Origin: Streptomyces griseiscabiei
GTDB lineage: Bacteria; Actinomycetota; Actinomycetes; Streptomycetales; Streptomycetaceae
NCBI RefSeq assembly: GCF_020010925.1
Contig: NZ_JAGJBZ010000002.1
Span: forward strand, 3,886,224 to 3,950,223
Direction of reading: 5' to 3'
DNA length: 64,000 nucleotides
Below are positions 1 through 64,000 of the stretch, piece by piece (position 1 is the stretch's first letter; each line of letters opens with the position of its first letter). The notes beneath the pieces were generated by a model. That model did no database searches and had not been told where the DNA came from. It saw nothing but the letters and a program-made list of their open reading frames with translations. The translations under genes were made by a program, and so were the position numbers.

Positions 1-5
1 ACCAA

Positions 6-1112
6 ATGAAAGATGCCCGAATAGACCGCAGACTGTTCCTTCGAGGAATAGGAGGGGTCACGGCGGGTGTCGCCGCCGCGACCACCCTCTCCGCCTGTGG
101 TACCGGCTCCAGCCGGACCGCCGGTGGGAGTGGTGGCAAGGGCGGCAAGACGGTGGTTGTCCGTGACAGCGGCGGTTCCTACGGCGCCGCGCTGCAGAAG
201 GCGATCTACACGCCGTTCACGCAGGAGACCGGCATCCAGGTGAAGGTGCTGAACCTGGACGACGCCCCGCTGCTGGCGCAGATCAAGCAGGGCCGGCCGC
301 AGTGCGACCTGATCAACAACTCGATGATGTCGCATCTGAAGTACGTCAAGCAGGACGCCCTGGAGGCGCTCGACCTCGACCGGATCAAGAGCGCGCAGAG
401 CGCGAAGATCCCCGAGGCCCAGGTCACCGAGCACGCCGTCGGCCACAGCTTCTACGGCCAGTGCATCGCGTACCGCACCGATGCCTTCGGAGGCAAGAAG
501 CCGGAGTCGTGGGCGGACTTCTGGGACACCAAGGCATTCAAGGGCGGCCGTTCGATGTGCAGCCCGGACGGTGACCTGCCGGAGCTGGAGTTCGCGCTCC
601 TGGCCGACGGCGTCCCGCCGGACAAGCTGTACCCGCTGGACGTCGACCGTGCCTTCAAGGCACTGACCCGCCTGCGGGGCGACATCAAGAAGTTCTGGGA
701 CAGCGGCCCGCTCCCCGGCGTGCTGCTCAGCCGCCAGGAGGTCACGATGTCCACCGTCTGGGACGGCCGGATCGCCGACCTGGAGAAGCAGGGTGTCCCG
801 GTCACCCGGCAGCTCAACGGGATGCGCCGCCAGTTCCAGGGCTACGCCATAGCCAAGGGCGCGGCCAACACGGACAACGCCTACAAGCTCATGGACTTCT
901 CACTGCGGGCGGAGAGCCAGGCCGGCCTGGCCAAGGCATTCCCGTCGAACCCGTCGTCCCCGCTGGCCTACGAGAAGCTCACCGAGGACGAGCGCAACGC
1001 ACTCGCCGGTGCGCCGAAGTACTACGACAAGGGCTTCGACACGGACGTCAACTGGTGGTTGAAGAACGAAGCGGCCGTCACCAAGCGCTGGCTGGAGTGG
1101 GCTCGTGGCTGA
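6..1112 (+). CDS. ABC transporter substrate-binding lipoprotein, PotD-like
   Basis: Extracellular binding protein of a spermidine/putrescine-type importer, 368 aa, the usual family length. The N-terminus has a twin-arginine-like motif (DRRLFLRG, residues 7-14), a hydrophobic stretch and a lipobox ending in Cys31, so a membrane-anchored lipoprotein exported by Tat is likely. The family-typical opening (VVRDSGGSYG, then FTQETGIQV) follows the lipobox. The stop overlaps the start of the ATPase gene by 8 bases, so it heads a five-gene transport and catabolism operon. A clear paralogue with the same motifs is at 16060-17157 on the other strand. The exact ligand cannot be read from the sequence; polyamine or a related cationic compound is the inference from the neighbours. 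Confidence 0.93.
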   Translation: MKDARIDRRLFLRGIGGVTAGVAAATTLSACGTGSSRTAGGSGGKGGKTVVVRDSGGSYGAALQKAIYTPFTQETGIQVKVLNLDDAPLLAQIKQGRPQCDLINNSMMSHLKYVKQDALEALDLDRIKSAQSAKIPEAQVTEHAVGHSFYGQCIAYRTDAFGGKKPESWADFWDTKAFKGGRSMCSPDGDLPELEFALLADGVPPDKLYPLDVDRAFKALTRLRGDIKKFWDSGPLPGVLLSRQEVTMSTVWDGRIADLEKQGVPVTRQLNGMRRQFQGYAIAKGAANTDNAYKLMDFSLRAESQAGLAKAFPSNPSSPLAYEKLTEDERNALAGAPKYYDKGFDTDVNWWLKNEAAVTKRWLEWARG

Positions 1113-2244
1113 ATTCGGTGTCGCCGCACCGTCGGTGAAGGCGGCCGGCGTCAAGCTGGCCGCCGCGACCGGCAAAGCACTGTCGGTAGTGGCCCTGCGC
1201 AAGACCTACGGCGGCGTCGTCGCCGTGGATGAGGCGTCGATGGAGATCGCCGCAGGGGAGTTCGTCACCTTCCTCGGCTCCTCCGGCTCGGGCAAGACCA
1301 CGACGCTGATGATGATCGCCGGGTTCTGCGAACCCGACTCCGGCACCATCACCGTCGGCGGCCGTGACGTCACCCGCCTCGCCCCGCAGAAGCGAAACCT
1401 CGGCTTCGTCTTCCAGCAGTACCTCCTCTTCCCGCACATGACGGTCAGCGAGAACGTCGCCTTCCCGCTCACCCTGCGCGGGGTGGGCAAGGACGAGATC
1501 CGTCGGCGGGTGGGGGAGACCCTGGAGATCGCGGGTCTGTCCGGGTTCGGCGGGCGTAAGCCGCGGGAGCTGTCCGGTGGTCAGCAGCAGCGTGTCGCAC
1601 TGTGCCGGGCGCTGGTCTACCGCCCGCCTGTCATCCTCATGGACGAACCGCTCGGGGCTCTGGACAAGAAGCTCCGTGACCAGCTGCAGGTGGAGATCAA
1701 GTCCATCCAGCAGGAACTCGGCCTGACCGTCATCTATGTGACGCATGATCAGGAAGAGGCGCTGGTGATGTCGGACCGCATCGCGGTGATGCGCAACGGC
1801 CTGATCGAGCAGTTCGACACACCCCGCGAGCTGTTCGAGCGGCCCAGGACGCCGTTCGTGGCGGACTTCCTGGGTGCGGCCAACTTCCTGCCCGGCCGCA
1901 TCGAACAGCACACCGATGCCCACACCCTGGTCCGCCTCGACAACTCCGGCGGCCTGCTCAAGGCCCGCCGCCACGACCTCGCCACGGGCACCGAGGTGAA
2001 GGTCGCGGTGCAGCCGGGCCGGCTGCGGGCCTCGGCCGCGGACGACGGCTTCTGTTCCGGCACGGTCGAGATGGCCACCTACGTCGGCACCCTCGTCCGC
2101 GCGGGTGTGCGCATCGACGGCGGCCAGGGACCGTTGCTGCGCCTGGAGGTCCCCGCCGGCCGCGGGCCGGTTGCTGGCGAGCGGGTCGGGATCACCGCCG
2201 ATCCCGAGGACATCAACCTCTTCCCCGAAGAAAAGGCGGGGTAA
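1105..2244 (+). CDS. ABC transporter ATP-binding protein, PotA-like
   Basis: Cytoplasmic ATPase of the importer, 379 aa. Walker A GSSGSGKTT is at residues 58-66, the signature LSGGQQQR at 156-163 and Walker B VILMDEP at 176-182. The last 110 residues form the regulatory TOBE-like domain typical of PotA/MalK-type subunits. It starts at GTG inside the end of the binding-protein gene, which suggests translational coupling. Four bases separate it from the first permease. All catalytic motifs are intact, so it should be active. Confidence 0.96.
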   Translation: MAEFGVAAPSVKAAGVKLAAATGKALSVVALRKTYGGVVAVDEASMEIAAGEFVTFLGSSGSGKTTTLMMIAGFCEPDSGTITVGGRDVTRLAPQKRNLGFVFQQYLLFPHMTVSENVAFPLTLRGVGKDEIRRRVGETLEIAGLSGFGGRKPRELSGGQQQRVALCRALVYRPPVILMDEPLGALDKKLRDQLQVEIKSIQQELGLTVIYVTHDQEEALVMSDRIAVMRNGLIEQFDTPRELFERPRTPFVADFLGAANFLPGRIEQHTDAHTLVRLDNSGGLLKARRHDLATGTEVKVAVQPGRLRASAADDGFCSGTVEMATYVGTLVRAGVRIDGGQGPLLRLEVPAGRGPVAGERVGITADPEDINLFPEEKAG

Positions 2245-2247
2245 GCC

Positions 2248-3144
2248 ATGGCAGCCACCCTCACCGCAGGCGCTCCCGCCCGCCCGCGCAAACTCCTCGC
2301 ATCACGCAAGACCCGTGTCGGGATCCTCTACGCCCTCCCGGTCGTCATCTACCTGCTGGTGCTGTTCGTCTACCCGATCTTCTCCACGCTGCTGCTGAGT
2401 CTGAAGGACGCGGACGGCTCCTTCACCCTGCACTGGTACGCCGACGCCCTCACCGGCGTGAACCTGTCGGTGCTGTTCACCACACTCAGGATCTCCGCCG
2501 AAACAGCCGTGCTGAGCCTGGTGTTCGGGTTCGTCCTGGCCCAGGCGATCTCCCGGCTCAAGCCCGTCTGGGCGGGCCTTGCGATGCTGGTGGTAGTCGT
2601 GCCGCACTTCGTGTCCGCGCTGGTGCGCACCTACGGGTGGATCATCATGCTCGGCGACAAGGGCCTGGTGAACGAGACCCTCACCAGCATGTCGATGCCC
2701 GGCGCACCCTTCCAGCTCCTCTACAACGAGCTGGGTGTGGTCATCGGAACGACCTCGATGATGCTCCCCTACACGGTGCTCCTCCTCTACGGGGTGATGC
2801 GGGGGGTGGACCGGCGTCTGCTGGCGGCCGCCGCCAGCATGGGTGCAGGCAAGGTGACCATCTTCCGCAGGGTGTATCTGCCGCTGGTCGCGCCGGGTCT
2901 GGCCAGTGCCGGTCTGCTCAGCTTCATCCTCTCGCTGGGCTACTACATCACCCCGGCCCTGATGGGCGGACCCAACCAGACGATGATCGCCACCCTCATC
3001 AACCAGCAGGTCACCAAGGAGAACCAGTGGAACGGGGCCGCCGCACAGGGCGTCATCCTGCTGGTCCTCACCCTGGCCGGACTGCTCCTGGTCAAGGCCG
3101 TGACCTCGCTCGGCGCCAGCCGTAAGAAGAGGAGTGGGTCCTGA
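2248..3144 (+). CDS. ABC transporter permease, PotB-like
   Basis: Integral membrane subunit, 298 aa, with about six hydrophobic segments. The EAA-type loop that contacts the ATPase is visible as the AAASMGAGKVTIFRRVYLP stretch in the C-terminal third. The first segment (residues 25-47) follows a basic N-terminus. Its stop overlaps the next permease start by one base (TGATG). The order binding protein, ATPase, PotB-like, PotC-like matches polyamine/opine importers. Confidence 0.94.
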   Translation: MAATLTAGAPARPRKLLASRKTRVGILYALPVVIYLLVLFVYPIFSTLLLSLKDADGSFTLHWYADALTGVNLSVLFTTLRISAETAVLSLVFGFVLAQAISRLKPVWAGLAMLVVVVPHFVSALVRTYGWIIMLGDKGLVNETLTSMSMPGAPFQLLYNELGVVIGTTSMMLPYTVLLLYGVMRGVDRRLLAAAASMGAGKVTIFRRVYLPLVAPGLASAGLLSFILSLGYYITPALMGGPNQTMIATLINQQVTKENQWNGAAAQGVILLVLTLAGLLLVKAVTSLGASRKKRSGS

Positions 3145-4007
3145 TGGAACTGCGCAAGACCCTCACCGGGCGGATCGCCCTGACCGCCATCGCCACGCTG
3201 ATCCTGCTGTTCCTGGCGCTGCCGATCGTGGTCATCCTCGTCACCTCCTTCAGCAACAACGCCTTCGCCGCCTTCCCGCCCCAGACGTGGACGCTGAACT
3301 GGTACAAGGCCCTGTTCGCCGACGGCAGCAAATGGCCGGCCGCACTCTCCCTGTCCGCGCTGGTCGCCGCCCTGAGCACCGTCTTCTCCCTCGTCATCGG
3401 GGTGACCGCGGCGACCGCGCTGGTCCGCAGTGAACTGCCGCTGCGCTCGGCGGTGTTCGCCCTGGTCCTGGGACCGCTGCTGATCCCGCAGATCGTCACC
3501 GCGCTCGGACTGTTTCTGCTGTTCGAGCCGGCCGCGATGCTGGGCAGCCCGATCGCGATCGCGCTCGGTCACACCGTGCTGGCCTCCCCCATCGCGGTGC
3601 TGATCCTGATCGCGACCCTGCGCGGCATCGACGAACGTCTGGAGGACGCCGCGGCCAGCATGGGCGCCGGCCGGCTCACCATCGCCCGGAAGATCACCTT
3701 CCCGCTGGCGGCACCCGGCATGATCGCGGCGGCGATCTTCTCCTTCATCACCAGCTTCGACGAGTTCTACATCTCCCAGTTCCTGTCCTCCGTCGACACT
3801 GTCACCCTCCCGGTGCAGGTCTACAACTCCCTCACCTTCGAGATCGACCCCAGCGTCACCGCCGTCAGCGCCATCCTCATCGCCTTCGCCATCCTCGCCC
3901 TCGGCCTCGTCGCCCTGGTCCGCTGGCTCGGCTCCGGACGACAGGACTCCCTCCTCTCGGTGGAGAACACGGTCGGCGTCGCCAACCCCGGAGGCGAAGC
4001 CGTATGA
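3144..4007 (+). CDS. ABC transporter permease, PotC-like
   Basis: Second membrane subunit, 287 aa, also with about six membrane segments and an EAA loop (AAASMGAGRLTIARKITFP, roughly residues 171-189). Its end overlaps the aminotransferase start by 4 bases (ATGA), tying transport and catabolism into one transcript. The conserved SFDEFYISQFL region is typical of PotC-type proteins. No defect is visible. Confidence 0.94.
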   Translation: MELRKTLTGRIALTAIATLILLFLALPIVVILVTSFSNNAFAAFPPQTWTLNWYKALFADGSKWPAALSLSALVAALSTVFSLVIGVTAATALVRSELPLRSAVFALVLGPLLIPQIVTALGLFLLFEPAAMLGSPIAIALGHTVLASPIAVLILIATLRGIDERLEDAAASMGAGRLTIARKITFPLAAPGMIAAAIFSFITSFDEFYISQFLSSVDTVTLPVQVYNSLTFEIDPSVTAVSAILIAFAILALGLVALVRWLGSGRQDSLLSVENTVGVANPGGEAV

Positions 4008-5386
4008 CCACCGCCGCCGCTCAGACGACCGCGGCCACCGCTCAGCGGCACCTGCTGCTGAACATGACCGCCAACGGATCGCTCGGCGACGAGGGCCAAG
4101 ACCTCCTCGTCGTCCGGCGAGGGGAGGGCCCGTACGTCGACGACGCCGACGGCAGGCGCTACATCGACGGTCTGTCGGGGCTGTACTGCTGCCAACTCGG
4201 CTACTCCTACGGCCCCGAGTTCGCCGAGGCCGCCGAACGGCAACTGCGCGAGCTGTGCTACAGCCCGCTGTGGACCGGCTCCGCGCACCCCACGGCGATC
4301 GAGCTCGCAGAGCGCCTGTCCCGGATCGCCCCCGTCGACATCGAGCACACCTTCTTCTCGAGCGGTGGCGCCGAAGCGGTCGAGACCGCCTGGAAGATCG
4401 CCCGCCAGTACCACGCCCTGCGCGGGGAGCCGGGACGGGTGAAGGCGATCGCCCGGCGCGGCGCCTACCACGGGCTGACCGTCGGCACCCTGTCGTTCAC
4501 CGACGAACCCGGTCTGACACAGCCCTACGGCCCGCCGGCGATCGACACCAAGTTCGTGTCGAACACCAACCGCTTCGGCCTCGCACCGGAGTTCGCGGAC
4601 GACGAGGTGTACGCGGCCTGGCTGCTCGCCGAGCTGGAGGCCACGATTCTGGCCGAGGGCCCGGAGACCGTAGCGATGCTCATCGCCGAACCCGTGCAGA
4701 ACCGGGGCGGCTGCATCACTCCGCCCCAGGGCTACTGGCAGGGGCTCCGGGCGCTCGCCGACCGGTACGGCTTCCTGCTCGTCGCCGACGAGGTGATCAC
4801 CGCCTTCGGCCGGATCGGCGAGTGGTTCGGCGGAGACCGTTACGGCGCCCGCCCGGACATGGTCACCGTCGCCAAGGGCATCACCTCGGGATACGCCCCC
4901 CTGGGCGCGACCCTCGTCGGCGCCAAGGTCACCGATGTCATCAACCGGCCCGGCGCCGTCCTCAACCACGGCTACACCTTCGCCGGGCACCCGCTGAGCA
5001 CGGCCATCGCCCTGCGCAACCTGGAGATCATGGAGCGGGACCGGATCCTGGACAACGTCCGCGATCTCCAGGGCGACCTCGCCGCCCGCATGGCGGCCCT
5101 CAAGGACCTGCCGATCGTCGGCGACGTCCGCGGCACCGGGTTCTTCTACTCCTGCGAACTCGTCGGCGACCTCGACGGCGGAGGCTTCAGCGACAGGGCC
5201 CGCGCCGAACTGATCACCGACCTCATCCCGCGCCGACTGCGCGAGGCCGGCCTGCTGGCACGCGTCTACGACCGGTCCGCGCCGTTGGTCCAGATCGCGC
5301 CCCCGCTGATCAGCGACCGCGCGGTCCTCGACCGAATCGCCGCGATCATCGCAGGCGTCCTCGCCGAGGCCTCGTCCCGTATCTGA
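4004..5386 (+). CDS. Class III pyridoxal-phosphate aminotransferase
   Basis: PLP-dependent transaminase of the omega-amino acid/diamine group, 460 aa. It shows the family landmarks: SGGAEAVETAWK near residues 118-129, the PLP-binding LLVADEVITAFGRIG around 258-272, and the Schiff-base lysine in VTVAKGITSGYAPLGA about 30 residues further on. It overlaps the permease start-stop by 4 bases. Relatives remove amino groups from putrescine, beta-alanine, taurine or diaminobutyrate. With the importer upstream and an aldehyde dehydrogenase downstream, transamination of an imported diamine to an aldehyde is the likely role; the substrate is inferred. Confidence 0.93.
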   Translation: MTTAAAQTTAATAQRHLLLNMTANGSLGDEGQDLLVVRRGEGPYVDDADGRRYIDGLSGLYCCQLGYSYGPEFAEAAERQLRELCYSPLWTGSAHPTAIELAERLSRIAPVDIEHTFFSSGGAEAVETAWKIARQYHALRGEPGRVKAIARRGAYHGLTVGTLSFTDEPGLTQPYGPPAIDTKFVSNTNRFGLAPEFADDEVYAAWLLAELEATILAEGPETVAMLIAEPVQNRGGCITPPQGYWQGLRALADRYGFLLVADEVITAFGRIGEWFGGDRYGARPDMVTVAKGITSGYAPLGATLVGAKVTDVINRPGAVLNHGYTFAGHPLSTAIALRNLEIMERDRILDNVRDLQGDLAARMAALKDLPIVGDVRGTGFFYSCELVGDLDGGGFSDRARAELITDLIPRRLREAGLLARVYDRSAPLVQIAPPLISDRAVLDRIAAIIAGVLAEASSRI

Positions 5387-5409
5387 CGCACGTTTTGGGA
5401 AGGAACCAC

Positions 5410-6363
5410 ATGTACTCCATCGGTCCGCTGACCGTCGCCCCCGGCGAACGCGCCCAGGGCCTGATCCCGGTCGGCACCAGCAGCTACGGCGTGGAGCTCG
5501 GCATTCCGCTGATCGTCGTCAACGGCGTCGAGGACGGCCCCGTCCTGTGTGTCGACGCGGGTGTGCACGGCGACGAGTACGACGGCCAGGAAGCCATCCG
5601 CCGTGTCCTCGCCGAGCTCGACCCGGCCACCCTGCGCGGCACGGTCGTGGGCATTCCCTGCCTGAACACCCCGGCCTTCGAGGCGGCGGCCCGCGCGAGC
5701 GGCATCGACCACCTCAACCTGAACCGGATCTTCCCGGGCGACGCGGAGGGCTCCTACTCGCAGCGCCTGGCCGCGACCTTCGTCGAGCAGGTGGTCCCCG
5801 TCGTCGACGCCGTGGTCGACCTGCACACCGGTGGCGCCTACGGTGAGATCGCCCCGCTGGTCATCCTCCAGGGCGGCTACGAGGACCTGGCGACGGACAT
5901 CGCTCTCGCCGCCGGGCACGAGCTGGTCTGGAAGGGCGGCAAGTGGGGCGGCACGGTCCGCCACCCCGTCCTCGAAGCGGGCAAGCCCGCCATCACCATC
6001 GAGTGCGGCGGCGCCACGTACCGCGAGACCAACGTCGAGCACCACATGAACTCGATCCGTAACATCCTGCGCCGGCTCGGGATCATCGAGGGTGAGGCGG
6101 TGCTGCGGGAGACCTACACGACCGTCTCCGGCACCTTCGCCCGCTCCGCCGCCGGCGGCTTCTTCGTCGCGCACGCCGAGCCGGGGGAGACCTGCAAGGA
6201 AGGCGACCTGATCGCCACCATCACCGACCACTACGGCACCACACTGGAAGAGGTCCGCGCGCCGCAGGAAGGCATCGTGCTCTGGGTACGCCGCATCCGC
6301 ACGGTCCGCCCCGGCGACGAGGTCGTCATCTTCGGCGAGGTGCTGGGAGAGATCCGGCCATGA
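5410..6363 (+). CDS. AstE/aspartoacylase-family zinc deacylase
   Basis: Metal-dependent amidohydrolase of the succinylglutamate desuccinylase/aspartoacylase family, 317 aa. Zinc-ligand pattern: [11 protein letters not shown] (His and Glu, residues 54-64), then VVDLHTGG holding the third ligand. The C-terminal 80 residues form the barrel-sandwich, biotinyl-like domain common in this family. ATG 5410 was chosen because GGAAGG-like bases lie just upstream and the homologous domain starts here; the frame is open further upstream but in non-homologous sequence. It overlaps the next gene by 4 bases. DoeB-type deacetylases of ectoine breakdown belong here, so removal of an acyl group from an N-acyl diamine is plausible. 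Confidence 0.9.
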
Positions 6364-7820
6364 GCGACGCGACGCAGCCGACCGAGCTGCTGATCGACGG
6401 CAAGCAGGTCCCCGCCACCGACGGCCGCACCTTCACCGTCCTCGACCCGTCGAACGGCACGGCGATCGCCCAGGTGGCACTGGGCGGCAAGGCGGACGTG
6501 GACGCCGCGGTGGCCGCCGCCCGTACGGCCTTCACCTCCCCCGAGTGGGCCGGGATGCGGGCCGCCGACCGCGGCCGGATCCTGTACCGGATCGCGGAGG
6601 CCATCCGCTTCCAGGGCGAGCGACTGGCGCGGCTGGAGAGCCAGGACGTCGGCAAGCCGCTGCGCCAGGCGAAGAACGACGTCGAGGCGGCGGCCCGCTA
6701 CTTCGAGTTCTACGCGGGCGTCGCCGACAAGCTCGGCGGCTCGACCGTTCCGCTCGGGCCCGGCCTGATCGACTACACCGTGCGGGAGCCGATCGGGGTC
6801 TCCGGTCAGATCATCCCGTTCAACTACCCGCTGCAGAACACCGCGAGGGGCTCCGCCCCCGCGCTGGCCGCGGGCTGCACGGTGGTGCTCAAGCCCTCTC
6901 CGGAGGCGCCGCTCACCCCGCTGGAGATCGGCAGGATCGCCCTGGAGTGCGGTCTCCCGCCGGGCGTGCTGAACGTGGTCCCCGGTGACGGCGAGACCGG
7001 CGCGGCCCTCGCCGGGCACCCGGACATCGACCAGGTGACCTTCACCGGCTCGGTGCCGACCGGCATCAAGGTCGCGCAGGCCGCCGCCGCCAACGTGGTG
7101 CCCTCGGTGACGGAACTGGGCGGCAAGTCCCCGGTCGTCGTCTTCGCCGACGCCGACTTCGACGCGGCGCTCGGTGCCGTCGCCGCCTCCGCCTTCGGCA
7201 ATGCCGGACAGACCTGTTCGGCCGGCACCCGGCTGCTGGTCCAGCGCGGTGCCGAGGAGTTCCTGGACAAGCTCGTCGCGCACGCCTCCTCCCTCAGCGT
7301 CGGCCCCGGACTCAGCGATCCGGACGTCGGCCCGCTCGTCGCCGCACGGCAGCGGGACCGGGTCCTCGACTACCTGGAGGTGGCGCGGGCGGAGGGCGCG
7401 GTGGCACGGGCCGGCGGAAGCGCCCCCGCCGACCCCGAGCTGGCCGACGGCTACTACGTGCGGCCGACCGTCCTGACCGGAGTGGACAACCAGGCCCGGT
7501 GCGCCCGCGAGGAGATCTTCGGCCCCGTGGTCACGGTCATCGAGTTCGACACCGTCGACGAGGCCCTCCAGATCGCCAACGACAGCCCGTACGGCCTCGC
7601 CTCCTATGTGTGGACCCGCGACATCGACAAGGCGATGCGTCTGGCCGAGGGCATCCGCGCCGGCCAGGTCTACGTCAACGCCACCGGAGTCGGCACCGGC
7701 GTCGAGCTCCCCTTCGGCGGCTACAAGCACAGCGGCTGGGGCAGGGAGAAGGGCCTCGAAGGACTGGCGAGCTACCTGCAGACCAAGAACGTCTGCATCG
7801 GGTTCGGAAACCGGTCATGA
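6360..7820 (+). CDS. Aldehyde dehydrogenase, betaine-aldehyde type
   Basis: NAD(P)-dependent aldehyde oxidation enzyme, 486 aa, full family length. The conserved Glu region [13 protein letters not shown] and the catalytic Cys in [12 protein letters not shown] (about residue 284) are present, with the C-terminal [15 protein letters not shown] motif of the aminoaldehyde group. Start and stop overlap both neighbours by 4 bases. It probably oxidises the aldehyde made by the adjacent aminotransferase or the FAD amine oxidase. Confidence 0.95.
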
Positions 7821-8755
7821 GATACCGCACGCTCGGAGAGCGCGGCCCGGTCGTCTCGGTGGTCGGCGTGGGCGGCAACAACTTCGGCAGCCGCCTCGAC
7901 GAGGACGGCACGAAGGCCGTCGTCCACGCCGCCCTCGACGCCGGGATCACCCTGTTCGACACCGCCGACATGTACGGCGGATGGGGCGATCGGGGCGGCC
8001 TCCGCGGCGACGGTGAGCGGCTCCTCGGGGCCGCGCTCAAGGGCCGCCGCGACGAGGTGGTGCTGGCCACCAAGTTCGGCATGGAGATGAGCCGGGAAGC
8101 CGACCTCTACGGTCCGCGCGGGGCCCGCCCCTACATCCGGTACGCCGTCGAGGCGTCGCTCAGCCGGCTCGGCACCGACCGGATCGACCTGTACCAGTAC
8201 CACGAGCCCGACGGCGTCACACCGCTGGAGGAGACGGTCGCCGTGCTCCGGGAACTGGTCGACGAGGGCAAGATCCGGTACATCGGCTGCTCCAACCTCC
8301 CGGCCGAACAGATCACGGACGCCTTCGTGTCCACCCAGGAGCGCTACCACCTGCTCGACCGCGGCGCGGAACAGGATCTGGTCCCTGCCTGCCTGCGCCA
8401 CGGCCTCGGCCTGCTGCCGTACTACCCGCTGGCCAACGGCCTGCTCAGCGGGAAGTACCGCCGCGGCGAGGAGCCCCCGGCCGGCAGCCGCCTGGCCTCG
8501 CGACAGGGCTGGCTCACCGACGCGGCCCTCGACAGGACCGAGGCGCTGACCCGATACGGCGCCGACCGCGGCCTGACCCTCCTCCGGGTCGCGGTCGGCG
8601 CACTGGCGGCCCTGCCCGCCGTCGGCTCCGTCATCTGCGGAGCCATGACCCCGCAACAGGTCGCCGCCAACGCGGCGGCGGCCGACTGGATACCCGGCAC
8701 GGCCGACCTGGCCGAGCTGGACGCGATCGTCGCCCCCGGCGAACGCGTCGTCTGA
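7817..8755 (+). CDS. Aldo/keto reductase
   Basis: NADP-dependent oxidoreductase of the AKR superfamily, 312 aa. Landmarks are [11 protein letters not shown] (Asp and catalytic Tyr, about residues 40-50), VLATKFGM (catalytic Lys) and the cofactor-side [17 protein letters not shown] 7817 overlaps the dehydrogenase stop by 4 bases. The canonical active-site His lies in the YQYHEPD segment. Its substrate is unknown; in this operon it may handle aldehyde or keto intermediates. Confidence 0.93.
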
Positions 8756-8799
8756 AGCCCCACCCCTTCCGAAAACCCGCGACCCCGAGGCTGGACACC

Positions 8800-9465
8800 A
8801 TGCGAGAGATCGTCACCTTCGACGCCTACGCCACCCTGATCAACTTCGAGCTCGGTCCCACCACCCTGAAGGTCCTGGAGGACCGGCTCGACCTGGACAA
8901 CCTGGACGTCGACGAGTTCCTCGACGACTTCCGCGTGATGCGCTTCCAGGCCGTCCTGGAGGCCTACCGCCCGTACCACGAGGTCCTGCACTCCAGCCTG
9001 CGCAACGCCATGCGCCTGCACGGCCTGGAGTACCGGGAGACCGACGGCGAGGCCCTCGTGGACGCCGTGCCCACCTTCGGTCCCTGGCCGGAGGTCCCGG
9101 AGGCCCTGCGGCAGCTCAAGACCAAGTACGAGATCGCCATCATCTCCAACTCCGACGACAACCTGATCGCGCGGAACGTCGAGAACATCGGCGTCGAGTT
9201 CGACTACGTCATCACCGCCCAGCAGGCCGGCGCCTACAAGCCGGACCGCCAGACCTTCAAGCACGCATTCCGGACCATGGGTGTCGAGTCGTCGCAGGTC
9301 ATCCACGTCGCCCAGGGCTGGGAGTACGACCACATCCCGACCCGTGACCTCGGCCTGAAGCGCCGCGTGTGGATCAACCGCTACGGCCGCAAGGGCAGCG
9401 CCGACTACCAGCCCTACGACGAGCTGCCCGACCTGTCGGGCCTGCCGAAGCTGCTCGGCTGCTGA
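8800..9465 (+). CDS. HAD-superfamily hydrolase, haloacid dehalogenase type II-like
   Basis: Small cytoplasmic hydrolase, 221 aa. The nucleophile Asp8 is in motif I (FDAYATL), motif II Ser/Asn is in IISNSDDN near residue 113, and the Lys of motif III is in GAYKPD. The usual second acidic motif near VAQGWEYDHIP is present, as in L-2-haloacid dehalogenase-like proteins. It begins 44 bases after the reductase, in the same operon. Dehalogenation is only a family label; phosphate or other ester hydrolysis is equally possible. Confidence 0.88.
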   Translation: MREIVTFDAYATLINFELGPTTLKVLEDRLDLDNLDVDEFLDDFRVMRFQAVLEAYRPYHEVLHSSLRNAMRLHGLEYRETDGEALVDAVPTFGPWPEVPEALRQLKTKYEIAIISNSDDNLIARNVENIGVEFDYVITAQQAGAYKPDRQTFKHAFRTMGVESSQVIHVAQGWEYDHIPTRDLGLKRRVWINRYGRKGSADYQPYDELPDLSGLPKLLGC

Positions 9466-9513
9466 CTGACGGCTCACCGGCGAAAGACACCGAGAACACT
9501 GAGGACGCACGCC

Positions 9514-10797
9514 ATGAAGCAGATCCCCTACTGGATGGACACAGCCCCCGCCCTGCCCGACCGTTCCGGGAAGGACCTGCCCGACGAGGCGGATGTGGTG
9601 GTGATCGGCGGCGGCCTCACCGGCCTGTCCACCGCCTACCACGCCGCCCGCAAGGGGGCCCGGGTCGTCCTCGTCGAGAAGGACCAGGTCGGTTCGGGCG
9701 CCTCCGGGCGCAACGGCAGCCACTGCAACCCCGGCATCACCATCAGCCCGGCCCAGGCACGCAAGCGCTACGGGCAGGAGCGTGCGCGCGAGCTCTACGA
9801 CGCGTTCCTCGTCGCCGTGGACCTCGTCGAGGAGATCGCGGTCAAGGAGAAGATCGACTGCGACTTCCACCGTGCCGGGCGCCTCGGCCTGGTCTGCAAG
9901 CCCCAGCACCTTGAGGGCATGCACGCAAAGCAGCGCGACCTGGCCGAGAACTTCGGCCACGAGACGGTCGTCCTGAGCAAGAGCGAGCTGCGCGCCGAGC
10001 TGGGCTCGGACTACTACCACGGCGCTCTGCTCGACCCGCTGGGCGCGGCCCTGCACGTGGGCAAGTTCGTCGTCGGCCTGGCAGACGCCGCCGAGCGTGC
10101 CGGTGCCGAGATCCACGAGCGCAACGCCGCCACCGGCCTCACCCGCCTCCCTGGCGGCGGCTTCGTGGTGGAGACCATGCACGGCACCATCCGTGCCAAG
10201 CAGGTGATGGCGGCGACGGATGCCTACACCGACAATTCGATGCCGTGGTTCCGCAAGCGGCTGATCAACGTCGGCAGCTTCATCATCGTCACCGAACCGC
10301 TCGGGGAGGCGCGCGCCAAGGAGCTCATCCCCAACGGCCGCCTGCTGGTTGCCCACAAGAACGTCGGCAACTACATCCGTCTCACCCCGGACAACCGCCT
10401 CGCCTTCGGCGGCCGGGCCCGTTTCGCCCCGTCCAACCCGGCCTCCGACGTCAAGAGCGGTGACATCCTCAAGCGGGAGATGACCGAGATCTTCCCGCAG
10501 CTGGCGGGGGTGCGCATCGACTACGTGTGGGGTGGCATGGTCGGCTTCTCCTGGGACCGCATTCCGCACGCGGGCGAGGTCAACGGCCTCTACTACTCCA
10601 TGGGTTACTGCGGCCACGGGGTCCAGATGGCCACGTACATGGGCCGCGCGGTCGCCGAGATGATGGACGGCAACCCGGAGGCCAACCCGATGCGTGGCTT
10701 CGGCTTCCCGAAGGTGCCCGTCCCCTTCTACAACGGCACTCCCTGGTTCCTGCCGTTCGGCGGCGCCTACTACAAGGCGAAGGACCGCCTGCTCTGA
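9514..10797 (+). CDS. FAD-dependent amine oxidoreductase, DAO/PuuB-like
   Basis: Flavoenzyme of 427 aa with the N-terminal FAD-binding fingerprint VVVIGGGLTGLSTAYHAARKG (GxGxxG at about residues 31-36, acidic VEKD at the end of strand 2). The C-terminal GYCGHGVQMATYMGR segment is typical of gamma-glutamylputrescine oxidase and glycine oxidase-like proteins. It fits the operon as the oxidase that deaminates an imported amine and releases an aldehyde for the dehydrogenase. A strong hairpin 27 bases after the stop ends this transcription unit. Confidence 0.92.
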   Translation: MKQIPYWMDTAPALPDRSGKDLPDEADVVVIGGGLTGLSTAYHAARKGARVVLVEKDQVGSGASGRNGSHCNPGITISPAQARKRYGQERARELYDAFLVAVDLVEEIAVKEKIDCDFHRAGRLGLVCKPQHLEGMHAKQRDLAENFGHETVVLSKSELRAELGSDYYHGALLDPLGAALHVGKFVVGLADAAERAGAEIHERNAATGLTRLPGGGFVVETMHGTIRAKQVMAATDAYTDNSMPWFRKRLINVGSFIIVTEPLGEARAKELIPNGRLLVAHKNVGNYIRLTPDNRLAFGGRARFAPSNPASDVKSGDILKREMTEIFPQLAGVRIDYVWGGMVGFSWDRIPHAGEVNGLYYSMGYCGHGVQMATYMGRAVAEMMDGNPEANPMRGFGFPKVPVPFYNGTPWFLPFGGAYYKAKDRLL

Positions 10798-10823
10798 GCA
10801 GGCACCGACACCGGTGACACCAC

Positions 10824-10857
10824 GGGGGCCTTCCGCACGGCCGCGCGGAAGGCCCCC
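10824..10857 (+). terminator. Intrinsic terminator-like hairpin after amine oxidase gene
   Basis: A perfect 13-bp stem, GGGGGCCTTCCGC at 10824-10836 pairing with 10845-10857, with an 8-base loop. It lies between the oxidase stop and the aspartase start. There is no U tract, as is common in streptomycetes. Confidence 0.75.
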
Positions 10858-10887
10858 ACTCATGCCTCCCGAGAGAGCCCAAGCCCC

Positions 10888-12297
10888 ATGAACGTCGTCA
10901 CGCGCATCGAGCACGATCTGCTGGGCGATCGGGACGTTCCCGTCGATGTCTATTGGGGTGTTCACACCCTGCGGGCCACGGAGAACTTCCCGATCACCGG
11001 GACGCCGATCTCCGCCCACCCTCACCTGATCGACGCCCTGGCCGCCGTCAAGGAGGCCGCCGCTCTCGCCAACGAGGAGCTCGGTCTGCTGGAGCCGGAG
11101 AAGGCCGCCGCCATCGTCGCCGCCTGCCGCGAGATCCGCTCCGGCCGGCTGCACGAGCAGTTCGTCGTCGACGTCGTCCAGGGCGGCGCGGGCACCTCGA
11201 CCAACATGAACGCCAACGAGGTCGTCGCCAACCGGGCGTTGGAACTCCTGGGGCACGCCAAGGGCGAATACCAGTACCTGCACCCCAACGAGGACGTCAA
11301 TCTCGGTCAGTCCACGAACGACGTCTACCCGACCGCCGTGAAGGTCGCGACGGTGTTCGCGGTGCGCGGGCTGCTCAAGGCGATGTCCGCGCTCCAGGAC
11401 TCCTTCGCCCGCAAGGCCGTCGAGTTCCGTGACGTGCTCAAGATGGGCCGTACGCAGCTGCAGGACGCGGTACCGATGACCCTCGGTCAGGAGTTCTCCG
11501 CGTACGCCGTCATGATCGACGAGGACCGGTCCCGTCTGGCCGAGGCGGTCGAGTTGATCCATGAGATCAACCTGGGCGCCACGGCCATCGGCACCGGCCT
11601 CAACGCCCCCGCCGGTTACGCCGAAGCGGCCCGTCGCCACCTCGCCGACATCACCGGCCTCCAGCTGGTCACCGCCGCCAATCTGGTCGAGGCGACCCAG
11701 GACTGCGGGGCATTCGTGCAGATGTCCGGCGTGCTCAAGCGGATCGCCGTCAAGCTCAGCAAGAGCTGCAACGACCTGCGCCTGCTGTCGTCCGGGCCGC
11801 GCGCGGGCCTGAACGAGATCAACCTGCCTCCGATGCAGGCCGGTTCGTCGATCATGCCCGGCAAGGTCAACCCGGTGATTCCCGAGGTCGTCAACCAGGT
11901 CGCCTTCGAGGTCATCGGCAACGACGTCACCATCACCATGGCCGCCGAGGCCGGACAGCTCCAGCTCAACGCCTTCGAGCCGATCATCCTGCACAGCCTC
12001 TCGAAGTCGATCACCCATCTGCGGGCGGCCTGTCTGACGCTCGGCGAGCGCTGTGTGGACGGCATCACCGCCAACACCGAGGCGCTGCGCAGGACGGTGG
12101 AGAACTCCATCGGCCTGGTGACCGCGCTGAACCCGCACATCGGGTACACGGCGGCCACCGACATCGCCAAGGAGGCCCTCGTCAGCGGTCGGGGCGTGGC
12201 CGAACTCGTCCTGGAGAAGGGCTTGTTGCCCGCCGACACCCTCGCCGGCCTGCTGCGGCCCGAGGTCGTGGCCGGCAGCGGCCAGGTAGCGCCCTGA
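10888..12297 (+). CDS. aspA: Aspartate ammonia-lyase
   Basis: Deaminates aspartate to fumarate and ammonia; 469 aa, normal for class II fumarase/aspartase proteins. The signature GSSIMPGKVNPVIPE is near residue 315, the substrate-binding TSTNMNANEV near 107 and the NLGQSTNDVYPTA region near 136. It follows the hairpin after the oxidase gene, so it may have its own promoter. Placed after a polyamine or diaminobutyrate-type pathway, it would feed aspartate into the TCA cycle; that link is inferred. Fumarase is the alternative but the residue pattern favours aspartase. Confidence 0.9.
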   Translation: MNVVTRIEHDLLGDRDVPVDVYWGVHTLRATENFPITGTPISAHPHLIDALAAVKEAAALANEELGLLEPEKAAAIVAACREIRSGRLHEQFVVDVVQGGAGTSTNMNANEVVANRALELLGHAKGEYQYLHPNEDVNLGQSTNDVYPTAVKVATVFAVRGLLKAMSALQDSFARKAVEFRDVLKMGRTQLQDAVPMTLGQEFSAYAVMIDEDRSRLAEAVELIHEINLGATAIGTGLNAPAGYAEAARRHLADITGLQLVTAANLVEATQDCGAFVQMSGVLKRIAVKLSKSCNDLRLLSSGPRAGLNEINLPPMQAGSSIMPGKVNPVIPEVVNQVAFEVIGNDVTITMAAEAGQLQLNAFEPIILHSLSKSITHLRAACLTLGERCVDGITANTEALRRTVENSIGLVTALNPHIGYTAATDIAKEALVSGRGVAELVLEKGLLPADTLAGLLRPEVVAGSGQVAP

Positions 12298-12346
12298 CGG
12301 CCGCCGGCACCCGTACCGGCCCGCTCGCGACTGAAGAGGAACGAAC

Positions 12347-13081
12347 ATGAGACTACAAGGTGTGAACGCCGTGATCACCGGAGCGTCGAGCGGCATCGGT
12401 CAGGCCGTGGCCTCCCACTTCCGCCGCGAGGGTGCCAACCTGCTGCTCACCGGACGGCGGCCCGAGCTGCCCGAGGGGCACCCGGACGATTTCTACCTCC
12501 CGGGCGACCTCAACGACGAGGGCTTCGTCTCCGAACTCGCCGCCGGAGCGGCGGAGCACTTCGGGGACGTGGGAGTGGTCGTCCTCTGCCACGGACTTCA
12601 GAAGTCCGGCCCGCTCTCGGAGACGACCGCCGATGACGCACGCGACCTGCTCCACAGCAACCTCCTGAGCGCCTTCCTGGTCATGAAGCACCTGATGCCG
12701 CTGGCTCCCTGGTCCGGAGGGTCGATGGTGTGCGTCAGCTCTCGCCTCGGGATGGTGGGCATGCCCAACCAGACCTTGTACTCCGCCGCCAAGGGTGGCC
12801 TCATCGCGCTCGCCCGCGGCGCTGCCATCGAATGGGCGCCTCGCGGCATCCGAGTCAACGTGGTGGCGCCCGGTCTGACCATGACGCCGATCATCGAGGC
12901 CTCGTTCCAGCGACGTCCCGACCCTGCTGCCTACCGGCGCGTCAGAGAGGACTCCATCCCGCTCCGCAGGCTCGCCGCACCCGAGGAGGTCGCCGACGCG
13001 GTTCTCTTCCTCGCCTGTCCGGAGTCCTCGTATGTCACCGGTGCCGTCCTTCCCGTGGACGGAGGCTACACAGCGTTCTGA
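12347..13081 (+). CDS. Short-chain dehydrogenase/reductase
   Basis: Classical SDR, 244 aa. The cofactor motif TGASSGIG is at residues 12-19, the catalytic Ser lies in MVCVSSRLG and the YxxxK pair in YSAAKGG. The usual NNAG element is replaced by LCHG, a minor variation. AAGAGG lies 8 bases before the ATG. It is the last plus-strand gene of the block. The substrate is unknown. Confidence 0.9.
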   Translation: MRLQGVNAVITGASSGIGQAVASHFRREGANLLLTGRRPELPEGHPDDFYLPGDLNDEGFVSELAAGAAEHFGDVGVVVLCHGLQKSGPLSETTADDARDLLHSNLLSAFLVMKHLMPLAPWSGGSMVCVSSRLGMVGMPNQTLYSAAKGGLIALARGAAIEWAPRGIRVNVVAPGLTMTPIIEASFQRRPDPAAYRRVREDSIPLRRLAAPEEVADAVLFLACPESSYVTGAVLPVDGGYTAF

Positions 13082-13134
13082 GCCCCACGGCGCGGGCGCC
13101 CGTCATGGCAGGGCCTGACCGCGCGTCACGGCGA

Positions 13135-15978
13135 TCACCAGTCCGCGTCGCTCCATTGGTCCAGCAGCGATTCGGCCATGTCCGCGGCTGGTTCGGCCGA
13201 CGTGCTGTGGAGCGACTGCTCGGTCCAGATCACCTTGCCCCGGGGCAGGTAGCGGGTGCCCCAGCGCTGCGTGAACTGGGCGACGAGGAACAGGCCCCGC
13301 CCGCCCTCGTCGGTGTCGGCAGCCCGGCGCAGGTGTGGTGAGGTGCTGCTGCCGTCGGCGACCTCACAGATCAGGCTGGTGCCGTCCCGGAGGATCCGCA
13401 GCCGTCTTGGCTCGGCGCCGTAGCGGATGGTGTTGGTGACCAGTTCGCTGATCACGAGTTCGGTTGCGAAGGTGAGCTCCTCCAGCCCCCACTCCGCCAG
13501 GCGGCGGGCGACATCGGCTCGGATCCCGGCGACGGCGGCCGGGTCTGCGGGCACTTCCCAGTCGGCGACCAGGGAGGGGTCCAGCAGGTGGGTCCGGGCG
13601 ACGAGCAGGGCGATGTCGTCGCTCGGGCGGGCCGGCAGCAGGGCGTCGAGTACCGCCTGGCACGTTTCGTCCGGGGTCCGGCCAGGGCCTGCCAGGGCCT
13701 CGCGCAGCATGTCGAGACCGGTGTCGATGTCCCGGTTACGGTCCTCGACGAGACCGTCGGTGTACAGGACCAGCTGGGAGCCCTCGGGCAGGGTGAGTTC
13801 GGCGCTCTCGAAGGGCAGGCCGCCGCCCAGCCCCAGCGGTGGGGAGACAGGCACCCGCACCTGCTCGACCGTGCCGTCCGGGTGTACCAGGGCTGGTTCC
13901 GGGTGCCCGGACCTGGCAAGCGAGCACCGCCCGGCCACCGGGTCGTAGACCGCGTACAGGCAGGTCGCTCCCGTGATTCCGCCGCTGTCGTTCCGCTCGT
14001 CGTCGTCCCCTTCGCTGTCGACCCGGGTGACCAACTCGTCCAGATGCCTGATCAACTCGTCCGGTGGGAGATCGAGGGAGGAGAAGGTGCGCACCGCGGT
14101 GCGCAGCCGGCCCATGGTGGCCGCGGCGTGCAGGCCGTGGCCGACGACGTCGCCCACGACCAGCGCGACCCGGGCCCCGGGCAGCGGGATGACGTCGAAC
14201 CAGTCGCCGCCCACGCCGGCCCGGGCGGGCAGATAGCGGTGGGCGACCTCGACGGCGGACTGGTCGGGCACGGATCGTGGCAGCAGACTGCGCTGCAGGG
14301 TGACGGCGAGGGCGTGCTCGCGGGTGTAGCGGCGGGCGTTGTCGATGGCCACCGCCGCACGGGCGGCCAGCTCCTCGGCGAAGGCCAGGTCCTCTTCTTC
14401 GAAGGCGTCCTGCTCCACACGCCAGAAGTTGACCATCCCCAGCACCACGCCGCGGGCTTGCAGCGGCACGGTGATCAGGGAATGGAGACCGGCATCCAGG
14501 ATGCGCCGGGCGCGTTCGGGGGCCTGGGCCCGCCAGCCGTGCGAGGCGGTCAGGTCGGAGACCATCACGGGTCGGCCGTGCTGGACGCTGACGGCAGTGG
14601 GGTTGCCGGGCAGGAAGCGGATGAGCTCGCCCACCGGGTAGAGCGGCCTGGCCCCCTTCACCCCGTGTACCGCCGTGCGGCGCATCTCAGGGCTTGGCCC
14701 GACCGGTTCGTCACCCTCCAGGACCGGATCCTGAAGGTCGACCGTGACGACCTCGGCGAATCGGGGGACCGCCACGGCGGCCAGTTCCTCGGCGGTGCGC
14801 TTCACGTCCAGCGTGGTGCCGATGCGCACTCCCGCTTCGTACAGCAGGCGGAGCCGTTCTCCGGTCACGGCTGCCCGGCCCGCCAGGGCCTGCAACTCCG
14901 TGGTGTCGCGCAGCGTGGCCACACTGCCACGCCGGCCGCCGTGCCCGTCCACGGGCCGGATGTTGAGCGCGAGCAGTCGGTCACCGGCCAGATGGATCTC
15001 GTCAGTGACGGTCCGGCCCGAGCGGAGCAGCTCCGTGGTCCCTGCTTCCAGTCCCAGTTCCGTGACGCGGCGCTGCTCGGCGTCCGCGGGCAGTTCCAGC
15101 AGCCGTCGTGCCTCGTCGTTGGCCAGCAGCAGCAGCCGTCCGTCGCCGCCGACGATCAGGACCCCCTCCCGCACCGCGTGCAGCACCGCGTCGTGGTGCT
15201 CGTACATCCGGGTCATCTCGGCCGGGTCCAGACCGTGTGTCTGGCGACGCAGACGCCGCGACACCAGTGCGGTACCAGCCGTGACCAGGGCCAGTGCGCC
15301 GCCGACGGAACCGAGCAGGAGCGGCATCTGGTGCCGCACGACGGCGTTCACGCTCTTGACCGTGACCCCGACCGACACAAAGCCGACGATCCGCTCCCCA
15401 CCGGTGTCGAAGACCGGAACCGTGGATTCCACAGCCAGGCCGAGGCTGCCTTCGAAATCCTGGGTGAAGGGCCGGCCGGCAGCCGCCCCCTCGCGAAGGC
15501 CGAAGACATGTTCCCCGATCAGTCTCGGGTCCGGGTGGGTCCAGCGGTATCCCCGAGGATCGATCGCGACGACGAAGTCGACGCCCGTCAGCTCACGTGT
15601 CTCCTCCGCCCGGGGCTGCAGTACCGCGGTCGGGTCGGCCGACTTCATCGCTGCAACCGTCCCGGGGGCACGCGCGAAGGTCTGGGCGACCCCCAGCGAG
15701 AGCTGGCGGGCTTCCTGCGTGCTCGTGTACCGGGCTTGCAGGACGAGCGCCACGCCCGCCGCGGCGGCGAACAGGACGACCAGCACCAACTGCCAGAGGA
15801 ACACCTGCCCTGCCACGCTGCGCGCGTTCAGCACGGAACGCGCCCGGGGCCCCGGCGACGGGGCGGCGGGTTCTCGGAGTCGATCCCCGCGGTCGCGTGG
15901 CGTGGAGGGGGACACCGTACGCGGATGCCGACCGCCGAAGAGACCGGACAACCGATCAGTGACGCTTTTCCTCTTCAC
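13135..15978 (-). CDS. Membrane sensor PP2C-type phosphatase with PAS, GAF and HATPase domains
   Basis: A 947-aa multidomain signalling protein. In order: basic cytoplasmic N-terminus; membrane segment near residue 55; extracellular Cache-like sensor domain; second membrane segment near 235; PAS domain (about 260-360); GAF domain (about 380-555); SpoIIE/PP2C phosphatase (about 565-780, with GGDWFDVI and VGDVVGHGL metal-binding motifs); and a C-terminal anti-sigma-type HATPase (ELVTNTIRYG). GTG 15978 follows GGAGG by 7 bases. Such proteins control partner-switching of sigma factors in Streptomyces. The gene faces away from the catabolic operon; the binding-protein paralogue beside it may supply its signal, which is speculation. 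Confidence 0.92.
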   Translation of the reverse strand: MKRKSVTDRLSGLFGGRHPRTVSPSTPRDRGDRLREPAAPSPGPRARSVLNARSVAGQVFLWQLVLVVLFAAAAGVALVLQARYTSTQEARQLSLGVAQTFARAPGTVAAMKSADPTAVLQPRAEETRELTGVDFVVAIDPRGYRWTHPDPRLIGEHVFGLREGAAAGRPFTQDFEGSLGLAVESTVPVFDTGGERIVGFVSVGVTVKSVNAVVRHQMPLLLGSVGGALALVTAGTALVSRRLRRQTHGLDPAEMTRMYEHHDAVLHAVREGVLIVGGDGRLLLLANDEARRLLELPADAEQRRVTELGLEAGTTELLRSGRTVTDEIHLAGDRLLALNIRPVDGHGGRRGSVATLRDTTELQALAGRAAVTGERLRLLYEAGVRIGTTLDVKRTAEELAAVAVPRFAEVVTVDLQDPVLEGDEPVGPSPEMRRTAVHGVKGARPLYPVGELIRFLPGNPTAVSVQHGRPVMVSDLTASHGWRAQAPERARRILDAGLHSLITVPLQARGVVLGMVNFWRVEQDAFEEEDLAFAEELAARAAVAIDNARRYTREHALAVTLQRSLLPRSVPDQSAVEVAHRYLPARAGVGGDWFDVIPLPGARVALVVGDVVGHGLHAAATMGRLRTAVRTFSSLDLPPDELIRHLDELVTRVDSEGDDDERNDSGGITGATCLYAVYDPVAGRCSLARSGHPEPALVHPDGTVEQVRVPVSPPLGLGGGLPFESAELTLPEGSQLVLYTDGLVEDRNRDIDTGLDMLREALAGPGRTPDETCQAVLDALLPARPSDDIALLVARTHLLDPSLVADWEVPADPAAVAGIRADVARRLAEWGLEELTFATELVISELVTNTIRYGAEPRRLRILRDGTSLICEVADGSSTSPHLRRAADTDEGGRGLFLVAQFTQRWGTRYLPRGKVIWTEQSLHSTSAEPAADMAESLLDQWSDADW

Positions 15979-16059
15979 GGGACGTTCCTCCGGCGCGGTG
16001 CACGGGGCGGTGGCATCGGGAGGGCGAGGTCACGCGGGCCGGGGCCGGCTCCCGCCGTG

Positions 16060-17157
16060 TCAGGGCCGCGCCCATTTCTGCCAGCGCTTGGTCACGGCTT
16101 CCAAGTTCTTCACCCACCAGTCGACGTCGAGGTCGAAACCGGTGTAAAGGTGCTCCGGGGAGCTGGCCAGGTCAGCGGCCTCTCTGGGCAGGTACCTGTA
16201 GGCGGCGGGCACGACCGGGCCCATGGGATAGGCCTTGGCGAAACCGGACTGCACCTCGGGGCGCAGGGCGAAGTCGATGAGCCGGTAGGCGGCGTCGACG
16301 TTACGTGCGCCCTTGGGGATGCCGAAGCCGCTGCTCTGGCGACGGGCGCCGTTCCACTGGTACGCCAGCGGTGTGCCCTGCTTGATGAGCGCGTTCGGGC
16401 GGCCGTGCCAGACGCTGGAGAGCAGGACCTCTCCGCGTTCCAGCAGGTCACCCGGCGTGGCCCCGTCGACCCAGAATTCCCGTACGTCGTCCCTTACGGC
16501 GTCGAGGACGCGGAAGGCGCGGTCGATGTCGAGGGGATAGAGCCGGTCGAGGGTGACTCCGTCGGCGAGGAGGGCGAACTCCAGCTCCGGCGGGCCCGCG
16601 TCCGGGCTCTGCAGGGCCCGGCCGCCCGGAAACGCGCCCGTGTCCCAGAAGTCCGCCCATGACCGGGGCGCTCTCCCGTCGAACTGGTCGGTTCGGTAGG
16701 CCATGACGCTGGCCCAGTAGTTCTTGCCGATGCCGTGGGAGGCGAGCAGGGAGTCGGCGATGCCGGCGTTCCTCGCGTTCCCCAGCCGGTCGTAGTCGAG
16801 CTCCAGCGTGGCGTCGGCCCTCGCGAAACGAGCCAGCGCGCTCATGTCGATGTCGATGAGGTCGAACTGCGGCCGGCCCTCCTTGATCTGCGCGAGCATC
16901 TGCGCGTACCGGGGGATGTTGACCACATCGACCTCGATACCGGTCTCTTTGCTGAATGGCTCGTAGACCGCCTTGCGGTTTGCTTCACCGTAGGCGCCGC
17001 CGATGTCGCGGACGACGAGCGTCTTGCTGCTCCTGGGGGCGTCGCCGCTGTTTCGGGCACGGTCACCGCATGCGGTGATGGACGTGACGGCGATGCCTGC
17101 CGCGGCTCCGCCGATCGCGCGCAGGATTGCCCTGCGGCCGATCCTGACGTCCGTCAC
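16060..17157 (-). CDS. Orphan substrate-binding lipoprotein, PotD-like
   Basis: Second binding protein of the same subfamily as the one at 6-1112, 365 aa. It has a GRRAILR twin-arginine-like motif, a hydrophobic stretch and a lipobox ending at Cys30. The mature start (VVRDIGGAYGEANRKAVYEP) closely matches its paralogue. GTG 17157 was preferred over an upstream ATG because GGGAGG precedes it at good spacing and the signal peptide starts here. It has no transporter genes of its own; it sits upstream of the sensor phosphatase on the same strand with an 81-base gap. It may share the importer at 1-4 kb or act as a periplasmic-type ligand sensor. Confidence 0.9.
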   Translation of the reverse strand: MTDVRIGRRAILRAIGGAAAGIAVTSITACGDRARNSGDAPRSSKTLVVRDIGGAYGEANRKAVYEPFSKETGIEVDVVNIPRYAQMLAQIKEGRPQFDLIDIDMSALARFARADATLELDYDRLGNARNAGIADSLLASHGIGKNYWASVMAYRTDQFDGRAPRSWADFWDTGAFPGGRALQSPDAGPPELEFALLADGVTLDRLYPLDIDRAFRVLDAVRDDVREFWVDGATPGDLLERGEVLLSSVWHGRPNALIKQGTPLAYQWNGARRQSSGFGIPKGARNVDAAYRLIDFALRPEVQSGFAKAYPMGPVVPAAYRYLPREAADLASSPEHLYTGFDLDVDWWVKNLEAVTKRWQKWARP

Positions 17158-17367
17158 GTCTGCCTCCCGCGAAGCCGGGTTGCGGTGCCCACCGGCGGGA
17201 CTGTTCACGGGGGCGCCGCCAAGGCTTTGCTGCAGAGGCGCAAGCCGGATTATGGGCCAGCCGGGTCGGGTTTGTCCGGTCACGTCATGGTAAAGCCATC
17301 CGTCGAGGATGGCGTGATCTGTACCCCGAGCTCATCCGTTGAGAATTCACTACCGAGGTAGATCAAG

Positions 17368-17381
17368 TTAGGCTTGCCTTA
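17368..17381 (+). promoter_or_regulatory. Possible iron-box (DmdR/IdeR-like) palindrome
   Basis: TTAGGCTTGCCTTA is an imperfect palindrome resembling half of the actinobacterial iron-regulator site (TTAGGTTAG...CTAA). It lies 75 bases before the decayed binding-protein gene, where an iron-dependent repressor site would be expected for a metal or siderophore uptake lipoprotein. Only similarity to the consensus supports it. Confidence 0.35.
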
Positions 17382-17455
17382 TGTGCTGGCCAGGTCCCCT
17401 CGCCTCCATGGCGCACAGTCCTCAGGGCACCCCCGCTCTCGCATGACAGGACCCC

Positions 17456-18420
17456 ATGCGTTCGACCTTCCGCGGTCTCGCTTGACGCTTGCTCTCACCC
17501 CGCTGCCGGCCGGCTGTTTCGTGGCCGGCGAAGAGGGATCCGGTTCGGGCAAGGAAGGCGGGTCGGCCGGATGGCTGCGGGTCGCTCTCGCGGTGCCGCC
17601 GGTGCAGGTGCTGTCGCCCTACAGCAACGACGCCACCGTGCTGAGCAAGCTCTCCGTGGCCGAAGGACTCACCGCCCTGGACGAGAACGGCGCCGCCGTG
17701 CCCGTGCTGGCGAAGTCCTGGAAACACGCCGACGCCACCACCTGGACCTTCGAGCTGCGCGAGGCCACCTTCCAGGACGGCACGCCGGTGACCGCCGAGT
17801 CCGTGGTCAACGCCCTCGGCCACGCGAACGCAGCCGAGCCCAAGCCCCGCGTCCTCAGCGATGTCGCCCTCACCGTGAAGGCGGAAGACGCCGACACGGT
17901 CACCATCGGCACCAAGGACGCCGACCTGGTGCTCCCGCTGCGCCTGGCCAGCCCGGCGCCGGCCGTCCTGGCCGGCAAGGCGTACGGCAAGGGCGGCACG
18001 GTCAGCCCGATCGGCACCGGGACCGGCCCCTTTAAGATCACGAAGCTCACCGGCAAGTCAAAGGCGCCAATGCCCTGCGCGGCGGCGATGTCAACATCGC
18101 CGAGTGGATTCCCACCGCCCAGGCGAAGCTGCTGGACGCGAAAGCCCGTCACGAGGTGCCGTCCGTACGGACCGACAGCCTCGTCCTCAACACCGGCGGC
18201 GGCCTCTTCACCGATCCGGCACTGCGCGCGGCCGCCGCGAGGCCGTCGACGGTTCGGCGCTCGTCGACTCGGTCTTCGGCGGGTTCGCCGACCCCGCGCA
18301 GGGTCTTTCGGGCCCGCCGTGTCATGGGCGGTGCCCGCCGACCAGCGCGTCCAGGTCACCGGCCGGGCCAAGCCCGCGACCCCCGCACAGGTCAAGGCCG
18401 AGACGAAGGGCAAGACCCGT
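17456..18420 (+). pseudogene. Decayed family-5 extracellular solute-binding protein
   Basis: Remnant of an oligopeptide/nickel-type binding lipoprotein. ATG 17456 opens a signal peptide (MRSTFRGLA) that hits a stop at once; shifting frame near 17484 restores the signal peptide with lipobox LPAGC. The body (SVAEGLTALDENG, KSWKHADATTWTFELR, TFQDGTPVTAESVVNAL) then reads to about 18060. Further frame changes are needed near 18060, 18240 and 18305 to follow the homology. The 3' part is replaced by an ISL3-family transposase tail after about 18420. Four lesions plus truncation mean it is not functional. Confidence 0.8.
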
Positions 18421-18421
18421 G

Positions 18422-18722
18422 CCCCGAGATGGCCCAACTGGCAGCAGGCATCAGGGGTTTCGCACCTCTCCTTGTATCTCACGGCGACGATACCGACGCG
18501 CCGGCGCGCTGGATCAGCCAGGTCGGCGGCGTCGACCTGCCCCACCTGCACGCCTTCACCCGAGGTCTGGAGCGAGACCTCGACGCCGTAATCGCCGCCC
18601 TCACGCTTCCTTACAGCAACGGCTCCACCGAGGGTGTCAACACCAAGACCAAACGGATCGCGCGCCAGATGCACGGACGGGCAGGCTTCTCCCTGCTCCG
18701 CCACCGCATCCTCCTCGGATAA
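18422..18722 (+). pseudogene. ISL3-family transposase, C-terminal remnant
   Basis: About 100 codons of an ISL3 (transposase_12-like) C-terminus. Landmarks are ARWISQVGGVDLPHLHAFTRG followed by the hallmark LPYSNGSTEGVN and the end RAGFSLLRHRILLG. The DDE-domain glutamate (STEGVN) is present but the rest of the enzyme is missing. It abuts the broken binding-protein gene, so insertion followed by deletion is likely. It is not a copy of the complete ISL3 element at 20134-21843: the sequences differ clearly. Confidence 0.8.
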
Positions 18723-18789
18723 CGGCACGCTCCGTCACCACCGAATATGAGACAGGGCCAATTTAACGGCTGATCTTGATTGTTGATGG

Positions 18790-19400
18790 TCAGTTGTTGC
18801 TCGGGGTCAGGCGTCCCTCGAAGGCGATCTGGAACGCGTTGAGGGGTGCTTTCCAGCGCATGGTCCACCTCTTGCGGCCCTTCCCGGTCGGGTCCAGGCT
18901 CATCAGTGCCATGTAGATGCACTTGAGGGCGGCGGCCTCGTTGGGGAAGTGCCCGCGGGCGCGAACAGCTCGGCGGATGCGTGCGTTGACGCTCTCGATC
19001 GCGTTCGTGCTGCAGATGACCTTGCGGATCTCGACGTCGAAGGAGAGGAAGGGCACGAACTCGGCCCAGGCGTCGGACCACAGCTTCACGATCGCCGGAT
19101 ACTTGTGGCCCCATGCCTCCTGGAACTCCAGGAAGCGTTCCGTGGCGGCGTCCTCGCTGGGAGCGGTGTAGACCGGTTTGAGTGCCTTGGCGACCTTGTC
19201 CCAGTCCTGACGGGCGGCGTAACGGAACGAGTTCCGCAGCAGATGCACCACACACGTCTGGACGATCGTGCGAGGCCAGACGGTCTCCACGGCCTCGGGC
19301 AGACCCTTGAGCCCGTCACAGACCAGCATGAGCACGTCGTCCAGACCGCGGTTCTTGAGCTCGGTGAACACGTGCAGCCAGTACTTTGCTCCCTCTGTCA
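18790..19400 (-). pseudogene. IS256/Mutator-family transposase, C-terminal half
   Basis: About 200 codons of the C-terminal half of an IS256-type transposase (full length about 400 aa). It begins at EGAKYWLHVF and includes LMLVCDGLKGLPEAV (one DDE Asp), IVQTCVVHLLRNSFRY, and the catalytic Glu in STNAIESVNARIRR. The N-terminal half is absent: the reading frame runs at about 19400 into unrelated repeat sequence. It cannot be active alone. Confidence 0.85.
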
Positions 19401-19402
19401 GC

Positions 19403-19480
19403 GGCCAGTTAGATTTCCCCACGCGCGGCCACTTCGTCTCCCCACCACGGCCACTTCAATTCCCCACTGGCGGCCACTTG
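19403..19480 (+). repeat. Tandem GGCCACTT...CCCCA repeats, IS21-like end
   Basis: Four related units start at 19403, 19427, 19449 and 19472, each reading roughly GGCCAcTTcnnnTCCCCA at 22-24 base spacing. The last is partial. Multiple short repeats at an end are a hallmark of IS21-family elements, where the transposase binds. Inverted counterparts lie at 20106-20138. Confidence 0.55.
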
Positions 19481-19497
19481 GTGTACGCAGCGTGACG

Positions 19498-20043
19498 TCA
19501 TCCCCGGCGGTGTTCGCCCCACCACGGCAGGATCGGAGGCAGGTCGCTGAGGCCGCGGACCGGCCGCTTCGGCATCGGCGACTCCCCATCATCCCCGTCC
19601 CACCGGCGCGCGTACTGGTCCGGGAGGGTGCCCCAGCCCCAGTAGGGAACCGGGCGGTCGGGCACCTCGCCGAGTTCCTCAAGGGGATCAATACGCTTCT
19701 CCGCCACCGTGCACAGGTGCGCCCAGTCATCGCCCATGTCGAAGACATAGGCGAACTGTTCGCCAGCCTGCAGCCTGCTCAGCTTGGTCACATGGCCGTC
19801 CACGGTGCCGTCCGGGGCCTCGCCGTCCCACCAGTCCAGGGGGCTGATGTGGGTGGCGCCGGACAACGTGAACAGGTGCAGGTGAGACAAGTCCCAGCGC
19901 GCGAAGGCGAGATCGATGGCCGAGGCGAGCTGCGCGAAGGAGTGCGACCGAGCAGCGGCGAACACCCGGCCGGGACGCGGCCAGAGGTCCGCACCGTGAC
20001 CGGAAACCAACTCCACCCGGATCGACAGCCAGGTACGAGCCAC
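19498..20043 (-). CDS. Plasmid pRiA4b ORF-3-like protein
   Basis: A 181-aa protein of the pRiA4b ORF-3/IS1096 TnpR-like family. Recognisable features are SHLHLFTLSG, the FAYVFDMGDDWAHLCTV core, and the end PVPYWGWGTLPDQYARRWDGDD. GTG 20043 has AGGGGG 8 bases upstream; an ATG 36 bases earlier is also possible. The family often travels with insertion sequences, and here the gene lies exactly between two inverted clusters of IS21-like repeats, so it may be a passenger. Its biochemical function is unknown. Confidence 0.8.
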   Translation of the reverse strand: MARTWLSIRVELVSGHGADLWPRPGRVFAAARSHSFAQLASAIDLAFARWDLSHLHLFTLSGATHISPLDWWDGEAPDGTVDGHVTKLSRLQAGEQFAYVFDMGDDWAHLCTVAEKRIDPLEELGEVPDRPVPYWGWGTLPDQYARRWDGDDGESPMPKRPVRGLSDLPPILPWWGEHRRG

Positions 20044-20105
20044 GTCAAAACCCCCTCTGCCAGATTCGCGAGCCGACACCGAGGCTACTGACTGTGACAG
20101 CCGAC

Positions 20106-20138
20106 TGGGGAATCGAGCTGACCGTACATGGGGAATTT
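20106..20138 (+). repeat. Inverted partner of the IS21-like repeats
   Basis: Two units, TGGGGAATCGAGCTGACC at 20106-20123 and TGGGGAATTT at 20129-20138, are in the opposite orientation to the repeat cluster at 19403-19480. They match its TTCAATTCCCCA core. Their 3' edge merges with the left inverted repeat of the ISL3-type element, which may have inserted here. Confidence 0.5.
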
Positions 20139-21843
20139 CTAGGTTCAGGCCGCGATTCCGTGAATCCCCAGGTCATCGCCCGACTGCGGGAACGTTTCTT
20201 GTGGGGATTGCCCTGGCATGGGGGTTGTGGCGGTCGAGGATGTGCTGTTTCCCGGGATCGATGTGCGAGTCACGGCGGTGCACGTCACTGCAGAGAGAGT
20301 CGCCGTCGAGGCCACGTCATGCGGGCGACCACCTCCCTGTCCAGACTGCGGCTGTCCGGGACGTCGCGTGCACTCTCGATACGTGCGCCGGATAGCCGAA
20401 CGCCCGGCTGCGGGACGGCCGTTGGCCATCTCGCTCAGCGTGCGTCGGTTCTTCTGCGACCGGCCCGAGTGCCGCCGGCGGACGTTCGTCGAGCAGGTCT
20501 CGGAGCTGAGCGAGCGGTACCGGCGTCACAGCGTCGGGCTGCGGCGATGGATGCAGGCCATCGCAACGTTCCTGGGCGGACGCCCAGGTGAACGCCTGTG
20601 CCAGGCCCTGCAGTTACCCACCGGCCGCACCTACCTGCTGGGGTTGCTCACTGCCCCGGCAGTGCCCGAGCGGTCGCCTCGGGTGCTGGGTGTTGACGAG
20701 TTCGCCTTCCGCAAGGGCTGGCGTTACGGCACCGTCCTGGTCGACATCGAGGCGGCCCAGGTCGTGGACGTCCTGCCGGACCGGGACGCGGTGACCTTCG
20801 CTGCCTGGCTGCGTGAACACCCCGGCGCGGAGATCATCTGCAGGGACCGGGCCAGCGCCTACTCCAAGGCCGTCCGCGACGCCGCCCCCGGCGCTCAGGA
20901 GGTCGCCGACCGATGGCACCTGCTGCACAACCTCTCCTCCGCGGTCGAGAAGACATGCCACCAGCACCGCCCCTGCCTGCGCAAACAGGCCGAAGCCGAC
21001 CAAGACGCAAAGCCCAGGCGGATCATCAATCCGCTTCCTCCGCCGACTCTGCCGCCCACAAAGATGGCCGTCCGTACCGTCGACCGGTACTCGGACATCC
21101 ACCGCCTGCTGGCACAGGGGCACACCATCTCCGAGATCGCCCGGCGACTGCACCTGGACCGCAAGACCGTCCGCCACTTCCGCGACACCGGCCTCGACGA
21201 GCTGCTGGCCTCCGCCCGGTGCGGCCGCCCCAAGGGAGTGCTGGAGCCGTTCACCGCCTACCTCACCGAACGGTTCACCGACGGCGTGACCAGCCCGACC
21301 GACCTCTTCCGCGAGATCCGCCAACGCGGCTACCAGGGCAGCGATCTACCCGTGCGCCGTTACGTGGCCGGACTCAAGACCGGGACCGTCGAACCCGCCC
21401 GCGGAGCCATCCCGAGCCCACGCAAGATCACCACTTGGATCATGGTTCCCCGCAGTGCCCTGAAGCACCAAGAGGAGGACGAACTCCTCAAAGTCCGGCT
21501 GGCGTGCCCGGACATCGCCCGGGCCTGCGACCTCGCCTGGACCTTCCACGACCTGGTCCAACACCGGCGCGGTCACCGGCTCTTGGAGTGGGTCCGCCAA
21601 GCCGAGCACGACGCACCCGCCCCGGTCTTGTCCTTCGCGCAGAGTCTGTGCCTCGACCTCGACGCGGTCACCGCCGGCCTCACACTGCCGTGGAGTTCGG
21701 GCATCGTCGAAGGCCACGTCAACCGCATCAAGACCATCAAGCGGACCATGTACGGCCGAGCCTCGTTCCGCCTCCTCCGCACCCGAATCCTGCTCCGATC
21801 ATGATCTGCGGATTCACGGAATCGCGGCCTGAACCTAGAAATT
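20134..21843 (+). mobile_element. Complete ISL3-type insertion sequence
   Basis: A 1710-bp element bounded by perfect 34-bp inverted repeats, 20134-20167 (AATTTCTAGGTTCAGGCCGC at the outer edge) and 21810-21843. One intact transposase gene fills it. No 8-bp target duplication is seen: the left flank is the IS21-like repeat and the right flank is an IS110 gene fragment. This suggests a rearrangement after insertion. The outer AATTTCTA may be part of the repeat or of the target. Confidence 0.88.
20218..21804 (+). CDS. ISL3-family transposase
   Basis: Full-length transposase, 528 aa. N-terminal zinc-finger cysteines are visible (CPDCGCPG and CDRPECRRR) and the DDE first Asp lies in VLGVDEFAFRKG. 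The second Asp is in IICRDRASAYSKAV, and an inserted HTH (ISEIARRLHLDRKTVRHF) is near residue 300. The catalytic Glu region is LPWSSGIVEGHVNRIKTIKR, near the end. No frameshift or stop is present and the element ends are perfect, so the element could be mobile or recently arrived. Confidence 0.93.
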   Translation: MGVVAVEDVLFPGIDVRVTAVHVTAERVAVEATSCGRPPPCPDCGCPGRRVHSRYVRRIAERPAAGRPLAISLSVRRFFCDRPECRRRTFVEQVSELSERYRRHSVGLRRWMQAIATFLGGRPGERLCQALQLPTGRTYLLGLLTAPAVPERSPRVLGVDEFAFRKGWRYGTVLVDIEAAQVVDVLPDRDAVTFAAWLREHPGAEIICRDRASAYSKAVRDAAPGAQEVADRWHLLHNLSSAVEKTCHQHRPCLRKQAEADQDAKPRRIINPLPPPTLPPTKMAVRTVDRYSDIHRLLAQGHTISEIARRLHLDRKTVRHFRDTGLDELLASARCGRPKGVLEPFTAYLTERFTDGVTSPTDLFREIRQRGYQGSDLPVRRYVAGLKTGTVEPARGAIPSPRKITTWIMVPRSALKHQEEDELLKVRLACPDIARACDLAWTFHDLVQHRRGHRLLEWVRQAEHDAPAPVLSFAQSLCLDLDAVTAGLTLPWSSGIVEGHVNRIKTIKRTMYGRASFRLLRTRILLRS

Positions 21844-22222
21844 GCCGTCGCCCACAACAGGTTCCGAGCATTGCTCCCGCTGCGCTCTGTTGATCGCCGC
21901 CGGCGACAATCCGGAACGGCTGGCCAGCGAAGCATCGTTCGCTGCTCTATGCGGCGTCAGCCCGGTCGAGCAGTCTTCCGGAAAGACGCAGCGACGGAGA
22001 CTGAACCGCGGAGGAAACCGGCAGGCCAACGCTGCCCTCTACCGCATCGTCATCACTCGCCTTCGCCGTGACACCCGCACACGTCTCTACCTTGAGCGAC
22101 GGACCAAGCATGGAATGTCGAAACGCGAGATCACCCATTGCTTCAAACGCTACGTTGCTCGCGAGATCTACGGTCAGATCCAGCGGACGCCAACTCTTGG
22201 AGTCCCGTCTGCTGCTGCTTGA
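21844..22222 (+). pseudogene. IS110-family transposase, C-terminal fragment
   Basis: The C-terminal third of an IS110/IS1111-type transposase (transposase_20 domain). It shows ASFAALCGVSPVEQSSGK and RRRLNRGGNRQANAALYRIV, the region with the essential serine and GGN motif, and ends KRYVAREIYGQI. The N-terminal RuvC-like domain is missing: the frame is cut directly by the right end of the ISL3 element. Confidence 0.82.
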
Positions 22223-22230
22223 CGCAACAT

Positions 22231-22524
22231 AGGGGCATCTTGAACGTGCACAAGGACCGCCGACTGAGGGAGTTCATCGACACCCACGCCTGGATCACCT
22301 GCTACTTCCTACCGCCCTATGCACCTGACCTCACCCCTGTCGAGGGCATCTGGTCACCGCTGCGGCGCAGCAGCCAGGCCAACACCGTCTTCACCGACCC
22401 TGACCACCTCATGAGCGCGCTTCGGCACGGTCTCCGCCAGATCCACTACCGCAGCAACCTCATCGACGGATGTCTCGCCGAAACCGGACTCACTTTGACG
22501 ACATCACGGCACCAACGTCAGTAG
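22231..22524 (+). pseudogene. IS630-family transposase, C-terminal fragment
   Basis: The last ~90 codons of an IS630-type DDE transposase: NVHKDRRLREFIDTHAWI, then FLPPYAPDLTPVEGIWSPLRR containing the final catalytic Glu. The rest of the gene is absent; the upstream 20 bases join the IS110 remnant. Confidence 0.82.
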
Positions 22525-22562
22525 AGCCAGTTAGGCTCCGGCTGGTGGAGAGGTTCTGGGGC

Positions 22563-23276
22563 ATGGCGATGGCGGTCGTGTGGGGTGTGGGTACCGGCCT
22601 GCTCATACCGCGTGCTGCGTACCGACTTTCCGTTCCGCGCGGCGAGCCGTGGCGAGAAGCGTGTCCCGCCGGTCACCCGATCGTCGGTGCGGGCCGCGGA
22701 TGGCTGGGGCGGGCCCGCTGTCGCGACGGCGGCTCCTACGGACCCAGAACGCTCTTCCTCGCCGCTGTCACCGCCATGCTCTGCGCTGGCCTGGCGGCCG
22801 CCGTCGGCGCGCGGCCGGAACTGGTGGTCTGGCTGCTGCTTGCACCGACCGGCGTGCTGCTCGCCACCGTGGACTTCATGGTGGAACGGCTGCCTGACAT
22901 CGTCACCCTGCCCTCCGCCGTGATCACGCTGACCCTGCTGGCCGTGGCGGAACAGGTGCCCGGCGCCGGTGGCAGCTGGATCACCGCGCTGTTCGGCTCC
23001 CTCACGCTCAGCGCCTTCTTCCTCGGACTCTTCCTGACCAGTCCTCCGCGCTTCGGTTTCGGAGACGTGAAACTGGGCCTGACCCTCGGGGCTGTGACCG
23101 GCTGGTACGGGTGGGACATCCTCGTCGCCGGCACCTTCGCGGGCTTCCTGCTCTTCACGCTTTACGGCCTCAGTCTCATCGTGACGCACCGGGCCGACCG
23201 CAAGTCGGCTCACCCACTTGGACCGTTCCTCCTCACAGGCGCCTGTGCTGGCGTGCTCCTCGGCGCCGTCGCCTGA
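22563..23276 (+). CDS. A24 prepilin peptidase, TadV/CpaA-like
   Basis: Membrane aspartyl protease, 237 aa, that would cleave leader peptides of type IV/Flp prepilins. The two catalytic aspartates are Asp104 (ATVDFMVERLPD) and Asp168 in the FGFGDVKLGL motif. About six membrane segments are visible. ATG 22563 follows GGAGAGG by 9 bases; an in-frame extension upstream runs into transposase sequence and is rejected. A Tad/Flp locus at 51-62.5 kb has no peptidase of its own, so this gene is its likely partner. The IS remnants end only 38 bases before the start. Confidence 0.88.
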   Translation: MAMAVVWGVGTGLLIPRAAYRLSVPRGEPWREACPAGHPIVGAGRGWLGRARCRDGGSYGPRTLFLAAVTAMLCAGLAAAVGARPELVVWLLLAPTGVLLATVDFMVERLPDIVTLPSAVITLTLLAVAEQVPGAGGSWITALFGSLTLSAFFLGLFLTSPPRFGFGDVKLGLTLGAVTGWYGWDILVAGTFAGFLLFTLYGLSLIVTHRADRKSAHPLGPFLLTGACAGVLLGAVA

Positions 23277-23478
23277 CCAAGGCGACGTCCTCCATGCCCA
23301 GCCGCCGATGCGTAGGGGGTCGACCAGAACTTCGGCACTGACGGATCGGGGAGATCTATGCTGTGCAGGTTGCGGAGCTTGGTGTGCGTTGCTTCGGCCG
23401 GTGGCCACGACGGTCACGGGTGCTTCCCTGCGAGAATGTGCTGCCCACACCGGACGAGGCCATCGGAGAGCGACAGGT

Positions 23479-24027
23479 ATGACGTATGGCTTCCTGACCG
23501 CGTCTGTCATCAGGGCCGAGGACGGACTCATCGGCCACATCCGGCAGCACGCCGAGCTTGCCCAGGACGCCTACCGCGGGACGGAGGGCTGGAAGCACCG
23601 GAGTCTGTTTCATCTCCTGCTGGCTGTGGGCCGCCGGTTCACTCCGGTGCCCAGCCCTGATGATCTGATCGGCATGCCGGCCCGGCTCTGCTACAGCAAC
23701 GCCGCCCGCTACGCCCTCGCTCATCGTGACGAGGGTTTCGTGTACACCGAGGGGTTTGCCTGCACCCCTGTCGGGCCTGCCGTATATCTGCCGCACGCCT
23801 GGGTCGTGCGTCCTGACGGGACTGTGCTGGACCCGACCTGGCATGACACGCCGGGCCGGGCCTACATCGGCATTCCGGTCGCTGACTTCCGACTATGGCC
23901 CGTTGAGAGCGGCGGACTCCTCCAGGATTTCCCACGCCACCTGCCCCTGCTGCGCGACGGCTTCCCTCTCAACGCGGTTGATGATCGCGGACGAACTCTC
24001 GCAAGCAGTGCGGACCTGGGCGGGTGA
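23479..24027 (+). CDS. Hypothetical protein with a Cys-His-Asp hydrolase-like pattern
   Basis: A 182-aa protein of no recognised named family. A Cys in ARLCYSNAARYAL, a His in YLPHAWVVRPDG and an Asp in TVLDPTWHD are spaced as in transglutaminase/papain-like folds. The same pattern is seen in small uncharacterised bacterial proteins. No signal peptide or membrane segment is seen. ATG 23479 has only a weak GACAGG upstream. Its 3' end overlaps a broken gene in another frame. The enzymatic reading is inference from the triad pattern alone. Confidence 0.6.
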   Translation: MTYGFLTASVIRAEDGLIGHIRQHAELAQDAYRGTEGWKHRSLFHLLLAVGRRFTPVPSPDDLIGMPARLCYSNAARYALAHRDEGFVYTEGFACTPVGPAVYLPHAWVVRPDGTVLDPTWHDTPGRAYIGIPVADFRLWPVESGGLLQDFPRHLPLLRDGFPLNAVDDRGRTLASSADLGG

Positions 24028-24236
24028 CGGTCTCGACGCCTTCCTCCCCTCGTTGGCCGAGGACTTCCATGGCAAGGAGCGAGTGACTGGCGCTCTCTGG
24101 GCAGCGACCTGACCGTCTCCGTGGAACACGGCCCGGGCAGCCACGTCCACCCGACGTTGTGCATCCACGCCCGGCCTCCGTCTGGGGACTGGCACTTCGA
24201 AGCCACCACCGGCGGCGGGCCTTGGACAGAGGCGTG
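23981..24236 (+). pseudogene. Frameshifted small gene, possibly DUF6228-like
   Basis: From ATG 23981 the frame encodes GDGLDAFLPSLAEDFHGKER and then runs to an early stop. Shifting frame near 24085 continues as DWRSLGSDLTVSVEHGPGSHV and IHARPPSGDWHFEATT to a stop at 24236. The joined product resembles DUF6228-type streptomycete proteins of unknown function. The single indel and short length indicate decay. Confidence 0.5.
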
Positions 24237-24723
24237 AACAGGCCGGGCGCGCTGTCAGCGCGATAGAGCGGGGCCATGTACAGACAGGCTCATGCCGCAG
24301 ATGTGACGGCATCACTGGCTGTAGGCCGAGCGGGAAGGGGGGGGCGATAAACCGGCCAGTTGGGGTAGCTGGCCGGGTCATCTCTGTCGTAGGCGACATC
24401 GGCGTCAGCTAAGCCTGGGCGTTCTAGGTGACGGGGGATTCCCGTCCTTGAGTAGATGGCAGCCAGCCTGCTGCCATCCTCGGTTGCCTCGCGGGAAGGC
24501 GACATCTACTCGCAGCCAGCCGCTTGTGTGGCGCACGCGGGTGAGGTACCCAGGCGAACTCCTGTTCCTCGGTGGCAAGTTCGGTGAGGACGGGATGACG
24601 CGCGGTGTTCCTCTTTCGCCGTTGTGTTTGACTGCGGAAGGGGCAGGTGTTTGGTGGGTGCGTGGTGTGGCCGGCCGTTAGTCTTGCGCCCAGATCACCG
24701 AGAGATATGGAAAGTGACGAACT
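24237..24723 (+). other. Non-coding stretch, nothing certain
   Basis: About 490 bases with mixed base composition and no convincing gene. A 71-codon frame on the minus strand (24505-24290) contains a TTA codon and several rare codons and has no clear ribosome site, so it was not accepted. The 50 bases before 24724 should hold the promoter of the HIT gene. Confidence 0.4.
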
Positions 24724-25116
24724 GTGACCCCTGCTGTTGCGGCCCCTGTGAAGGTCTCGGACTTCTACTGTCACCAGGCCATTCCTGGCCTCGTGGAGAT
24801 CGAGCGGGTGATGGAGACGGACCGGGTGCTCGCGTTTCATCACACCAAGCCGTCACACCCGGTGCACATCGTGGTGGTGCCCAAGGAGCACGTTCCGTCG
24901 CTTGTGGATCTGGGGGACGGTGGCCCCGAACTGCTGGCGGAGGTGATGGACGTGGTGGCCAAGGTCGCGGACCAGGTACGTGAGAAGCACGGCGCCGCCT
25001 CGGTGACCACCAACGTCGGCCTGTACCAGGAGTCCAAGCACCTGCACTGGCACGTCTGTCACCGCGGTGAGAGCGACGAGCAGATCCTCGGGATGTACGG
25101 CCACGGTGACGACTGA
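24724..25116 (+). CDS. HIT-family nucleotide hydrolase
   Basis: A 130-aa histidine-triad protein. The catalytic HLHWHVC motif (HxHxHxx) is near residue 103, preceded by the usual NVGLYQESKHLHWH context, and HPVHIVVVPKEHV lies in the first half. Relatives hydrolyse AMP-linked nucleotides such as adenosine phosphoramidates or aminoacyl-AMP. It starts at GTG 24724 and ends only 3 bases from the end of the convergent MurG-like gene. An aminoacyl-adenylate hydrolase next to a synthetase paralogue cluster is suggestive but unproven. Confidence 0.88.
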   Translation: MTPAVAAPVKVSDFYCHQAIPGLVEIERVMETDRVLAFHHTKPSHPVHIVVVPKEHVPSLVDLGDGGPELLAEVMDVVAKVADQVREKHGAASVTTNVGLYQESKHLHWHVCHRGESDEQILGMYGHGDD

Positions 25117-25119
25117 CGG

Positions 25120-26217
25120 CTAGCGAGCCCGGCGGCTCCGCGGCCGGGCGGCGGCCAGGGTCTGCTCGGCGATGCGGCTTGCCGCCTGGTGGATGACGGC
25201 GGGGTCCGGCCGGCGGAAACTCGCGTGGGCGTCGGCCAGGTGGAGGCAGGCGGCGACGAGTGCGGCCCCGCCGGTGAGGGCGTCGTCGTCCTGGATGACG
25301 TGGCAGCGTCCCTCGTGGCGCCGTGCGTAGGCCTCGGCGTTGACCAGCTGGTCACCGCGGCTGACGCTGGCCGGCAGCGGGATGAGGACGGCGCGCTTGC
25401 CGAGCGCCTCCAACTCGGCCAGGGTCGTCGCCCCGGCCCGCCCGATGACCAGGTCGGCCAGCCACAGCGCGTCGGTCATCTCCTGGTGGAGGTACTCGAA
25501 CTGCCAGTAGCCGGCCGTTGCTTCGAGAGCCGGGTCGAGGTTGCCCTTCCCACACACGTGGATCACCGCGAACCGGCCGAGGAGCTTGTTCAGTTGGCTG
25601 CGTACGGCGTCGTTGATGCGGGCGGAGCCGCTGCTACCGCAGAAGATGAGCAGGACCTCGGCGCCGGGCCTGATACCGAGCCGGCTGCGCAGCTGGCCCG
25701 GGTTGCCGTCGCCGAGGTCGTGCCGTAGGGGCAGGCCGGTGACGACCGTCTTGCGGGCGAGCCAGCGCGGTGGCTTGGACCGGGCCGGTTCGGAGAGGCA
25801 GACGCGGGCTGCCATGCGGGCGAGGATCCGGTTGGCGAGACCGAGGGAGTGGTCGGACTCGTGGATGACAACCGGAACGCGGCACAGCCAGGCGGCGATG
25901 CCGACGGGGACGGTGACGTAGCCGCCCTTGCTGAACACGGCGTCGGGACGCTCGTGGTGCATGGCACGCCGGGCGGCGGCGATACCGCGCAGGACGGTGA
26001 AGGGCATCCGGATGTTGCTCCATGACCCGTAGCGCTTCAGGCCGGCGGAGGGGACCGAGCGGAAACGGATATTGGCCTTCTGCGCGTACTCGTGCTCGAT
26101 GCTTCCGTGCCGCCCGAGGAACACGAGTTCGTTCCCGCTCTGGGTGAGCTGGGTGGCGACGGAAAGAGCCGGAACGACGTGCCCGGCGCTGCCGCCACCG
26201 GTGATCGCAATTTTCAT
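25120..26217 (-). CDS. MurG-like UDP-GlcNAc glycosyltransferase paralogue
   Basis: GT28-family glycosyltransferase, 365 aa, close to MurG in length. The N-terminal glycine-rich loop GGGSAGHVVPA (residues 7-17) and the FSKGGYVTVPVGIAAW and IHESD motifs are MurG-like. The donor-binding RAGATTLAELEALGKRAVLIPLP is in the C-terminal half. Essential murG normally sits in the division cluster, so this is a second copy with a probable dedicated acceptor. ATG 26217 was chosen over an adjacent TTG. It lies 113 bases downstream of a tRNA-Pro-like gene on the same strand, and could be read through from that promoter. Confidence 0.9.
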   Translation of the reverse strand: MKIAITGGGSAGHVVPALSVATQLTQSGNELVFLGRHGSIEHEYAQKANIRFRSVPSAGLKRYGSWSNIRMPFTVLRGIAAARRAMHHERPDAVFSKGGYVTVPVGIAAWLCRVPVVIHESDHSLGLANRILARMAARVCLSEPARSKPPRWLARKTVVTGLPLRHDLGDGNPGQLRSRLGIRPGAEVLLIFCGSSGSARINDAVRSQLNKLLGRFAVIHVCGKGNLDPALEATAGYWQFEYLHQEMTDALWLADLVIGRAGATTLAELEALGKRAVLIPLPASVSRGDQLVNAEAYARRHEGRCHVIQDDDALTGGAALVAACLHLADAHASFRRPDPAVIHQAASRIAEQTLAAARPRSRRAR

Positions 26218-26299
26218 CAATACCGTTTCCGGGTTCGCATGACCGATGCAGGGGAGTTCGATATTCCTTCAGCGCTACTCCGCGCCCGTTTACGGTCTT

Positions 26300-26338
26300 T
26301 GACTGGTCGGGGCGCGAAGTAGGGGCTGACTGGTCGGG
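26300..26338 (-). repeat. Direct repeat duplicating the tRNA 3' end
   Basis: TGACTGGTCGGG occurs at 26300-26311 and 26327-26338. The second copy is the complement of the 3' acceptor end of the tRNA-like gene including CCA (CCCGACCAGTCA). Duplication of a tRNA 3' end is what site-specific integration or excision leaves, though 12 bases is short. Confidence 0.5.
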
Positions 26339-26406
26339 CCGGCCGGATTTGAACCAGGCTCCTCGGCAACGCTTTTGCCGTGCTCCACCGCTTGAGCTAC
26401 GACCCG
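26331..26406 (-). tRNA. tRNA-Pro-like gene with anomalous anticodon loop
   Basis: A 76-base cloverleaf with encoded CCA. The acceptor stem CGGGTCG pairs with CGGCCCG over all seven positions (one G-U). Then come T8 A9, D stem GCTC/GAGC with loop AAGCGGTG (GG present), anticodon stem CGGCA/TGCCG fully paired, variable loop AGGAG, and T stem CCTGG/CCGGC (one mismatch) with loop TTCAAAT. C1-G72 and A73 are tRNA-Pro identity features. The anticodon loop is AAAGCGT: position 33 is A instead of the near-universal U and 34-36 would read AGC, so normal decoding is doubtful. A strong -35/-10 pair lies upstream and a prolyl-tRNA synthetase paralogue is the previous gene on the strand. Confidence 0.8.
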
Positions 26407-26424
26407 TCCACTGTGGTGGGCATC

Positions 26425-26454
26425 ACGCTAGGGGCTTTCGTGTTCAAGCGTCAA
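26425..26454 (-). promoter_or_regulatory. Housekeeping-type promoter for the tRNA-like gene
   Basis: On the minus strand, TTGACG (26454-26449) and TAGCGT (26430-26425) are separated by 18 bases. The tRNA 5' end is 18 bases after the -10 element, leaving a leader of about 10 bases, as is usual for stable RNA genes. Five of six -35 bases and the key -10 positions match the HrdB consensus. Confidence 0.75.
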
Positions 26455-26537
26455 CAGGATCGAAGGAATGTTGGATGAGTTTTCGTCAGTTCTCGTTTGC
26501 GTGAATGGATGGCTGTTTATCCGTCCGTGGGCATGGT

Positions 26538-26577
26538 GAATAGCGTCGCCGCGACGGCTGTTGCGGCGACGCTATTC
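26538..26577 (-). terminator. Perfect 15-bp hairpin after the ProRS-like gene
   Basis: GAATAGCGTCGCCGC (26538-26552) pairs perfectly with 26563-26577 across a 10-base loop. It begins 29 bases after the synthetase stop and lies upstream of the tRNA promoter, so it probably ends the long operon. No U tract is seen. Confidence 0.75.
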
Positions 26578-26605
26578 GGTCCGCTCTGGCGGTGTCTCTC
26601 GGTGG

Positions 26606-28270
26606 TTATCCGCAGGTGGCGAGTTGGGGAATGTGGCTTGATTCGGTGATGGTGGTTCGTCCGGTCCAGCGGCTGATGACTTCGACTTCCTCGGCGGGAC
26701 GGTCGGGGGAGAGCACGGCGACGTGCGGCAGGCCTAGGAGGCGGGCGTAGCGGAGTTTCTCACCGGTGGGCAGGGGCCGGTCGTCGACGAAGAGGCCCAC
26801 GCCGCGGGCGGTGAGGTCGTCCACGAGGCGGTCGGCGCGTTCCTGCATGTGCGGTTGGTCGGCGCGCAGCACGGTGAGATGGACGTCGGCCGGGCCGGTT
26901 CCGGGCTTCCAGCGCAGGCCTTGGTGGTCGCGGTGGAGGTCGGCGGCGGTCTGCATACAGCGAGTGATGCCGATGCCGGAGCAGGCCATCCAGGGCACGG
27001 CCTGGCGTCCGGTGTGGTCGGTGAAGGCAAGTTTCATCGGCTGGGAGTACTGGGTGCCCAGCTCGAAGACGTGAGCGACTTCGACGGCCCGAACGGCGCG
27101 GTGGGTTCCCGGGCACAGGGTGCAACGGCTGCCGTCCGAGGCCTCGGCGAGGTCGCGGCCTACGGCCTTCAGGGCGCGTAGCCCCTTGTCCCCGTTCCAG
27201 GTCACGCCGCCTCGCAGTCCGTCGCCGCCGTCAGAGATGGAGAACTCGTCCAGGCCGACGGCGGAATGGTCGAACAGCAGGAGCGCGTCGGGGCTGTTGG
27301 CGGCATCCCACGGGGTGAGCGTTCCGGCCTCTTTGCCGAGGAGGCCCGGCAGGTCCTGCGGTTCGATGAGGCTGACGCGCGAGGCGCCCGTGGCGGCGGC
27401 GACCTTGCGGGCGCTGACCTTGAGATCGGAGCGGACGTTCACGGCGGCCGGCTGGATGACGCCGTCCGGATGGGTGAGGGTGAAGACGATCACGTTGACG
27501 ACGGGTGCGTCGGATGGCGGTGCGGGTCGCGCGGCGGTGACGGCGCCGTCACCGCGGTTTCCGCAGTGGTCGCAGGCGACGATGGTGCTCTGCCCGGTGT
27601 CGGACAGCACCAGGTGCTCGGTGCTGGGCCCGGCGGAGATGGCGCCGCCGTCGGCGGCAGCCCGGAACACTCCGCTCAGTCCCATGCCGGTCAGGGCTGC
27701 GGTGCAGGCGGAGTTGAGGAAATCCACCGATTCGCGCATGCCGTCGGCGGATGCGTCGAAGGTGTAGGCGTCGGCCATGGTGAACTCGCGGCCGCGCATC
27801 AGCCCGCCGCGTGGGGAGAGTTCGTCGCGGAACTTGCTCGTGGACAAGGACAGCCGTACGGGCAGATCCCTGAAGGAGCGCAAGTGCTCGCGGACCGTGG
27901 CGGAGGCGATCTCTTCCGAGGTCGGCGCGAGGCACATCTCTTCTCCGCTGGAGCTGCGCACCGTCAGTAGAGCGCCTTCGTGCTGGTATGCCTGCCAGCG
28001 GCCGGTCTCTTCCCACAGTCGGCGGCTCTGCAGGGTGGGGGCGGCGAAGGTGAGCGCGCCGCGCTCCTCGAACGCGCGGCGGGCGATCGCCGACATCCGG
28101 TCGTGGACGCGCAGGCCCAGTGGCAGGAGGGTGTGGACGCCTGTGGCGCCGGTGCGGGCCACCAGACCCAGGTGGTACAGCAGGTCGAGAGCGGAATCGG
28201 TGGTCTCGCCCGCGCCGCGGCGGACTGGCGGCCACAGTCGGCTGGCATACAGGGCAGTGGGGGTAGTCAT
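26606..28270 (-). CDS. Prolyl-tRNA synthetase paralogue (class II)
   Basis: A 554-aa protein with the full bacterial ProRS layout: class II core with motif 2 FRDELSPRGGLMRGREF (147-163), an inserted editing-like domain (about 225-370), motif 3 GIGITR (432-437), and a C-terminal anticodon-binding domain (about 460-545). Two pocket motifs differ from normal ProRS: the THEE segment reads TSEE (117-120), and CYGIG reads CSGIG (430-434). ATG 28270 overlaps the glycosyltransferase stop by 4 bases. It may charge the tRNA-Pro-like RNA downstream with proline or an analogue, or join an amino acid directly to a small acceptor as CysRS-like MshC does. A resistance copy is the other option. Confidence 0.9.
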   Translation of the reverse strand: MTTPTALYASRLWPPVRRGAGETTDSALDLLYHLGLVARTGATGVHTLLPLGLRVHDRMSAIARRAFEERGALTFAAPTLQSRRLWEETGRWQAYQHEGALLTVRSSSGEEMCLAPTSEEIASATVREHLRSFRDLPVRLSLSTSKFRDELSPRGGLMRGREFTMADAYTFDASADGMRESVDFLNSACTAALTGMGLSGVFRAAADGGAISAGPSTEHLVLSDTGQSTIVACDHCGNRGDGAVTAARPAPPSDAPVVNVIVFTLTHPDGVIQPAAVNVRSDLKVSARKVAAATGASRVSLIEPQDLPGLLGKEAGTLTPWDAANSPDALLLFDHSAVGLDEFSISDGGDGLRGGVTWNGDKGLRALKAVGRDLAEASDGSRCTLCPGTHRAVRAVEVAHVFELGTQYSQPMKLAFTDHTGRQAVPWMACSGIGITRCMQTAADLHRDHQGLRWKPGTGPADVHLTVLRADQPHMQERADRLVDDLTARGVGLFVDDRPLPTGEKLRYARLLGLPHVAVLSPDRPAEEVEVISRWTGRTTITESSHIPQLATCG

Positions 28271-29373
28271 CGGCGCCCCTCGATCATGGAATGGGACAGG
28301 CGGGCCATCTGTGCGGCAGTGTTGGTGATGGTGTGCAGGCGGGCGTTGGCCGCGGCCGCACGGTGCAGGTCCTGGCGCAACGTCTGGTCGGTGGCCACGC
28401 GGTCGATAAGCGTGGCGAGCGCCGGTGCGTCGCCGCTCCGGTAGGCCAGGCCGCCGTCGCCGAGGGTGTAGTCCAGGCCCGGAAGGTCGCCGTAGAGGAC
28501 GGGCAGGCCGTGGGCCTGGGCTTCGACGGCGACCAGGCCGAAGGCCTCCAGATGGCGGGTGGTGAACACCAGCGCGTCGAATCCGGTGAACCGCTGCCAC
28601 AGTTCCTCGCGCGGAAGGAACAGCTCGAAGGTGACCTGAGCACCCAGGCAGAGACGCTCGACGCACTCCTTGAGCAGCGGGAGCTCGCTGCCGCTGCCGA
28701 TCACGGTGAGGTGGTGCTTGTCCTTGGTGAGGGCGAGGGACTCGATCGCGGTGATGGTGGACTTGTTGGCGTCCAGGCGCCCGGCGTGCAAGAGGTTCAG
28801 CCGGTGCCCGGGCCGGGGCGTGGCGGTCGGCGCGGGTGGAAGGGGGACACCCCAGGGGACGGTCGTCAGCCGGTCGGTGTAGGCGTGGCGGGTGAGCCGG
28901 TCCACCTCGAAGCCCATGGCCGTGTTGGGGACGACGACCTTGGTGCTGGCCGCCACGATCTCGGTGAGGACGTTGGGGGCCTGCTCGCTTTCGGTGGCGG
29001 CGATGACGTCGGTGCCGTGCGCGATGGACACCAAGGGGGTGGTGCCGGCCGCGCGCGCGAACGCGAGCGCGAGCCCGAACCCGAGGTGCTGGGCGTGGAT
29101 GATGTCAGGCTGGTGCGCGCCGATCAGGTCGGCGACCTCGTCGGTCAGCTGGGCTGCGTAGGCGTCGAAACCCGGGCCGTAGGGCTGCTTGTCGGCGGCG
29201 AGCAGGACGGTCTCGGGGAAGTGGTGCCTCCAGGTGCCGCTGCCGGGCAAGCCCGCGAACACAACCCGGAAGTCGCCGCCGAGCCTCTGGTAGACGTCGC
29301 TGCACCAGATCGCCGACCCGCACGAGGGCTCCATCGGCAGGTCGATCCCGGTCAGGATCAGCGGGAGTTGCAT
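28267..29373 (-). CDS. GT4-family glycosyltransferase
   Basis: Retaining glycosyltransferase with GT-B fold, 368 aa. The N-terminal domain has VSIAHGTDVIAA. The C-terminal half carries LLHAGRLDANKS, VIGSGSEL and the donor-binding EAFGLVAVEAQAHGLPVL (E-x7-E). ATG 29373 has GGGGAAG 8 bases upstream; it overlaps the WbqC-like gene by 16 bases and the synthetase gene by 4. Relatives such as MshA use UDP-GlcNAc. With a PIG-L deacetylase two genes upstream, a mycothiol-like order of glycosylation, deacetylation and amino-acid ligation is conceivable. Confidence 0.9.
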   Translation of the reverse strand: MQLPLILTGIDLPMEPSCGSAIWCSDVYQRLGGDFRVVFAGLPGSGTWRHHFPETVLLAADKQPYGPGFDAYAAQLTDEVADLIGAHQPDIIHAQHLGFGLALAFARAAGTTPLVSIAHGTDVIAATESEQAPNVLTEIVAASTKVVVPNTAMGFEVDRLTRHAYTDRLTTVPWGVPLPPAPTATPRPGHRLNLLHAGRLDANKSTITAIESLALTKDKHHLTVIGSGSELPLLKECVERLCLGAQVTFELFLPREELWQRFTGFDALVFTTRHLEAFGLVAVEAQAHGLPVLYGDLPGLDYTLGDGGLAYRSGDAPALATLIDRVATDQTLRQDLHRAAAANARLHTITNTAAQMARLSHSMIEGRR

Positions 29374-30101
29374 GTCGCACTTCCCCTTTCGGCGTGCGGG
29401 AGGTAGGTGTCGAACGAGGTACGCAGCAGCGCGGAGGTACCGGCCCACCCCAGGGCGCACACCGCGTCGATGACGGACAGCCCCGCGATGAACTCCTGGC
29501 GGGGCCACGCCTGGACGTACCGCGGATGGCGATCGGTGAACTCGTTCCACCTGACCGACAGCCGGTGGCGTTCCAGCTCACGGGTGTCGAGGTAGCCGCG
29601 GGTGCCGGATCCGGCCCACAGGATCCCTTCGCCGGCGGCCGCGCAGATCTGGGCCAACCGCTCGGTTTTGTCGGCTGCGGTGATCTTCATCTGGGATGTG
29701 CGCATGAAACGCGCCCGGGAGCCGAGCGCGGTCGCGAGGGCGGTGATCAGGTCGATGTTGAGGTCGGCCAGATATCCGTGGCGGGCCGTCAGCGCCGGGC
29801 CCAGCACGTTCAGGGCCTCGTCGACGTAGGCGGTGCGGGCGTAGGCGAGGCGGATCTGGCGCAGCAGTGTGTCGGGGTCGAAGGAGGGTGCGATCCGGGT
29901 GTCGTTGATGAGCCGGCCGCTCTGGCGTGCAACGGGCACGGTCAGCCAGGCAACTCCGTCGGCGGTCTTGATGCGGTTGCGGTTCTGCCAGCCGCCCTGG
30001 GTGTACTGCACGTCGTCGTAGAAGGCGACCGTGTCGCAGCCGAGCAGAGCCTCACAGAACCCCAGCCATGGGGCGAAGGGCGGCTGTTCGATGTAGATCA
30101 A
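29358..30101 (-). CDS. WbqC-family protein
   Basis: A 247-aa protein of the WbqC family, known from O-antigen and other polysaccharide clusters. The typical beginning is IEQPPFAPWLGFCEALLGCD, followed by YDDVQYTQGGWQNRNRIKT; the C-terminal part has the conserved LERHRLSVRW and FIAGLSVIDAV segments. It starts at TTG 30101, overlapping the previous stop by 4 bases (TTGA). The biochemical role of the family is not firmly settled; a transferase acting on an amino or nucleotide sugar is often assumed. Here it is a candidate for the step that uses the activated amino acid, which is speculation. Confidence 0.85.
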   Translation of the reverse strand: MIYIEQPPFAPWLGFCEALLGCDTVAFYDDVQYTQGGWQNRNRIKTADGVAWLTVPVARQSGRLINDTRIAPSFDPDTLLRQIRLAYARTAYVDEALNVLGPALTARHGYLADLNIDLITALATALGSRARFMRTSQMKITAADKTERLAQICAAAGEGILWAGSGTRGYLDTRELERHRLSVRWNEFTDRHPRYVQAWPRQEFIAGLSVIDAVCALGWAGTSALLRTSFDTYLPHAERGSATCNSR

Positions 30102-30832
30102 GGTCGGGCGTCCTCTCGCGAGGGAGCGAAGGTGAGGGTGAGAAGGGTGGCCTCGAAGGCCTCGAAGGCACGTCCCGCAGCTGCGGCCTCCGGGCGCAGG
30201 GACCATCCGGCCTGGGCGGCGCGGTGGCGGGTGTACCTCTCGCTCAGGTACCAGCGCCCGCCCTGGCTGTGGTGCGAGTCCAGGGCGCGGACCTTGTCGT
30301 CGACGACGTCGGTGACGTCGACGAGGACGGTCGGATGGAAGCCGGAACGGGGGGCGTGGGGTTCGCCGTGGAGCACGGTGTGGCAGGTCGGCACACGGGT
30401 GGCGGCGTTCGCGGCGGCCGCGGCGACCGCCAGGTGGTCCTGGTGGTCGTTGGCCGCTCGCGGGCTGTGGGTGATGAGCAGCGTGCACCCCAGCCGCTTC
30501 AACTCGCTCTCCACCAGGGAGATCAGGTTCAGGTCGGCCACCAGCGCGCCGTCGGTCAGGTGGAGGAAGACCATGTCGATGCCGGTGTCGTGCCAGGCTG
30601 CCGCGACCTCCTTCTCCCGTTCGTCCTCGGTGAGTTGACGGCCGGCGCCGGCGTCTGCGATCGATACGCCGTTCGCGCCGTGGGTGACGACGACGACCGA
30701 CACCATGGCGCCCGCCTCGCGGGCCTTGCGCAGCGTGCCGTAGCACAGCAGCTCGGCGTCGTCCGGGTGGGCGACCACGGCGACCACCCGCTTCACCGGG
30801 CCAGCGGGGGAGGCGGGGGACACGGGCGTCAC
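30098..30832 (-). CDS. PIG-L family N-deacetylase
   Basis: LmbE-like zinc deacetylase, 244 aa. The metal-binding AHPDDAELL is near residue 21 and the second element RAANDHQDHLAV near 125. Family members remove acetyl from GlcNAc in mycothiol (MshB), bacillithiol and antibiotic pathways. GTG 30832 overlaps the upstream stop by 4 bases, and its own stop overlaps the WbqC-like start by 4. Together with two glycosyltransferases it points to an amino-sugar intermediate with a free amine that can be acylated. Confidence 0.91.
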   Translation of the reverse strand: MTPVSPASPAGPVKRVVAVVAHPDDAELLCYGTLRKAREAGAMVSVVVVTHGANGVSIADAGAGRQLTEDEREKEVAAAWHDTGIDMVFLHLTDGALVADLNLISLVESELKRLGCTLLITHSPRAANDHQDHLAVAAAAANAATRVPTCHTVLHGEPHAPRSGFHPTVLVDVTDVVDDKVRALDSHHSQGGRWYLSERYTRHRAAQAGWSLRPEAAAAGRAFEAFEATLLTLTFAPSREDARP

Positions 30833-31353
30833 CGGGCCTCGAAATCACGGTGGACCAGCGACGGCCGGGGCCCCTGGGACCCCTGGTACTTCCCGTCGTA
30901 GAGGACGATCTCTCCCTGCGGGACCCAGAAGGTGACCTGCCCGATCAGCAGCCCGGGATAGATCTTCACGCGCTGCACGGCGTGCAGTTGCAGGGTGAGC
31001 TGCCCGTGGGAGCCGAGGTCGATCAGGTCGGCCGTGCAGTGCACGAACAGGCCCAGGCGCGCGATCGAGGAGCGGGCCCGGATGATCGGCACGTAGGAGT
31101 CGCTGCCGATCTCCTCACGAGTGGAGGCCAGGTAGATGCGATCGGGCTCAAGCACCATGCCCTCGCCGGGGATGGGGTGGGCCTCGAACGAGTTCTCGCG
31201 GGCGCAGTCGAGAACCTCGCTGGTGTACCAGCCGATGTGATCGCCGAGGTGGAAGTTGTAGGAGTTCGGCTGGACCATCCCGGCGTCGAAGGGACTGATA
31301 CGAATGGCCTCGGCCTTGACCTGCGCCGCGATCTCGGGACCGGTGAGGATCAT
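30829..31353 (-). CDS. dCTP deaminase/dUTPase-family protein, catalytic Glu replaced
   Basis: Second of two adjacent Dcd-like proteins, 174 aa. It has the RARSSIARLGL motif and YPGLLIGQVTFW near the C-terminus. At the position of the catalytic base (Glu138 in E. coli Dcd, in LEF) it reads LQL, so Gln replaces Glu. Deamination would be lost if the alignment is right; it may be a structural or regulatory partner of the copy upstream. Start and stop both overlap neighbours by 4 bases. Confidence 0.88.
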   Translation of the reverse strand: MILTGPEIAAQVKAEAIRISPFDAGMVQPNSYNFHLGDHIGWYTSEVLDCARENSFEAHPIPGEGMVLEPDRIYLASTREEIGSDSYVPIIRARSSIARLGLFVHCTADLIDLGSHGQLTLQLHAVQRVKIYPGLLIGQVTFWVPQGEIVLYDGKYQGSQGPRPSLVHRDFEAR

Positions 31354-31904
31354 GCAGCCACCCCCGGCCGCACGCACGCTGCGCCGAGGCCGGCGGCCAC
31401 GGCCGGCGAGCACGGGGCGGGCTCGCTGATGTGGGCGTAGTGCCCGGTGTAGGGCTGTCGGTCGCCGACCGGCGCCCAGAAACTGACCTGCCCGATCCTC
31501 ATCTCCGGGTAGACCCGCAACGGCTCGACGACCTTGATCTCCAGCGTCCACCGGTGAGCGGGGCCGAGCTGGCCGAGGTCGGCGGAGATCTGCAGGAACA
31601 TACCCAGCCGACCGAGCGAGGACCGGCCGATCAGACTCGTCACGAACTCGGTACTGCCGAGGGTCTCCACGGTCGCGCCCAGGTACACGACCCCTGGGCG
31701 CAGGACATACCCCTCGTCGGGCACCTCGATCGTGGCTGTCTCGGCCGGGCACGTCGGGTCGGCCGGATCGCTGATGACCTGCTTCAGCGTCCTGCCGAGG
31801 CGGTAGTTGTAGCTGTTGGGGTTCAGCAGATCCGCGTCGAACGGGGCGATGGTGATCTGCCCGCCTTCGACCGACGCCCGGATCGCGGTGCCCGTGAGGA
31901 TCAT
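31350..31904 (-). CDS. dCTP deaminase/dUTPase-family protein
   Basis: First Dcd-like paralogue, 184 aa. The conserved IGRSSLGRLGM, the WTLEIKV segment holding the catalytic Glu, and YPEMRIGQVSFW are all present. The N-terminus (NPNSYNYRLG) is the usual substrate-side motif. The C-terminus carries about 20 extra residues. As a pair inside a biosynthetic-looking operon, these proteins may act on an unusual cytosine nucleotide or bind a nucleotide sugar. The usual role, dUMP supply, would not explain two copies. Confidence 0.9.
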   Translation of the reverse strand: MILTGTAIRASVEGGQITIAPFDADLLNPNSYNYRLGRTLKQVISDPADPTCPAETATIEVPDEGYVLRPGVVYLGATVETLGSTEFVTSLIGRSSLGRLGMFLQISADLGQLGPAHRWTLEIKVVEPLRVYPEMRIGQVSFWAPVGDRQPYTGHYAHISEPAPCSPAVAAGLGAACVRPGVAA

Positions 31905-32713
31905 CGTGTCCCTCCCAACTCTCCCGCGCCGACGTAGCTCTGCCGCAGCAGCCGCCGTTCGTCGGCGTCGTAGCAGTCCTGGCCGTCGCCGAGCGGCATC
32001 CGGCCGTGCGCGTAGCGGTGCTGGTCGAAGACGAGCAGATCGCCCGGCATCAGACGGATGGTCGAGCGGCAGGCGACGACGGCGTCGACGAACCGGCCGA
32101 ACGCCGCGGCGGTCGCCTCGGGCTCCTCGACGTCGACGAGCTCGCCGCGCTCAAGGTGCGGGTGGGCCTTGGCGGTGAACCGGATCGGCGCACTGCCGTC
32201 GATGTGTTCCGGCAGGACGGGGAACCGCTCCATGCTCTCGCCGACGCCGTGCACGTCCTGGTCGGCGAAGTATGCGAAGACCGGCTGGGCCAAAAGTGTG
32301 CGGTCGCCGTCCGAAAGGGAGCGAGCAGCCTGCCAGAGGTCGGCCAGCGCCGACGCTCCACCGCCCAGCGGGTCGGCGCGGACGCAGTACAGGGCGATGT
32401 AGCGGGGGAGACGGTCACGGTCGACCATGTCGACGTGCAGCCGGTTCTCTCCAACGCCGTGCGTTCGCCCGGGGTCGGCGGCCAGGCTGACTGTCAGGTC
32501 GCTCCAGCAGCCGTCGCCCGGGTACACGGACAGGACGGGGCCAAGGCCGGAGAGCAGACTCAGCCCGAGTTCCAGGTTCAGCGTGTGGTCCTGCCCGTCG
32601 AACCGGACCAGGGCTCGTCCGCTGCCCGGGCCGGTGACGACGTTGGCGAGCTGGCCGCTTGCGTGCGGGCCATGGGTCAGGTCGCGGCCATTCAGGGTCA
32701 GCACATCACTCAT
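31901..32713 (-). CDS. TauD/clavaminate synthase-like Fe(II)/2-oxoglutarate oxygenase
   Basis: A 270-aa non-haem iron oxygenase. The iron ligands are the HVD in NRLHVDMVDRD and a distal His in DQHRYAHGRM. The 2-oxoglutarate-binding Arg lies in RRLLRQSY close to the C-terminus, and GGGASALADL is the family's core motif. It is a little shorter than most. ATG 32713 overlaps the phosphoesterase by 8 bases; the stop overlaps the first Dcd-like gene by 4. Such enzymes hydroxylate or desaturate free or carrier-bound substrates, a typical tailoring step. Confidence 0.86.
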   Translation of the reverse strand: MSDVLTLNGRDLTHGPHASGQLANVVTGPGSGRALVRFDGQDHTLNLELGLSLLSGLGPVLSVYPGDGCWSDLTVSLAADPGRTHGVGENRLHVDMVDRDRLPRYIALYCVRADPLGGGASALADLWQAARSLSDGDRTLLAQPVFAYFADQDVHGVGESMERFPVLPEHIDGSAPIRFTAKAHPHLERGELVDVEEPEATAAAFGRFVDAVVACRSTIRLMPGDLLVFDQHRYAHGRMPLGDGQDCYDADERRLLRQSYVGAGELGGTR

Positions 32714-33884
32714 GAGGACTCCGAACGAGATCGGTGAGGGTGTCGCGCAGGGTGCGCAGAGGATGGACGGGGCGGGCGGCCAAGCCGAATCGGCCGGCGA
32801 GATAGCCGGTGGTCGCGACCGTGACCGGGCCCGGAACAGCATCAGAGGTGGCGGCGATGAGTTCCTCACCAAGGGCGTGAGCACGAGCTGCCAGGGCGTC
32901 GAGCGGGTACTCGACGTCCAGGACGACAAGATCACTGTCGAACGGGGCGCAGGCCATCACGTCCCGGCGCGTCACGGTCTGCGCCAGGCCGCCGCGCAGG
33001 GTGTAGAGGTTGAGTACAAACGCCTGTACATCGAGGCTGCGGCGGGCCTGCTCGGCGAGGCCGCCCGCGACGTCGCGGCGAGTGGCCAGCGGCGTGTCCA
33101 GGGTGCCGAGCAACTCGTTGCCCCATGTCGCGTACGCGTCCAGGTCGGCATCCAGGCCGTCTCCGGACGGAGGGCAGGGCGGACATGCGTCCTGGGCGAT
33201 GCTGTGCGAGCCGGCCGGATCGAGGGCAAGGCGCAACAGCCCCGCTCCGCCCGCCGGCGGTTTGGCGACGTGGCGGCCTGCCTCCGTCCAGTGTGACCAC
33301 GGCGAGTGGCAGTGTGCGGACACGACCATGTGCAGCGGCCAGCCGGCGTTCTGGTCGGCGACATCGGCAAGGAACCCTGTGTGGCTGACCCCGATGACGA
33401 TGTCGGCGCCGGCTTCCCACAGCCTGTCCGCCTCCGCGCCGATCATTTCCGCTGTGGGGTCACAGTACGAAAAGCCGGCCCGCTCATGATGGGGGATCGT
33501 CTCGAAGGCCTGCCGCCCCAGATAGCCGATGACGCCCAGACGGTGCGTGCCCCGCTGAAGAATCAGTCCGCTGACCCAGCGGCCCTCAAACGCGGCAGGC
33601 GGACGGAGGTTGGCGCAGATCACGGGAGGGAAGCGACCCGGAGCCCGCAACCGCAGCAGATCGGGAAGGTCATGGTTGCCGGGCACGACCGCGTCGTACA
33701 GCTCCGACAGGAGCCGCTCCTCCACCCGTCCCTGTGAGAAGGCGTGGAAGGCGTGGCCGGAGAAGAAGTCCCCCGCGTCCACGACCACGGCGCCGTTCTC
33801 CTTCGCCGACCGCGTGGCAGCGAGCGCAGCACGGCCGTCGGGGAGGGCGGAGTGGAAGCAGCCGGTGGCGATCACTTCGAGCAT
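32706..33884 (-). CDS. UshA/5'-nucleotidase-like metallophosphoesterase
   Basis: Calcineurin-like phosphoesterase of the 5'-nucleotidase family, 392 aa, with the C-terminal substrate-recognition domain. Metal-site motifs are VVDAGDFFSG, VPGNHDLP, GVSHTGFLAD and SAHCHSPW. The first motif, normally DxH, reads CFH (residues 9-11), so one metal ligand is Cys. No signal peptide is present, unlike secreted UshA, so it should act inside the cell, perhaps on a nucleotide or sugar phosphate of the pathway. It overlaps both neighbours. Confidence 0.87.
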   Translation of the reverse strand: MLEVIATGCFHSALPDGRAALAATRSAKENGAVVVDAGDFFSGHAFHAFSQGRVEERLLSELYDAVVPGNHDLPDLLRLRAPGRFPPVICANLRPPAAFEGRWVSGLILQRGTHRLGVIGYLGRQAFETIPHHERAGFSYCDPTAEMIGAEADRLWEAGADIVIGVSHTGFLADVADQNAGWPLHMVVSAHCHSPWSHWTEAGRHVAKPPAGGAGLLRLALDPAGSHSIAQDACPPCPPSGDGLDADLDAYATWGNELLGTLDTPLATRRDVAGGLAEQARRSLDVQAFVLNLYTLRGGLAQTVTRRDVMACAPFDSDLVVLDVEYPLDALAARAHALGEELIAATSDAVPGPVTVATTGYLAGRFGLAARPVHPLRTLRDTLTDLVRSPHE

Positions 33885-34480
33885 GGTCGGGTCCTGCCGA
33901 TCGCCACCACGCGCAGGACCGACGGCGCCGGCGGGTAGAAGTCGGCCCGCGCGATGCCGTCGACCTCCTCGACCCGCAGGCCGGTATCCCCGTCGGCCGC
34001 CAGCTGCTCGGCGGCGAGCGCCGGCATCACCACCAGCCCGCGCGCCAGCGTCGGCGAGCCGAACGCGTAGCGGACCAGAGAAGCGGCCAGTTCCGGGGCG
34101 AACGGCATGATCGACAACAGCGTGGAGCCCGCCTCCAGGCCGTGGTCGAGATCGACGTCGCGGACGTCGTCGATCGTGATCCGGGCGCGATCGCCGAACT
34201 CGTCGAGCCTCTGCTCCAGTTGGGCCTGCAATCGGTGGTCCTTCTCCACCGCCCAGATGGGGTGGCCCGCCGCGGCGATGGTCGTGGAGAGCGTGCCCAG
34301 TCCGGCGCCGACCTCAAGGACTTGGGCTCCGTTCGGTATCTCCGCCCGCTCCAGGAGGCGGAGGGCTGAGTCGGGCGACCTCAGGAAGTGCTGACCGAGG
34401 TCTGTGCGTATCTGGAACCCACTGGCCGCGAAGTCGTCGGCGAGTATCGGGGGTGTGCCGAGGAGCGGTGACTGCTGCAT
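33872..34480 (-). CDS. KsgA/Erm-like SAM-dependent methyltransferase
   Basis: A 202-aa protein of the rRNA adenine N6-dimethyltransferase family. The N-terminal GQHFLRSP and the SAM-binding EVGAGLGTLS match the family. The catalytic NxPY motif is not found; the equivalent stretch reads LLSIMPFAPEL. It lacks the C-terminal helical domain of KsgA. ATG 34480 follows GAAGGGA by 8 bases. It is the first gene of the operon, divergent from an HTH regulator. It may be a resistance-type rRNA methylase, but the altered motif makes a different substrate likely. Confidence 0.82.
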   Translation of the reverse strand: MQQSPLLGTPPILADDFAASGFQIRTDLGQHFLRSPDSALRLLERAEIPNGAQVLEVGAGLGTLSTTIAAAGHPIWAVEKDHRLQAQLEQRLDEFGDRARITIDDVRDVDLDHGLEAGSTLLSIMPFAPELAASLVRYAFGSPTLARGLVVMPALAAEQLAADGDTGLRVEEVDGIARADFYPPAPSVLRVVAIGRTRPCSK

Positions 34481-34640
34481 CACTGAGTTCCCTTCACGAT
34501 GCATGCACGCGACGCCGGTGATCGGCGTACTGGTAACGGAGACAAGTCCTCAGCCCATCGGTGCTGGTCCGGACCGTCCTTGGGATCGCTGGAGTGATCG
34601 AGTGTCGGGCAACTGTGCGTGCGGCAAAAGGAGTTGGCGG

Positions 34641-34658
34641 TAGTCCCGCAGTAGTCCC
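34641..34658 (+). promoter_or_regulatory. Direct repeat TAGTCCC, candidate operator
   Basis: TAGTCCC occurs at 34641-34647 and 34652-34658, 11 bases apart (one helix turn), in the 228-base gap between the divergent regulator and the operon. The position suits an autoregulatory site. Confidence 0.35.
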
Positions 34659-34708
34659 TGTCGGTTCGTAGCTACGCTCAGAGCAGGCACGGTTGATTGG
34701 ATGGCGAC

Positions 34709-36037
34709 GTGGCCGAGAAGACGCATCCGCTGGCACGGGCTCGGATGGCGCGTGGGATGACAGCAGTTGATCTTGCCCGGGAGATCCGTGACGCTGCCGA
34801 ACGCCGCGGCCTGAGATCGGGCGTCGACAAGCAGCGTGTTTACAAATGGGAGACGCAGGGGGTCACCCCCGACGCCGACTCTCAGATCTATATCGCCGAG
34901 GTATTCGGGGTCCCTGCCGCAGCGGTGGATCCTCGCTCGTGGCCGAACTGGTTGCCGGGTGTCGGCGGCATGGTGGTCCCCCTCGGCCAAGCCAGTCCGG
35001 TACCGGCCCTCCGAGAGGCATTGCGAACGACCATGGAACGCTCTTCCCGCCGCACTTTCCTGACCGCGATCTCCGGTAGTTCTCTGGTCACGCTGGCCAG
35101 CACCTGGGCGTCGCCCGATTCCTGGGCTGTGACAAACGATCCGGAGCTCGGCACCAAAGCCGTCGGGGACGAGGTGGTGATCCTGCTCGAAGAGACCAGC
35201 GCCCGCCTGGCCACCCAAGCGACCGAGCAGCGCCAGCACACCGCGCCCTTGGTCGACGCCCTGCTCACCACGGTCACGGACATCATCGCAGGCAGCCGGT
35301 ACAGCCGGTCGGTCAAGCTGCGTCTCCACGTGCTCGCCGCGAGCCTGAGCCAGACCGTGGGCTGGCACCGGTTCGACTACGGGTTGCACGCTGAGGCGAG
35401 CCAGTACTGGATCGCAGGCCTGCACAGCGCCCACACCGGAGGCGACCGCGACATGGGCGCGGCTCTCCTCGGCGACCTCGCCTACCAGGCCTCGTGGCGC
35501 GACGACCCGCGCACGGCCGCCGGCATTCTCGAACGAGCCTTGTCCGGCACCCGTCACCCGGCTGCCCAGTCGCTTCTCCAACTCCGTCTCGCGCGTGCCC
35601 TGGCGGCACAGGGCGAGCGGCGCGCCACCCTGCGGGCTCTCACCGCAGCGGAGCACCTTCTTGACGCCTCGTCCCAAGAACCCGTGCCGGCCTGGTGCGT
35701 GTGGATGTCCAGCGCCGATCTGGCCGTCGACTCGGGGCAGGCCCTGCTCGACCTGGGCGACACGCGCCGTGCCCATCAACTCATTAGCGAGGGCCGGAAG
35801 CTGCTGCCGCCCAGCCGCGACAAGACGCGCGGCGTCTTCCGTGCCTACGAGGCCCGCAGCCACCTCAACCTGAGAGAGCCCGAACGCGCGGCCACGGCCG
35901 CGATGGAAGCACTTCAGGTCGCGCAGCGCATCGGAGCCCCGCGCTGCGTCGACCTTGTCCGTGATCTCATTCCGGCGTTCGAGGCCTATTCCCACGCTCA
36001 GGGGGTCGGCGAGCTTCTGGATCAAGTCGCTGCCTAA
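34709..36037 (+). CDS. XRE-type transcriptional regulator with TPR-like domain
   Basis: A 442-aa regulator. An N-terminal HTH covers about residues 5-70 (RARMARGMTAVDLAREI, then VYKWETQGVTPDADSQIYIAEVFGV). A twin-arginine-like RRTFLTAISG stretch follows near 115 and a helical-repeat C-terminal domain occupies the rest (AYQASWRDDPRTAAGIL and similar). This architecture is common in streptomycete regulators that sit beside the operon they control. GTG 34709 was chosen; a TTG 12 bases upstream is possible. It is divergent from the tRNA-synthetase-like operon and probably controls it. Confidence 0.85.
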   Translation: MAEKTHPLARARMARGMTAVDLAREIRDAAERRGLRSGVDKQRVYKWETQGVTPDADSQIYIAEVFGVPAAAVDPRSWPNWLPGVGGMVVPLGQASPVPALREALRTTMERSSRRTFLTAISGSSLVTLASTWASPDSWAVTNDPELGTKAVGDEVVILLEETSARLATQATEQRQHTAPLVDALLTTVTDIIAGSRYSRSVKLRLHVLAASLSQTVGWHRFDYGLHAEASQYWIAGLHSAHTGGDRDMGAALLGDLAYQASWRDDPRTAAGILERALSGTRHPAAQSLLQLRLARALAAQGERRATLRALTAAEHLLDASSQEPVPAWCVWMSSADLAVDSGQALLDLGDTRRAHQLISEGRKLLPPSRDKTRGVFRAYEARSHLNLREPERAATAAMEALQVAQRIGAPRCVDLVRDLIPAFEAYSHAQGVGELLDQVAA

Positions 36038-36249
36038 CGCCCGCGTGATCGGGCTCAAGGGTCCGGGTTGTGCGCGCGGCGGGGGCGCGGCCTGCCCCAA
36101 CTGGTGAGGGAGCGAGGGACATCTCAAGGGGTGTTCCTCGCGTTGCTGAAGCCGCAACACCAGCCCATCGTGCGCGGCCAGAGCGTCTTCGCCTTCCCCA
36201 CCCCGCATGCCCCGCTGATCCACAGGATCGTCCTTGGCGCCCATCTCGT

Positions 36250-37449
36250 TCAGGCCTGCTGCGGGTCGGCTCGAACGGCGGCCAGATGCACGTTGGCTGG
36301 CCCGGTGCCGCACGAAGCGCCGTCAATCCCGTAGACGCGGATCACGTTGATGCACATCACCGCGGCGCTGACCGTGTCGAGTGCGTCAGCGCCGAGTGCG
36401 ATGCGGCGCACCCCATCGATCTGCCAGCCGTACGGCAGCCTCGCGAGCCGCTCGCTGACGACTGCCCCGCTCCTTTCATCTCCTTCCCTGTCCGCCTTGG
36501 CCTTCCAGTCGTCTCCGGCGGGTGGTACGGGCAGGCCCTGGGAAACGTGGCGGGTGGCCCGCTCCACGGCTTCGTCGAGCGGCATCCGGTGCAGGTAGCG
36601 GTGTCCACGCTGTCCGCCCAGGACCAATACCCGCCATTCCGGCGGAAGGCGATCGAGTGCGTCCAGGAGGACTGCGGCGGCGTCGCCGTGGCGGAGCCGC
36701 CGTGGCGAGGAGGGATCCCACAACCGTGTCATCTCTACAACGCCATCCGTGAGTTCACTCGCAGTACGTGCGACGGATGCGGTCGCACGTACTGAGTTGG
36801 CGCGGGCCAGGAGCCCGTACATCGCGGCGCGATCGCACGCCGCCAGGCCTTTCCAGATCTGGCGAGCGCGCAGTTCGTCCCAGGTAAGGAGGGTGGCATC
36901 GTGGGCAGCAGACTGGACGGCAGCCATTGAGTGCTGGTCGACCGCGGCCAGGACAGCCAGCGCGGCGTTGATGCGCATGGCCCGGGCAGGGTTCTCCATC
37001 AGGGCGCCGTCACGGTGATACGAGCAGGGTCCCGGATGCGCGCTGAACAGGGAGCACGGTTGCCATTGACCCTCGCCGAGTCTGCTGCAGTCGTACAAGG
37101 CGAGGCAGAGAACCTCGTCCGTGGTGGTCCAGGTGGCCCACACCGCCCCGCCGTCTGGGCGAGCGAGAGGACGGATGAGGCCCGCGTGTTGCTCGGGGCC
37201 GTGCTCCGCCAACTCGCAACTGACGGAGCCGCGCGGCATCCCTGGAACTTCAGGCCGGGTGGCAAGCGAATGGGCGCTTAATTCTGCAGTGACGGCGATG
37301 CGTGTGCCGCAGGTACGCCAAGGTGGTGCTGACACAGGGGTGGCCTCTCGTTCACGGTGCCGCAGTAACACACGAAGGTTGTGGGTGCGGTAGACCACGA
37401 CCTTGATGCGGGGTCCCGTGACGAGGGCTTGGTCGAGCCGGAGCGGCAT
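36250..37449 (-). CDS. Hypothetical protein
   Basis: A 399-aa soluble protein with no recognised domain. Visible segments include VVVYRTHNLRVLLRHRE near the start, CSLFSAHPGPCSYHRDG in the middle (two Cys, two His) and ERLARLPYGWQIDGVRR near the end. The start ATG 37449 lies 30 bases after the stop of the frameshifted HExxH gene and lacks a good ribosome site, so a later start is possible. It is the last gene of the minus-strand block that begins at 43715 or 44822. Confidence 0.6.
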   Translation of the reverse strand: MPLRLDQALVTGPRIKVVVYRTHNLRVLLRHREREATPVSAPPWRTCGTRIAVTAELSAHSLATRPEVPGMPRGSVSCELAEHGPEQHAGLIRPLARPDGGAVWATWTTTDEVLCLALYDCSRLGEGQWQPCSLFSAHPGPCSYHRDGALMENPARAMRINAALAVLAAVDQHSMAAVQSAAHDATLLTWDELRARQIWKGLAACDRAAMYGLLARANSVRATASVARTASELTDGVVEMTRLWDPSSPRRLRHGDAAAVLLDALDRLPPEWRVLVLGGQRGHRYLHRMPLDEAVERATRHVSQGLPVPPAGDDWKAKADREGDERSGAVVSERLARLPYGWQIDGVRRIALGADALDTVSAAVMCINVIRVYGIDGASCGTGPANVHLAAVRADPQQA

Positions 37450-37478
37450 GTGCTCGTCGCCGGGGCCAGGAGCGGGGA

Positions 37479-38262
37479 TCAGGTGCCGGCGTATCCCCGT
37501 TCGAGGCGGTGGACCCAGGCCTCGGGATCGGCGCTCTCGTCGTCGGTGGGCAGGAAGACTGTGTCCTTCCAGACCCTGTTGACCAGGTCGGTTCCGCCTG
37601 TGGCGACGGCGTGGGTGATGAGCAGGGTTCCTTGTTCGTAGGCTGCGCGGCTGGGTCCGCCGAGGCGGCGGATGCCGGGTATCGTGTTGTGGAGGCGGTA
37701 GCGCCAGGATTTCGGGGATTGCCGGTGGTCGGCGGGTGTGCCGAAGAGGCGGGTGGTGACGTGGTGGTCGGCCCAGGCGGCGTGTCCTTCGAGGACGGTC
37801 GGGACGCTGCGCGTCGGCCTGCAGGTGGTGGACGAGTTCGTGGGCGATGACCTGGTGGAGGGCCGGTTCGTCGGCCAGTGGTCCGCCGTGGTGGAGGGCC
37901 CGGGGGGTGATGATCGTCTCGTGTCGGCCGTCGGCGGCCTGGAAGGTGCTGGCGAGAACCAGGGGCCAGGTCAGGACGGGGATGACTCCCGTGATCTTGA
38001 GCCCGCCGCGGACGGCGTCGATCTCCTGGGTGGTCAGGTCCAGGTCGGCGATGTCGCGGGCCAGGGTGCGGTGCTGGTTGTTGCGGATCTCCTCCCGCCA
38101 CGCGGTGGGCTTCAGCAGGCGGAAGCGGGCCTTGTGCGGGAGGGGGAGGCCGGTGGTCTCCTTCACCATGGGTGCGACCCGGTGGAGTATCCCGTCGATC
38201 TGCACGGCCAGGGCGGGATGGCGTCGGGTTTCGTCGAGCACGGTGAAGCGGGTCTCGGTCAC
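37479..38262 (-). pseudogene. Frameshifted HExxH-type metalloprotein gene
   Basis: Paralogue of the gene at 39289-40215. GTG 38262 opens TETRFTVLDETRRHPALAVQ, and the frame continues through TPRALHHGG to the zinc motif HELVHHLQ. After about 37820 the reading frame must shift to continue as VLEGHAAWADHHVTTRLFG and on to a stop at 37479. Compared with the paralogue, about 18 residues between the two blocks are missing, so a small out-of-frame deletion is the likely lesion. A sequencing error cannot be excluded. Confidence 0.75.
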
Positions 38263-38317
38263 TGATGTCCCTGTTCGAGAAGGATGGGGGTGGTCGGTCT
38301 GCTGGGTTTCGGTGGGC

Positions 38318-38359
38318 CTTCGTCCCCCGGGCCGCCGTCCGGTCCCGGGGAACGAAGGG
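38318..38359 (-). terminator. Hairpin between regulator and HExxH pseudogene
   Basis: CCTTCGTCCCCCGGG (38318-38332) pairs with CCCGGGGAACGAAGG (38345-38359) at 14 of 15 positions with a 12-base loop. It lies 56 bases upstream of the pseudogene start and downstream of the three-HTH regulator, so it may terminate the regulator's transcript. Confidence 0.6.
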
Positions 38360-38474
38360 GTTCTTGCTGTGCCCCGTCGCCGGGCTGGGGGAGGCGGTGT
38401 GCTCGGCGACGGGGCCCGGGGGCCCGTGCACGGCAGTGGAGTGTGAGGGGCTGCCGTGCACGGGGGTCGGGGCG

Positions 38475-39302
38475 TCACGCGGTGGCGAACTTGTGTCCGG
38501 GCTGGGCTGCGGCCGTGCCCGACACTGGTGGCGAAGGCTGACGGGGAATCCGTGCAGGGGGTGCGGGTCCTGATTCCGTGACGACGTAGCCCCCTTCGTT
38601 CCCGCGCCGTGAACGGAGCCGTCCCTGGGTCACGAGGGAGGCGAGGGCGTGATGGATCGTGCGGGAGGCGACACCGGCGAACTGTGGTGCGAGGGAGCCG
38701 GCGGTGATCCGGGTGCCTGGAGGGTAGGTGTGGTCGTCGATCCGTGCGAGGACGGTGTCCTGGACGTGCCGCCAGGAGCTGGTGCGGCCGGGGATGGTCG
38801 CGCGGGTTACTGGGCCGTGCTCTGGGCCGGGGGTGCGGTTCGGCGTGGGGTGTGGTGCCCCGGGGCCGGCGGCGAAGGTGCCGCTGCCGGTCACCGTGAT
38901 GAGGAGTCCTTCGTCGAGGAGCGGCTTGCGGGCGAGGTCGAGGGTGCGGATGCACACGCCGAACTCGGCGGCCTGCGTCTCCTTGACGGGCAGTTGTGCG
39001 CCTGCGGGGTAGGTGCCGTCCGCCAGCCGGGCCCTGAGTGTCGCCGTGATGGCCGGTGCGGCTTCGACGGCCCTGGCCGGAACTGGTGCGTTGTGGCGGG
39101 CGACGAAGGTTCCCCCGCGGCCCCGGGAATACAGCGTTCCCTGACGCAGGAGGGGTCTGAGGGCGTTGCGGACCGTTTGTGTGGTCACCTGGAACTCGTC
39201 GGCCAGTTCGCTGCCGGTGGGCAGCGGTTGCCCGATGCGGTACTCGCCCGCCGCGATGCGTGCCAGGACGGCCTCTTTGATGGTGTCCTTAGGCCTGGGC
39301 AC
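38475..39302 (-). CDS. Regulator made of three GntR-like winged-helix domains
   Basis: A 275-aa protein holding three consecutive GntR-type winged helices and no ligand-binding domain. Domain 1 is about residues 6-70 (IGQPLPTGSELADEFQVTTQ), domain 2 about 85-150 (AGAQLPVKETQAAEFGVCIR) and domain 3 about 175-245 (PGTRITAGSLAPQFAGVASR). GTG 39302 lies inside the end of the HExxH gene (14-base overlap). Ordinary GntR proteins have one such domain plus an effector domain. Three in tandem suggest binding to an extended or repeated operator. Confidence 0.82.
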   Translation of the reverse strand: MPRPKDTIKEAVLARIAAGEYRIGQPLPTGSELADEFQVTTQTVRNALRPLLRQGTLYSRGRGGTFVARHNAPVPARAVEAAPAITATLRARLADGTYPAGAQLPVKETQAAEFGVCIRTLDLARKPLLDEGLLITVTGSGTFAAGPGAPHPTPNRTPGPEHGPVTRATIPGRTSSWRHVQDTVLARIDDHTYPPGTRITAGSLAPQFAGVASRTIHHALASLVTQGRLRSRRGNEGGYVVTESGPAPPARIPRQPSPPVSGTAAAQPGHKFATA

Positions 39303-40215
39303 GGCTGAACCACCTCTCGGGAGCGGTGAGTTCCCCGGCCAGCGGGACGAGGTCGGGGGTGTGCCAGATCCTGTTGAAGGTGTCCACGCCGAGGGCTTCG
39401 ACGGCTGCTTCCACGAAGCGGATGCCGTCGCGGTGCAGTGCCTGGCCGATGTCCTCCAACCCGCCGTTCCCGACCACCAGGGCCGGTGCCGGTGCCGGTG
39501 CCGGTGCCGGTGTCTCGGTCTCGGTCTCGGCCAAGCTTTGGGCGCCGTCGACCGCCCAGCGAGCGAGCCGGCGGATGAGGGCGTCCTGTCGGCGGTAGCG
39601 GAAGGACCGGCGCAGCGGGCCGTCCGCGGTGGGGGCCTGGTCACGCAGCCGGTGTGCGGTCTGCTGGGCGGCCCACTCGGCGTGGCCCTCCATCAGCTGC
39701 ACCACGGCCCGTTCGGGGGTGTCGAGATCCCGGGGCAGGAACGGGATCGGTACGACCGTGCCGCGGCTGGTGGCCATCTGCACCTGGTGGACGCTCTCGT
39801 GCACGACCATCCGGTAGAGCGCGCCGGGGTGGTGGCGCAGTCCGGTGTGGTGCAGTGCGCGGGGCGCGATCAGGGTCTGCGGCTCGCCCGCCGGGTCGGT
39901 CACCGTGCGGGCGTTGCACATGATCCAGGAGACCGCCATCGACGCCCGGTACATGTGCTGAAGCTGCCGTGCTTCGGCCTTCTCCGGCTCGCTGGGCACC
40001 GACCGGGCGAAACTCCCGCTCACCTTGCGCTCGATGTAGGCGCTCGTCTCGGTGCGCCAGACCCGAGGGGACACCAGCCGGATGCGGATCACCTCCGGCG
40101 GGTTCATCCGCGTGATGGCCTTAACGGTGGGAAGGGCGGTGTGCAGGATCGTGCTGATCTCGTCGGCGAGCCGGGGTGCACGACCGGTCTCGTCCAGTAC
40201 TTCGATGGTGCTCAC
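39289..40215 (-). CDS. HExxH-type zinc metalloprotein
   Basis: A 308-aa protein with HESVHQVQ (HExxH), probably the zinc site of a metallopeptidase, and a downstream Glu in LMEGHAEWAAQQTAHRL suited to be a third ligand. No signal peptide is visible. A hexanucleotide repeat encodes an ETETET-PAPAPAPAP tract near residue 235. The start GTG 40215 overlaps the stop of the two-HTH regulator by 4 bases. The family appears in streptomycetes paired with regulators; whether it cleaves the regulator or another protein is unknown. Confidence 0.75.
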   Translation of the reverse strand: MSTIEVLDETGRAPRLADEISTILHTALPTVKAITRMNPPEVIRIRLVSPRVWRTETSAYIERKVSGSFARSVPSEPEKAEARQLQHMYRASMAVSWIMCNARTVTDPAGEPQTLIAPRALHHTGLRHHPGALYRMVVHESVHQVQMATSRGTVVPIPFLPRDLDTPERAVVQLMEGHAEWAAQQTAHRLRDQAPTADGPLRRSFRYRRQDALIRRLARWAVDGAQSLAETETETPAPAPAPAPALVVGNGGLEDIGQALHRDGIRFVEAAVEALGVDTFNRIWHTPDLVPLAGELTAPERWFSRAQA

Positions 40216-40784
40216 GCGGGTATCTCCGACATGCCGGGGCGGGTGGTGTTGGGTGCGAGGACCGGGCCTGGTGCTGTCTGCTCGGTTCGGGGGGTGCGGG
40301 CGACGACAGCGCCGCGTCGGCGGCCGTTGACGTCGGTGCTGACCAGGCCTTCGGCCTTCAAGGGCTGCAGGGCCGAGCTGATCACGGAGCCTGAGACGCC
40401 GAACTCCGCGGCCAGCCGGTCCTGGGTGGGCAGTCGCCGGCCGACGCGGTAGGTGCCGTCCGCGATACGGGCCCGCAGAGTGCGCATGATGTGCTGCACG
40501 AGGGTTCCCTGAGGCGGATTCCAGCTCCGCCCCGCAATCCTGGGCCGCGTCCCGAGACGGATACGGGTCTCCACCAGGCCCTCGTCGGTCAGCCGCTGCA
40601 TGGCCCGGCTGATGACCTTCAGCGGCACGTCGAAGCGATGTGCCAGGTCCTTGCGCTGGAGAATCTGGTCGGGGCCCCACACCCCGCTGCTGATCTCGCC
40701 GCGCAGAATGTCGGCGTACCTGACACTCGGGTCGTTGTCTGCCGTGGTCTTGACCGTGAGGGAAGACGCGATGGTGTCAGACAC
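40212..40784 (-). CDS. Regulator with two GntR-like winged-helix domains
   Basis: A 190-aa protein with two winged helices: the first about residues 20-80 (VWGPDQILQRKDLAHRFDVP), the second about 95-160 (RVGRRLPTQDRLAAEFGVSG). No effector domain is seen. GTG 40784 overlaps the glutamine-synthetase-like stop by 8 bases, and the stop overlaps the HExxH gene by 4. It probably regulates this operon. It resembles the three-domain regulator downstream and may be its duplicate. Confidence 0.82.
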   Translation of the reverse strand: MSDTIASSLTVKTTADNDPSVRYADILRGEISSGVWGPDQILQRKDLAHRFDVPLKVISRAMQRLTDEGLVETRIRLGTRPRIAGRSWNPPQGTLVQHIMRTLRARIADGTYRVGRRLPTQDRLAAEFGVSGSVISSALQPLKAEGLVSTDVNGRRRGAVVARTPRTEQTAPGPVLAPNTTRPGMSEIPA

Positions 40785-42201
40785 GGTCGAACCCCCGCAG
40801 GCGCTCGATGTCGGTGACGTGCCGCAGGTGGTGGTCGATCTCGTGGTGGGCGGCACGGGCGTAGTGGCGCACCACATGCTTGCCGAGAGCGTGTTCGGCG
40901 AAGGTGCTGCTGTCGAAGCTCATCAGGGCGTCGACGAGATCACGCGGCACAGGCCGTGCGGCGGTGTCCTCGTAGCCGTCGCCCGTGCACGGGTCGGGCA
41001 GGTCGGGGTGGGTGCTGAGGCCGTGGTGGGTCGCCGCGCACACGGCGGCCAGGGCGAGGTAGGGGTTGGCGTCGGCGCCCGGCAGCCGAACCTCCACGTG
41101 CCGGCCGGTGCCGTGGCCGGTGATCCGGAAAGCGGCCGTACGGTTGTCGCTGCCCCAGCCGAAGCGGGTGGGCGCGAACGAGTGCGGCGCGAACCGCTTG
41201 TAGGAGTTCGGGTACGGCGCGCACAGCGGCATCAGGTCCGGCATCCCGTCGACCAGACCGGACAGCGCCCGCGTCAGATGGTCGGGCTGGTCCTGCCCGG
41301 ACCCGGGAGCGAAGAGACTGTGCTTGCCTTCCCACAGGGAGATGTGCAGGTGCAGTCCGCTGCCGACCCCGGTGTGCGGGGCGGCCATCCACGTCGCCGT
41401 CAGCCCCCGCCGCGCCGCGAGGACCCGGGTCGCGTGCCGGTAGACGGTGTAGGCGTCGCAGGCCGCCATCGCCTCCCCGTAGCGGAAGGCGATCTCGATC
41501 TGCCCTGGCGCGCCCTCGGTCTTCACCGATTCCGCCGGTGTTCCCGCGTCCCGCAGGATTTCCTCCAGGTGCCGGAGGAAGTCGGTGAGGGCCGGCGGGT
41601 GGTCCAGGGCGTAGTCCAGGTTGTGGGGCGAGAGCGGCCGTAGGCCCCCGAAGCCGTTGCGGAGCAGCTGCTGCGGGTCGTCCTCGTAGAGGAGGAACTC
41701 GCTCTCCAGACCCGTTTTCACGTCCACCCCGAGAGCCTTCAGGCGGGCGAGCTGGGCGCGCAGCATCTGGCGCGGCGCGACGTCCACGAACGCACCATCG
41801 GAGTGGACGGGGTCGCCGTGGACAAGGACGGTGCCCGGCTCGTGCGGCAGGCGCCGGAGCGTGTGCAGGTCGGGCCGCATACGCAGGTCGCCGTAGCCGC
41901 TCTCCCAGCCGGTGAGGTCGAAGCCGTCCACCGGGTCCATGCCGGTGTCGGTGGCCAGGATGTAGGCGCACATCTCCACCCCGGACACCAGCCGCTCCAG
42001 GAAGAACCGGGCGTCGAACCGTTTCCCCTTCAGCCGACCCGCCATGTCCGGGACCGCCACCAGCACCGTGGTGACCTCACCCCGGCCGACCGCCTCCCGT
42101 AAGGCGTCGACGACCCGCACCAGTCCATCGTGCTCCGGAAGGCTGGCCTCGGGAGGGCTGGACTCGGGGAGGGTGGATTGGGGAGGGTTCTGGCTGGTCA
42201 T
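40777..42201 (-). CDS. Glutamine synthetase paralogue, glutamate-amine ligase type
   Basis: Member of the GlnA family, 474 aa. The catalytic elements are GLESEFLLYED (first metal-site Glu), EGAPGQIEIAFRYGEA, SGLHLHISLWEGK and the C-terminal RVEVRLPGADANPYLA-like stretch (here HVEVRLPG). Like GlnA3/GlnA4-type enzymes it lacks the adenylylation Tyr context of classical GlnA, and probably joins glutamate to an amine such as a polyamine or ethanolamine. It is coupled to the permease by TGATG and to the regulator by an 8-base overlap, suggesting uptake and gamma-glutamylation of the same amine. Confidence 0.88.
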   Translation of the reverse strand: MTSQNPPQSTLPESSPPEASLPEHDGLVRVVDALREAVGRGEVTTVLVAVPDMAGRLKGKRFDARFFLERLVSGVEMCAYILATDTGMDPVDGFDLTGWESGYGDLRMRPDLHTLRRLPHEPGTVLVHGDPVHSDGAFVDVAPRQMLRAQLARLKALGVDVKTGLESEFLLYEDDPQQLLRNGFGGLRPLSPHNLDYALDHPPALTDFLRHLEEILRDAGTPAESVKTEGAPGQIEIAFRYGEAMAACDAYTVYRHATRVLAARRGLTATWMAAPHTGVGSGLHLHISLWEGKHSLFAPGSGQDQPDHLTRALSGLVDGMPDLMPLCAPYPNSYKRFAPHSFAPTRFGWGSDNRTAAFRITGHGTGRHVEVRLPGADANPYLALAAVCAATHHGLSTHPDLPDPCTGDGYEDTAARPVPRDLVDALMSFDSSTFAEHALGKHVVRHYARAAHHEIDHHLRHVTDIERLRGFDRV

Positions 42202-43715
42202 CAGAGCACCTCCTCGGCGATGGCGGCCTGCTGGGCGGCGCTGCCCAGCGGGGGCACGTTGTAGGTGCGCCGGCCCCGGGTGACCCACAGCAGCCACGCG
42301 ATCAGCAGCCCCACCAGCAGGGTGATACCGGCGTAGTTGAACGACTGCACGGTGACCGGCGCGCTCTGCGGCAGGCACAGGACGACGGTGATGACGGCCG
42401 CGTAGACGACGGCAATCCAGCCGACCGGCTTGCGCCAGCGGCCCAGCGACCACGCCCCGGGCCTGACCCGGTCGCCCGCGCGCAGGGAGAGGTAGACGGG
42501 GATGCCGTAGGCGGGGATCATCCCGACCGCGTTGATCGCGGTGATCGCCCCGTAGGCGGCCGGAGACCACAACGCGGGCAGCGCCAGCACGAACGGCACG
42601 CCGACCGCCAGCCACACTGCGGGCACTGGGGTACGGGTACGGCTGCTGACCCGCTTCCACAATCCCGAGCCCGGCAGCGCCTTGTCCCGGGAGAACGCGT
42701 AGATCATCCGGGACGCCGCGGCGGTCTCGGCGTTGCCGCAGAACAGCATGGCCACGATCACCACCAGCAGCAGGGCCTTCGCCCCGCCGGCGCCGAGGAC
42801 ATCGAGGAAGATCTGAGCCGGTGGCACCCCGGTGGTCGAGTTCTGGGTGGCCTCGTAATCCTGGACTGACCACAGCAGGCCGGCCAGCAGCACGAACCCC
42901 GCGGCCCAGGAGAACAGGATCGCGTGGACGATGCCGCGCGGCGCGGATATCTGCGCCTGCCGGGTCTCCTCCGACAGGTGGGTGCTGGCGTCGTAGCCGC
43001 AGAAGGTGTAGCCCGCCAGGAGGCCGCCGATCAGGCACACATACAGACCGCTGGTGAAACCGGTGTCGTTGTGGAACTGGGTGAACACGAACGCGGCCGG
43101 CCGGTGTTCGGCCGGAGCGAGCGCGAGCGCGCCCACGATGACCGTGACCCCGCCCAGCTGCCACCACACGGAAATTCGGTTGAGCAGGTCCACCAGCCGG
43201 ATCCCGCCCAGGTTGAGCAGACCGTGCACCAGCAGGATGCACCCGAAAACAGTCATGGTCGTGCCAGGGGTCGGCTCGATGCCCCACTGGAGGTTGGCGA
43301 ACGCGCCGATGAACGTCGCAGCCCCGTAGTCGATCCCGGCGATCGCGCCCCACAGCCCCAGCAGGTTGAGCCAGCCCACACCGAAGGCCCAGCGTGGTCC
43401 GCCCAGGTGGTGGGCCATGAAGTACAGGCCGCCGGAGGTGGGGTAGCGGCTGGTGACGTCGGCCAGGGACAGGCCCAGCAGCAGCGTGAAGAACCCGATG
43501 ATCACCCAGCCCCACACCATCACCGCAGGACCGCCGTGGCCCAGCCCGTAGCCGAACAGCGACATACAGCCGGCCAGCACACAGATCACCGCCGCGGAGA
43601 TCGCGACATTCCCGAACGGACTCATACGCCGCGACAGCTCGTTGCTGTAGCCGAGCTGGCGCAGGAAGGCGTCGTCGTCCAGCCGCTGCCGCTTGGACGC
43701 TCGTCTCGAAGACAC
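42201..43715 (-). CDS. APC-family amino acid/amine permease
   Basis: A 504-aa membrane transporter with about twelve hydrophobic segments. The N-terminal ELSRRMSPFGNVAISAAVI is typical of the amino acid/choline transporter group, and the first unwound helix has FGYGLGHGGP. GTG 43715 follows AGAGGA. It probably imports the amine or amino acid used by the GlnA paralogue immediately downstream. Confidence 0.9.
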   Translation of the reverse strand: MSSRRASKRQRLDDDAFLRQLGYSNELSRRMSPFGNVAISAAVICVLAGCMSLFGYGLGHGGPAVMVWGWVIIGFFTLLLGLSLADVTSRYPTSGGLYFMAHHLGGPRWAFGVGWLNLLGLWGAIAGIDYGAATFIGAFANLQWGIEPTPGTTMTVFGCILLVHGLLNLGGIRLVDLLNRISVWWQLGGVTVIVGALALAPAEHRPAAFVFTQFHNDTGFTSGLYVCLIGGLLAGYTFCGYDASTHLSEETRQAQISAPRGIVHAILFSWAAGFVLLAGLLWSVQDYEATQNSTTGVPPAQIFLDVLGAGGAKALLLVVIVAMLFCGNAETAAASRMIYAFSRDKALPGSGLWKRVSSRTRTPVPAVWLAVGVPFVLALPALWSPAAYGAITAINAVGMIPAYGIPVYLSLRAGDRVRPGAWSLGRWRKPVGWIAVVYAAVITVVLCLPQSAPVTVQSFNYAGITLLVGLLIAWLLWVTRGRRTYNVPPLGSAAQQAAIAEEVL

Positions 43716-43811
43716 CGAAAGAAATCCTCTGATCGAAAAAGGGAGTTAAGGGATGAAGGGAAAGCCGACCCGCGAAGGAGCCGTCCCGGGCGGGTGGTGC
43801 GCGGCTGTGGC

Positions 43812-44822
43812 TCACCGGGCCCGGCCCTTCTGCTTCCATGCGTAGGCGCGGGCCCGCAGGAAGTCGTCCTGCCAGGTGTCGCGCCGGGAGCTTTCCTCCT
43901 GCAGCTGCTTCCACGGCGCGGCCGTCGCGTACGGGCCGATCGCCTCGAAGACCCGCCCGGCCCCCTGCTCCCCGCTCGCCGACAGCACATACGCCAGGTG
44001 ATTGAGGTCGAGCAGCGAACACTCCGCCGACTGCACCACGTCGAACCACTCCCGCAGCGCCCGCTCGGCGTGATACCGCACAGGGCCCCTCGCCCAGAAC
44101 CCGAACCTCGACACCACAGCACCGTCGGCGAGCTGGCGCCGGTAGGAATGGGTGAGGGCGTACAGCGGCAGCATCAGCCGCACCGAACCCGCCTTGGCCC
44201 GGGAGGCCTCCCACTGGGCGAACGAGAACCCGCCCGCACCGCGGGCATGGAAGTACTGCAGCATCCGCTGCAGCGCCTCACGGTTGTCCGGATCACGGCA
44301 CAGGACTTCCCCCAGCTGCGGCCACGGCCCCCGCGGCAGCATCGACGACTCCGGCGGCTCACCGAACAGCTCCGGACGGTACCGATCAGGTACCTGCCAC
44401 TCACAGGGCATCTGCGCGAGGGCCAGCAGACACACCTGCGGGACCGGGTCGTAAGGGTCCGCGCCCGGCATGGCCCGCCGGCACGCCTCCCGCGCCAGAT
44501 CACAGACCCGGGCCTGCTGCCGCAGACCCACCCCCGCCCGGGCACTGAGCAACGCCCGCTGGGTCATCACCCTCGCCGCCATCACCAGCGCGTCCGCGCT
44601 GCCCGGCTCCTCCTCCCGCCACGCCCCGACCGCGCCACTGCGCACCGCGACCGTCGCCAGCACCTGACTCCGCGCCGTACGCAACTCCCAGTCCCGCCCC
44701 GTCTTCAGCAGCAGCTCCCGGGTGGAGAGCCACCGACCGACGTGCAAGTCCTCAAGAGCGCGCCGGAGCGCGTCGTCCCAGCCCGCCGGGTGATCGTTCA
44801 GGCCCGTGTCACCGGACGACAT
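43812..44822 (-). CDS. Hypothetical protein, helical repeat-like
   Basis: A 336-aa protein, mostly helical in appearance, rich in Ala, Arg and Leu, with no recognised catalytic motif. Segments such as VCDLAREACRRAMPGADPYDP and DPDNREALQRMLQYFHARG resemble TPR-like repeats of uncharacterised streptomycete proteins. It lies 96 bases upstream of the permease gene on the same strand, so co-transcription is possible. No membrane or signal segment is seen. Confidence 0.65.
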   Translation of the reverse strand: MSSGDTGLNDHPAGWDDALRRALEDLHVGRWLSTRELLLKTGRDWELRTARSQVLATVAVRSGAVGAWREEEPGSADALVMAARVMTQRALLSARAGVGLRQQARVCDLAREACRRAMPGADPYDPVPQVCLLALAQMPCEWQVPDRYRPELFGEPPESSMLPRGPWPQLGEVLCRDPDNREALQRMLQYFHARGAGGFSFAQWEASRAKAGSVRLMLPLYALTHSYRRQLADGAVVSRFGFWARGPVRYHAERALREWFDVVQSAECSLLDLNHLAYVLSASGEQGAGRVFEAIGPYATAAPWKQLQEESSRRDTWQDDFLRARAYAWKQKGRAR

Positions 44823-45022
44823 CGCCGCGCCCTCCAGCAGAACGTGAAACGGCGGGCCAGGAGAGGCTCTCGTGATCCGAGAGCGAGATGTGGGTGGACT
44901 GCATGAGGCCTCGATGGGGAGGGAGGGGAGACCACCGGGTGGCAGCCGGACTCAGACACTGGGGAGGTGGCGAGCGGCTGCGACCCGGTGGCCGCACAAG
45001 GGGGACGTGGTGCGACGGGACG

Positions 45023-45961
45023 TCAGGCGGAAGCTGTCACCGGCGGTCTGATCAAGGCCTGGACGACCTTGCCGCCCTCCACGGGGGCGTAAGTGATCTC
45101 AGCCCCCAGTCGGCGCGCGGTCCACAGGCCACGGGGCCGCTCGCCTTCAGCCGGCTCGCAGTTCACCGCCTCGTCGAACCCGGGAAAGTCACGACGCTCG
45201 TCCTGCACCTGGATGACGAGCGCACCGGCCGGGAGAACCGCCCAGTGCACGGCAACCACCGAATACCCAGGGCCCTCCGAGTAGGCAACGGCATTCGACA
45301 CCAGCACGTGCACGATCGCCGCCGCAGCCTCGATGTTCACAGGGGCCGGCTGCTGACCGAGGTACATCCGGGTGTAGTTGCGGGCATTGCCGGCCGCGTG
45401 TTCGTTCACCCGGAACTGAGCGTGCCTCGTCCACACAGACTCGTCGTGCACGAGAGCAGGGATCGCGATGACCCCCTCCGGCTCCACACCACCGTCCCTG
45501 TTCAGGAAGGGCAGGGAGCACCACGTCGTCGTCCCGTCCGCGCTGACACCCCACCGGTCCGCGATCGACGCCACGAGAAAGAGACCGCGACCATCCACGG
45601 CCTCGACAGCAGCATCGCCCAGCACGGGAAACACGTGCGAGCCGTCCCGCACTTCGATCACCAGATGGGTAGCCGTGAGATACAGGCGCACCTCGACACT
45701 GCCACGCCCGTGCTCGAACGCGTTCGTGACCAGCTCGGTCGCCAGCAACTGCGCAGAGTCGACAAGACCGGGCAGACCCCAGCACGCCAACATGACCCGG
45801 ACAGTCTGACGCACCTGCGACGGCACCAGCCTGTCCGCCACCGCGATGACACCAGCCCCCGAACCACCGGAACGGGCGAAGGACAAGACCGTCTCGGCGT
45901 ACACCCGACAACGTGGGGGCACTTCAGGATCTGTCCGGGCAACGATCACAGGTGGATTCAC
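45023..45961 (-). CDS. Anti-sigma-like protein with two HATPase domains
   Basis: A 312-aa protein with two tandem GHKL/HATPase modules. The first (about 30-150) has the N-box LLATELVTNAFEHG and G-box DGRGLFLVASIADRWG. The second (about 175-305) has the degenerate AAAIVHVLVSNAVAYSEG and RGLWTARRLGAEI. Single-domain relatives are RsbW-like kinases or plain ATP-binding proteins, abundant in Streptomyces. The weaker second N-box suggests it may not bind ATP. GTG 45961. Confidence 0.82.
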   Translation of the reverse strand: MNPPVIVARTDPEVPPRCRVYAETVLSFARSGGSGAGVIAVADRLVPSQVRQTVRVMLACWGLPGLVDSAQLLATELVTNAFEHGRGSVEVRLYLTATHLVIEVRDGSHVFPVLGDAAVEAVDGRGLFLVASIADRWGVSADGTTTWCSLPFLNRDGGVEPEGVIAIPALVHDESVWTRHAQFRVNEHAAGNARNYTRMYLGQQPAPVNIEAAAAIVHVLVSNAVAYSEGPGYSVVAVHWAVLPAGALVIQVQDERRDFPGFDEAVNCEPAEGERPRGLWTARRLGAEITYAPVEGGKVVQALIRPPVTASA

Positions 45962-46289
45962 GAGTGACCCCCCGGGGATGTGAGAACCATGGCCGCTGGA
46001 CGCGTCAACGCTGCAGCGCTGAACTGGGCTTCCTGAGTCTGTCTCGTTGCCATCTGCGTCCTCGGCGGTGGGGGTTGCGGTGTCCCCCTACCGTTCCAAG
46101 TCGACCCGTTCGCGTCACGGGCGCTCGTGACCAACTTTTCTGGACACAGACCGCAGTGCTGACCAGTCTCTTCTCCTTTTTCTGGGCGGTTGTTGGGCTG
46201 CGAATCTCCCCGCGCCCGGATCACAGCCCGTCAGATGGGGTGTCGCGGCGGTTACGGTGAGACCACGACACGGGACTGGGAGCATGCCG
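45962..46289. other. Divergent intergenic region
   Basis: About 330 bases between two divergent regulatory genes, presumably holding both promoters. GGGAG at 46278-46282 is the ribosome site of the plus-strand gene. No further element stands out. Confidence 0.5.
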
Positions 46290-47771
46290 ATGAACGCCAC
46301 TTCTAAACCTGGCTCCAAGGCTGCCCGGGATGCCCTCCGGCAGGACATGATCGCGACGGGGTGCACCTTCACGGACATCGTTATCGAGATGCGCACGCGT
46401 TTCCGGATGCGGCCCCGGGAAGCGTGGCGACAGGCACATGGCTGGACACTTCAAGAGGCAGCGGACCGAATCACTCAGGCCAGCACCAGACGCCCCGGCG
46501 AGTCCGTCGCCGCAGATGCATCTCTTGTCGGTAAATGGGAGAAATGGCCGCGCCCTTCCTCGCGCCGCCCCAGTCTCTCAGTACTGTTCGCCATGGCCGA
46601 TGCATTTACCTGCCACGTTGAGGACCTGTTGGACCTGGACGACAGGCAGGCATTGCCCGAAGCAGATCTTCGGCTACTCGCACACCGTCAACCATCCGGT
46701 GAACCATCGCCCTTGCCGATGGTCGCATCGCCCATCGTCTGTACGTCCGAGCCGACTAGAACTGATCTGGTGCAACTCGCGGCTGACGAATCCGCAACGT
46801 GGGCTCAATGGGCCGAGGCTTCGAACGTCGGCGATATCGCGCTGGAACAACTCTTGGCCGAAACACGGGCACTCGCATCGGATTACCTCACTTCCGACCC
46901 GATCACGCTGTTCGGTCGCACGCGCGCACTGCGCGACCGCGTTTTCTCGCTGCTGGAAGGTCATCAGTACCCACGGCAGTCCAAGGACCTGTACGTCGCT
47001 GCCGGCTACCTGTGTGGGCTCCTGGCTTGGATGTCGTCCGACCTGGGCCAGCCACGCGACGCGGAGACGCAAGGACGGACGGCTTGGCTGTGCGCCGAGT
47101 TGGCTGGGCACAACGAGCTGCGTGCGTGGGTGCTGTCGACTCGTTCCAAAGTGGCGTTCTGGGATGGACGCCTTCGCGAGGCGATCAAGTTCGCACAGCA
47201 TGGCGCGGCCTACCCCACTACGGGCACAGTCGCAGTACTGCTTGCCTGCCAGGAGGCTGACGCCTGGTCCGAGCTGGGTGCGCAAGAAGAGGCCTTGGCT
47301 TCACTCGCCCGCGCTGACGACGCCCGCGCGGCCATGGGCGGCGAAGACACCATCGGAGGCATCTTCGCCTGTCAGCCTGCTCGCCAGGAGAACTACGCGG
47401 CAGCTGTGCAGTTACGTCTCCACCGGCCTGCTGATGCCTTGCGCTCTGCGGACAATGCCCTTGCACTCCTGACCGTTCAGCCGGTGAGGGCCTACGGCAC
47501 CGAAGCGCAGATCCACATCAGCCAGGCTGCATCACATCTCGCCAGCGGCGAGGCAGAGGGCGCCCTGGAAGCACTTGAGCCGGTTCTGGCGCTTCCACCC
47601 GACCACCGCCTGGCACCCGTCACTCACCGGCTCGGCGAACTGCGTTCCGACCTCTGTAGATCTCCAGCGGGTGGTTCTGCGGCCGTCGGGCTACGGCAAG
47701 CCATCGAAGAGTTCTGTGTGGACTCCGCGCCTCGGCATCTTGCACTCTCGCCAGGGAACAGCCGCACCTGA
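46290..47771 (+). CDS. XRE-type transcriptional regulator with TPR-like domain
   Basis: A 493-aa regulator. The N-terminal HTH contains MRPREAWRQAHGWTLQEAADRI and SLVGKWEKWPRPSSRRPS. A long helical-repeat region follows with units such as DAETQGRTAWLCAELAGHNE and REAIKFAQHGAAYP. ATG 46290 has GGGAG at 7-base spacing; the ATG 6 bases upstream is too close. A 2'-5' RNA ligase-like gene starts 13 bases after the stop, so the two are probably co-transcribed. Confidence 0.83.
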   Translation: MNATSKPGSKAARDALRQDMIATGCTFTDIVIEMRTRFRMRPREAWRQAHGWTLQEAADRITQASTRRPGESVAADASLVGKWEKWPRPSSRRPSLSVLFAMADAFTCHVEDLLDLDDRQALPEADLRLLAHRQPSGEPSPLPMVASPIVCTSEPTRTDLVQLAADESATWAQWAEASNVGDIALEQLLAETRALASDYLTSDPITLFGRTRALRDRVFSLLEGHQYPRQSKDLYVAAGYLCGLLAWMSSDLGQPRDAETQGRTAWLCAELAGHNELRAWVLSTRSKVAFWDGRLREAIKFAQHGAAYPTTGTVAVLLACQEADAWSELGAQEEALASLARADDARAAMGGEDTIGGIFACQPARQENYAAAVQLRLHRPADALRSADNALALLTVQPVRAYGTEAQIHISQAASHLASGEAEGALEALEPVLALPPDHRLAPVTHRLGELRSDLCRSPAGGSAAVGLRQAIEEFCVDSAPRHLALSPGNSRT

Positions 47772-47783
47772 TTGGATCCGTCT

Positions 47784-48407
47784 ATGACGACTCGAACCGA
47801 GGGTATGCGGAACCACTGGTGGTGGCGGCCCGGCTGGAGCATAGGGCGCCGCTTCTATACCTGGCATCTCACATTCGATGGTCAAGCGGATGTACACCGA
47901 CTCGCCGCCGAGTACCGTTCCGCACTCGCACCTTTCGGGACCGGTCTCACTCCCGTGCCTGACCGGTGGCTACACCTCACCATGCAAGGCATCGGCTTCG
48001 TCGGCGAGACCACGGAACAGGACGTCAACACCATCGTGGAGGTGGCCACCACAAGGCTGGCAGCCATTCCTGCGTTCGATCTCCGAATCGGGCCGGACGT
48101 CCTGGACCCGGAAGCAGTGCTCCTGCGTGTTCATCCTGACGGTCCGGTCCGGAACATCCGAAATGCCATCCGGGAAGCCATAGGAGAAGTTCTCGGCGAG
48201 ATTCCTGAGAAGGCCGAAGGCTTCACCCCGCACGTCTCCGTGGCCTATAGCGCGGGGGCCGGTCCCGCAGAGCCGGTTGCCCATCTCCTGGACGGCATCG
48301 ACCTTGCGCCAGCGCAGGCACGGATCTCCAGTGCGGAGCTGATAGTGATCCATCGGGACAACCGGATGTACGAGTGGGAATCTTTCGCGAGGGTGCCCCT
48401 CGGCTGA
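47784..48407 (+). CDS. 2'-5' RNA ligase/cyclic phosphodiesterase-like protein
   Basis: A 207-aa protein of the 2H phosphoesterase superfamily. The two HxT/S motifs, LHLTMQ near residue 67 and PHVSVAY near 149, are separated by about 80 residues, as in LigT-like proteins. These enzymes open cyclic phosphates or join RNA ends; in streptomycetes they are common near HTH regulators with unknown targets. ATG 47784 has no strong ribosome site and may rely on coupling. Confidence 0.85.
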   Translation: MTTRTEGMRNHWWWRPGWSIGRRFYTWHLTFDGQADVHRLAAEYRSALAPFGTGLTPVPDRWLHLTMQGIGFVGETTEQDVNTIVEVATTRLAAIPAFDLRIGPDVLDPEAVLLRVHPDGPVRNIRNAIREAIGEVLGEIPEKAEGFTPHVSVAYSAGAGPAEPVAHLLDGIDLAPAQARISSAELIVIHRDNRMYEWESFARVPLG

Positions 48408-48628
48408 GGAACTCTGCCACAAGCAACCTCCGCCCAGTCCACTATCACTGCTGGCCAGAGGCTGGGTAGGGCTTGGATGCTTGAGGACATCGCAGACAGA
48501 AGGCCGCTGTGCGCCGGCCTCCTCACGGTACGCGAGAGCGAAAGACTGTTCACAGACGCTACAACCCGCCACACATCGTGGGAGTGTGAGAGCTGCTCAT
48601 TAGTGAGACTCGAACAGGGGAGTGGTTC

Positions 48629-50530
48629 GTGAGCGCGGGGAAGGGCGACATACCCACGCTGACCCGGGTGCACCGGATCTTGATCGGTGTGGTGGTCTTC
48701 GGAGCGGTCGTGATCGCCGGGATCGGGTTCGCCGGGTCGTACGCGGCCGTCCGGGAATTGGCGGTGAGAAAAGGCTTCGGAAACTTCGCTTATGTCTTCC
48801 CCATCGGGATCGACGCGGGCATCTGTGTACTCCTCGCCCTGGACCTGCTGCTCACCTGGATCCGAATCCCCTTCCCCCTGCTCCGTCAGACAGCATGGCT
48901 GTTGACGGCAGCCACGATTGCCTTCAACGGCGCAGCGAGCTGGGGGGATCCGCTCGGCGTGGCAATGCACGCGGTGATACCGGTTCTGTTCGTGGTCGCC
49001 GTCGAGGCCGCGCGCCACGCGATCGGCCGGATCGCGGACATCACCGCCGACAAGCACATGGAGGGCGTCCGTCTCACCCGCTGGGTTCTGTCCCCGGTTC
49101 CCACCCTCCTGTTGTGGCGGCGGATGAAGCTGTGGGAGCTGCGCTCCTACGAGCAGGTCATCCGGCTCGAACAGGAGCGACTGGTCTACCAGACCAGCCT
49201 CCGCTCCCGGTTCGGACGGGGCTGGCGCCGCAAGGCCCCGGTCGAGGCGTTGATGCCGCTGCGCCTGGCCCGATACGGCGTCCCCCTCGCCGAGACGGCG
49301 CCCGCAGGCCTTGCTGCCGCCGGCATCGACGAGCTGCCGATCGAGTTCACGTTCACCGTCGAACGCGCGCCCGCTCCCGTTCAGTCGGAAGATCCCGCGC
49401 TCGAGGCGGCGGTGGACTCGGAAGAAAGGCCGGGCCAACTGCGCGTTGCGGCAGTCCAACCCGAGACGCTGGCCCCGCCTGCTGAGCCGGAGCTGTCACC
49501 CGAGGCAGAACCGACGGCCGGGGATGCGGCTGAGGGATTCGCCGAGGCCTACCAGGCCTGGCTCGCGAACTTCCAGACCGAGCCCACCGCCACCCAGTTC
49601 GCGGAATGGCTCCAGGCACACGGCATCACCACGGCGGCTGGCGGCCTGCTCACCGACGAACAGCTGCAGCCTCTGCTCCTGATCCTCAACCAGCGCTACG
49701 GTTCGTCGTCCGAACCCGCTGCCCAAGAGCCGCAGACGGACGATGACGTGTCCTGGCACCAGTACTTCTACGGCTCCTGGCTCATGTACGCGCAGGAGCA
49801 CGGTGCCTACCCCGACGCGACTGCTCTTGCCGCGTACGTCTACGAGCGGGACAACATCACCGGTCCGGACGGGCGCCGCGTCACAGGTGAGGACCTGAAG
49901 GCTTTCGTCGATGCCTTCCTGCAGCGAGAGTTCGACGAAGCGGACCCGGCCGTCGGCCAGGAAGCCAACGACCCAGACGAGCACACCGACGACGAGCCCA
50001 TCCCGAGTGAAGAGGAACCTGAGGCGGCGGCCGTCGGCGTGGGTGCGCAGCCTGCCAAGGAACCGCGCGGCCCGCGCGTGCATGCGCCCATCGACACCCC
50101 GCCGCCTGGTGAAGAGGAAGAGCCGGCCGTCGCGGCCGCTGAACTCACTACCGTCGACCGGTACTACCTGGCCTGGTCGGAGTTCCAGTTGCAGCACGGC
50201 GATGAACTGCGGTCCTCGTCCCAGGAAGCCGAGCAACTGTCCGTCTTCCTCGCGGAGAAGAAGGGCATGAGAGGACGCGGGGGAAAGCCGGTCAGCCCGT
50301 CGAACCTGCGCCGCTACCTCCTACCGTTCCGGATCTACAACATCTGGGCCGAGCAACGAGCACGCAGCGACAGTCCGTCGCTCGACTACATTGCCCAGGC
50401 GTGTGCAGCCCAGGGAGTCACTGCGCAGCACAATAAGCCCATCACCCCCGCCCACCTCGCCGAACAGGTCAAGGACTTCGAACGGCGCTGGATGGCTCTC
50501 ACACCCCACCACGCACAAGCACCGTCGTGA
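48629..50530 (+). CDS. DUF2637 membrane protein with three C-terminal repeats
   Basis: A 633-aa protein. The first 150 residues are a DUF2637-like membrane domain with four hydrophobic segments (IGVVVFGAVVIAGIGFAG, and FAYVFPIGIDAGICVLLALD among them). A basic linker follows. The C-terminal half contains three similar units of about 50-60 residues separated by acidic linkers (near 300, 375 and 510). Each begins like YxxWxxF, continues with a Tyr/Phe-Leu helix and ends in a G-x-x-V-T/S-x-x-x-L pattern. DUF2637 proteins often occur in actinobacterial mobile or conjugative contexts. GTG 48629 follows AGGGGAG. Confidence 0.75.
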   Translation: MSAGKGDIPTLTRVHRILIGVVVFGAVVIAGIGFAGSYAAVRELAVRKGFGNFAYVFPIGIDAGICVLLALDLLLTWIRIPFPLLRQTAWLLTAATIAFNGAASWGDPLGVAMHAVIPVLFVVAVEAARHAIGRIADITADKHMEGVRLTRWVLSPVPTLLLWRRMKLWELRSYEQVIRLEQERLVYQTSLRSRFGRGWRRKAPVEALMPLRLARYGVPLAETAPAGLAAAGIDELPIEFTFTVERAPAPVQSEDPALEAAVDSEERPGQLRVAAVQPETLAPPAEPELSPEAEPTAGDAAEGFAEAYQAWLANFQTEPTATQFAEWLQAHGITTAAGGLLTDEQLQPLLLILNQRYGSSSEPAAQEPQTDDDVSWHQYFYGSWLMYAQEHGAYPDATALAAYVYERDNITGPDGRRVTGEDLKAFVDAFLQREFDEADPAVGQEANDPDEHTDDEPIPSEEEPEAAAVGVGAQPAKEPRGPRVHAPIDTPPPGEEEEPAVAAAELTTVDRYYLAWSEFQLQHGDELRSSSQEAEQLSVFLAEKKGMRGRGGKPVSPSNLRRYLLPFRIYNIWAEQRARSDSPSLDYIAQACAAQGVTAQHNKPITPAHLAEQVKDFERRWMALTPHHAQAPS

Positions 50531-50571
50531 GACTGCCGGCCACACCCCCACCCTCAAACCCGGGAGGACCC

Positions 50572-50931
50572 ATGCGAGCCCTGCTCATCGACCCCGTCGA
50601 CACCGTCTCCGAACTCGATCTCCCGGAGCCCGACGCACACTCCGGGATCCGCGACCGCGTCGGGGCGACCCGTGTGGTCGATCAGGGCCTATACCACCCG
50701 CAGGCCCTGCTGCACGTCCACGGCAATGGGCAGACGATCGGCCTCGACAGTAACCTCACCGCCTGGGCCCTGGCGAGCGCCTGGCGCGGCATGCCCTTGT
50801 ACTCGTTCCACGGGCCCGTCGTCGTCACCGGCCGAGACCAGCACGGGGAGACGACCAGCGCGCTGGACGACGAACTCGCCGCGCGCGTGCACGCGGTTGC
50901 GCAGACCGTTAGGGAGACGCGGGAGGTCTGA
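50572..50931 (+). CDS. Small hypothetical protein, DUF3846-like
   Basis: A 119-aa protein starting MRALLIDPVDTVSELDL, with a conserved DNLTAW-like element (here DSNLTAWALA) and FHGPVVVTGRD near the end. This resembles DUF3846-type small proteins carried on actinobacterial plasmids and integrative elements. ATG 50572 has an excellent GGGAGGA at 5-base spacing. It lies 41 bases after the DUF2637 gene, probably in the same transcript. Confidence 0.7.
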   Translation: MRALLIDPVDTVSELDLPEPDAHSGIRDRVGATRVVDQGLYHPQALLHVHGNGQTIGLDSNLTAWALASAWRGMPLYSFHGPVVVTGRDQHGETTSALDDELAARVHAVAQTVRETREV

Positions 50932-51037
50932 CAGACCCGGCCGCCGCCCGAGTCGAACGCAGCGGCCATGAGCGAAGTGCTGGCCTACGTCGCCCGAGAC
51001 ATTGCCGCCATCCGGGTAGCGCACACCGCGCCTGCGT

Positions 51038-54000
51038 CTACTGAGCCTTGTGCAGCCCCGGACCGGTCCCGTGGAGAAGATCGTTGATCAGCTGTTCCGT
51101 CTCCATCTCAAGATCGCAGTCCAGGGACCTATTGACCTGCTGAACCTGAGTGACCGCGGTGTGCAGGCCGGAGCGGTTCCCGGCCGCATGCTCGACGCGC
51201 ATCCAGTCCCTGTAGAGAAGCTCGGCACTGATATCGACGTCAAGGCCGGTCGCGATGGCCTGCCGTGCCGCAGTGAGGTCGTGTTGCGGGCCCGACGGTG
51301 TGCGGTGTGTGGCCACCGTGTGGGCGACGTCAATGATCCTTGTGATCATCTCCTGTTGGTAGGGCCCAGCCCAGGACAGCGGCCTCGAACCGAACGGCCG
51401 TCCCCGCACCATCCCGAGGGCCTTCTCCAGATCTTTCAGACCCGCGGGTCCGTGGGGCAGGGCGCGCTCGGCGAGTTGGAGAAACCTCGTCCAGTCGCAC
51501 CGCACAGCGGGGGAGAGGCGGTAGGGGTCATCGCCGGTACGCCGCCGCGGAACATACGCGTCGCCGGCCGGGTCGTTACCCAGGGCGCTGCGTAGGCCAC
51601 GCAGCCGGGCATTGAGGGTGTTCGAACTCCATGGAGCGAGCGGGTCCATGTCGGAGCACAGCGCATCGGCGGAGCGGCCGGGCCGGAAAAAGAGCAGCGC
51701 GGCAAGCTGTGCGATCCGCGGGCCGTGCCCTGAGGCGGCCACACCGTCGACTTCGACCGGGCCCAGGACACGTATCTCCGGGGCATGCAGGTCGTGGGTC
51801 TCCGGCCCCTCTGCACCTCGGCCGTCCCCTGTCTCGGTGAGCTGAGCGCCCGGCTCCTGGGGCGCCTCGTCCTCTACCGGATCCTCGGCGAGCGCCTGGT
51901 CCCCAGCGGGCTCGTCCTGACCGGGAGGCGGCGCGGCGGGCAGGAGGCGGAGCGAGGCAGGGTCCGCGGACGCCGCCAACAGGGCAGGGAACACACCGCC
52001 GTCGCCGTCGCTGCCATGCGCCGTCACCGGCGTGATGGAGGCACTTCCGGCGGCGTAGGTACCAGCACCGGGACCCTGGCCATCGGCCGCCGCCCTGACC
52101 GGCGAGGGCTTTACCTCGGGCTCTGGCTCCTCCGGAACGTCCTCCCACGGACCCTCGGCTGGCATGGCAGGCTGCCCGGAGACGGCGAGCGCCGTGGCGA
52201 TCTGCTGGAATGCCGCGCGCTCAAGGCGCTGAACCGTGATCTCAGTGCCGGCGTAGTCCAGTTGCTGCGGTTCGTCGAGGTCAGCGTTGAGGAGCTCGGC
52301 GTCAGGGAAGTGCGAGGCGACGCTTGCCGGTGCGATCAGCGTGACCGGAATCCGGGCCTTGTCGATGACCTCGGCGAACTGCCATGCCGTGTCCGGTCCG
52401 AGCGAGGCAGCACACAGCAGGAGGTAGGGATGCTGGTCGGTCTCCGGCATCTGGTGCACCTCCAGCAGACGCTCGGAGAGATCCCGCAGAGCGTGCAAGG
52501 CCTCCCGCATATGCATGATCCGAGAGGTCGGCAGGAGCCGGGGCAAGTCCTCACCGAAACCGATGACGACGACCTCGACCACGCCGCCCCACGGGCTCAT
52601 CCCGATCTCCACCGCGAGCGACGTACAGACTTCGGCGACGCGCGTCGGGTCGCCGTCGAGGAGCAGCGTGGGCAACTGGGCCAAGTTCACCAGCAGGAGG
52701 TGACCGTCCGCAGTGCTGCCGACGGTCACCAGCCCCGGATAGGGTGCTGGCACCTCACGGGCGGCCTCATCGTTGAGCAGCTCGGAGTCTCCCGGAAGCA
52801 CCCACCAACCGGCACGTCCTGCCGCGAACGGTGGCAGCGGCTCCAGCGTGAGGTCCTCGGGCAGCACCTCCAGCGTGCGGGCACCAATCCGAGCGGCCCG
52901 CAGCCCGGGCAATCCGGCTCCCTCCTCCAGCTGGTGGGCCATCGTCCGCAGGGCCACATCCAGACGGTCCGACCCTCCAGGCTCGGCGGCTGCCGCCAAC
53001 TGCGCCTCGGCAGCGGAGGTTTCCGACGTGATCGCGATCGTCTCACCCGGCTTGCGACGACGGCGCTGCAGCATGCGGCGCGTGGCGAGCGCACCGGTGA
53101 CGGCGGCCGCCAGCAGCGCACCTGCGCCCAGCACCATCCGCAGTTGCAGCACCTGACCCGAAGGCGACGCGGGCGCCTCGGACGACGGGGCCTCGGAGGC
53201 CGCAGTCGTGGGCGTGCTCGGTGCCGTGGGCTCACCCGATTCTGGGGCCGGCGACACGCTGCTGCCGGTCGACGGGCGAGTCGGCGCGGCTCCCTGGCCC
53301 TGGCTCGGCTGCTCGGCCGGACGGCTCGACTCGCTGGGAGCAGGAGTCTCCGCTCCCGAGGCAGCCGAACCACCAGGAGCCGCCGACTCGCCACCACCCG
53401 CGCCGGCCCCCGGCTCCTGCTCGTTGTCGTCCTGAGCCGGGGGAGTGGAGCGCTCATTCCCAGCTCCGCCCTCCCCGTCCTCGCGGGGCTGCTCGGCCTT
53501 GTCGGATGCGGTTCCGGGCACCGTGACCTGCTGCCCCGGGTAGATCACATCCGGATCTGTGATCCTCGGCAGGCCATCGGGCTGCGACGTTCCCTTGCTG
53601 GCCTCGAACAGCTGCGGCCACTTGCTGCCGTCGTGGAGCTCCGCAGCCGCGATCTCCGATAGGGAGTCGCCGGCCTCCACTGTGACCACGTCCTCGCCCC
53701 TGTCGGGAGCGTCGTGTGTGCTGGATACGAGCTGCGTTCGGGTGCTCGTATCGGCCGCCTCACTGCGTACGTCGGCGTGGCCGGGCATGCGAAGGGTCGT
53801 GCCCTGCGGCACCACCATGGCCGTGGTGGGCACTTCAGGGTTGAGACGCTGCAGTTCGGTGTAGCGAGTGCCGTCCCCCAGCAGCTGCTCGGCCAGTTCC
53901 CACCAGGTCGTGTCCTCCGCCCCCACGGTGCACTCACGAGAGCTCCCGGCCGTTGCCATCTTCTCCGCCGCAGCAGTCGGCGCCGGGCCGCCCGTCGCCT

Positions 54001-54448
54001 GACCGGTCGACGGAACGTGAGTTGCGGTGGCGGCGACCGCCGGGGCGGAGGCACTGGCCGCGGCCGCTGGCGAGGCCAGCACGATGCTGCCCAGCAGGAA
54101 ACCGGCCAGACGCTGACCGGTCGCCATGCCCGGAAGCCGCGGCGTCGTACGCCGTGCCAGGACGGCGACGATCTCGATCAGGACGGGGACCACCAGCCAC
54201 AGCCACGCGATCCACGCCGCCACGGTCATCGTGGCCAGCAGCCCCGAGCCATCGTCGTCCGGACTCAGCAGCACCTCGCGTGCCTTGTCCAGCGTCGGCA
54301 CCGTCGCGGGCAGCGTGCCGACGGCGAGCAGCAGCGCGGGCACGCCAGCGACGAGCGCGGCCAGCGCGGCGAACGCGAACAGGCCGCGTGCGACCGTCCG
54401 TGGCCAGGAGCGGTCCCGGCGGCGTACGGGCGTGGGGGAGTGGGGCAT
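51038..54448 (-). CDS. Membrane LysM protein with C-terminal BTAD domain
   Basis: A 1136-aa protein. Two to three N-terminal membrane segments (about 20-45, 72-95, 108-135) are followed by two LysM-like units (TTWWELAEQLLGDGTRY; DSLSEIAAAELHDGSKWPQL) and a Pro/Ser/Glu-rich linker. A further membrane segment near 435 leads to a middle domain, and a C-terminal SARP-type HTH plus BTAD domain covers the last 230 residues (IRVLGPVEVDG to GLDVDISAELLYRDW). Mixing wall-binding and transcription-factor-like modules is typical of uncharacterised actinobacterial proteins next to Tad loci. It starts 4 bases after the TadE-like gene. Confidence 0.82.
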   Translation of the reverse strand: MPHSPTPVRRRDRSWPRTVARGLFAFAALAALVAGVPALLLAVGTLPATVPTLDKAREVLLSPDDDGSGLLATMTVAAWIAWLWLVVPVLIEIVAVLARRTTPRLPGMATGQRLAGFLLGSIVLASPAAAASASAPAVAATATHVPSTGQATGGPAPTAAAEKMATAGSSRECTVGAEDTTWWELAEQLLGDGTRYTELQRLNPEVPTTAMVVPQGTTLRMPGHADVRSEAADTSTRTQLVSSTHDAPDRGEDVVTVEAGDSLSEIAAAELHDGSKWPQLFEASKGTSQPDGLPRITDPDVIYPGQQVTVPGTASDKAEQPREDGEGGAGNERSTPPAQDDNEQEPGAGAGGGESAAPGGSAASGAETPAPSESSRPAEQPSQGQGAAPTRPSTGSSVSPAPESGEPTAPSTPTTAASEAPSSEAPASPSGQVLQLRMVLGAGALLAAAVTGALATRRMLQRRRRKPGETIAITSETSAAEAQLAAAAEPGGSDRLDVALRTMAHQLEEGAGLPGLRAARIGARTLEVLPEDLTLEPLPPFAAGRAGWWVLPGDSELLNDEAAREVPAPYPGLVTVGSTADGHLLLVNLAQLPTLLLDGDPTRVAEVCTSLAVEIGMSPWGGVVEVVVIGFGEDLPRLLPTSRIMHMREALHALRDLSERLLEVHQMPETDQHPYLLLCAASLGPDTAWQFAEVIDKARIPVTLIAPASVASHFPDAELLNADLDEPQQLDYAGTEITVQRLERAAFQQIATALAVSGQPAMPAEGPWEDVPEEPEPEVKPSPVRAAADGQGPGAGTYAAGSASITPVTAHGSDGDGGVFPALLAASADPASLRLLPAAPPPGQDEPAGDQALAEDPVEDEAPQEPGAQLTETGDGRGAEGPETHDLHAPEIRVLGPVEVDGVAASGHGPRIAQLAALLFFRPGRSADALCSDMDPLAPWSSNTLNARLRGLRSALGNDPAGDAYVPRRRTGDDPYRLSPAVRCDWTRFLQLAERALPHGPAGLKDLEKALGMVRGRPFGSRPLSWAGPYQQEMITRIIDVAHTVATHRTPSGPQHDLTAARQAIATGLDVDISAELLYRDWMRVEHAAGNRSGLHTAVTQVQQVNRSLDCDLEMETEQLINDLLHGTGPGLHKAQ

Positions 54449-54452
54449 GGGG

Positions 54453-54896
54453 TCAGCCTCCGGGCTGGTGAAGCAGTGTGGCGGTGCCGTGTCCCGTCAC
54501 AGACATCTCACCGACGCCGATCAGGGACGCGAAGTAGGGGTGGTAGGCGTCGCGCACGGTCACCGTGAGGCTCTGCCCGTCCTCGGCGATGGCGACGTCG
54601 CCGTCGACGCCCTCGCTGTCGAGGAAGGCGCGGGCGGCGGCTTGGGCGGCGTCCGGGTCGACCACGATCGCCTCGCCGGTGATGGCCTGGCCCGGGTCGA
54701 TCTGCTGGGCGCCGGCCCGCGCGGCCTCCTGCGCGACGTAGTCGGCGTCCGACATCCGGCCCAGGGCCAGCCCCCCATCGATGACCAGGCCGACGATGAG
54801 GAACGCGATCAGCACGATGCCCGCGTAGAACAGTTCCATGCCGCCCCGGTCCCGGCAGTCGGAAGGGATACGGAGGAGTCGACACCACATGGTCAT
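54453..54896 (-). CDS. TadE/TadG-like pilus protein
   Basis: A 147-aa minor pilin-like protein. A short basic N-terminus precedes RGGMELFYAGIVLIAFLIVG, a single membrane helix like a prepilin with Glu near position 3 after the Gly. The rest is extracellular, with DADYVAQEAARAGAQQID typical of TadE. ATG 54896 overlaps the previous gene by 4 bases. It is the last pilus gene before the LysM-BTAD gene. Confidence 0.82.
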   Translation of the reverse strand: MTMWCRLLRIPSDCRDRGGMELFYAGIVLIAFLIVGLVIDGGLALGRMSDADYVAQEAARAGAQQIDPGQAITGEAIVVDPDAAQAAARAFLDSEGVDGDVAIAEDGQSLTVTVRDAYHPYFASLIGVGEMSVTGHGTATLLHQPGG

Positions 54897-55345
54897 GAGC
54901 CGCCCCGCGTCGCCCACGTGTCCACGACCGAGGTCTTGGTGCTGGTGAGCGTCTTGGACCCGGCGACGCCGGGCAGCGCGAGCTCGCTCAGCGGCGCCGT
55001 GCACGAGACGGTGGCCGTCACACTCGCGGCCTGGCCCACCGGCGCGGACAGCCCACTGGTGTCCAGCTCGACGCTGATCCCGGCGCAGTGGATGCCGGAG
55101 TTGGCCAGACTGGACTGCGCGGCCTGGCGGGCTTCAGCCTCGCCGGAGGACGGGTCGCTCGCCAGCGAGGCCGTACGCGCGGCATCCCGCGCGGCCGCGT
55201 CGGCGGCGCCCTCGGCCAGCGCCACCCGTCCGCAGGCGATCGTGAAGCCGATCAGCACCAGTGCCACCGGCACGAAGATCGCGAGGCTCAGGGCGGCACT
55301 GCCGCGGTCCCGCTCCAGTCGGCCGGGCCACAGTCGCCACCTCAT
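54893..55345 (-). CDS. TadE-like pilus protein
   Basis: A 150-aa protein with an N-terminal basic stretch, then DRGSAALSLAIFVPVALVLIG as the membrane helix. The extracellular part carries EGAADAAARDAARTAS, typical of TadE, and two Cys (HCAGI and VSCTA) that could form a disulphide. It overlaps both neighbours by 4 bases. Confidence 0.82.
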   Translation of the reverse strand: MRWRLWPGRLERDRGSAALSLAIFVPVALVLIGFTIACGRVALAEGAADAAARDAARTASLASDPSSGEAEARQAAQSSLANSGIHCAGISVELDTSGLSAPVGQAASVTATVSCTAPLSELALPGVAGSKTLTSTKTSVVDTWATRGGS

Positions 55346-55758
55346 GGGCGGAACCGCTCGACGGGGGCCTTCACGCTCTGGCGGACGTGCCCGCTCCACC
55401 CCGGGATCAGGTTGATCACGGTGCCTTCCACCGAGACGCTGACCGTCTCACCATCGTCGCTGACCCGTGCCGCCGCACCGTTCAGCGAGCTGCCCATCCG
55501 GGCCAGGAACTCATCGGCAGCTGCCTCTCCCGCACCTGGAGCGGCGTCGTAGGCCCGCTGCGCGTCCACGGCCTGCTGGGCAGCGTGCTGCGCCACCGAC
55601 CGGCCGTGGAACCAGATGCCCCCTTGAATCAGGGTGAACACCATCAAGAACGCGAGCGGGACGACCATCGACATGTCCAGCGCGGTGGCCCCGCGGTCCT
55701 CCCGCCACCACCGCCTGCCGGCCAGGTGCCGCCACGGGCGTATGCGTGTCGCAGACAT
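55342..55758 (-). CDS. TadE-like pilus protein
   Basis: A 138-aa protein with a basic start, then DRGATALDMSMVVPLAFLMV: a Gly followed by ATALD places an acidic residue at position 5, as in processed pilins. The segment SVAQHAAQQAVDAQRAYDA is typical of TadE. It overlaps the next pilus gene by 4 bases and follows the Flp-like gene by 2 bases. Confidence 0.84.
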   Translation of the reverse strand: MSATRIRPWRHLAGRRWWREDRGATALDMSMVVPLAFLMVFTLIQGGIWFHGRSVAQHAAQQAVDAQRAYDAAPGAGEAAADEFLARMGSSLNGAAARVSDDGETVSVSVEGTVINLIPGWSGHVRQSVKAPVERFRP

Positions 55759-55760
55759 GA

Positions 55761-55967
55761 TCAAAAGCCCAGGATCTGAGTGACTTTCTCGCCGACCGTG
55801 GTGTTGGCGGCTGCGTACACGACGCCGACCATCGTGCCCCCGGCGACCAGGATCAGACCCCACTCGGTGGCCGAGGCGCCATGGTCCTGCGCCTGCGCGC
55901 GGATCACAGCACCGTGTCGGCGCAGCGCGCCCAGCACGAGAGAGAAACGGCTTCGTACGGTGTGCAT
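55761..55967 (-). CDS. Flp-type major pilin candidate
   Basis: A 68-aa protein. After a 30-residue basic leader comes DHG-ASATEWGLILVAGGTMVG, with Gly at the cleavage site and Glu at +5, exactly the Flp prepilin pattern. A short tail ends KVTQILGF. GGAGGAAATTC precedes ATG 55967, an excellent ribosome site suited to high expression. It sits between TadC and TadE genes. Confidence 0.88.
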   Translation of the reverse strand: MHTVRSRFSLVLGALRRHGAVIRAQAQDHGASATEWGLILVAGGTMVGVVYAAANTTVGEKVTQILGF

Positions 55968-56019
55968 GAATTTCCTCCAGAAGTTCACGGCGCTCACTCG
56001 AACGCGCCGTGTGGGCAGG

Positions 56020-56919
56020 TCAGAACGACAGGATGCGGACAAGGGCCGGAGCCAGAAGGAAGACGGCCATCAGGAAGACGATCGCCAGCGACGGCACATG
56101 CATCTTCTCCGTGGCCACGTTCGCCTTCTCCTTGCGGTCCGACAGCAGACCCCGCCGCACGACCTCGGCCTGGGCCTCCAACTGGTCGTAGACGGCCGCC
56201 TGTTCCTCGCCCGCGAGAGACAAGCTGGCCGACAGGCGGGCGATGTCGGGCACGCCGAGCTCGGTGCCGAGCCCGCCGAGGGCGTCCCAGGGACTGACCC
56301 CGGCCAGGCGGGCGTGTTCGACGGTGTCCCGGATACGGACCGCGGCGCGTCCGTCTCCCGACTCGACGGCCCGGGCGAGGGCCTCGGCCGCGCCGGCGTC
56401 GGAGTTGCGGGCCAGAGCGACCCGCTCCAGGACCGACGCGAGGTAGTAGCGGTACTCAAGACGGGCGTCGGTGGCCTTCTCGCGGACATCCTCCAGGCAC
56501 TTGAACACCATGAACAGAGCGACACCGAGCCCGGCGGCCACTGGGACGGCGAACGGCAGCTCCAGGCCGCCCAACCGCAGAAGGAAAATGATCCACTGCG
56601 GGATGAGGAACCCGCCCAGCGCGTACAGGGCGCAGCGGCCCAGCAGCGAGGCAGGCGCCATCTCCAGCAGGCTCAGGTCCCGGGCGGGCAGCCGGGTCAC
56701 GAACGCGTCGGTCTCCATCAACCGGGCACCGACCCGGTCCGCCCACTGCGAGGGACCCTTCGCCGCCGTCGGGGCGGACGCGGTGCGCGGGGCGGGAGCG
56801 TGGGTACGGCGCAGTACCTGATCGAGCGGCGTCCGCTTGGGCAGCAGAATGCGCACCGCGAGCGTGCCGCCGAGCGCGGTCAGCCCGCCCAACAGCATTC
56901 CGGGGACGGACAGACTCAT
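56020..56919 (-). CDS. Type II secretion F-family protein, TadC-like
   Basis: A 299-aa inner-membrane platform protein. A T2SSF domain lies at about 130-260 (RVALARNSDAGAAEALARAV, LSASLSLAGEEQAAVYDQLE), flanked by membrane helices, the last ending LAPALVRILSF. ATG 56919 overlaps the TadB stop by 4 bases. It would form the pilus assembly platform with TadB. Confidence 0.86.
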   Translation of the reverse strand: MSLSVPGMLLGGLTALGGTLAVRILLPKRTPLDQVLRRTHAPAPRTASAPTAAKGPSQWADRVGARLMETDAFVTRLPARDLSLLEMAPASLLGRCALYALGGFLIPQWIIFLLRLGGLELPFAVPVAAGLGVALFMVFKCLEDVREKATDARLEYRYYLASVLERVALARNSDAGAAEALARAVESGDGRAAVRIRDTVEHARLAGVSPWDALGGLGTELGVPDIARLSASLSLAGEEQAAVYDQLEAQAEVVRRGLLSDRKEKANVATEKMHVPSLAIVFLMAVFLLAPALVRILSF

Positions 56920-57839
56920 GCCGCCTCACTTTCTTTCTCCTGCTCCTTCGCGCGTTCCTCGGCGGTGAGCAGGGTGCGCGGCTCGTCCTCCATCACGGCC
57001 ATCTTGCGCAGCCACAGCAGCGACGCGACGAACAGCAGGCCCAGTACCAGCAGTCCGAGCTGGCCGACTGGGGTCGCGAAGGGTTCGGAGTAGCTGCCGT
57101 TGACGAGGATCACCGCGACCACGCCGATCGCGAACAGGGACACCCTCCGTGCCTCGGAGCGCGCTTTCGCGCGCTCGGCGTCGATGTCCCGCAGATCGGC
57201 TGCCTGCCGCGCGACCAGGGAGGCCTGCGCGGACAGCGCGCGCGCCAGGCCGGGGCCGCGGCTGGTGACGTGGTCCATGAACAGCTGGGCGATGTCGTCG
57301 CCGATACGGCTGGCAAGGTCATCGGCAAGTCCCCGATAGGCCCATCGCGCGGGCATCCCGGAGCCCAGACGGTCGGCCAGCCGGCCCACCGGCCGCTCCA
57401 ACAGCGCCGGAACCGTGTCCAGTTCCACGATCGTGGACTCCAGCGGCTTGCCGCCGGCCCGCACGCTGGCGAGCTGCTGCAGCCACTCCGCGATCACCTC
57501 CAGCCGGGCCACCTCGGTGCGGCCCGAACCACCCGGATACAGCACGAACGGCAGCCCGGCCACCGCCGCGAACGCGAGCAGCCCGTGCACCGGCCACCCG
57601 GTGACCGCCCACATCAGCACTCCCGCGCCGGCGGACCCGGCCAGCAGCAGCCGGTAGTTGTCCCGCCAGCCGGGCGGCAGTTCCTCGACCGCGCGCACCA
57701 GCCGGCCCCGCACCTGGCCGGGCCGCAAGCCCGGCATGGCCGGACGCCAACCGCGCAGTGCGGCGACGACCGCGGTGAGGCTCAGGGCCACCACCGCGCC
57801 GGCGAGCATGCCGAGGGCGGACAGATAGGACGCGGTCAC
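56916..57839 (-). CDS. Type II secretion F-family protein, TadB-like
   Basis: A 307-aa membrane protein with two N-terminal helices, a central T2SSF-like domain (EWLQQLASVRAGGKPLESTI, ARALSAQASLVARQAADLRD) and two C-terminal helices. GTG 57839 overlaps the ATPase stop by 4 bases. Partner of TadC. Confidence 0.86.
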   Translation of the reverse strand: MTASYLSALGMLAGAVVALSLTAVVAALRGWRPAMPGLRPGQVRGRLVRAVEELPPGWRDNYRLLLAGSAGAGVLMWAVTGWPVHGLLAFAAVAGLPFVLYPGGSGRTEVARLEVIAEWLQQLASVRAGGKPLESTIVELDTVPALLERPVGRLADRLGSGMPARWAYRGLADDLASRIGDDIAQLFMDHVTSRGPGLARALSAQASLVARQAADLRDIDAERAKARSEARRVSLFAIGVVAVILVNGSYSEPFATPVGQLGLLVLGLLFVASLLWLRKMAVMEDEPRTLLTAEERAKEQEKESEAA

Positions 57840-59434
57840 GCGGCACCTCCCGCTCGACGCAGGGGCCGCCACTCCCCGTTCGGGTAGTCGACTAGCCAGC
57901 GCCGGTGGAACCCCTTGCGTTCCAGCTTGCGCAACCGGCGCTCGTTCATCGGCGTACGGGTGGGCATGGCCCGCGGCTCGACGGTGTCCTCGCGGGGCGC
58001 GAAGAGCTGCGACAACGCCACCCCGCCGCCTTCGCTGCGGCCGGCTGTCTCCCACACGTGCGAGACGAACCGGTGCACCTGGCCGCCCTGGTCGGTCTCG
58101 TCGATCGCGTCCACGTACACGATGAGGTCGACGGCGGCTGCGATGAGCCGGTAGGAGGCCTGATCGCTGAGCCCGGCGCGGGCCAGCGGCACCATCAGCC
58201 GGTCGATCACGGCCTCGGGGTCTTTGGCGTGCAGGGTGCACATCGAGCCCGCACCGCCTGCGATCATCGCCTCCAGCATGGCCACGGCCTCATCGCCGCG
58301 GACCTCTCCGACCATGACCCTCGTCGCCTTGTAGCGAAGGGAGACGGGCACCAGGTCGGCGAGCGTGACCCGCCCGATGGCGTCCCGCTCGCCGTTGCCC
58401 TCCCGCGTACGGAAGGCCAGCACGTGTGCGTGACGGTCCGGGTCGTCGTGGTTCAGCCTCAGCTCCGGCTCGCTCTCCAGCGTCGCCAGCCGTTCATGAG
58501 CGGGCACTTCGCGGCCCAGGGCCCGCATCAACGTGGTCTTACCCGTGGCCATGTCGCCCGCGATGATGATGGACAGGCCCGCCTTCACCGCCGCCGACAG
58601 GAACGAGGCGACGATCGTGTCGACGGCTCCCCACTTCTCCAGGTCGGCGAGGGTGGCAGCTTCGGCCACGTGCCGGCGGACCGCGATCGTCACGTCGTCG
58701 GTCAGCAGCGTCGCGGCCACACGGGAGCCGTCCGGCAGATCGAACTCGACCTTGCCGGTGGCGTACGACAGCAGCCGCTCTCCATGCCCGGATGCCGCGG
58801 CCATCTGATTGACCCACTCGACGGCCTGTGACCTGCTGGCGAATGGGGAGCGGACCCGTTCGCGCGGCCTGCCGTGGGAGTCGATGTACATCCACTCGCC
58901 GTCGACTAGGACGTCCTCGACGCCCGGCCGGTCAAGGACCCGCTGCAGCGCACCCGCCAGGAAGATCAGGTTGAAGACCTCGGTGCGGACCCGCTCCAGT
59001 TCCTCGCCCGACAGCGGCGGGTTGTTCAGCGACCACGCCTGCGCCCACTCCGCGACCCGGGAGCGCACTCGGGCGCGGACGGCCTCTTCCAGGTCTTTAT
59101 CGCCGAGCGGCGCACCGGCCTGGCGCCGGTCCTTCTTGATCCGGTCGACGTCGTCGGCGACCAGTTGCCGCAGCTTCGTTATCTCCCCCCAGGGCACGGG
59201 AAGCGCCCCGGGCAGGACCGTCGCCGTGGCGATGTCGGAAGGTCCGGCCCCCGGCGGGACCAAGGGAGCAGGTTCCACTGCTACGGGAGCCGACGCCGGC
59301 GCGAGGCCCGGAAGGGCGGCGGGAGGTGCGGGGCGTGCGGACGGGTGAGTCGCGGCGTGCTCGGACAGCAGGCCTCCCAACCGGGTGGCCACGTTCTGTC
59401 CGTTGGTGCCGTTCTGGCCGCGCCAGTCAGCCAT
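57836..59434 (-). CDS. Pilus assembly ATPase, CpaF/TadA-like
   Basis: Hexameric secretion ATPase, 532 aa. Walker A GDMATGKTTLMRAL and Walker B MVGEVRGDEAVAML are intact, with the Asp/His boxes between them (LATLESEPELRLNHDD; CTLHAKDPEAVIDRL after Walker B). A proline-rich N-terminal extension of about 80 residues precedes the domain. ATG 59434 overlaps the CpaE-like stop by 8 bases. It powers pilus polymerisation. Confidence 0.93.
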   Translation of the reverse strand: MADWRGQNGTNGQNVATRLGGLLSEHAATHPSARPAPPAALPGLAPASAPVAVEPAPLVPPGAGPSDIATATVLPGALPVPWGEITKLRQLVADDVDRIKKDRRQAGAPLGDKDLEEAVRARVRSRVAEWAQAWSLNNPPLSGEELERVRTEVFNLIFLAGALQRVLDRPGVEDVLVDGEWMYIDSHGRPRERVRSPFASRSQAVEWVNQMAAASGHGERLLSYATGKVEFDLPDGSRVAATLLTDDVTIAVRRHVAEAATLADLEKWGAVDTIVASFLSAAVKAGLSIIIAGDMATGKTTLMRALGREVPAHERLATLESEPELRLNHDDPDRHAHVLAFRTREGNGERDAIGRVTLADLVPVSLRYKATRVMVGEVRGDEAVAMLEAMIAGGAGSMCTLHAKDPEAVIDRLMVPLARAGLSDQASYRLIAAAVDLIVYVDAIDETDQGGQVHRFVSHVWETAGRSEGGGVALSQLFAPREDTVEPRAMPTRTPMNERRLRKLERKGFHRRWLVDYPNGEWRPLRRAGGAA

Positions 59435-60329
59435 GGCGGACCCCCCGCTGTGCGAGCTGCTGGACGATCCGCTCGACCGCCGGGGTGGCCGCCTGGACCT
59501 GCCGCATCTGCAGGTGCAGACGTCGCCGGTCGGCGTGTTCACGCAGCGGACCCATGATGTCCCGCGCGGCGCGCATCAGCCGGGAGCGGGTCACCCCGCG
59601 CGGCATCCGTCCGCCGGTGCGCAGGTAGGCGGCAGCTGTCTCGTCCCATGGCAGGGTGGCAAGCACCGCTGTCTCCAGGCCCCGGGCGACGTCGGCGGGC
59701 CGGTAGCCCTCGCCGAGGACGAGAAGCCCCAGGGCCCGGGCACCGGCTCCCTGCGAGGCGAGATCGTCCTGCAGCGCGCGCACCATCGGGTAGGCGAGCG
59801 CCTGGGATTCCTCGGTCATGCGGACCACCAGCAGCACCAGGTCGGCCTCGCGCAGCACGGGCGCGGGGGAGAGCACCGGGTGGAGGCGGCCGCCATCGAG
59901 CACCATGCGCCCGCCGTCGACCAGGACGTCCCAGCCCAGTTGCTGGTCCGTCAGCTGCAGCACGTTCAGCAGCGTCGGCCAGGTCGACGTCAGGGAGGCG
60001 GCCTGCCTCGGATCGATTAGCCCCGGCAGCGCGACCCGGTAGTCGCTGTCGTCGAGCGGCCACAGGTGCTGGGCGACCTGTGGGGTGAAGCCCTGCTCGG
60101 CGCTGGCGCGTTCCCAGTCGGCCTGCGGCAACCGGTGCAGCCCGGTGTTCCCGTCCAGGCGTTCGTGGTGTTCACCGCGAGGAACGTCGCGCAACAGGCC
60201 GTGGCGCATCGTTCCGCCGGCCATGTCGAGCTCGGCGAGCAGCACCGGCCTGCGGCTGGCCAGGGCCAGGGCCGCCGCCGAGGTGGTGACTCCGTCCGAC
60301 TTCGCGGACACCAAAGCGATCAGAGCCAC
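59427..60329 (-). CDS. CpaE/TadZ-like ATPase-fold localisation protein
   Basis: A 300-aa MinD/ParA-like protein. The P-loop region reads VSAKSDGVTTSAAAL: the deviant-Walker Lys is present but the GKT core is degenerate, so ATP hydrolysis is doubtful. LLAELDMAGGTMRHGL matches the switch I region. It starts at GTG 60329, 2 bases after the CpaB-like stop. CpaE proteins place the pilus machine in the cell. Confidence 0.85.
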   Translation of the reverse strand: MALIALVSAKSDGVTTSAAALALASRRPVLLAELDMAGGTMRHGLLRDVPRGEHHERLDGNTGLHRLPQADWERASAEQGFTPQVAQHLWPLDDSDYRVALPGLIDPRQAASLTSTWPTLLNVLQLTDQQLGWDVLVDGGRMVLDGGRLHPVLSPAPVLREADLVLLVVRMTEESQALAYPMVRALQDDLASQGAGARALGLLVLGEGYRPADVARGLETAVLATLPWDETAAAYLRTGGRMPRGVTRSRLMRAARDIMGPLREHADRRRLHLQMRQVQAATPAVERIVQQLAQRGVRHG

Positions 60330-60331
60330 GG

Positions 60332-61039
60332 TCAGCTCCCGCTCTGGCGGGGCTGCCGTATCAGGGCGATCTGCTTGGCCGCCGCCTTCGCCGCCAGCAG
60401 GGGGCCGTCCGCGGGCGCCACCACCAGGTTCACGACCAGGGCGCCAGTCGAGTCCGGGGTGCCGACCGACTTCACGGTCGCCGCGATCGTGTCCGGAGTT
60501 TCGCTTTCGCTGGACCCGGATCCCGCGGATCCCGTGTCCGTTACCTGGGCGGGAAGGACGACGGCGGCCACCTTGTCGCCCGGCCGCAGTTCGTCGCGCG
60601 GCACGAAGCCCCGCTTGAGTTCGACCCCGACCACCTGCTCGGTGTCCCCCAGCCCGCCGCGCGCACTCAGCTGCGAGCGTGTGAGCAGATCGCCGGGGTG
60701 CAGGTCAACTGCCGCGCGCTGGCCCACGATCGAGGCACGGTCGGCGGCGGGAATCGGGGACAGGCCGGGATCCTCGGCGAACGACACGACCTTCACATCC
60801 TGTGCGGTGACCTGCTGGCCGACCGGGACATCCCGCGCGACGGCAAGGACATCGGTGCGGTCACCGGCTCGCGCCACGACGACGGCTCCGCCGAGCGCGC
60901 CGATCAGCGTGACGAGGACCAGCAGAACGGGTACCGACCACGTACGGCCTGATCGTTTCTTCGTGCCGGTGCTGACGGGCAGGTCGGGCTGCCGAGTTGC
61001 GTCGCGGCGCGGCGCAAAGGAGGTCTTTGTGCTGTCCAT
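60332..61039 (-). CDS. SAF-domain pilus protein, CpaB/RcpC-like
   Basis: A 235-aa protein with a basic N-terminus, one membrane helix (VPVLLVLVTLIGALGGAVVV, about 35-54), then a SAF domain (VPVGQQVTAQDVKVVSF, HPGDLLTRSQL). It resembles CpaB/RcpC, the periplasmic or wall-side component that stabilises the pilus base. ATG 61039. Confidence 0.86.
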   Translation of the reverse strand: MDSTKTSFAPRRDATRQPDLPVSTGTKKRSGRTWSVPVLLVLVTLIGALGGAVVVARAGDRTDVLAVARDVPVGQQVTAQDVKVVSFAEDPGLSPIPAADRASIVGQRAAVDLHPGDLLTRSQLSARGGLGDTEQVVGVELKRGFVPRDELRPGDKVAAVVLPAQVTDTGSAGSGSSESETPDTIAATVKSVGTPDSTGALVVNLVVAPADGPLLAAKAAAKQIALIRQPRQSGS

Positions 61040-61071
61040 CGGCCTGAAGGCCCTTCGATCTCGTGCGACGT

Positions 61072-61920
61072 TTAGGAGTTGACTGCCTGCGACTCGACGA
61101 TGGTCACGGTCACCGACGAGTTGCGGACCTCGGTCAGCTGGCCGTTGGCCCCGCCGCCGTTCCAGTCGATGACCCAGGTCGAGGTCGCGGTCACCTTGTA
61201 CGTGCCGCCTGAGGTGTCGGTCGACGGCTGGTTGTACACATGACCGCAGTCCGGCGACTTCTTCAGCCCGTACGACTTCTGGTAGGCGGTGCCCGGCGTT
61301 GTGCAGGTCACCGAGGAGCCGTCGCCCATCGACCACACGACCTTTGCCACCTTCGCCGTCGCGGTCACGGTGATCCCGCCGGCTGTAGCGCTTGCTGTGT
61401 TCGGACCCCAGGTCGTCTGAGACTGGTCCACGGCCATCCATACCGGCATTCCCACCAGTCCCTTGCCACCGGGCTTGGGGTTGATGTCGATGTCGGGACC
61501 CAGCAGCGTCATGGAGTCGACGGCCTGCTGCGCCAACTGCTGTGGATTCGCCTGCTGCTGAGGCTGCTGGCCTGCGGGGACGACGACGAATCCGTCCGGG
61601 TTGTCGAGGGAGCCGTCAGAGCACCCGTAGAAGTACAGGTCGCTCTTCTTCGGGTCCGCGCCCTTCCAAATTTCCTTCGCATTGGCCGGTGGCTCCGGGT
61701 CGATCTTGGTGTACTTGCACTTCAGCTTGCTGTCGCCGCTGCTGTCCTGCGAGCCGGCCTGTTGGTCTTCCCCGCCGGTCTTGCCGGGCACGCTGACATC
61801 GACACAGAACTTGACGACCTGGCACTTGCCCGCACCGACATCCGGGTCGTCGGCCTGGGCGGTGCCCGCGACGGCCAGGCCGAGAGCGGCACCGAGCAGC
61901 GCGGAGCGCCATATCAGCAA
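61072..61920 (-). CDS. Secreted hypothetical protein of the pilus operon
   Basis: A 282-aa exported protein. From TTG 61920 the signal peptide reads LIWRSALLGAALGLAVAGTAQA with an AQA cleavage site. The mature part has several Cys (GKCQVVKFCVDV, LKCKYTK, FYGCSDG, TCTTPG, DCGHVY), a Gln-rich linker and a beta-rich end (TYKVTATSTWVIDWNGGG). GTG 61968 and GTG 61956 are alternative starts. It has no Walker motifs. It overlaps the upstream lipoprotein gene and is co-located with Tad genes, so a pilus-associated surface role is likely. Confidence 0.72.
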   Translation of the reverse strand: MLIWRSALLGAALGLAVAGTAQADDPDVGAGKCQVVKFCVDVSVPGKTGGEDQQAGSQDSSGDSKLKCKYTKIDPEPPANAKEIWKGADPKKSDLYFYGCSDGSLDNPDGFVVVPAGQQPQQQANPQQLAQQAVDSMTLLGPDIDINPKPGGKGLVGMPVWMAVDQSQTTWGPNTASATAGGITVTATAKVAKVVWSMGDGSSVTCTTPGTAYQKSYGLKKSPDCGHVYNQPSTDTSGGTYKVTATSTWVIDWNGGGANGQLTEVRNSSVTVTIVESQAVNS

Positions 61921-62513
61921 GTCTGCTTTTGAGCGGTCAACTCGGTGACCATCCACTTCGTCCCCCACTTCTCGAGCTTTGCGATGCTGACGTACTTGAT
62001 GAGCCGCGTTGACGGCAGCGGAACCTTCTTCTTCGTGGCCTCGTCGATCAGCGTCCAGTTCGTCGTGTCGACGCAGTCCGTGAGGGTGGCCTTGGGAATC
62101 TCCCCGTCGGTCACCGTGGGGTCCTTGGGGTGGATCACCGGCTTCCCGGTCGTCACCTGCCCGGCCTCCCGCATGGTGTCCAGGTCCTGCTCAATGAGCC
62201 CCAGGGCCCGCAGCGTGGTGGTCTTCCTCAAGTCGGTGCCTTCGGAGGACGCCTTGGCGTAGGCCTCGATCTGGGCCTGCCAGGACTGGGTGTAGACGGC
62301 GAGGACTGCGGCCTGCTCCGGATCAAGCGTGGAACTGGGGGAGGCGGAGGCCCTCGCGCTAGGACTCTTGCTGGACTCGGAGGGCGACGCATCTGATTCG
62401 TTGTCGCTGCAACCGGCCAGTGCCAGCAGGCTTCCCGCGAGGAGCACGGCGGTTGCGTGCTTCCGGATGCGAACAGCGGTGAGTCCCGCAGGGCGGCGTT
62501 GTGCTCGTGTCAC
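61914..62513 (-). CDS. Lipoprotein of the pilus operon
   Basis: A 199-aa lipoprotein with a basic start, a hydrophobic stretch and lipobox LLALAGC, followed by a Ser/Pro linker and a soluble domain (YTQSWQAQIEAYAKASSEG; DCVDTTNWTLID). The soluble part resembles small NTF2-like secreted actinobacterial proteins. GTG 62513 has GGGGAG at 5-base spacing. It is the first gene of the Tad operon. Confidence 0.78.
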   Translation of the reverse strand: MTRAQRRPAGLTAVRIRKHATAVLLAGSLLALAGCSDNESDASPSESSKSPSARASASPSSTLDPEQAAVLAVYTQSWQAQIEAYAKASSEGTDLRKTTTLRALGLIEQDLDTMREAGQVTTGKPVIHPKDPTVTDGEIPKATLTDCVDTTNWTLIDEATKKKVPLPSTRLIKYVSIAKLEKWGTKWMVTELTAQKQTC

Positions 62514-62831
62514 GTGGTCTCCCCGTACGACGCGGTGCGGCAGACCGCTGCCCCAGATGCCATGTACGGCAGTCCACAGCCGCGGCCTGATCCAAGCTGC
62601 GGTTATGCGTTTGCGTAGTCGCAAGGCTACGCATATGCCAGTCAAATTCCCAGTACGATATTCGAGTTCATGTGCCCATCTCGGGACGTAGTCGGTCACT
62701 TCCAAAGCTGAGTATCGACTTGTCTCTCTATCTCTTTGCTCGTTACGTGTGCTAATAGCCCTACTCCGGCGGGTATGTTGAAAAGGCCGCCATACGCGGC
62801 CACAGACACACGCCCACAAGGAGTGCCTGCG
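62514..62831. promoter_or_regulatory. Divergent promoter region of Tad operon and kinase
   Basis: A 318-base gap, clearly more AT-rich than its surroundings. An inverted repeat TGCGTAG (62612-62618) and CTACGCA (62627-62633) with an 8-base spacer is a candidate operator for the pilus operon. AAGGAG at 62818-62823 is the kinase ribosome site. Confidence 0.45.
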
Positions 62832-64000
62832 GTGAGCACGGGAGACCCCGAACGGTTCGGGCCCTTCCTCGTCCTGGAGCGCCTCGGCGCCGGCGGCATG
62901 GGCACCGTCTACCTCGCCCAGTCGCCCGGCGGCCGTCGCGTCGCGGTCAAGACCGTCCATGCCGACCGGGCCTCCGACCCCGGGGTACGGGAACGCTTCC
63001 GCCGCGAGATCGACTCCGCCCGCCGCATCAGCGGCTTCTGGACCGCGCCCGTCGTCGACGCCGACCCGGATGCCGCCAGCCCATGGGTCGCTACCGCCTA
63101 CCTCGACGCCCCCGACCTCGGCGAGTGCGTCCGACACAACGGACCCCTGCCTGCCACCGACCTGCTGGTGCTCGCGGCCGGCCTGGCCGAAGCGCTGGCA
63201 GCCATCCACGATGCAGGCATCACTCACCGCGACCTCAAACCGGCGAACATCCTGATCACCGAAGACGGGCCCCGCATCATCGACTTTGGGATCGCCCGCA
63301 CGGACACCGCCGCCACCCTCACCACCGTCGGCGGCATCCTCGGCACCCCCGCCTACATGTCGCCCGAACAGGCCAACGGCGCGACCACCGGCCCGGCCAG
63401 CGACGTCTTCTCGCTCGGGGCCGTGCTCTACTACGCCGCTACCGGCATCGGCCCGTTCGGACACGGCACCGTACCCGCGCTGCTGCACAGGGTGGTGCAC
63501 CACGAGCCGGACCTCACCGCGATCCCGGACACCCTGCGACCCGCTCTCACGGCCTGCCTGCAAAAGGAGTCCGTACGACGCCCGACCGTCGAGGCCCTGC
63601 TGGCGCTGCTGACCAACCCGCCGGCCCCCGTTGCCGGCGGACGGCGTCGAGCACCCGAGCCCGCACCAGCGGCCAGCACCCCCGCGTGGTGGGAGCAGCC
63701 CAACCCGACCGTGCGCTACACCGTGCCCCTGCCCCCGCAACAGCCCCCGCACGACAACGCGCCCGCGCCCCACGGCGGCTGGCGGTCGGCCAAGGCGACC
63801 GAGCCCGAACCGGTCGGCCCCGCCTTCGCGACCGGTGCCCAAGCCGTCATGGAGTACCGGGCCGAGCACCAGGCGGAACGCGGCCGCGCGCCCGGGCCCC
63901 GCGTCGACACCGTGGAGGCCGGCGACGTTGTCGAGCACGACCGCTTCGGCATCGGAACCGTGATTGAAGTCGAGGGCGAAGGGCTCCAGGCAGTCGCCCG
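62832..64000 (+). CDS. Ser/Thr protein kinase, PknB-like (runs off the window)
   Basis: At least 389 residues, incomplete at the 3' end. The kinase domain (about 10-265) has the glycine loop LGAGGMGTVY, catalytic Lys in VAVKTVHAD, HRDLKPANIL and DFGIART, then a GTPAYMSPEQ activation segment. After a proline-rich linker, the last visible part (GDVVEHDRFGIGTVIEVEGEG) resembles the small beta-barrel at the end of UvrD-type helicases rather than PASTA repeats. No membrane helix is seen before the end. GTG 62832 follows AAGGAG by 8 bases. Confidence 0.9.
   Translation, partial: MSTGDPERFGPFLVLERLGAGGMGTVYLAQSPGGRRVAVKTVHADRASDPGVRERFRREIDSARRISGFWTAPVVDADPDAASPWVATAYLDAPDLGECVRHNGPLPATDLLVLAAGLAEALAAIHDAGITHRDLKPANILITEDGPRIIDFGIARTDTAATLTTVGGILGTPAYMSPEQANGATTGPASDVFSLGAVLYYAATGIGPFGHGTVPALLHRVVHHEPDLTAIPDTLRPALTACLQKESVRRPTVEALLALLTNPPAPVAGGRRRAPEPAPAASTPAWWEQPNPTVRYTVPLPPQQPPHDNAPAPHGGWRSAKATEPEPVGPAFATGAQAVMEYRAEHQAERGRAPGPRVDTVEAGDVVEHDRFGIGTVIEVEGEGLQAVA

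What the first reader, a model, noticed from the sequence alone, without database searches (positions are those of the whole stretch)
26331..26454. Dedicated tRNA-Pro-like gene that probably cannot decode
Seen: a complete cloverleaf with encoded CCA, tRNA-Pro acceptor identity (C1-G72, A73), a full 7-bp acceptor stem and 5-bp anticodon stem, and a good HrdB-type promoter 18 bases upstream. The anticodon loop is AAAGCGT, with A at position 33 and AGC at 34-36. Known: U33 is nearly universal in elongator tRNAs, and ProRS reads G72, A73 and anticodon G35 G36. Inference: this RNA is expressed, is charged by the adjacent ProRS paralogue, and serves a biosynthetic step instead of translation.
Basis: partly seen in the sequence, partly recalled or inferred. 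Interest (0 to 1): 0.95.

Follow-up and report, generated by a model that had tools for sequence, protein, structure and literature searches.

The report
Dedicated proline tRNA in biosynthesis operon
A known odd Streptomyces tRNA and its private proline-charging enzyme, so far explained as machinery for deliberate protein errors, sit in every intact copy examined inside one conserved gene cluster that looks built to attach an amino acid to a sugar, which suggests the tRNA feeds biosynthesis rather than the ribosome.

The parts
26331..26406 (-). tRNA-ProX gene (tRNA-ProA type: anticodon AGC, A33), CCA encoded
26425..26454 (-). HrdB-type promoter-like site of the tRNA, TTGACG-N18-TAGCGT
   Evidence: pattern in 15 of 15 loci (13 of 15 with exact TTGAC...TANNNT)
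26538..26577 (-). 15-bp perfect hairpin between ProRSx and the tRNA promoter, probable terminator
   Evidence: a perfect stem of 9 bp or more in 9 of 15 loci; 4-7 bp in the other 6
26606..28270 (-). ProRSx, bacterial-type prolyl-tRNA synthetase paralogue, 554 aa
28267..29373 (-). GT4 glycosyltransferase (16 NCBIfam hits, all below cut-off, MshA first; BshA fourth)
29358..30101 (-). WbqC-family protein; predicted fold aligns to BshC; proposed aminoacyl transferase
30098..30832 (-). PIG-L family N-deacetylase (best NCBIfam hits BshB2 and BshB1, below cut-off)
30829..31353 (-). DCD2, dCTP-deaminase-like, TLQ where DCD1 and the solved deaminase 2qxx have TLE
31350..31904 (-). DCD1, dCTP-deaminase-like, keeps TLE
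31901..32713 (-). TauD/TfdA-family dioxygenase
32706..33884 (-). metallophosphoesterase
33872..34504 (-). KsgA/Erm-like adenine methyltransferase, short, below NCBIfam cut-offs
25120..26220 (-). MurG-like GT28 glycosyltransferase downstream of the tRNA, below MurG cut-offs
24724..25116 (+). HIT-domain protein closing the cluster
34697..36037 (+). divergent NsdA-family regulator; a close relative (65-88%) beside the cluster in 4 of the 14 other loci

Best explanation
The tRNA and ProRSx are a private charging pair inside a biosynthetic operon. ProRSx loads proline (or a proline-like acid) onto tRNA-ProX. The charged tRNA serves as activated aminoacyl donor for an amide on an amino sugar: a GT4 (and/or the MurG-like GT28) attaches GlcNAc to an acceptor, PIG-L removes the acetyl group, and the WbqC protein, whose predicted fold aligns to BshC, moves the prolyl group onto the free amine. 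The DCD pair, phosphoesterase, methyltransferase and TauD oxygenase would make or decorate the acceptor, which may be a nucleoside. A changed anticodon and A33 would keep this tRNA from competing at proline codons. Shown here: gene content, colinearity, co-occurrence, RNA conservation, predicted fold. Published (seen through reviews): charging with Pro and decoding in E. coli. Inferred: in-host expression, use as a biosynthetic donor, the WbqC step (about 0.45 on its own), product and acceptor.
Against: E. coli work is reported to show that the family's tRNAs do deliver Pro to the ribosome. Foldseek finds no PDB match to WbqC at E 0.001 or better. Sequence profiles of WbqC and BshC do not align (hhalign probability 0.2%) and no WbqC member matches the BshC Pfam family. 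In 8 distant Streptomyces WbqC loci the only tRNA found is a tRNA-Ser in L076; aaRS neighbours were looked for only among 10 proteins and in 4 annotated stretches, none found; so WbqC need not be tRNA-dependent. Annotated ProRSx of S. sirii (397 aa) and S. goshikiensis (416 aa) are short while WbqC clusters report the same longest-contig lengths; I could not open those loci. Only 31 of 80 ProRSx clusters share a longest-contig length with one of 75 WbqC clusters; WbqC clusters at about 55% identity (P0178, P0179, P0181-P0183, P0186) had no such match and were not examined. No expression, charging or metabolite evidence in the host.
Confidence: 0.6

Rival explanations
1. Dedicated mistranslation, as published: ProRSx and tRNA-ProX put proline at Ala (or Thr, Asn) codons to diversify the proteome under stress.
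For: E. coli reporter and mass-spectrometry results and altered antibiotic tolerance reported for the family (commentary PMC10365949, part 1 of 2 read; passages of PMC11415595, PMC9437257 and PMC10057733). In the window GCT is 33 of 469 Ala codons in 12 cluster-region genes and 60 of 1050 in 17 other genes that I picked, so the codon is available.
Against: It does not explain why the pair is fixed inside one colinear 11-gene operon in 14 of 14 intact loci, why ProRSx is broken in the one locus that lost the operon, why U33 is replaced in 15 of 15, or why the 'meaning' switches between Ala (10 loci) and Thr (5 loci) with the same operon.
Confidence: 0.2
2. Both: the pair serves biosynthesis, and leaking Pro-tRNA-ProX causes some mistranslation as a side effect or secondary stress trait.
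For: Fits both the operon context and the E. coli decoding reports.
Against: No host evidence for either part.
Confidence: 0.12
3. Regulatory RNA: the uncharged or charged tRNA-like RNA senses proline or the pathway product and controls the downstream MurG-like gene.
For: Own promoter-like site and, in 9 of 15 loci, a strong upstream hairpin; the MurG-like gene lies 110 bases downstream. A pseudo-tRNA of Bacillus cereus alters antibiotic resistance without acting in translation (PMC3399842, search listing only).
Against: A dedicated, conserved synthetase with a changed anticodon-binding domain is more than a regulator needs; compensatory changes keep a full cloverleaf including the acceptor.
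Confidence: 0.05
4. Self-resistance: ProRSx is an insensitive ProRS protecting the producer from its own product.
For: Resistant aaRS paralogues are known, such as mupirocin-resistant IleRS2 and albomycin-resistant SerRS2 (passages).
Against: A review says ProRSx seems to charge only tRNA-ProX, and tRNA-ProX has no Pro anticodon in 15 of 15 loci, so the pair cannot rescue proline codons.
Confidence: 0.02
5. A tRNA remnant left as an integration site of a mobile element.
For: Transposase genes lie at 18790-21804; one homologous cluster is on a linear plasmid.
Against: Same intergenic place, promoter and structure in 15 of 15 loci.
Confidence: 0.01

Closest known systems
ProRSx / tRNA-ProX (tRNA-ProA, -ProT, -ProN) of Streptomyces and Kitasatospora
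   Same: Same tRNA features (A33, A34, tRNA-Pro acceptor end, AGC or AGU), same neighbouring ProRS paralogue, same hosts including S. turgidiscabies (L002). This gene is a member.
   Different: In the passages I could read, it is described as mistranslation machinery with unknown host function, and no biosynthetic operon is mentioned. The primary papers (PNAS 2021, JBC 2023) are not held, so they may already discuss the neighbourhood.
Bacillithiol synthesis BshA-BshB-BshC
   Different: No detectable sequence homology of WbqC to BshC; WbqC is half the length; the amino acid would be proline-like; a dedicated aaRS and tRNA are present here.
Mycothiol synthesis MshA-MshB-MshC
   Same: GT4, PIG-L deacetylase and an aaRS paralogue; amide of an amino acid on glucosamine.
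   Different: MshC, a class I CysRS paralogue, apparently acts without tRNA (passage); here the aaRS is a full class II ProRS with a cognate tRNA.
aaRS paralogues predicted to act with an unknown ligase on amino sugars (Biol Direct 2010, PMC2922099)
   Same: Predicted aaRS plus linked ORF that forms an amide on a sugar amine (passages).
   Different: The passages name a SerRS-based and a MetRS-based system; 'prolyl' does not occur in the text and no dedicated tRNA was seen in the passages.
Aminoacyl-tRNA-dependent natural product enzymes (CDPS, SbzA, PEARLs, GNAT-fold transferases)
   Same: Use charged tRNA as activated amino acid outside the ribosome (abstract, outline and passages of PMC12945691).
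   Different: A find in that review returned no 'tRNA gene' or 'dedicated'; here the cluster carries its own tRNA.
B. cereus pseudo-tRNA tRNAOther (listing); staphylococcal non-proteinogenic tRNA-Gly (recalled)
   Same: tRNAs used outside translation, linked to cell-wall traits.
   Different: No synthetase-paralogue operon like this one is known to me.

Membership tests
tRNA-ProX / ProRSx pair | tRNA-Pro-type acceptor end: C1-G72, A73 | tested here: met
   15 of 15 loci
tRNA-ProX / ProRSx pair | A33 instead of U33, and A34 | tested here: met
   15 of 15 loci
tRNA-ProX / ProRSx pair | Non-Pro anticodon AGC, AGU or AUU | tested here: met
   AGC in 10, AGU in 5 of 15; AUU not seen
tRNA-ProX / ProRSx pair | A15-A48 and G21 | tested here: met
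   A15 in 15 of 15; A48 in the window if the extra T-stem base is bulged as Rfam pairs it; G21 in 13 of 15 with the window among them, A21 in L006 and L042 (read)
tRNA-ProX / ProRSx pair | Adjacent ProRS isoform with changed anticodon-binding domain | tested here: met
   ProRSx ends 199 bases upstream; 96% identical to an S. brasiliscabiei member; the stretch GVKFTDSELIG of this genome's ordinary ProRS is replaced by variants of GEKxRYAxxLG in the 10 family members aligned
tRNA-ProX / ProRSx pair | Charging with Pro and decoding in vivo | not testable with these tools
   Reported for relatives in E. coli
BshC family (for WbqC) | Match to Pfam Rossmann-like_BshC | tested here: not met
   43 of 43 aligned members match WbqC PF08889; BshC is not among the 11 families matched at E 10
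BshC family (for WbqC) | Profile-profile homology | tested here: not met
   hhalign probability 0.2% between 43 WbqC rows and 23 BshC rows from a mostly Paenibacillus list; both profiles shallow
BshC family (for WbqC) | Shared Rossmann-type core fold | tested here: met
BshC family (for WbqC) | Full BshC length with coiled-coil domain (domain from passage) | tested here: not met
   WbqC 247 aa against 540 aa in 4wbd
Aminoacyl-tRNA-dependent biosynthetic pathway | A transferase that consumes the charged tRNA | not testable with these tools
   WbqC is the only candidate by elimination
Anti-phage defence system | Match to PADLOC models | tested here: not met
   10 cluster proteins scanned; 9 without a match, the KsgA-like protein matches mad2 over 87 residues (3.6e-12), taken as a generic methyltransferase match

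The most novel reading that the evidence does not exclude
ProRSx/tRNA-ProX is a natural orthogonal synthetase-tRNA pair evolved to keep a biosynthetic aminoacyl donor out of the ribosome, and WbqC proteins (and by fold BshC) are aminoacyl-tRNA-dependent amino-sugar N-aminoacyltransferases. This would give BshC its missing donor, Cys-tRNA, and would mean the reported mistranslation is a by-product of moving the tRNA into E. coli.
Probability: 0.3. Interest if true: 0.92.

Novelty: new variant of a known kind. Interest (0 to 1): 0.72.

Why it matters
[quoted passage not shown] If the pair belongs to a biosynthetic operon, that example needs re-reading, a cryptic family of amino-sugar conjugates becomes findable, and a concrete donor (charged tRNA) can be tested for WbqC and for BshC, whose ligation mechanism a 2015 review calls unknown. 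It would also be a natural synthetase-tRNA pair already insulated from translation.

Tried and rejected
Whole-window Rfam at gathering threshold and whole-genome RF00005 missed the tRNA; a short stretch found it. A mir-986 match (20.7 bits, cut-off 70) overlaps the hairpin: taken as chance.

Rows dropped before the counts: of 24 loci (L008-L017, L019-L024; 29-34% identical, taken as ordinary ProRS) were not scanned for tRNAs. The genus search for ProRSx was cut at E 1e-130, the phylum and family searches at 1e-160 and 1e-150, so the deeper clade (P0071-P0081) would be missed, and I did not see its loci. The phylum sample found only the window's own genome (1 of 396); the family sample 5 of 394, the window's and the broken L041 genome among them.

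Literature: searches for aaRS plus tRNA in clusters, WbqC, ProRS in S. turgidiscabies, dCTP deaminase/PIG-L nucleoside clusters, WbqC/amino sugar and BshC showed no description of this operon in their listings. ProRSx returned 4 papers: of three I saw passages (with 128, 45), of one part 1 of 2. The primary papers are not held, nor the BshC structure paper; so 'not described before' is not claimed. Passages on BshC in PMC12719100, PMC7278568 and PMC6282198 do not name a donor.

Correction: my TauD query was in a wrong frame (it held stops, as did the TauD rows); one search repeats it correctly, and 14 of 14 intact loci then match.

Full report
What is there. The window (64 kb, 69% GC) lies in a 10.6-Mb genome of the genus that holds S. 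lanatus (G319 is L003), so Streptomyces. On the minus strand at 26406-26331 is a 76-nt tRNA gene that ARAGORN names tRNA-Ala(AGC). Its ends are those of tRNA-Pro: C1-G72, A73, encoded CCA. The five ordinary tRNA-Pro genes recovered from this genome (three GGG, one UGG, one CGG) begin CGGG and end CCCGAC in the same way but carry U33 and xGG anticodons. The anticodon loop here is AAAGCGU, so A33 and AGC.

It is conserved. Others fetched were duplicates: G319, G079, G028 and G242 match L003, L004, L007 and L018 by contig place, and L043 matches L006. Sixteen of the 24 loci were dropped as ordinary ProRS and not scanned. A tRNA is present at the same place in 15 of 15. A33, A34, G35 and U38 are invariant; position 36 is C in 10 and U in 5, giving AGC or AGU. 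Stems covary: 99.4% of cells paired, 5 pairs with changes on both sides, 0 of 500 shuffles as high on four of five measures (the fifth, further pair types, 131 of 500). The two unpaired cells are C27/A43 in L004 and A31/C39 in the decayed L041. The promoter pattern T(T/C)G(A/C)(C/A)-N17-20-TANNN(T/C) starts at -41 to -50 in 15 of 15; the strict form TTGAC...TANNNT occurs 15 times on both strands of all these loci, 13 of them at this spot.

It is already known. ProRSx and tRNA-ProA/T/N are a published pair (search). From passages in three reviews and part 1 of 2 of a commentary: ProRSx charges tRNA-ProX with Pro; in E. coli this gives Pro at Ala, Thr and Asn codons; A33, A34, A15-A48 and G21 are noted as odd; the host function is unknown. 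The primary papers are not held. L002's tRNA, from S. turgidiscabies, differs from this one at 3 of 76 positions. So 'cannot decode' is not supported by the literature, even though A33 may weaken decoding.

The context is a conserved operon. Reading from 34504 down: KsgA/Erm-like methyltransferase, metallophosphoesterase, TauD oxygenase, DCD1, DCD2, PIG-L, WbqC, GT4, ProRSx, then a hairpin, the tRNA with its own promoter, a MurG-like GT28 and, convergent, a HIT protein. All 11 proteins are found, colinear, in 14 of 15 loci, at 51-93% identity in the 13 other than the window (TauD row corrected there). A close relative of the divergent regulator is beside the cluster in L001, L002, L004 and L034. 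The fifteenth locus, L041, is a ruin: only a GT4 fragment, ProRSx in two frames with a stop, the tRNA with an A31-C39 mismatch and no CCA, and MurG-like and HIT genes.

Co-occurrence. Across 392 genomes of the genus: ProRSx at E 1e-130 in 8, window and ruin included; the anticodon-arm pattern with one mismatch allowed in 10, namely those 8 plus two that give no tRNA; WbqC in 15, of which 7 close (62-100%), exactly the 7 with an intact operon, and 8 distant (30-35%). The pattern came from known members, so divergent tRNAs could be missed. A phylum sample gave 1 of 396, a family sample 5 of 394, with the window's own genome in each count. In the protein search the ProRSx clade (P0004-P0081; 41-90% identity in the 27 rows I aligned) stands apart from ordinary ProRS, mostly 31-34% (the best 120 of 6799 are listed).

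How I think it works. ProRSx loads tRNA-ProX; GT and PIG-L make a free-amine sugar on an acceptor; WbqC forms the amide from the charged tRNA; TauD and the methyltransferase decorate. The DCD pair (DCD1 keeps the TLE of the solved deaminase 2qxx, DCD2 has TLQ, in 14 of 14 loci; that this Glu is catalytic is recalled) and the phosphoesterase hint at a nucleoside acceptor. A private tRNA makes sense if the amino acid is a proline analogue that must not enter proteins, or if supply must be separate. All of this paragraph is inference. MshC-like direct adenylation is possible for WbqC and would leave the tRNA unexplained.

Against. Decoding in E. coli is real according to the reviews. Two species have annotated short ProRSx with a WbqC cluster of the same longest-contig length; if the operons are intact, ProRSx would not be strictly needed (a review says E. 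coli ProRS can charge the tRNA). By that crude measure only 31 of 80 ProRSx clusters pair with a WbqC cluster, as clusters hide members. The 14 intact loci are related and are not 14 independent events. There is no host experiment.

Verdict. Observation confirmed. The object is known; its operon setting and the BshABC-like reading are what I add, with the caveat that I could not read the two primary papers. I rate it a new variant of a known kind, interest 0.72.

Noticed in passing
30829-31904: Two adjacent dCTP-deaminase-like genes: DCD1 keeps TLE as in the solved deaminase 2qxx, DCD2 has TLQ, in 14 of 14 intact loci; possibly a hetero-oligomer or a new reaction.
   Followed up: partly
26331-26406: Rfam scans of the whole window and whole genome do not list this tRNA although it scores 41.3 bits against a cut-off of 29 in a short scan, so such tRNAs may be under-annotated.
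   Followed up: partly
L041 (G058): Fossil copy of the cluster: pathway genes lost, ProRSx broken, tRNA decaying, MurG-like and HIT genes still open.
   Followed up: yes
L007 and L041: Encoded CCA lost from the tRNA gene in these two loci.
   Followed up: no
26300-26338: A 12-mer at the tRNA 3' end (CCCGACCAGTCA on the minus strand) is repeated 27 bases downstream in the window; no exact counterpart seen by eye in the 40 bases shown after the tRNA in other loci.
   Followed up: no
18790-21804: Mutator-family and ISL3 transposase genes on the left side of the cluster, a possible sign of past mobility.
   Followed up: no
33872-34504: Short KsgA/Erm-like methyltransferase below all NCBIfam cut-offs: could modify an adenine product or give self-protection.
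   Followed up: no
L034 19154-24793: Next to the plasmid-borne cluster lies another set with two radical SAM genes and a second amino acid-tRNA ligase-related gene.
   Followed up: no
own genome C5:334245-334768: A group of four tRNA matches, two of them weak (41.5 and 34.1 bits).
   Followed up: no
L072, L073, L074, L075, L078, L079: Other Streptomyces loci pair WbqC with PIG-L without a tRNA found nearby, one next to GTP cyclohydrolase I (L072) and one next to a GT4 (L078).
   Followed up: partly
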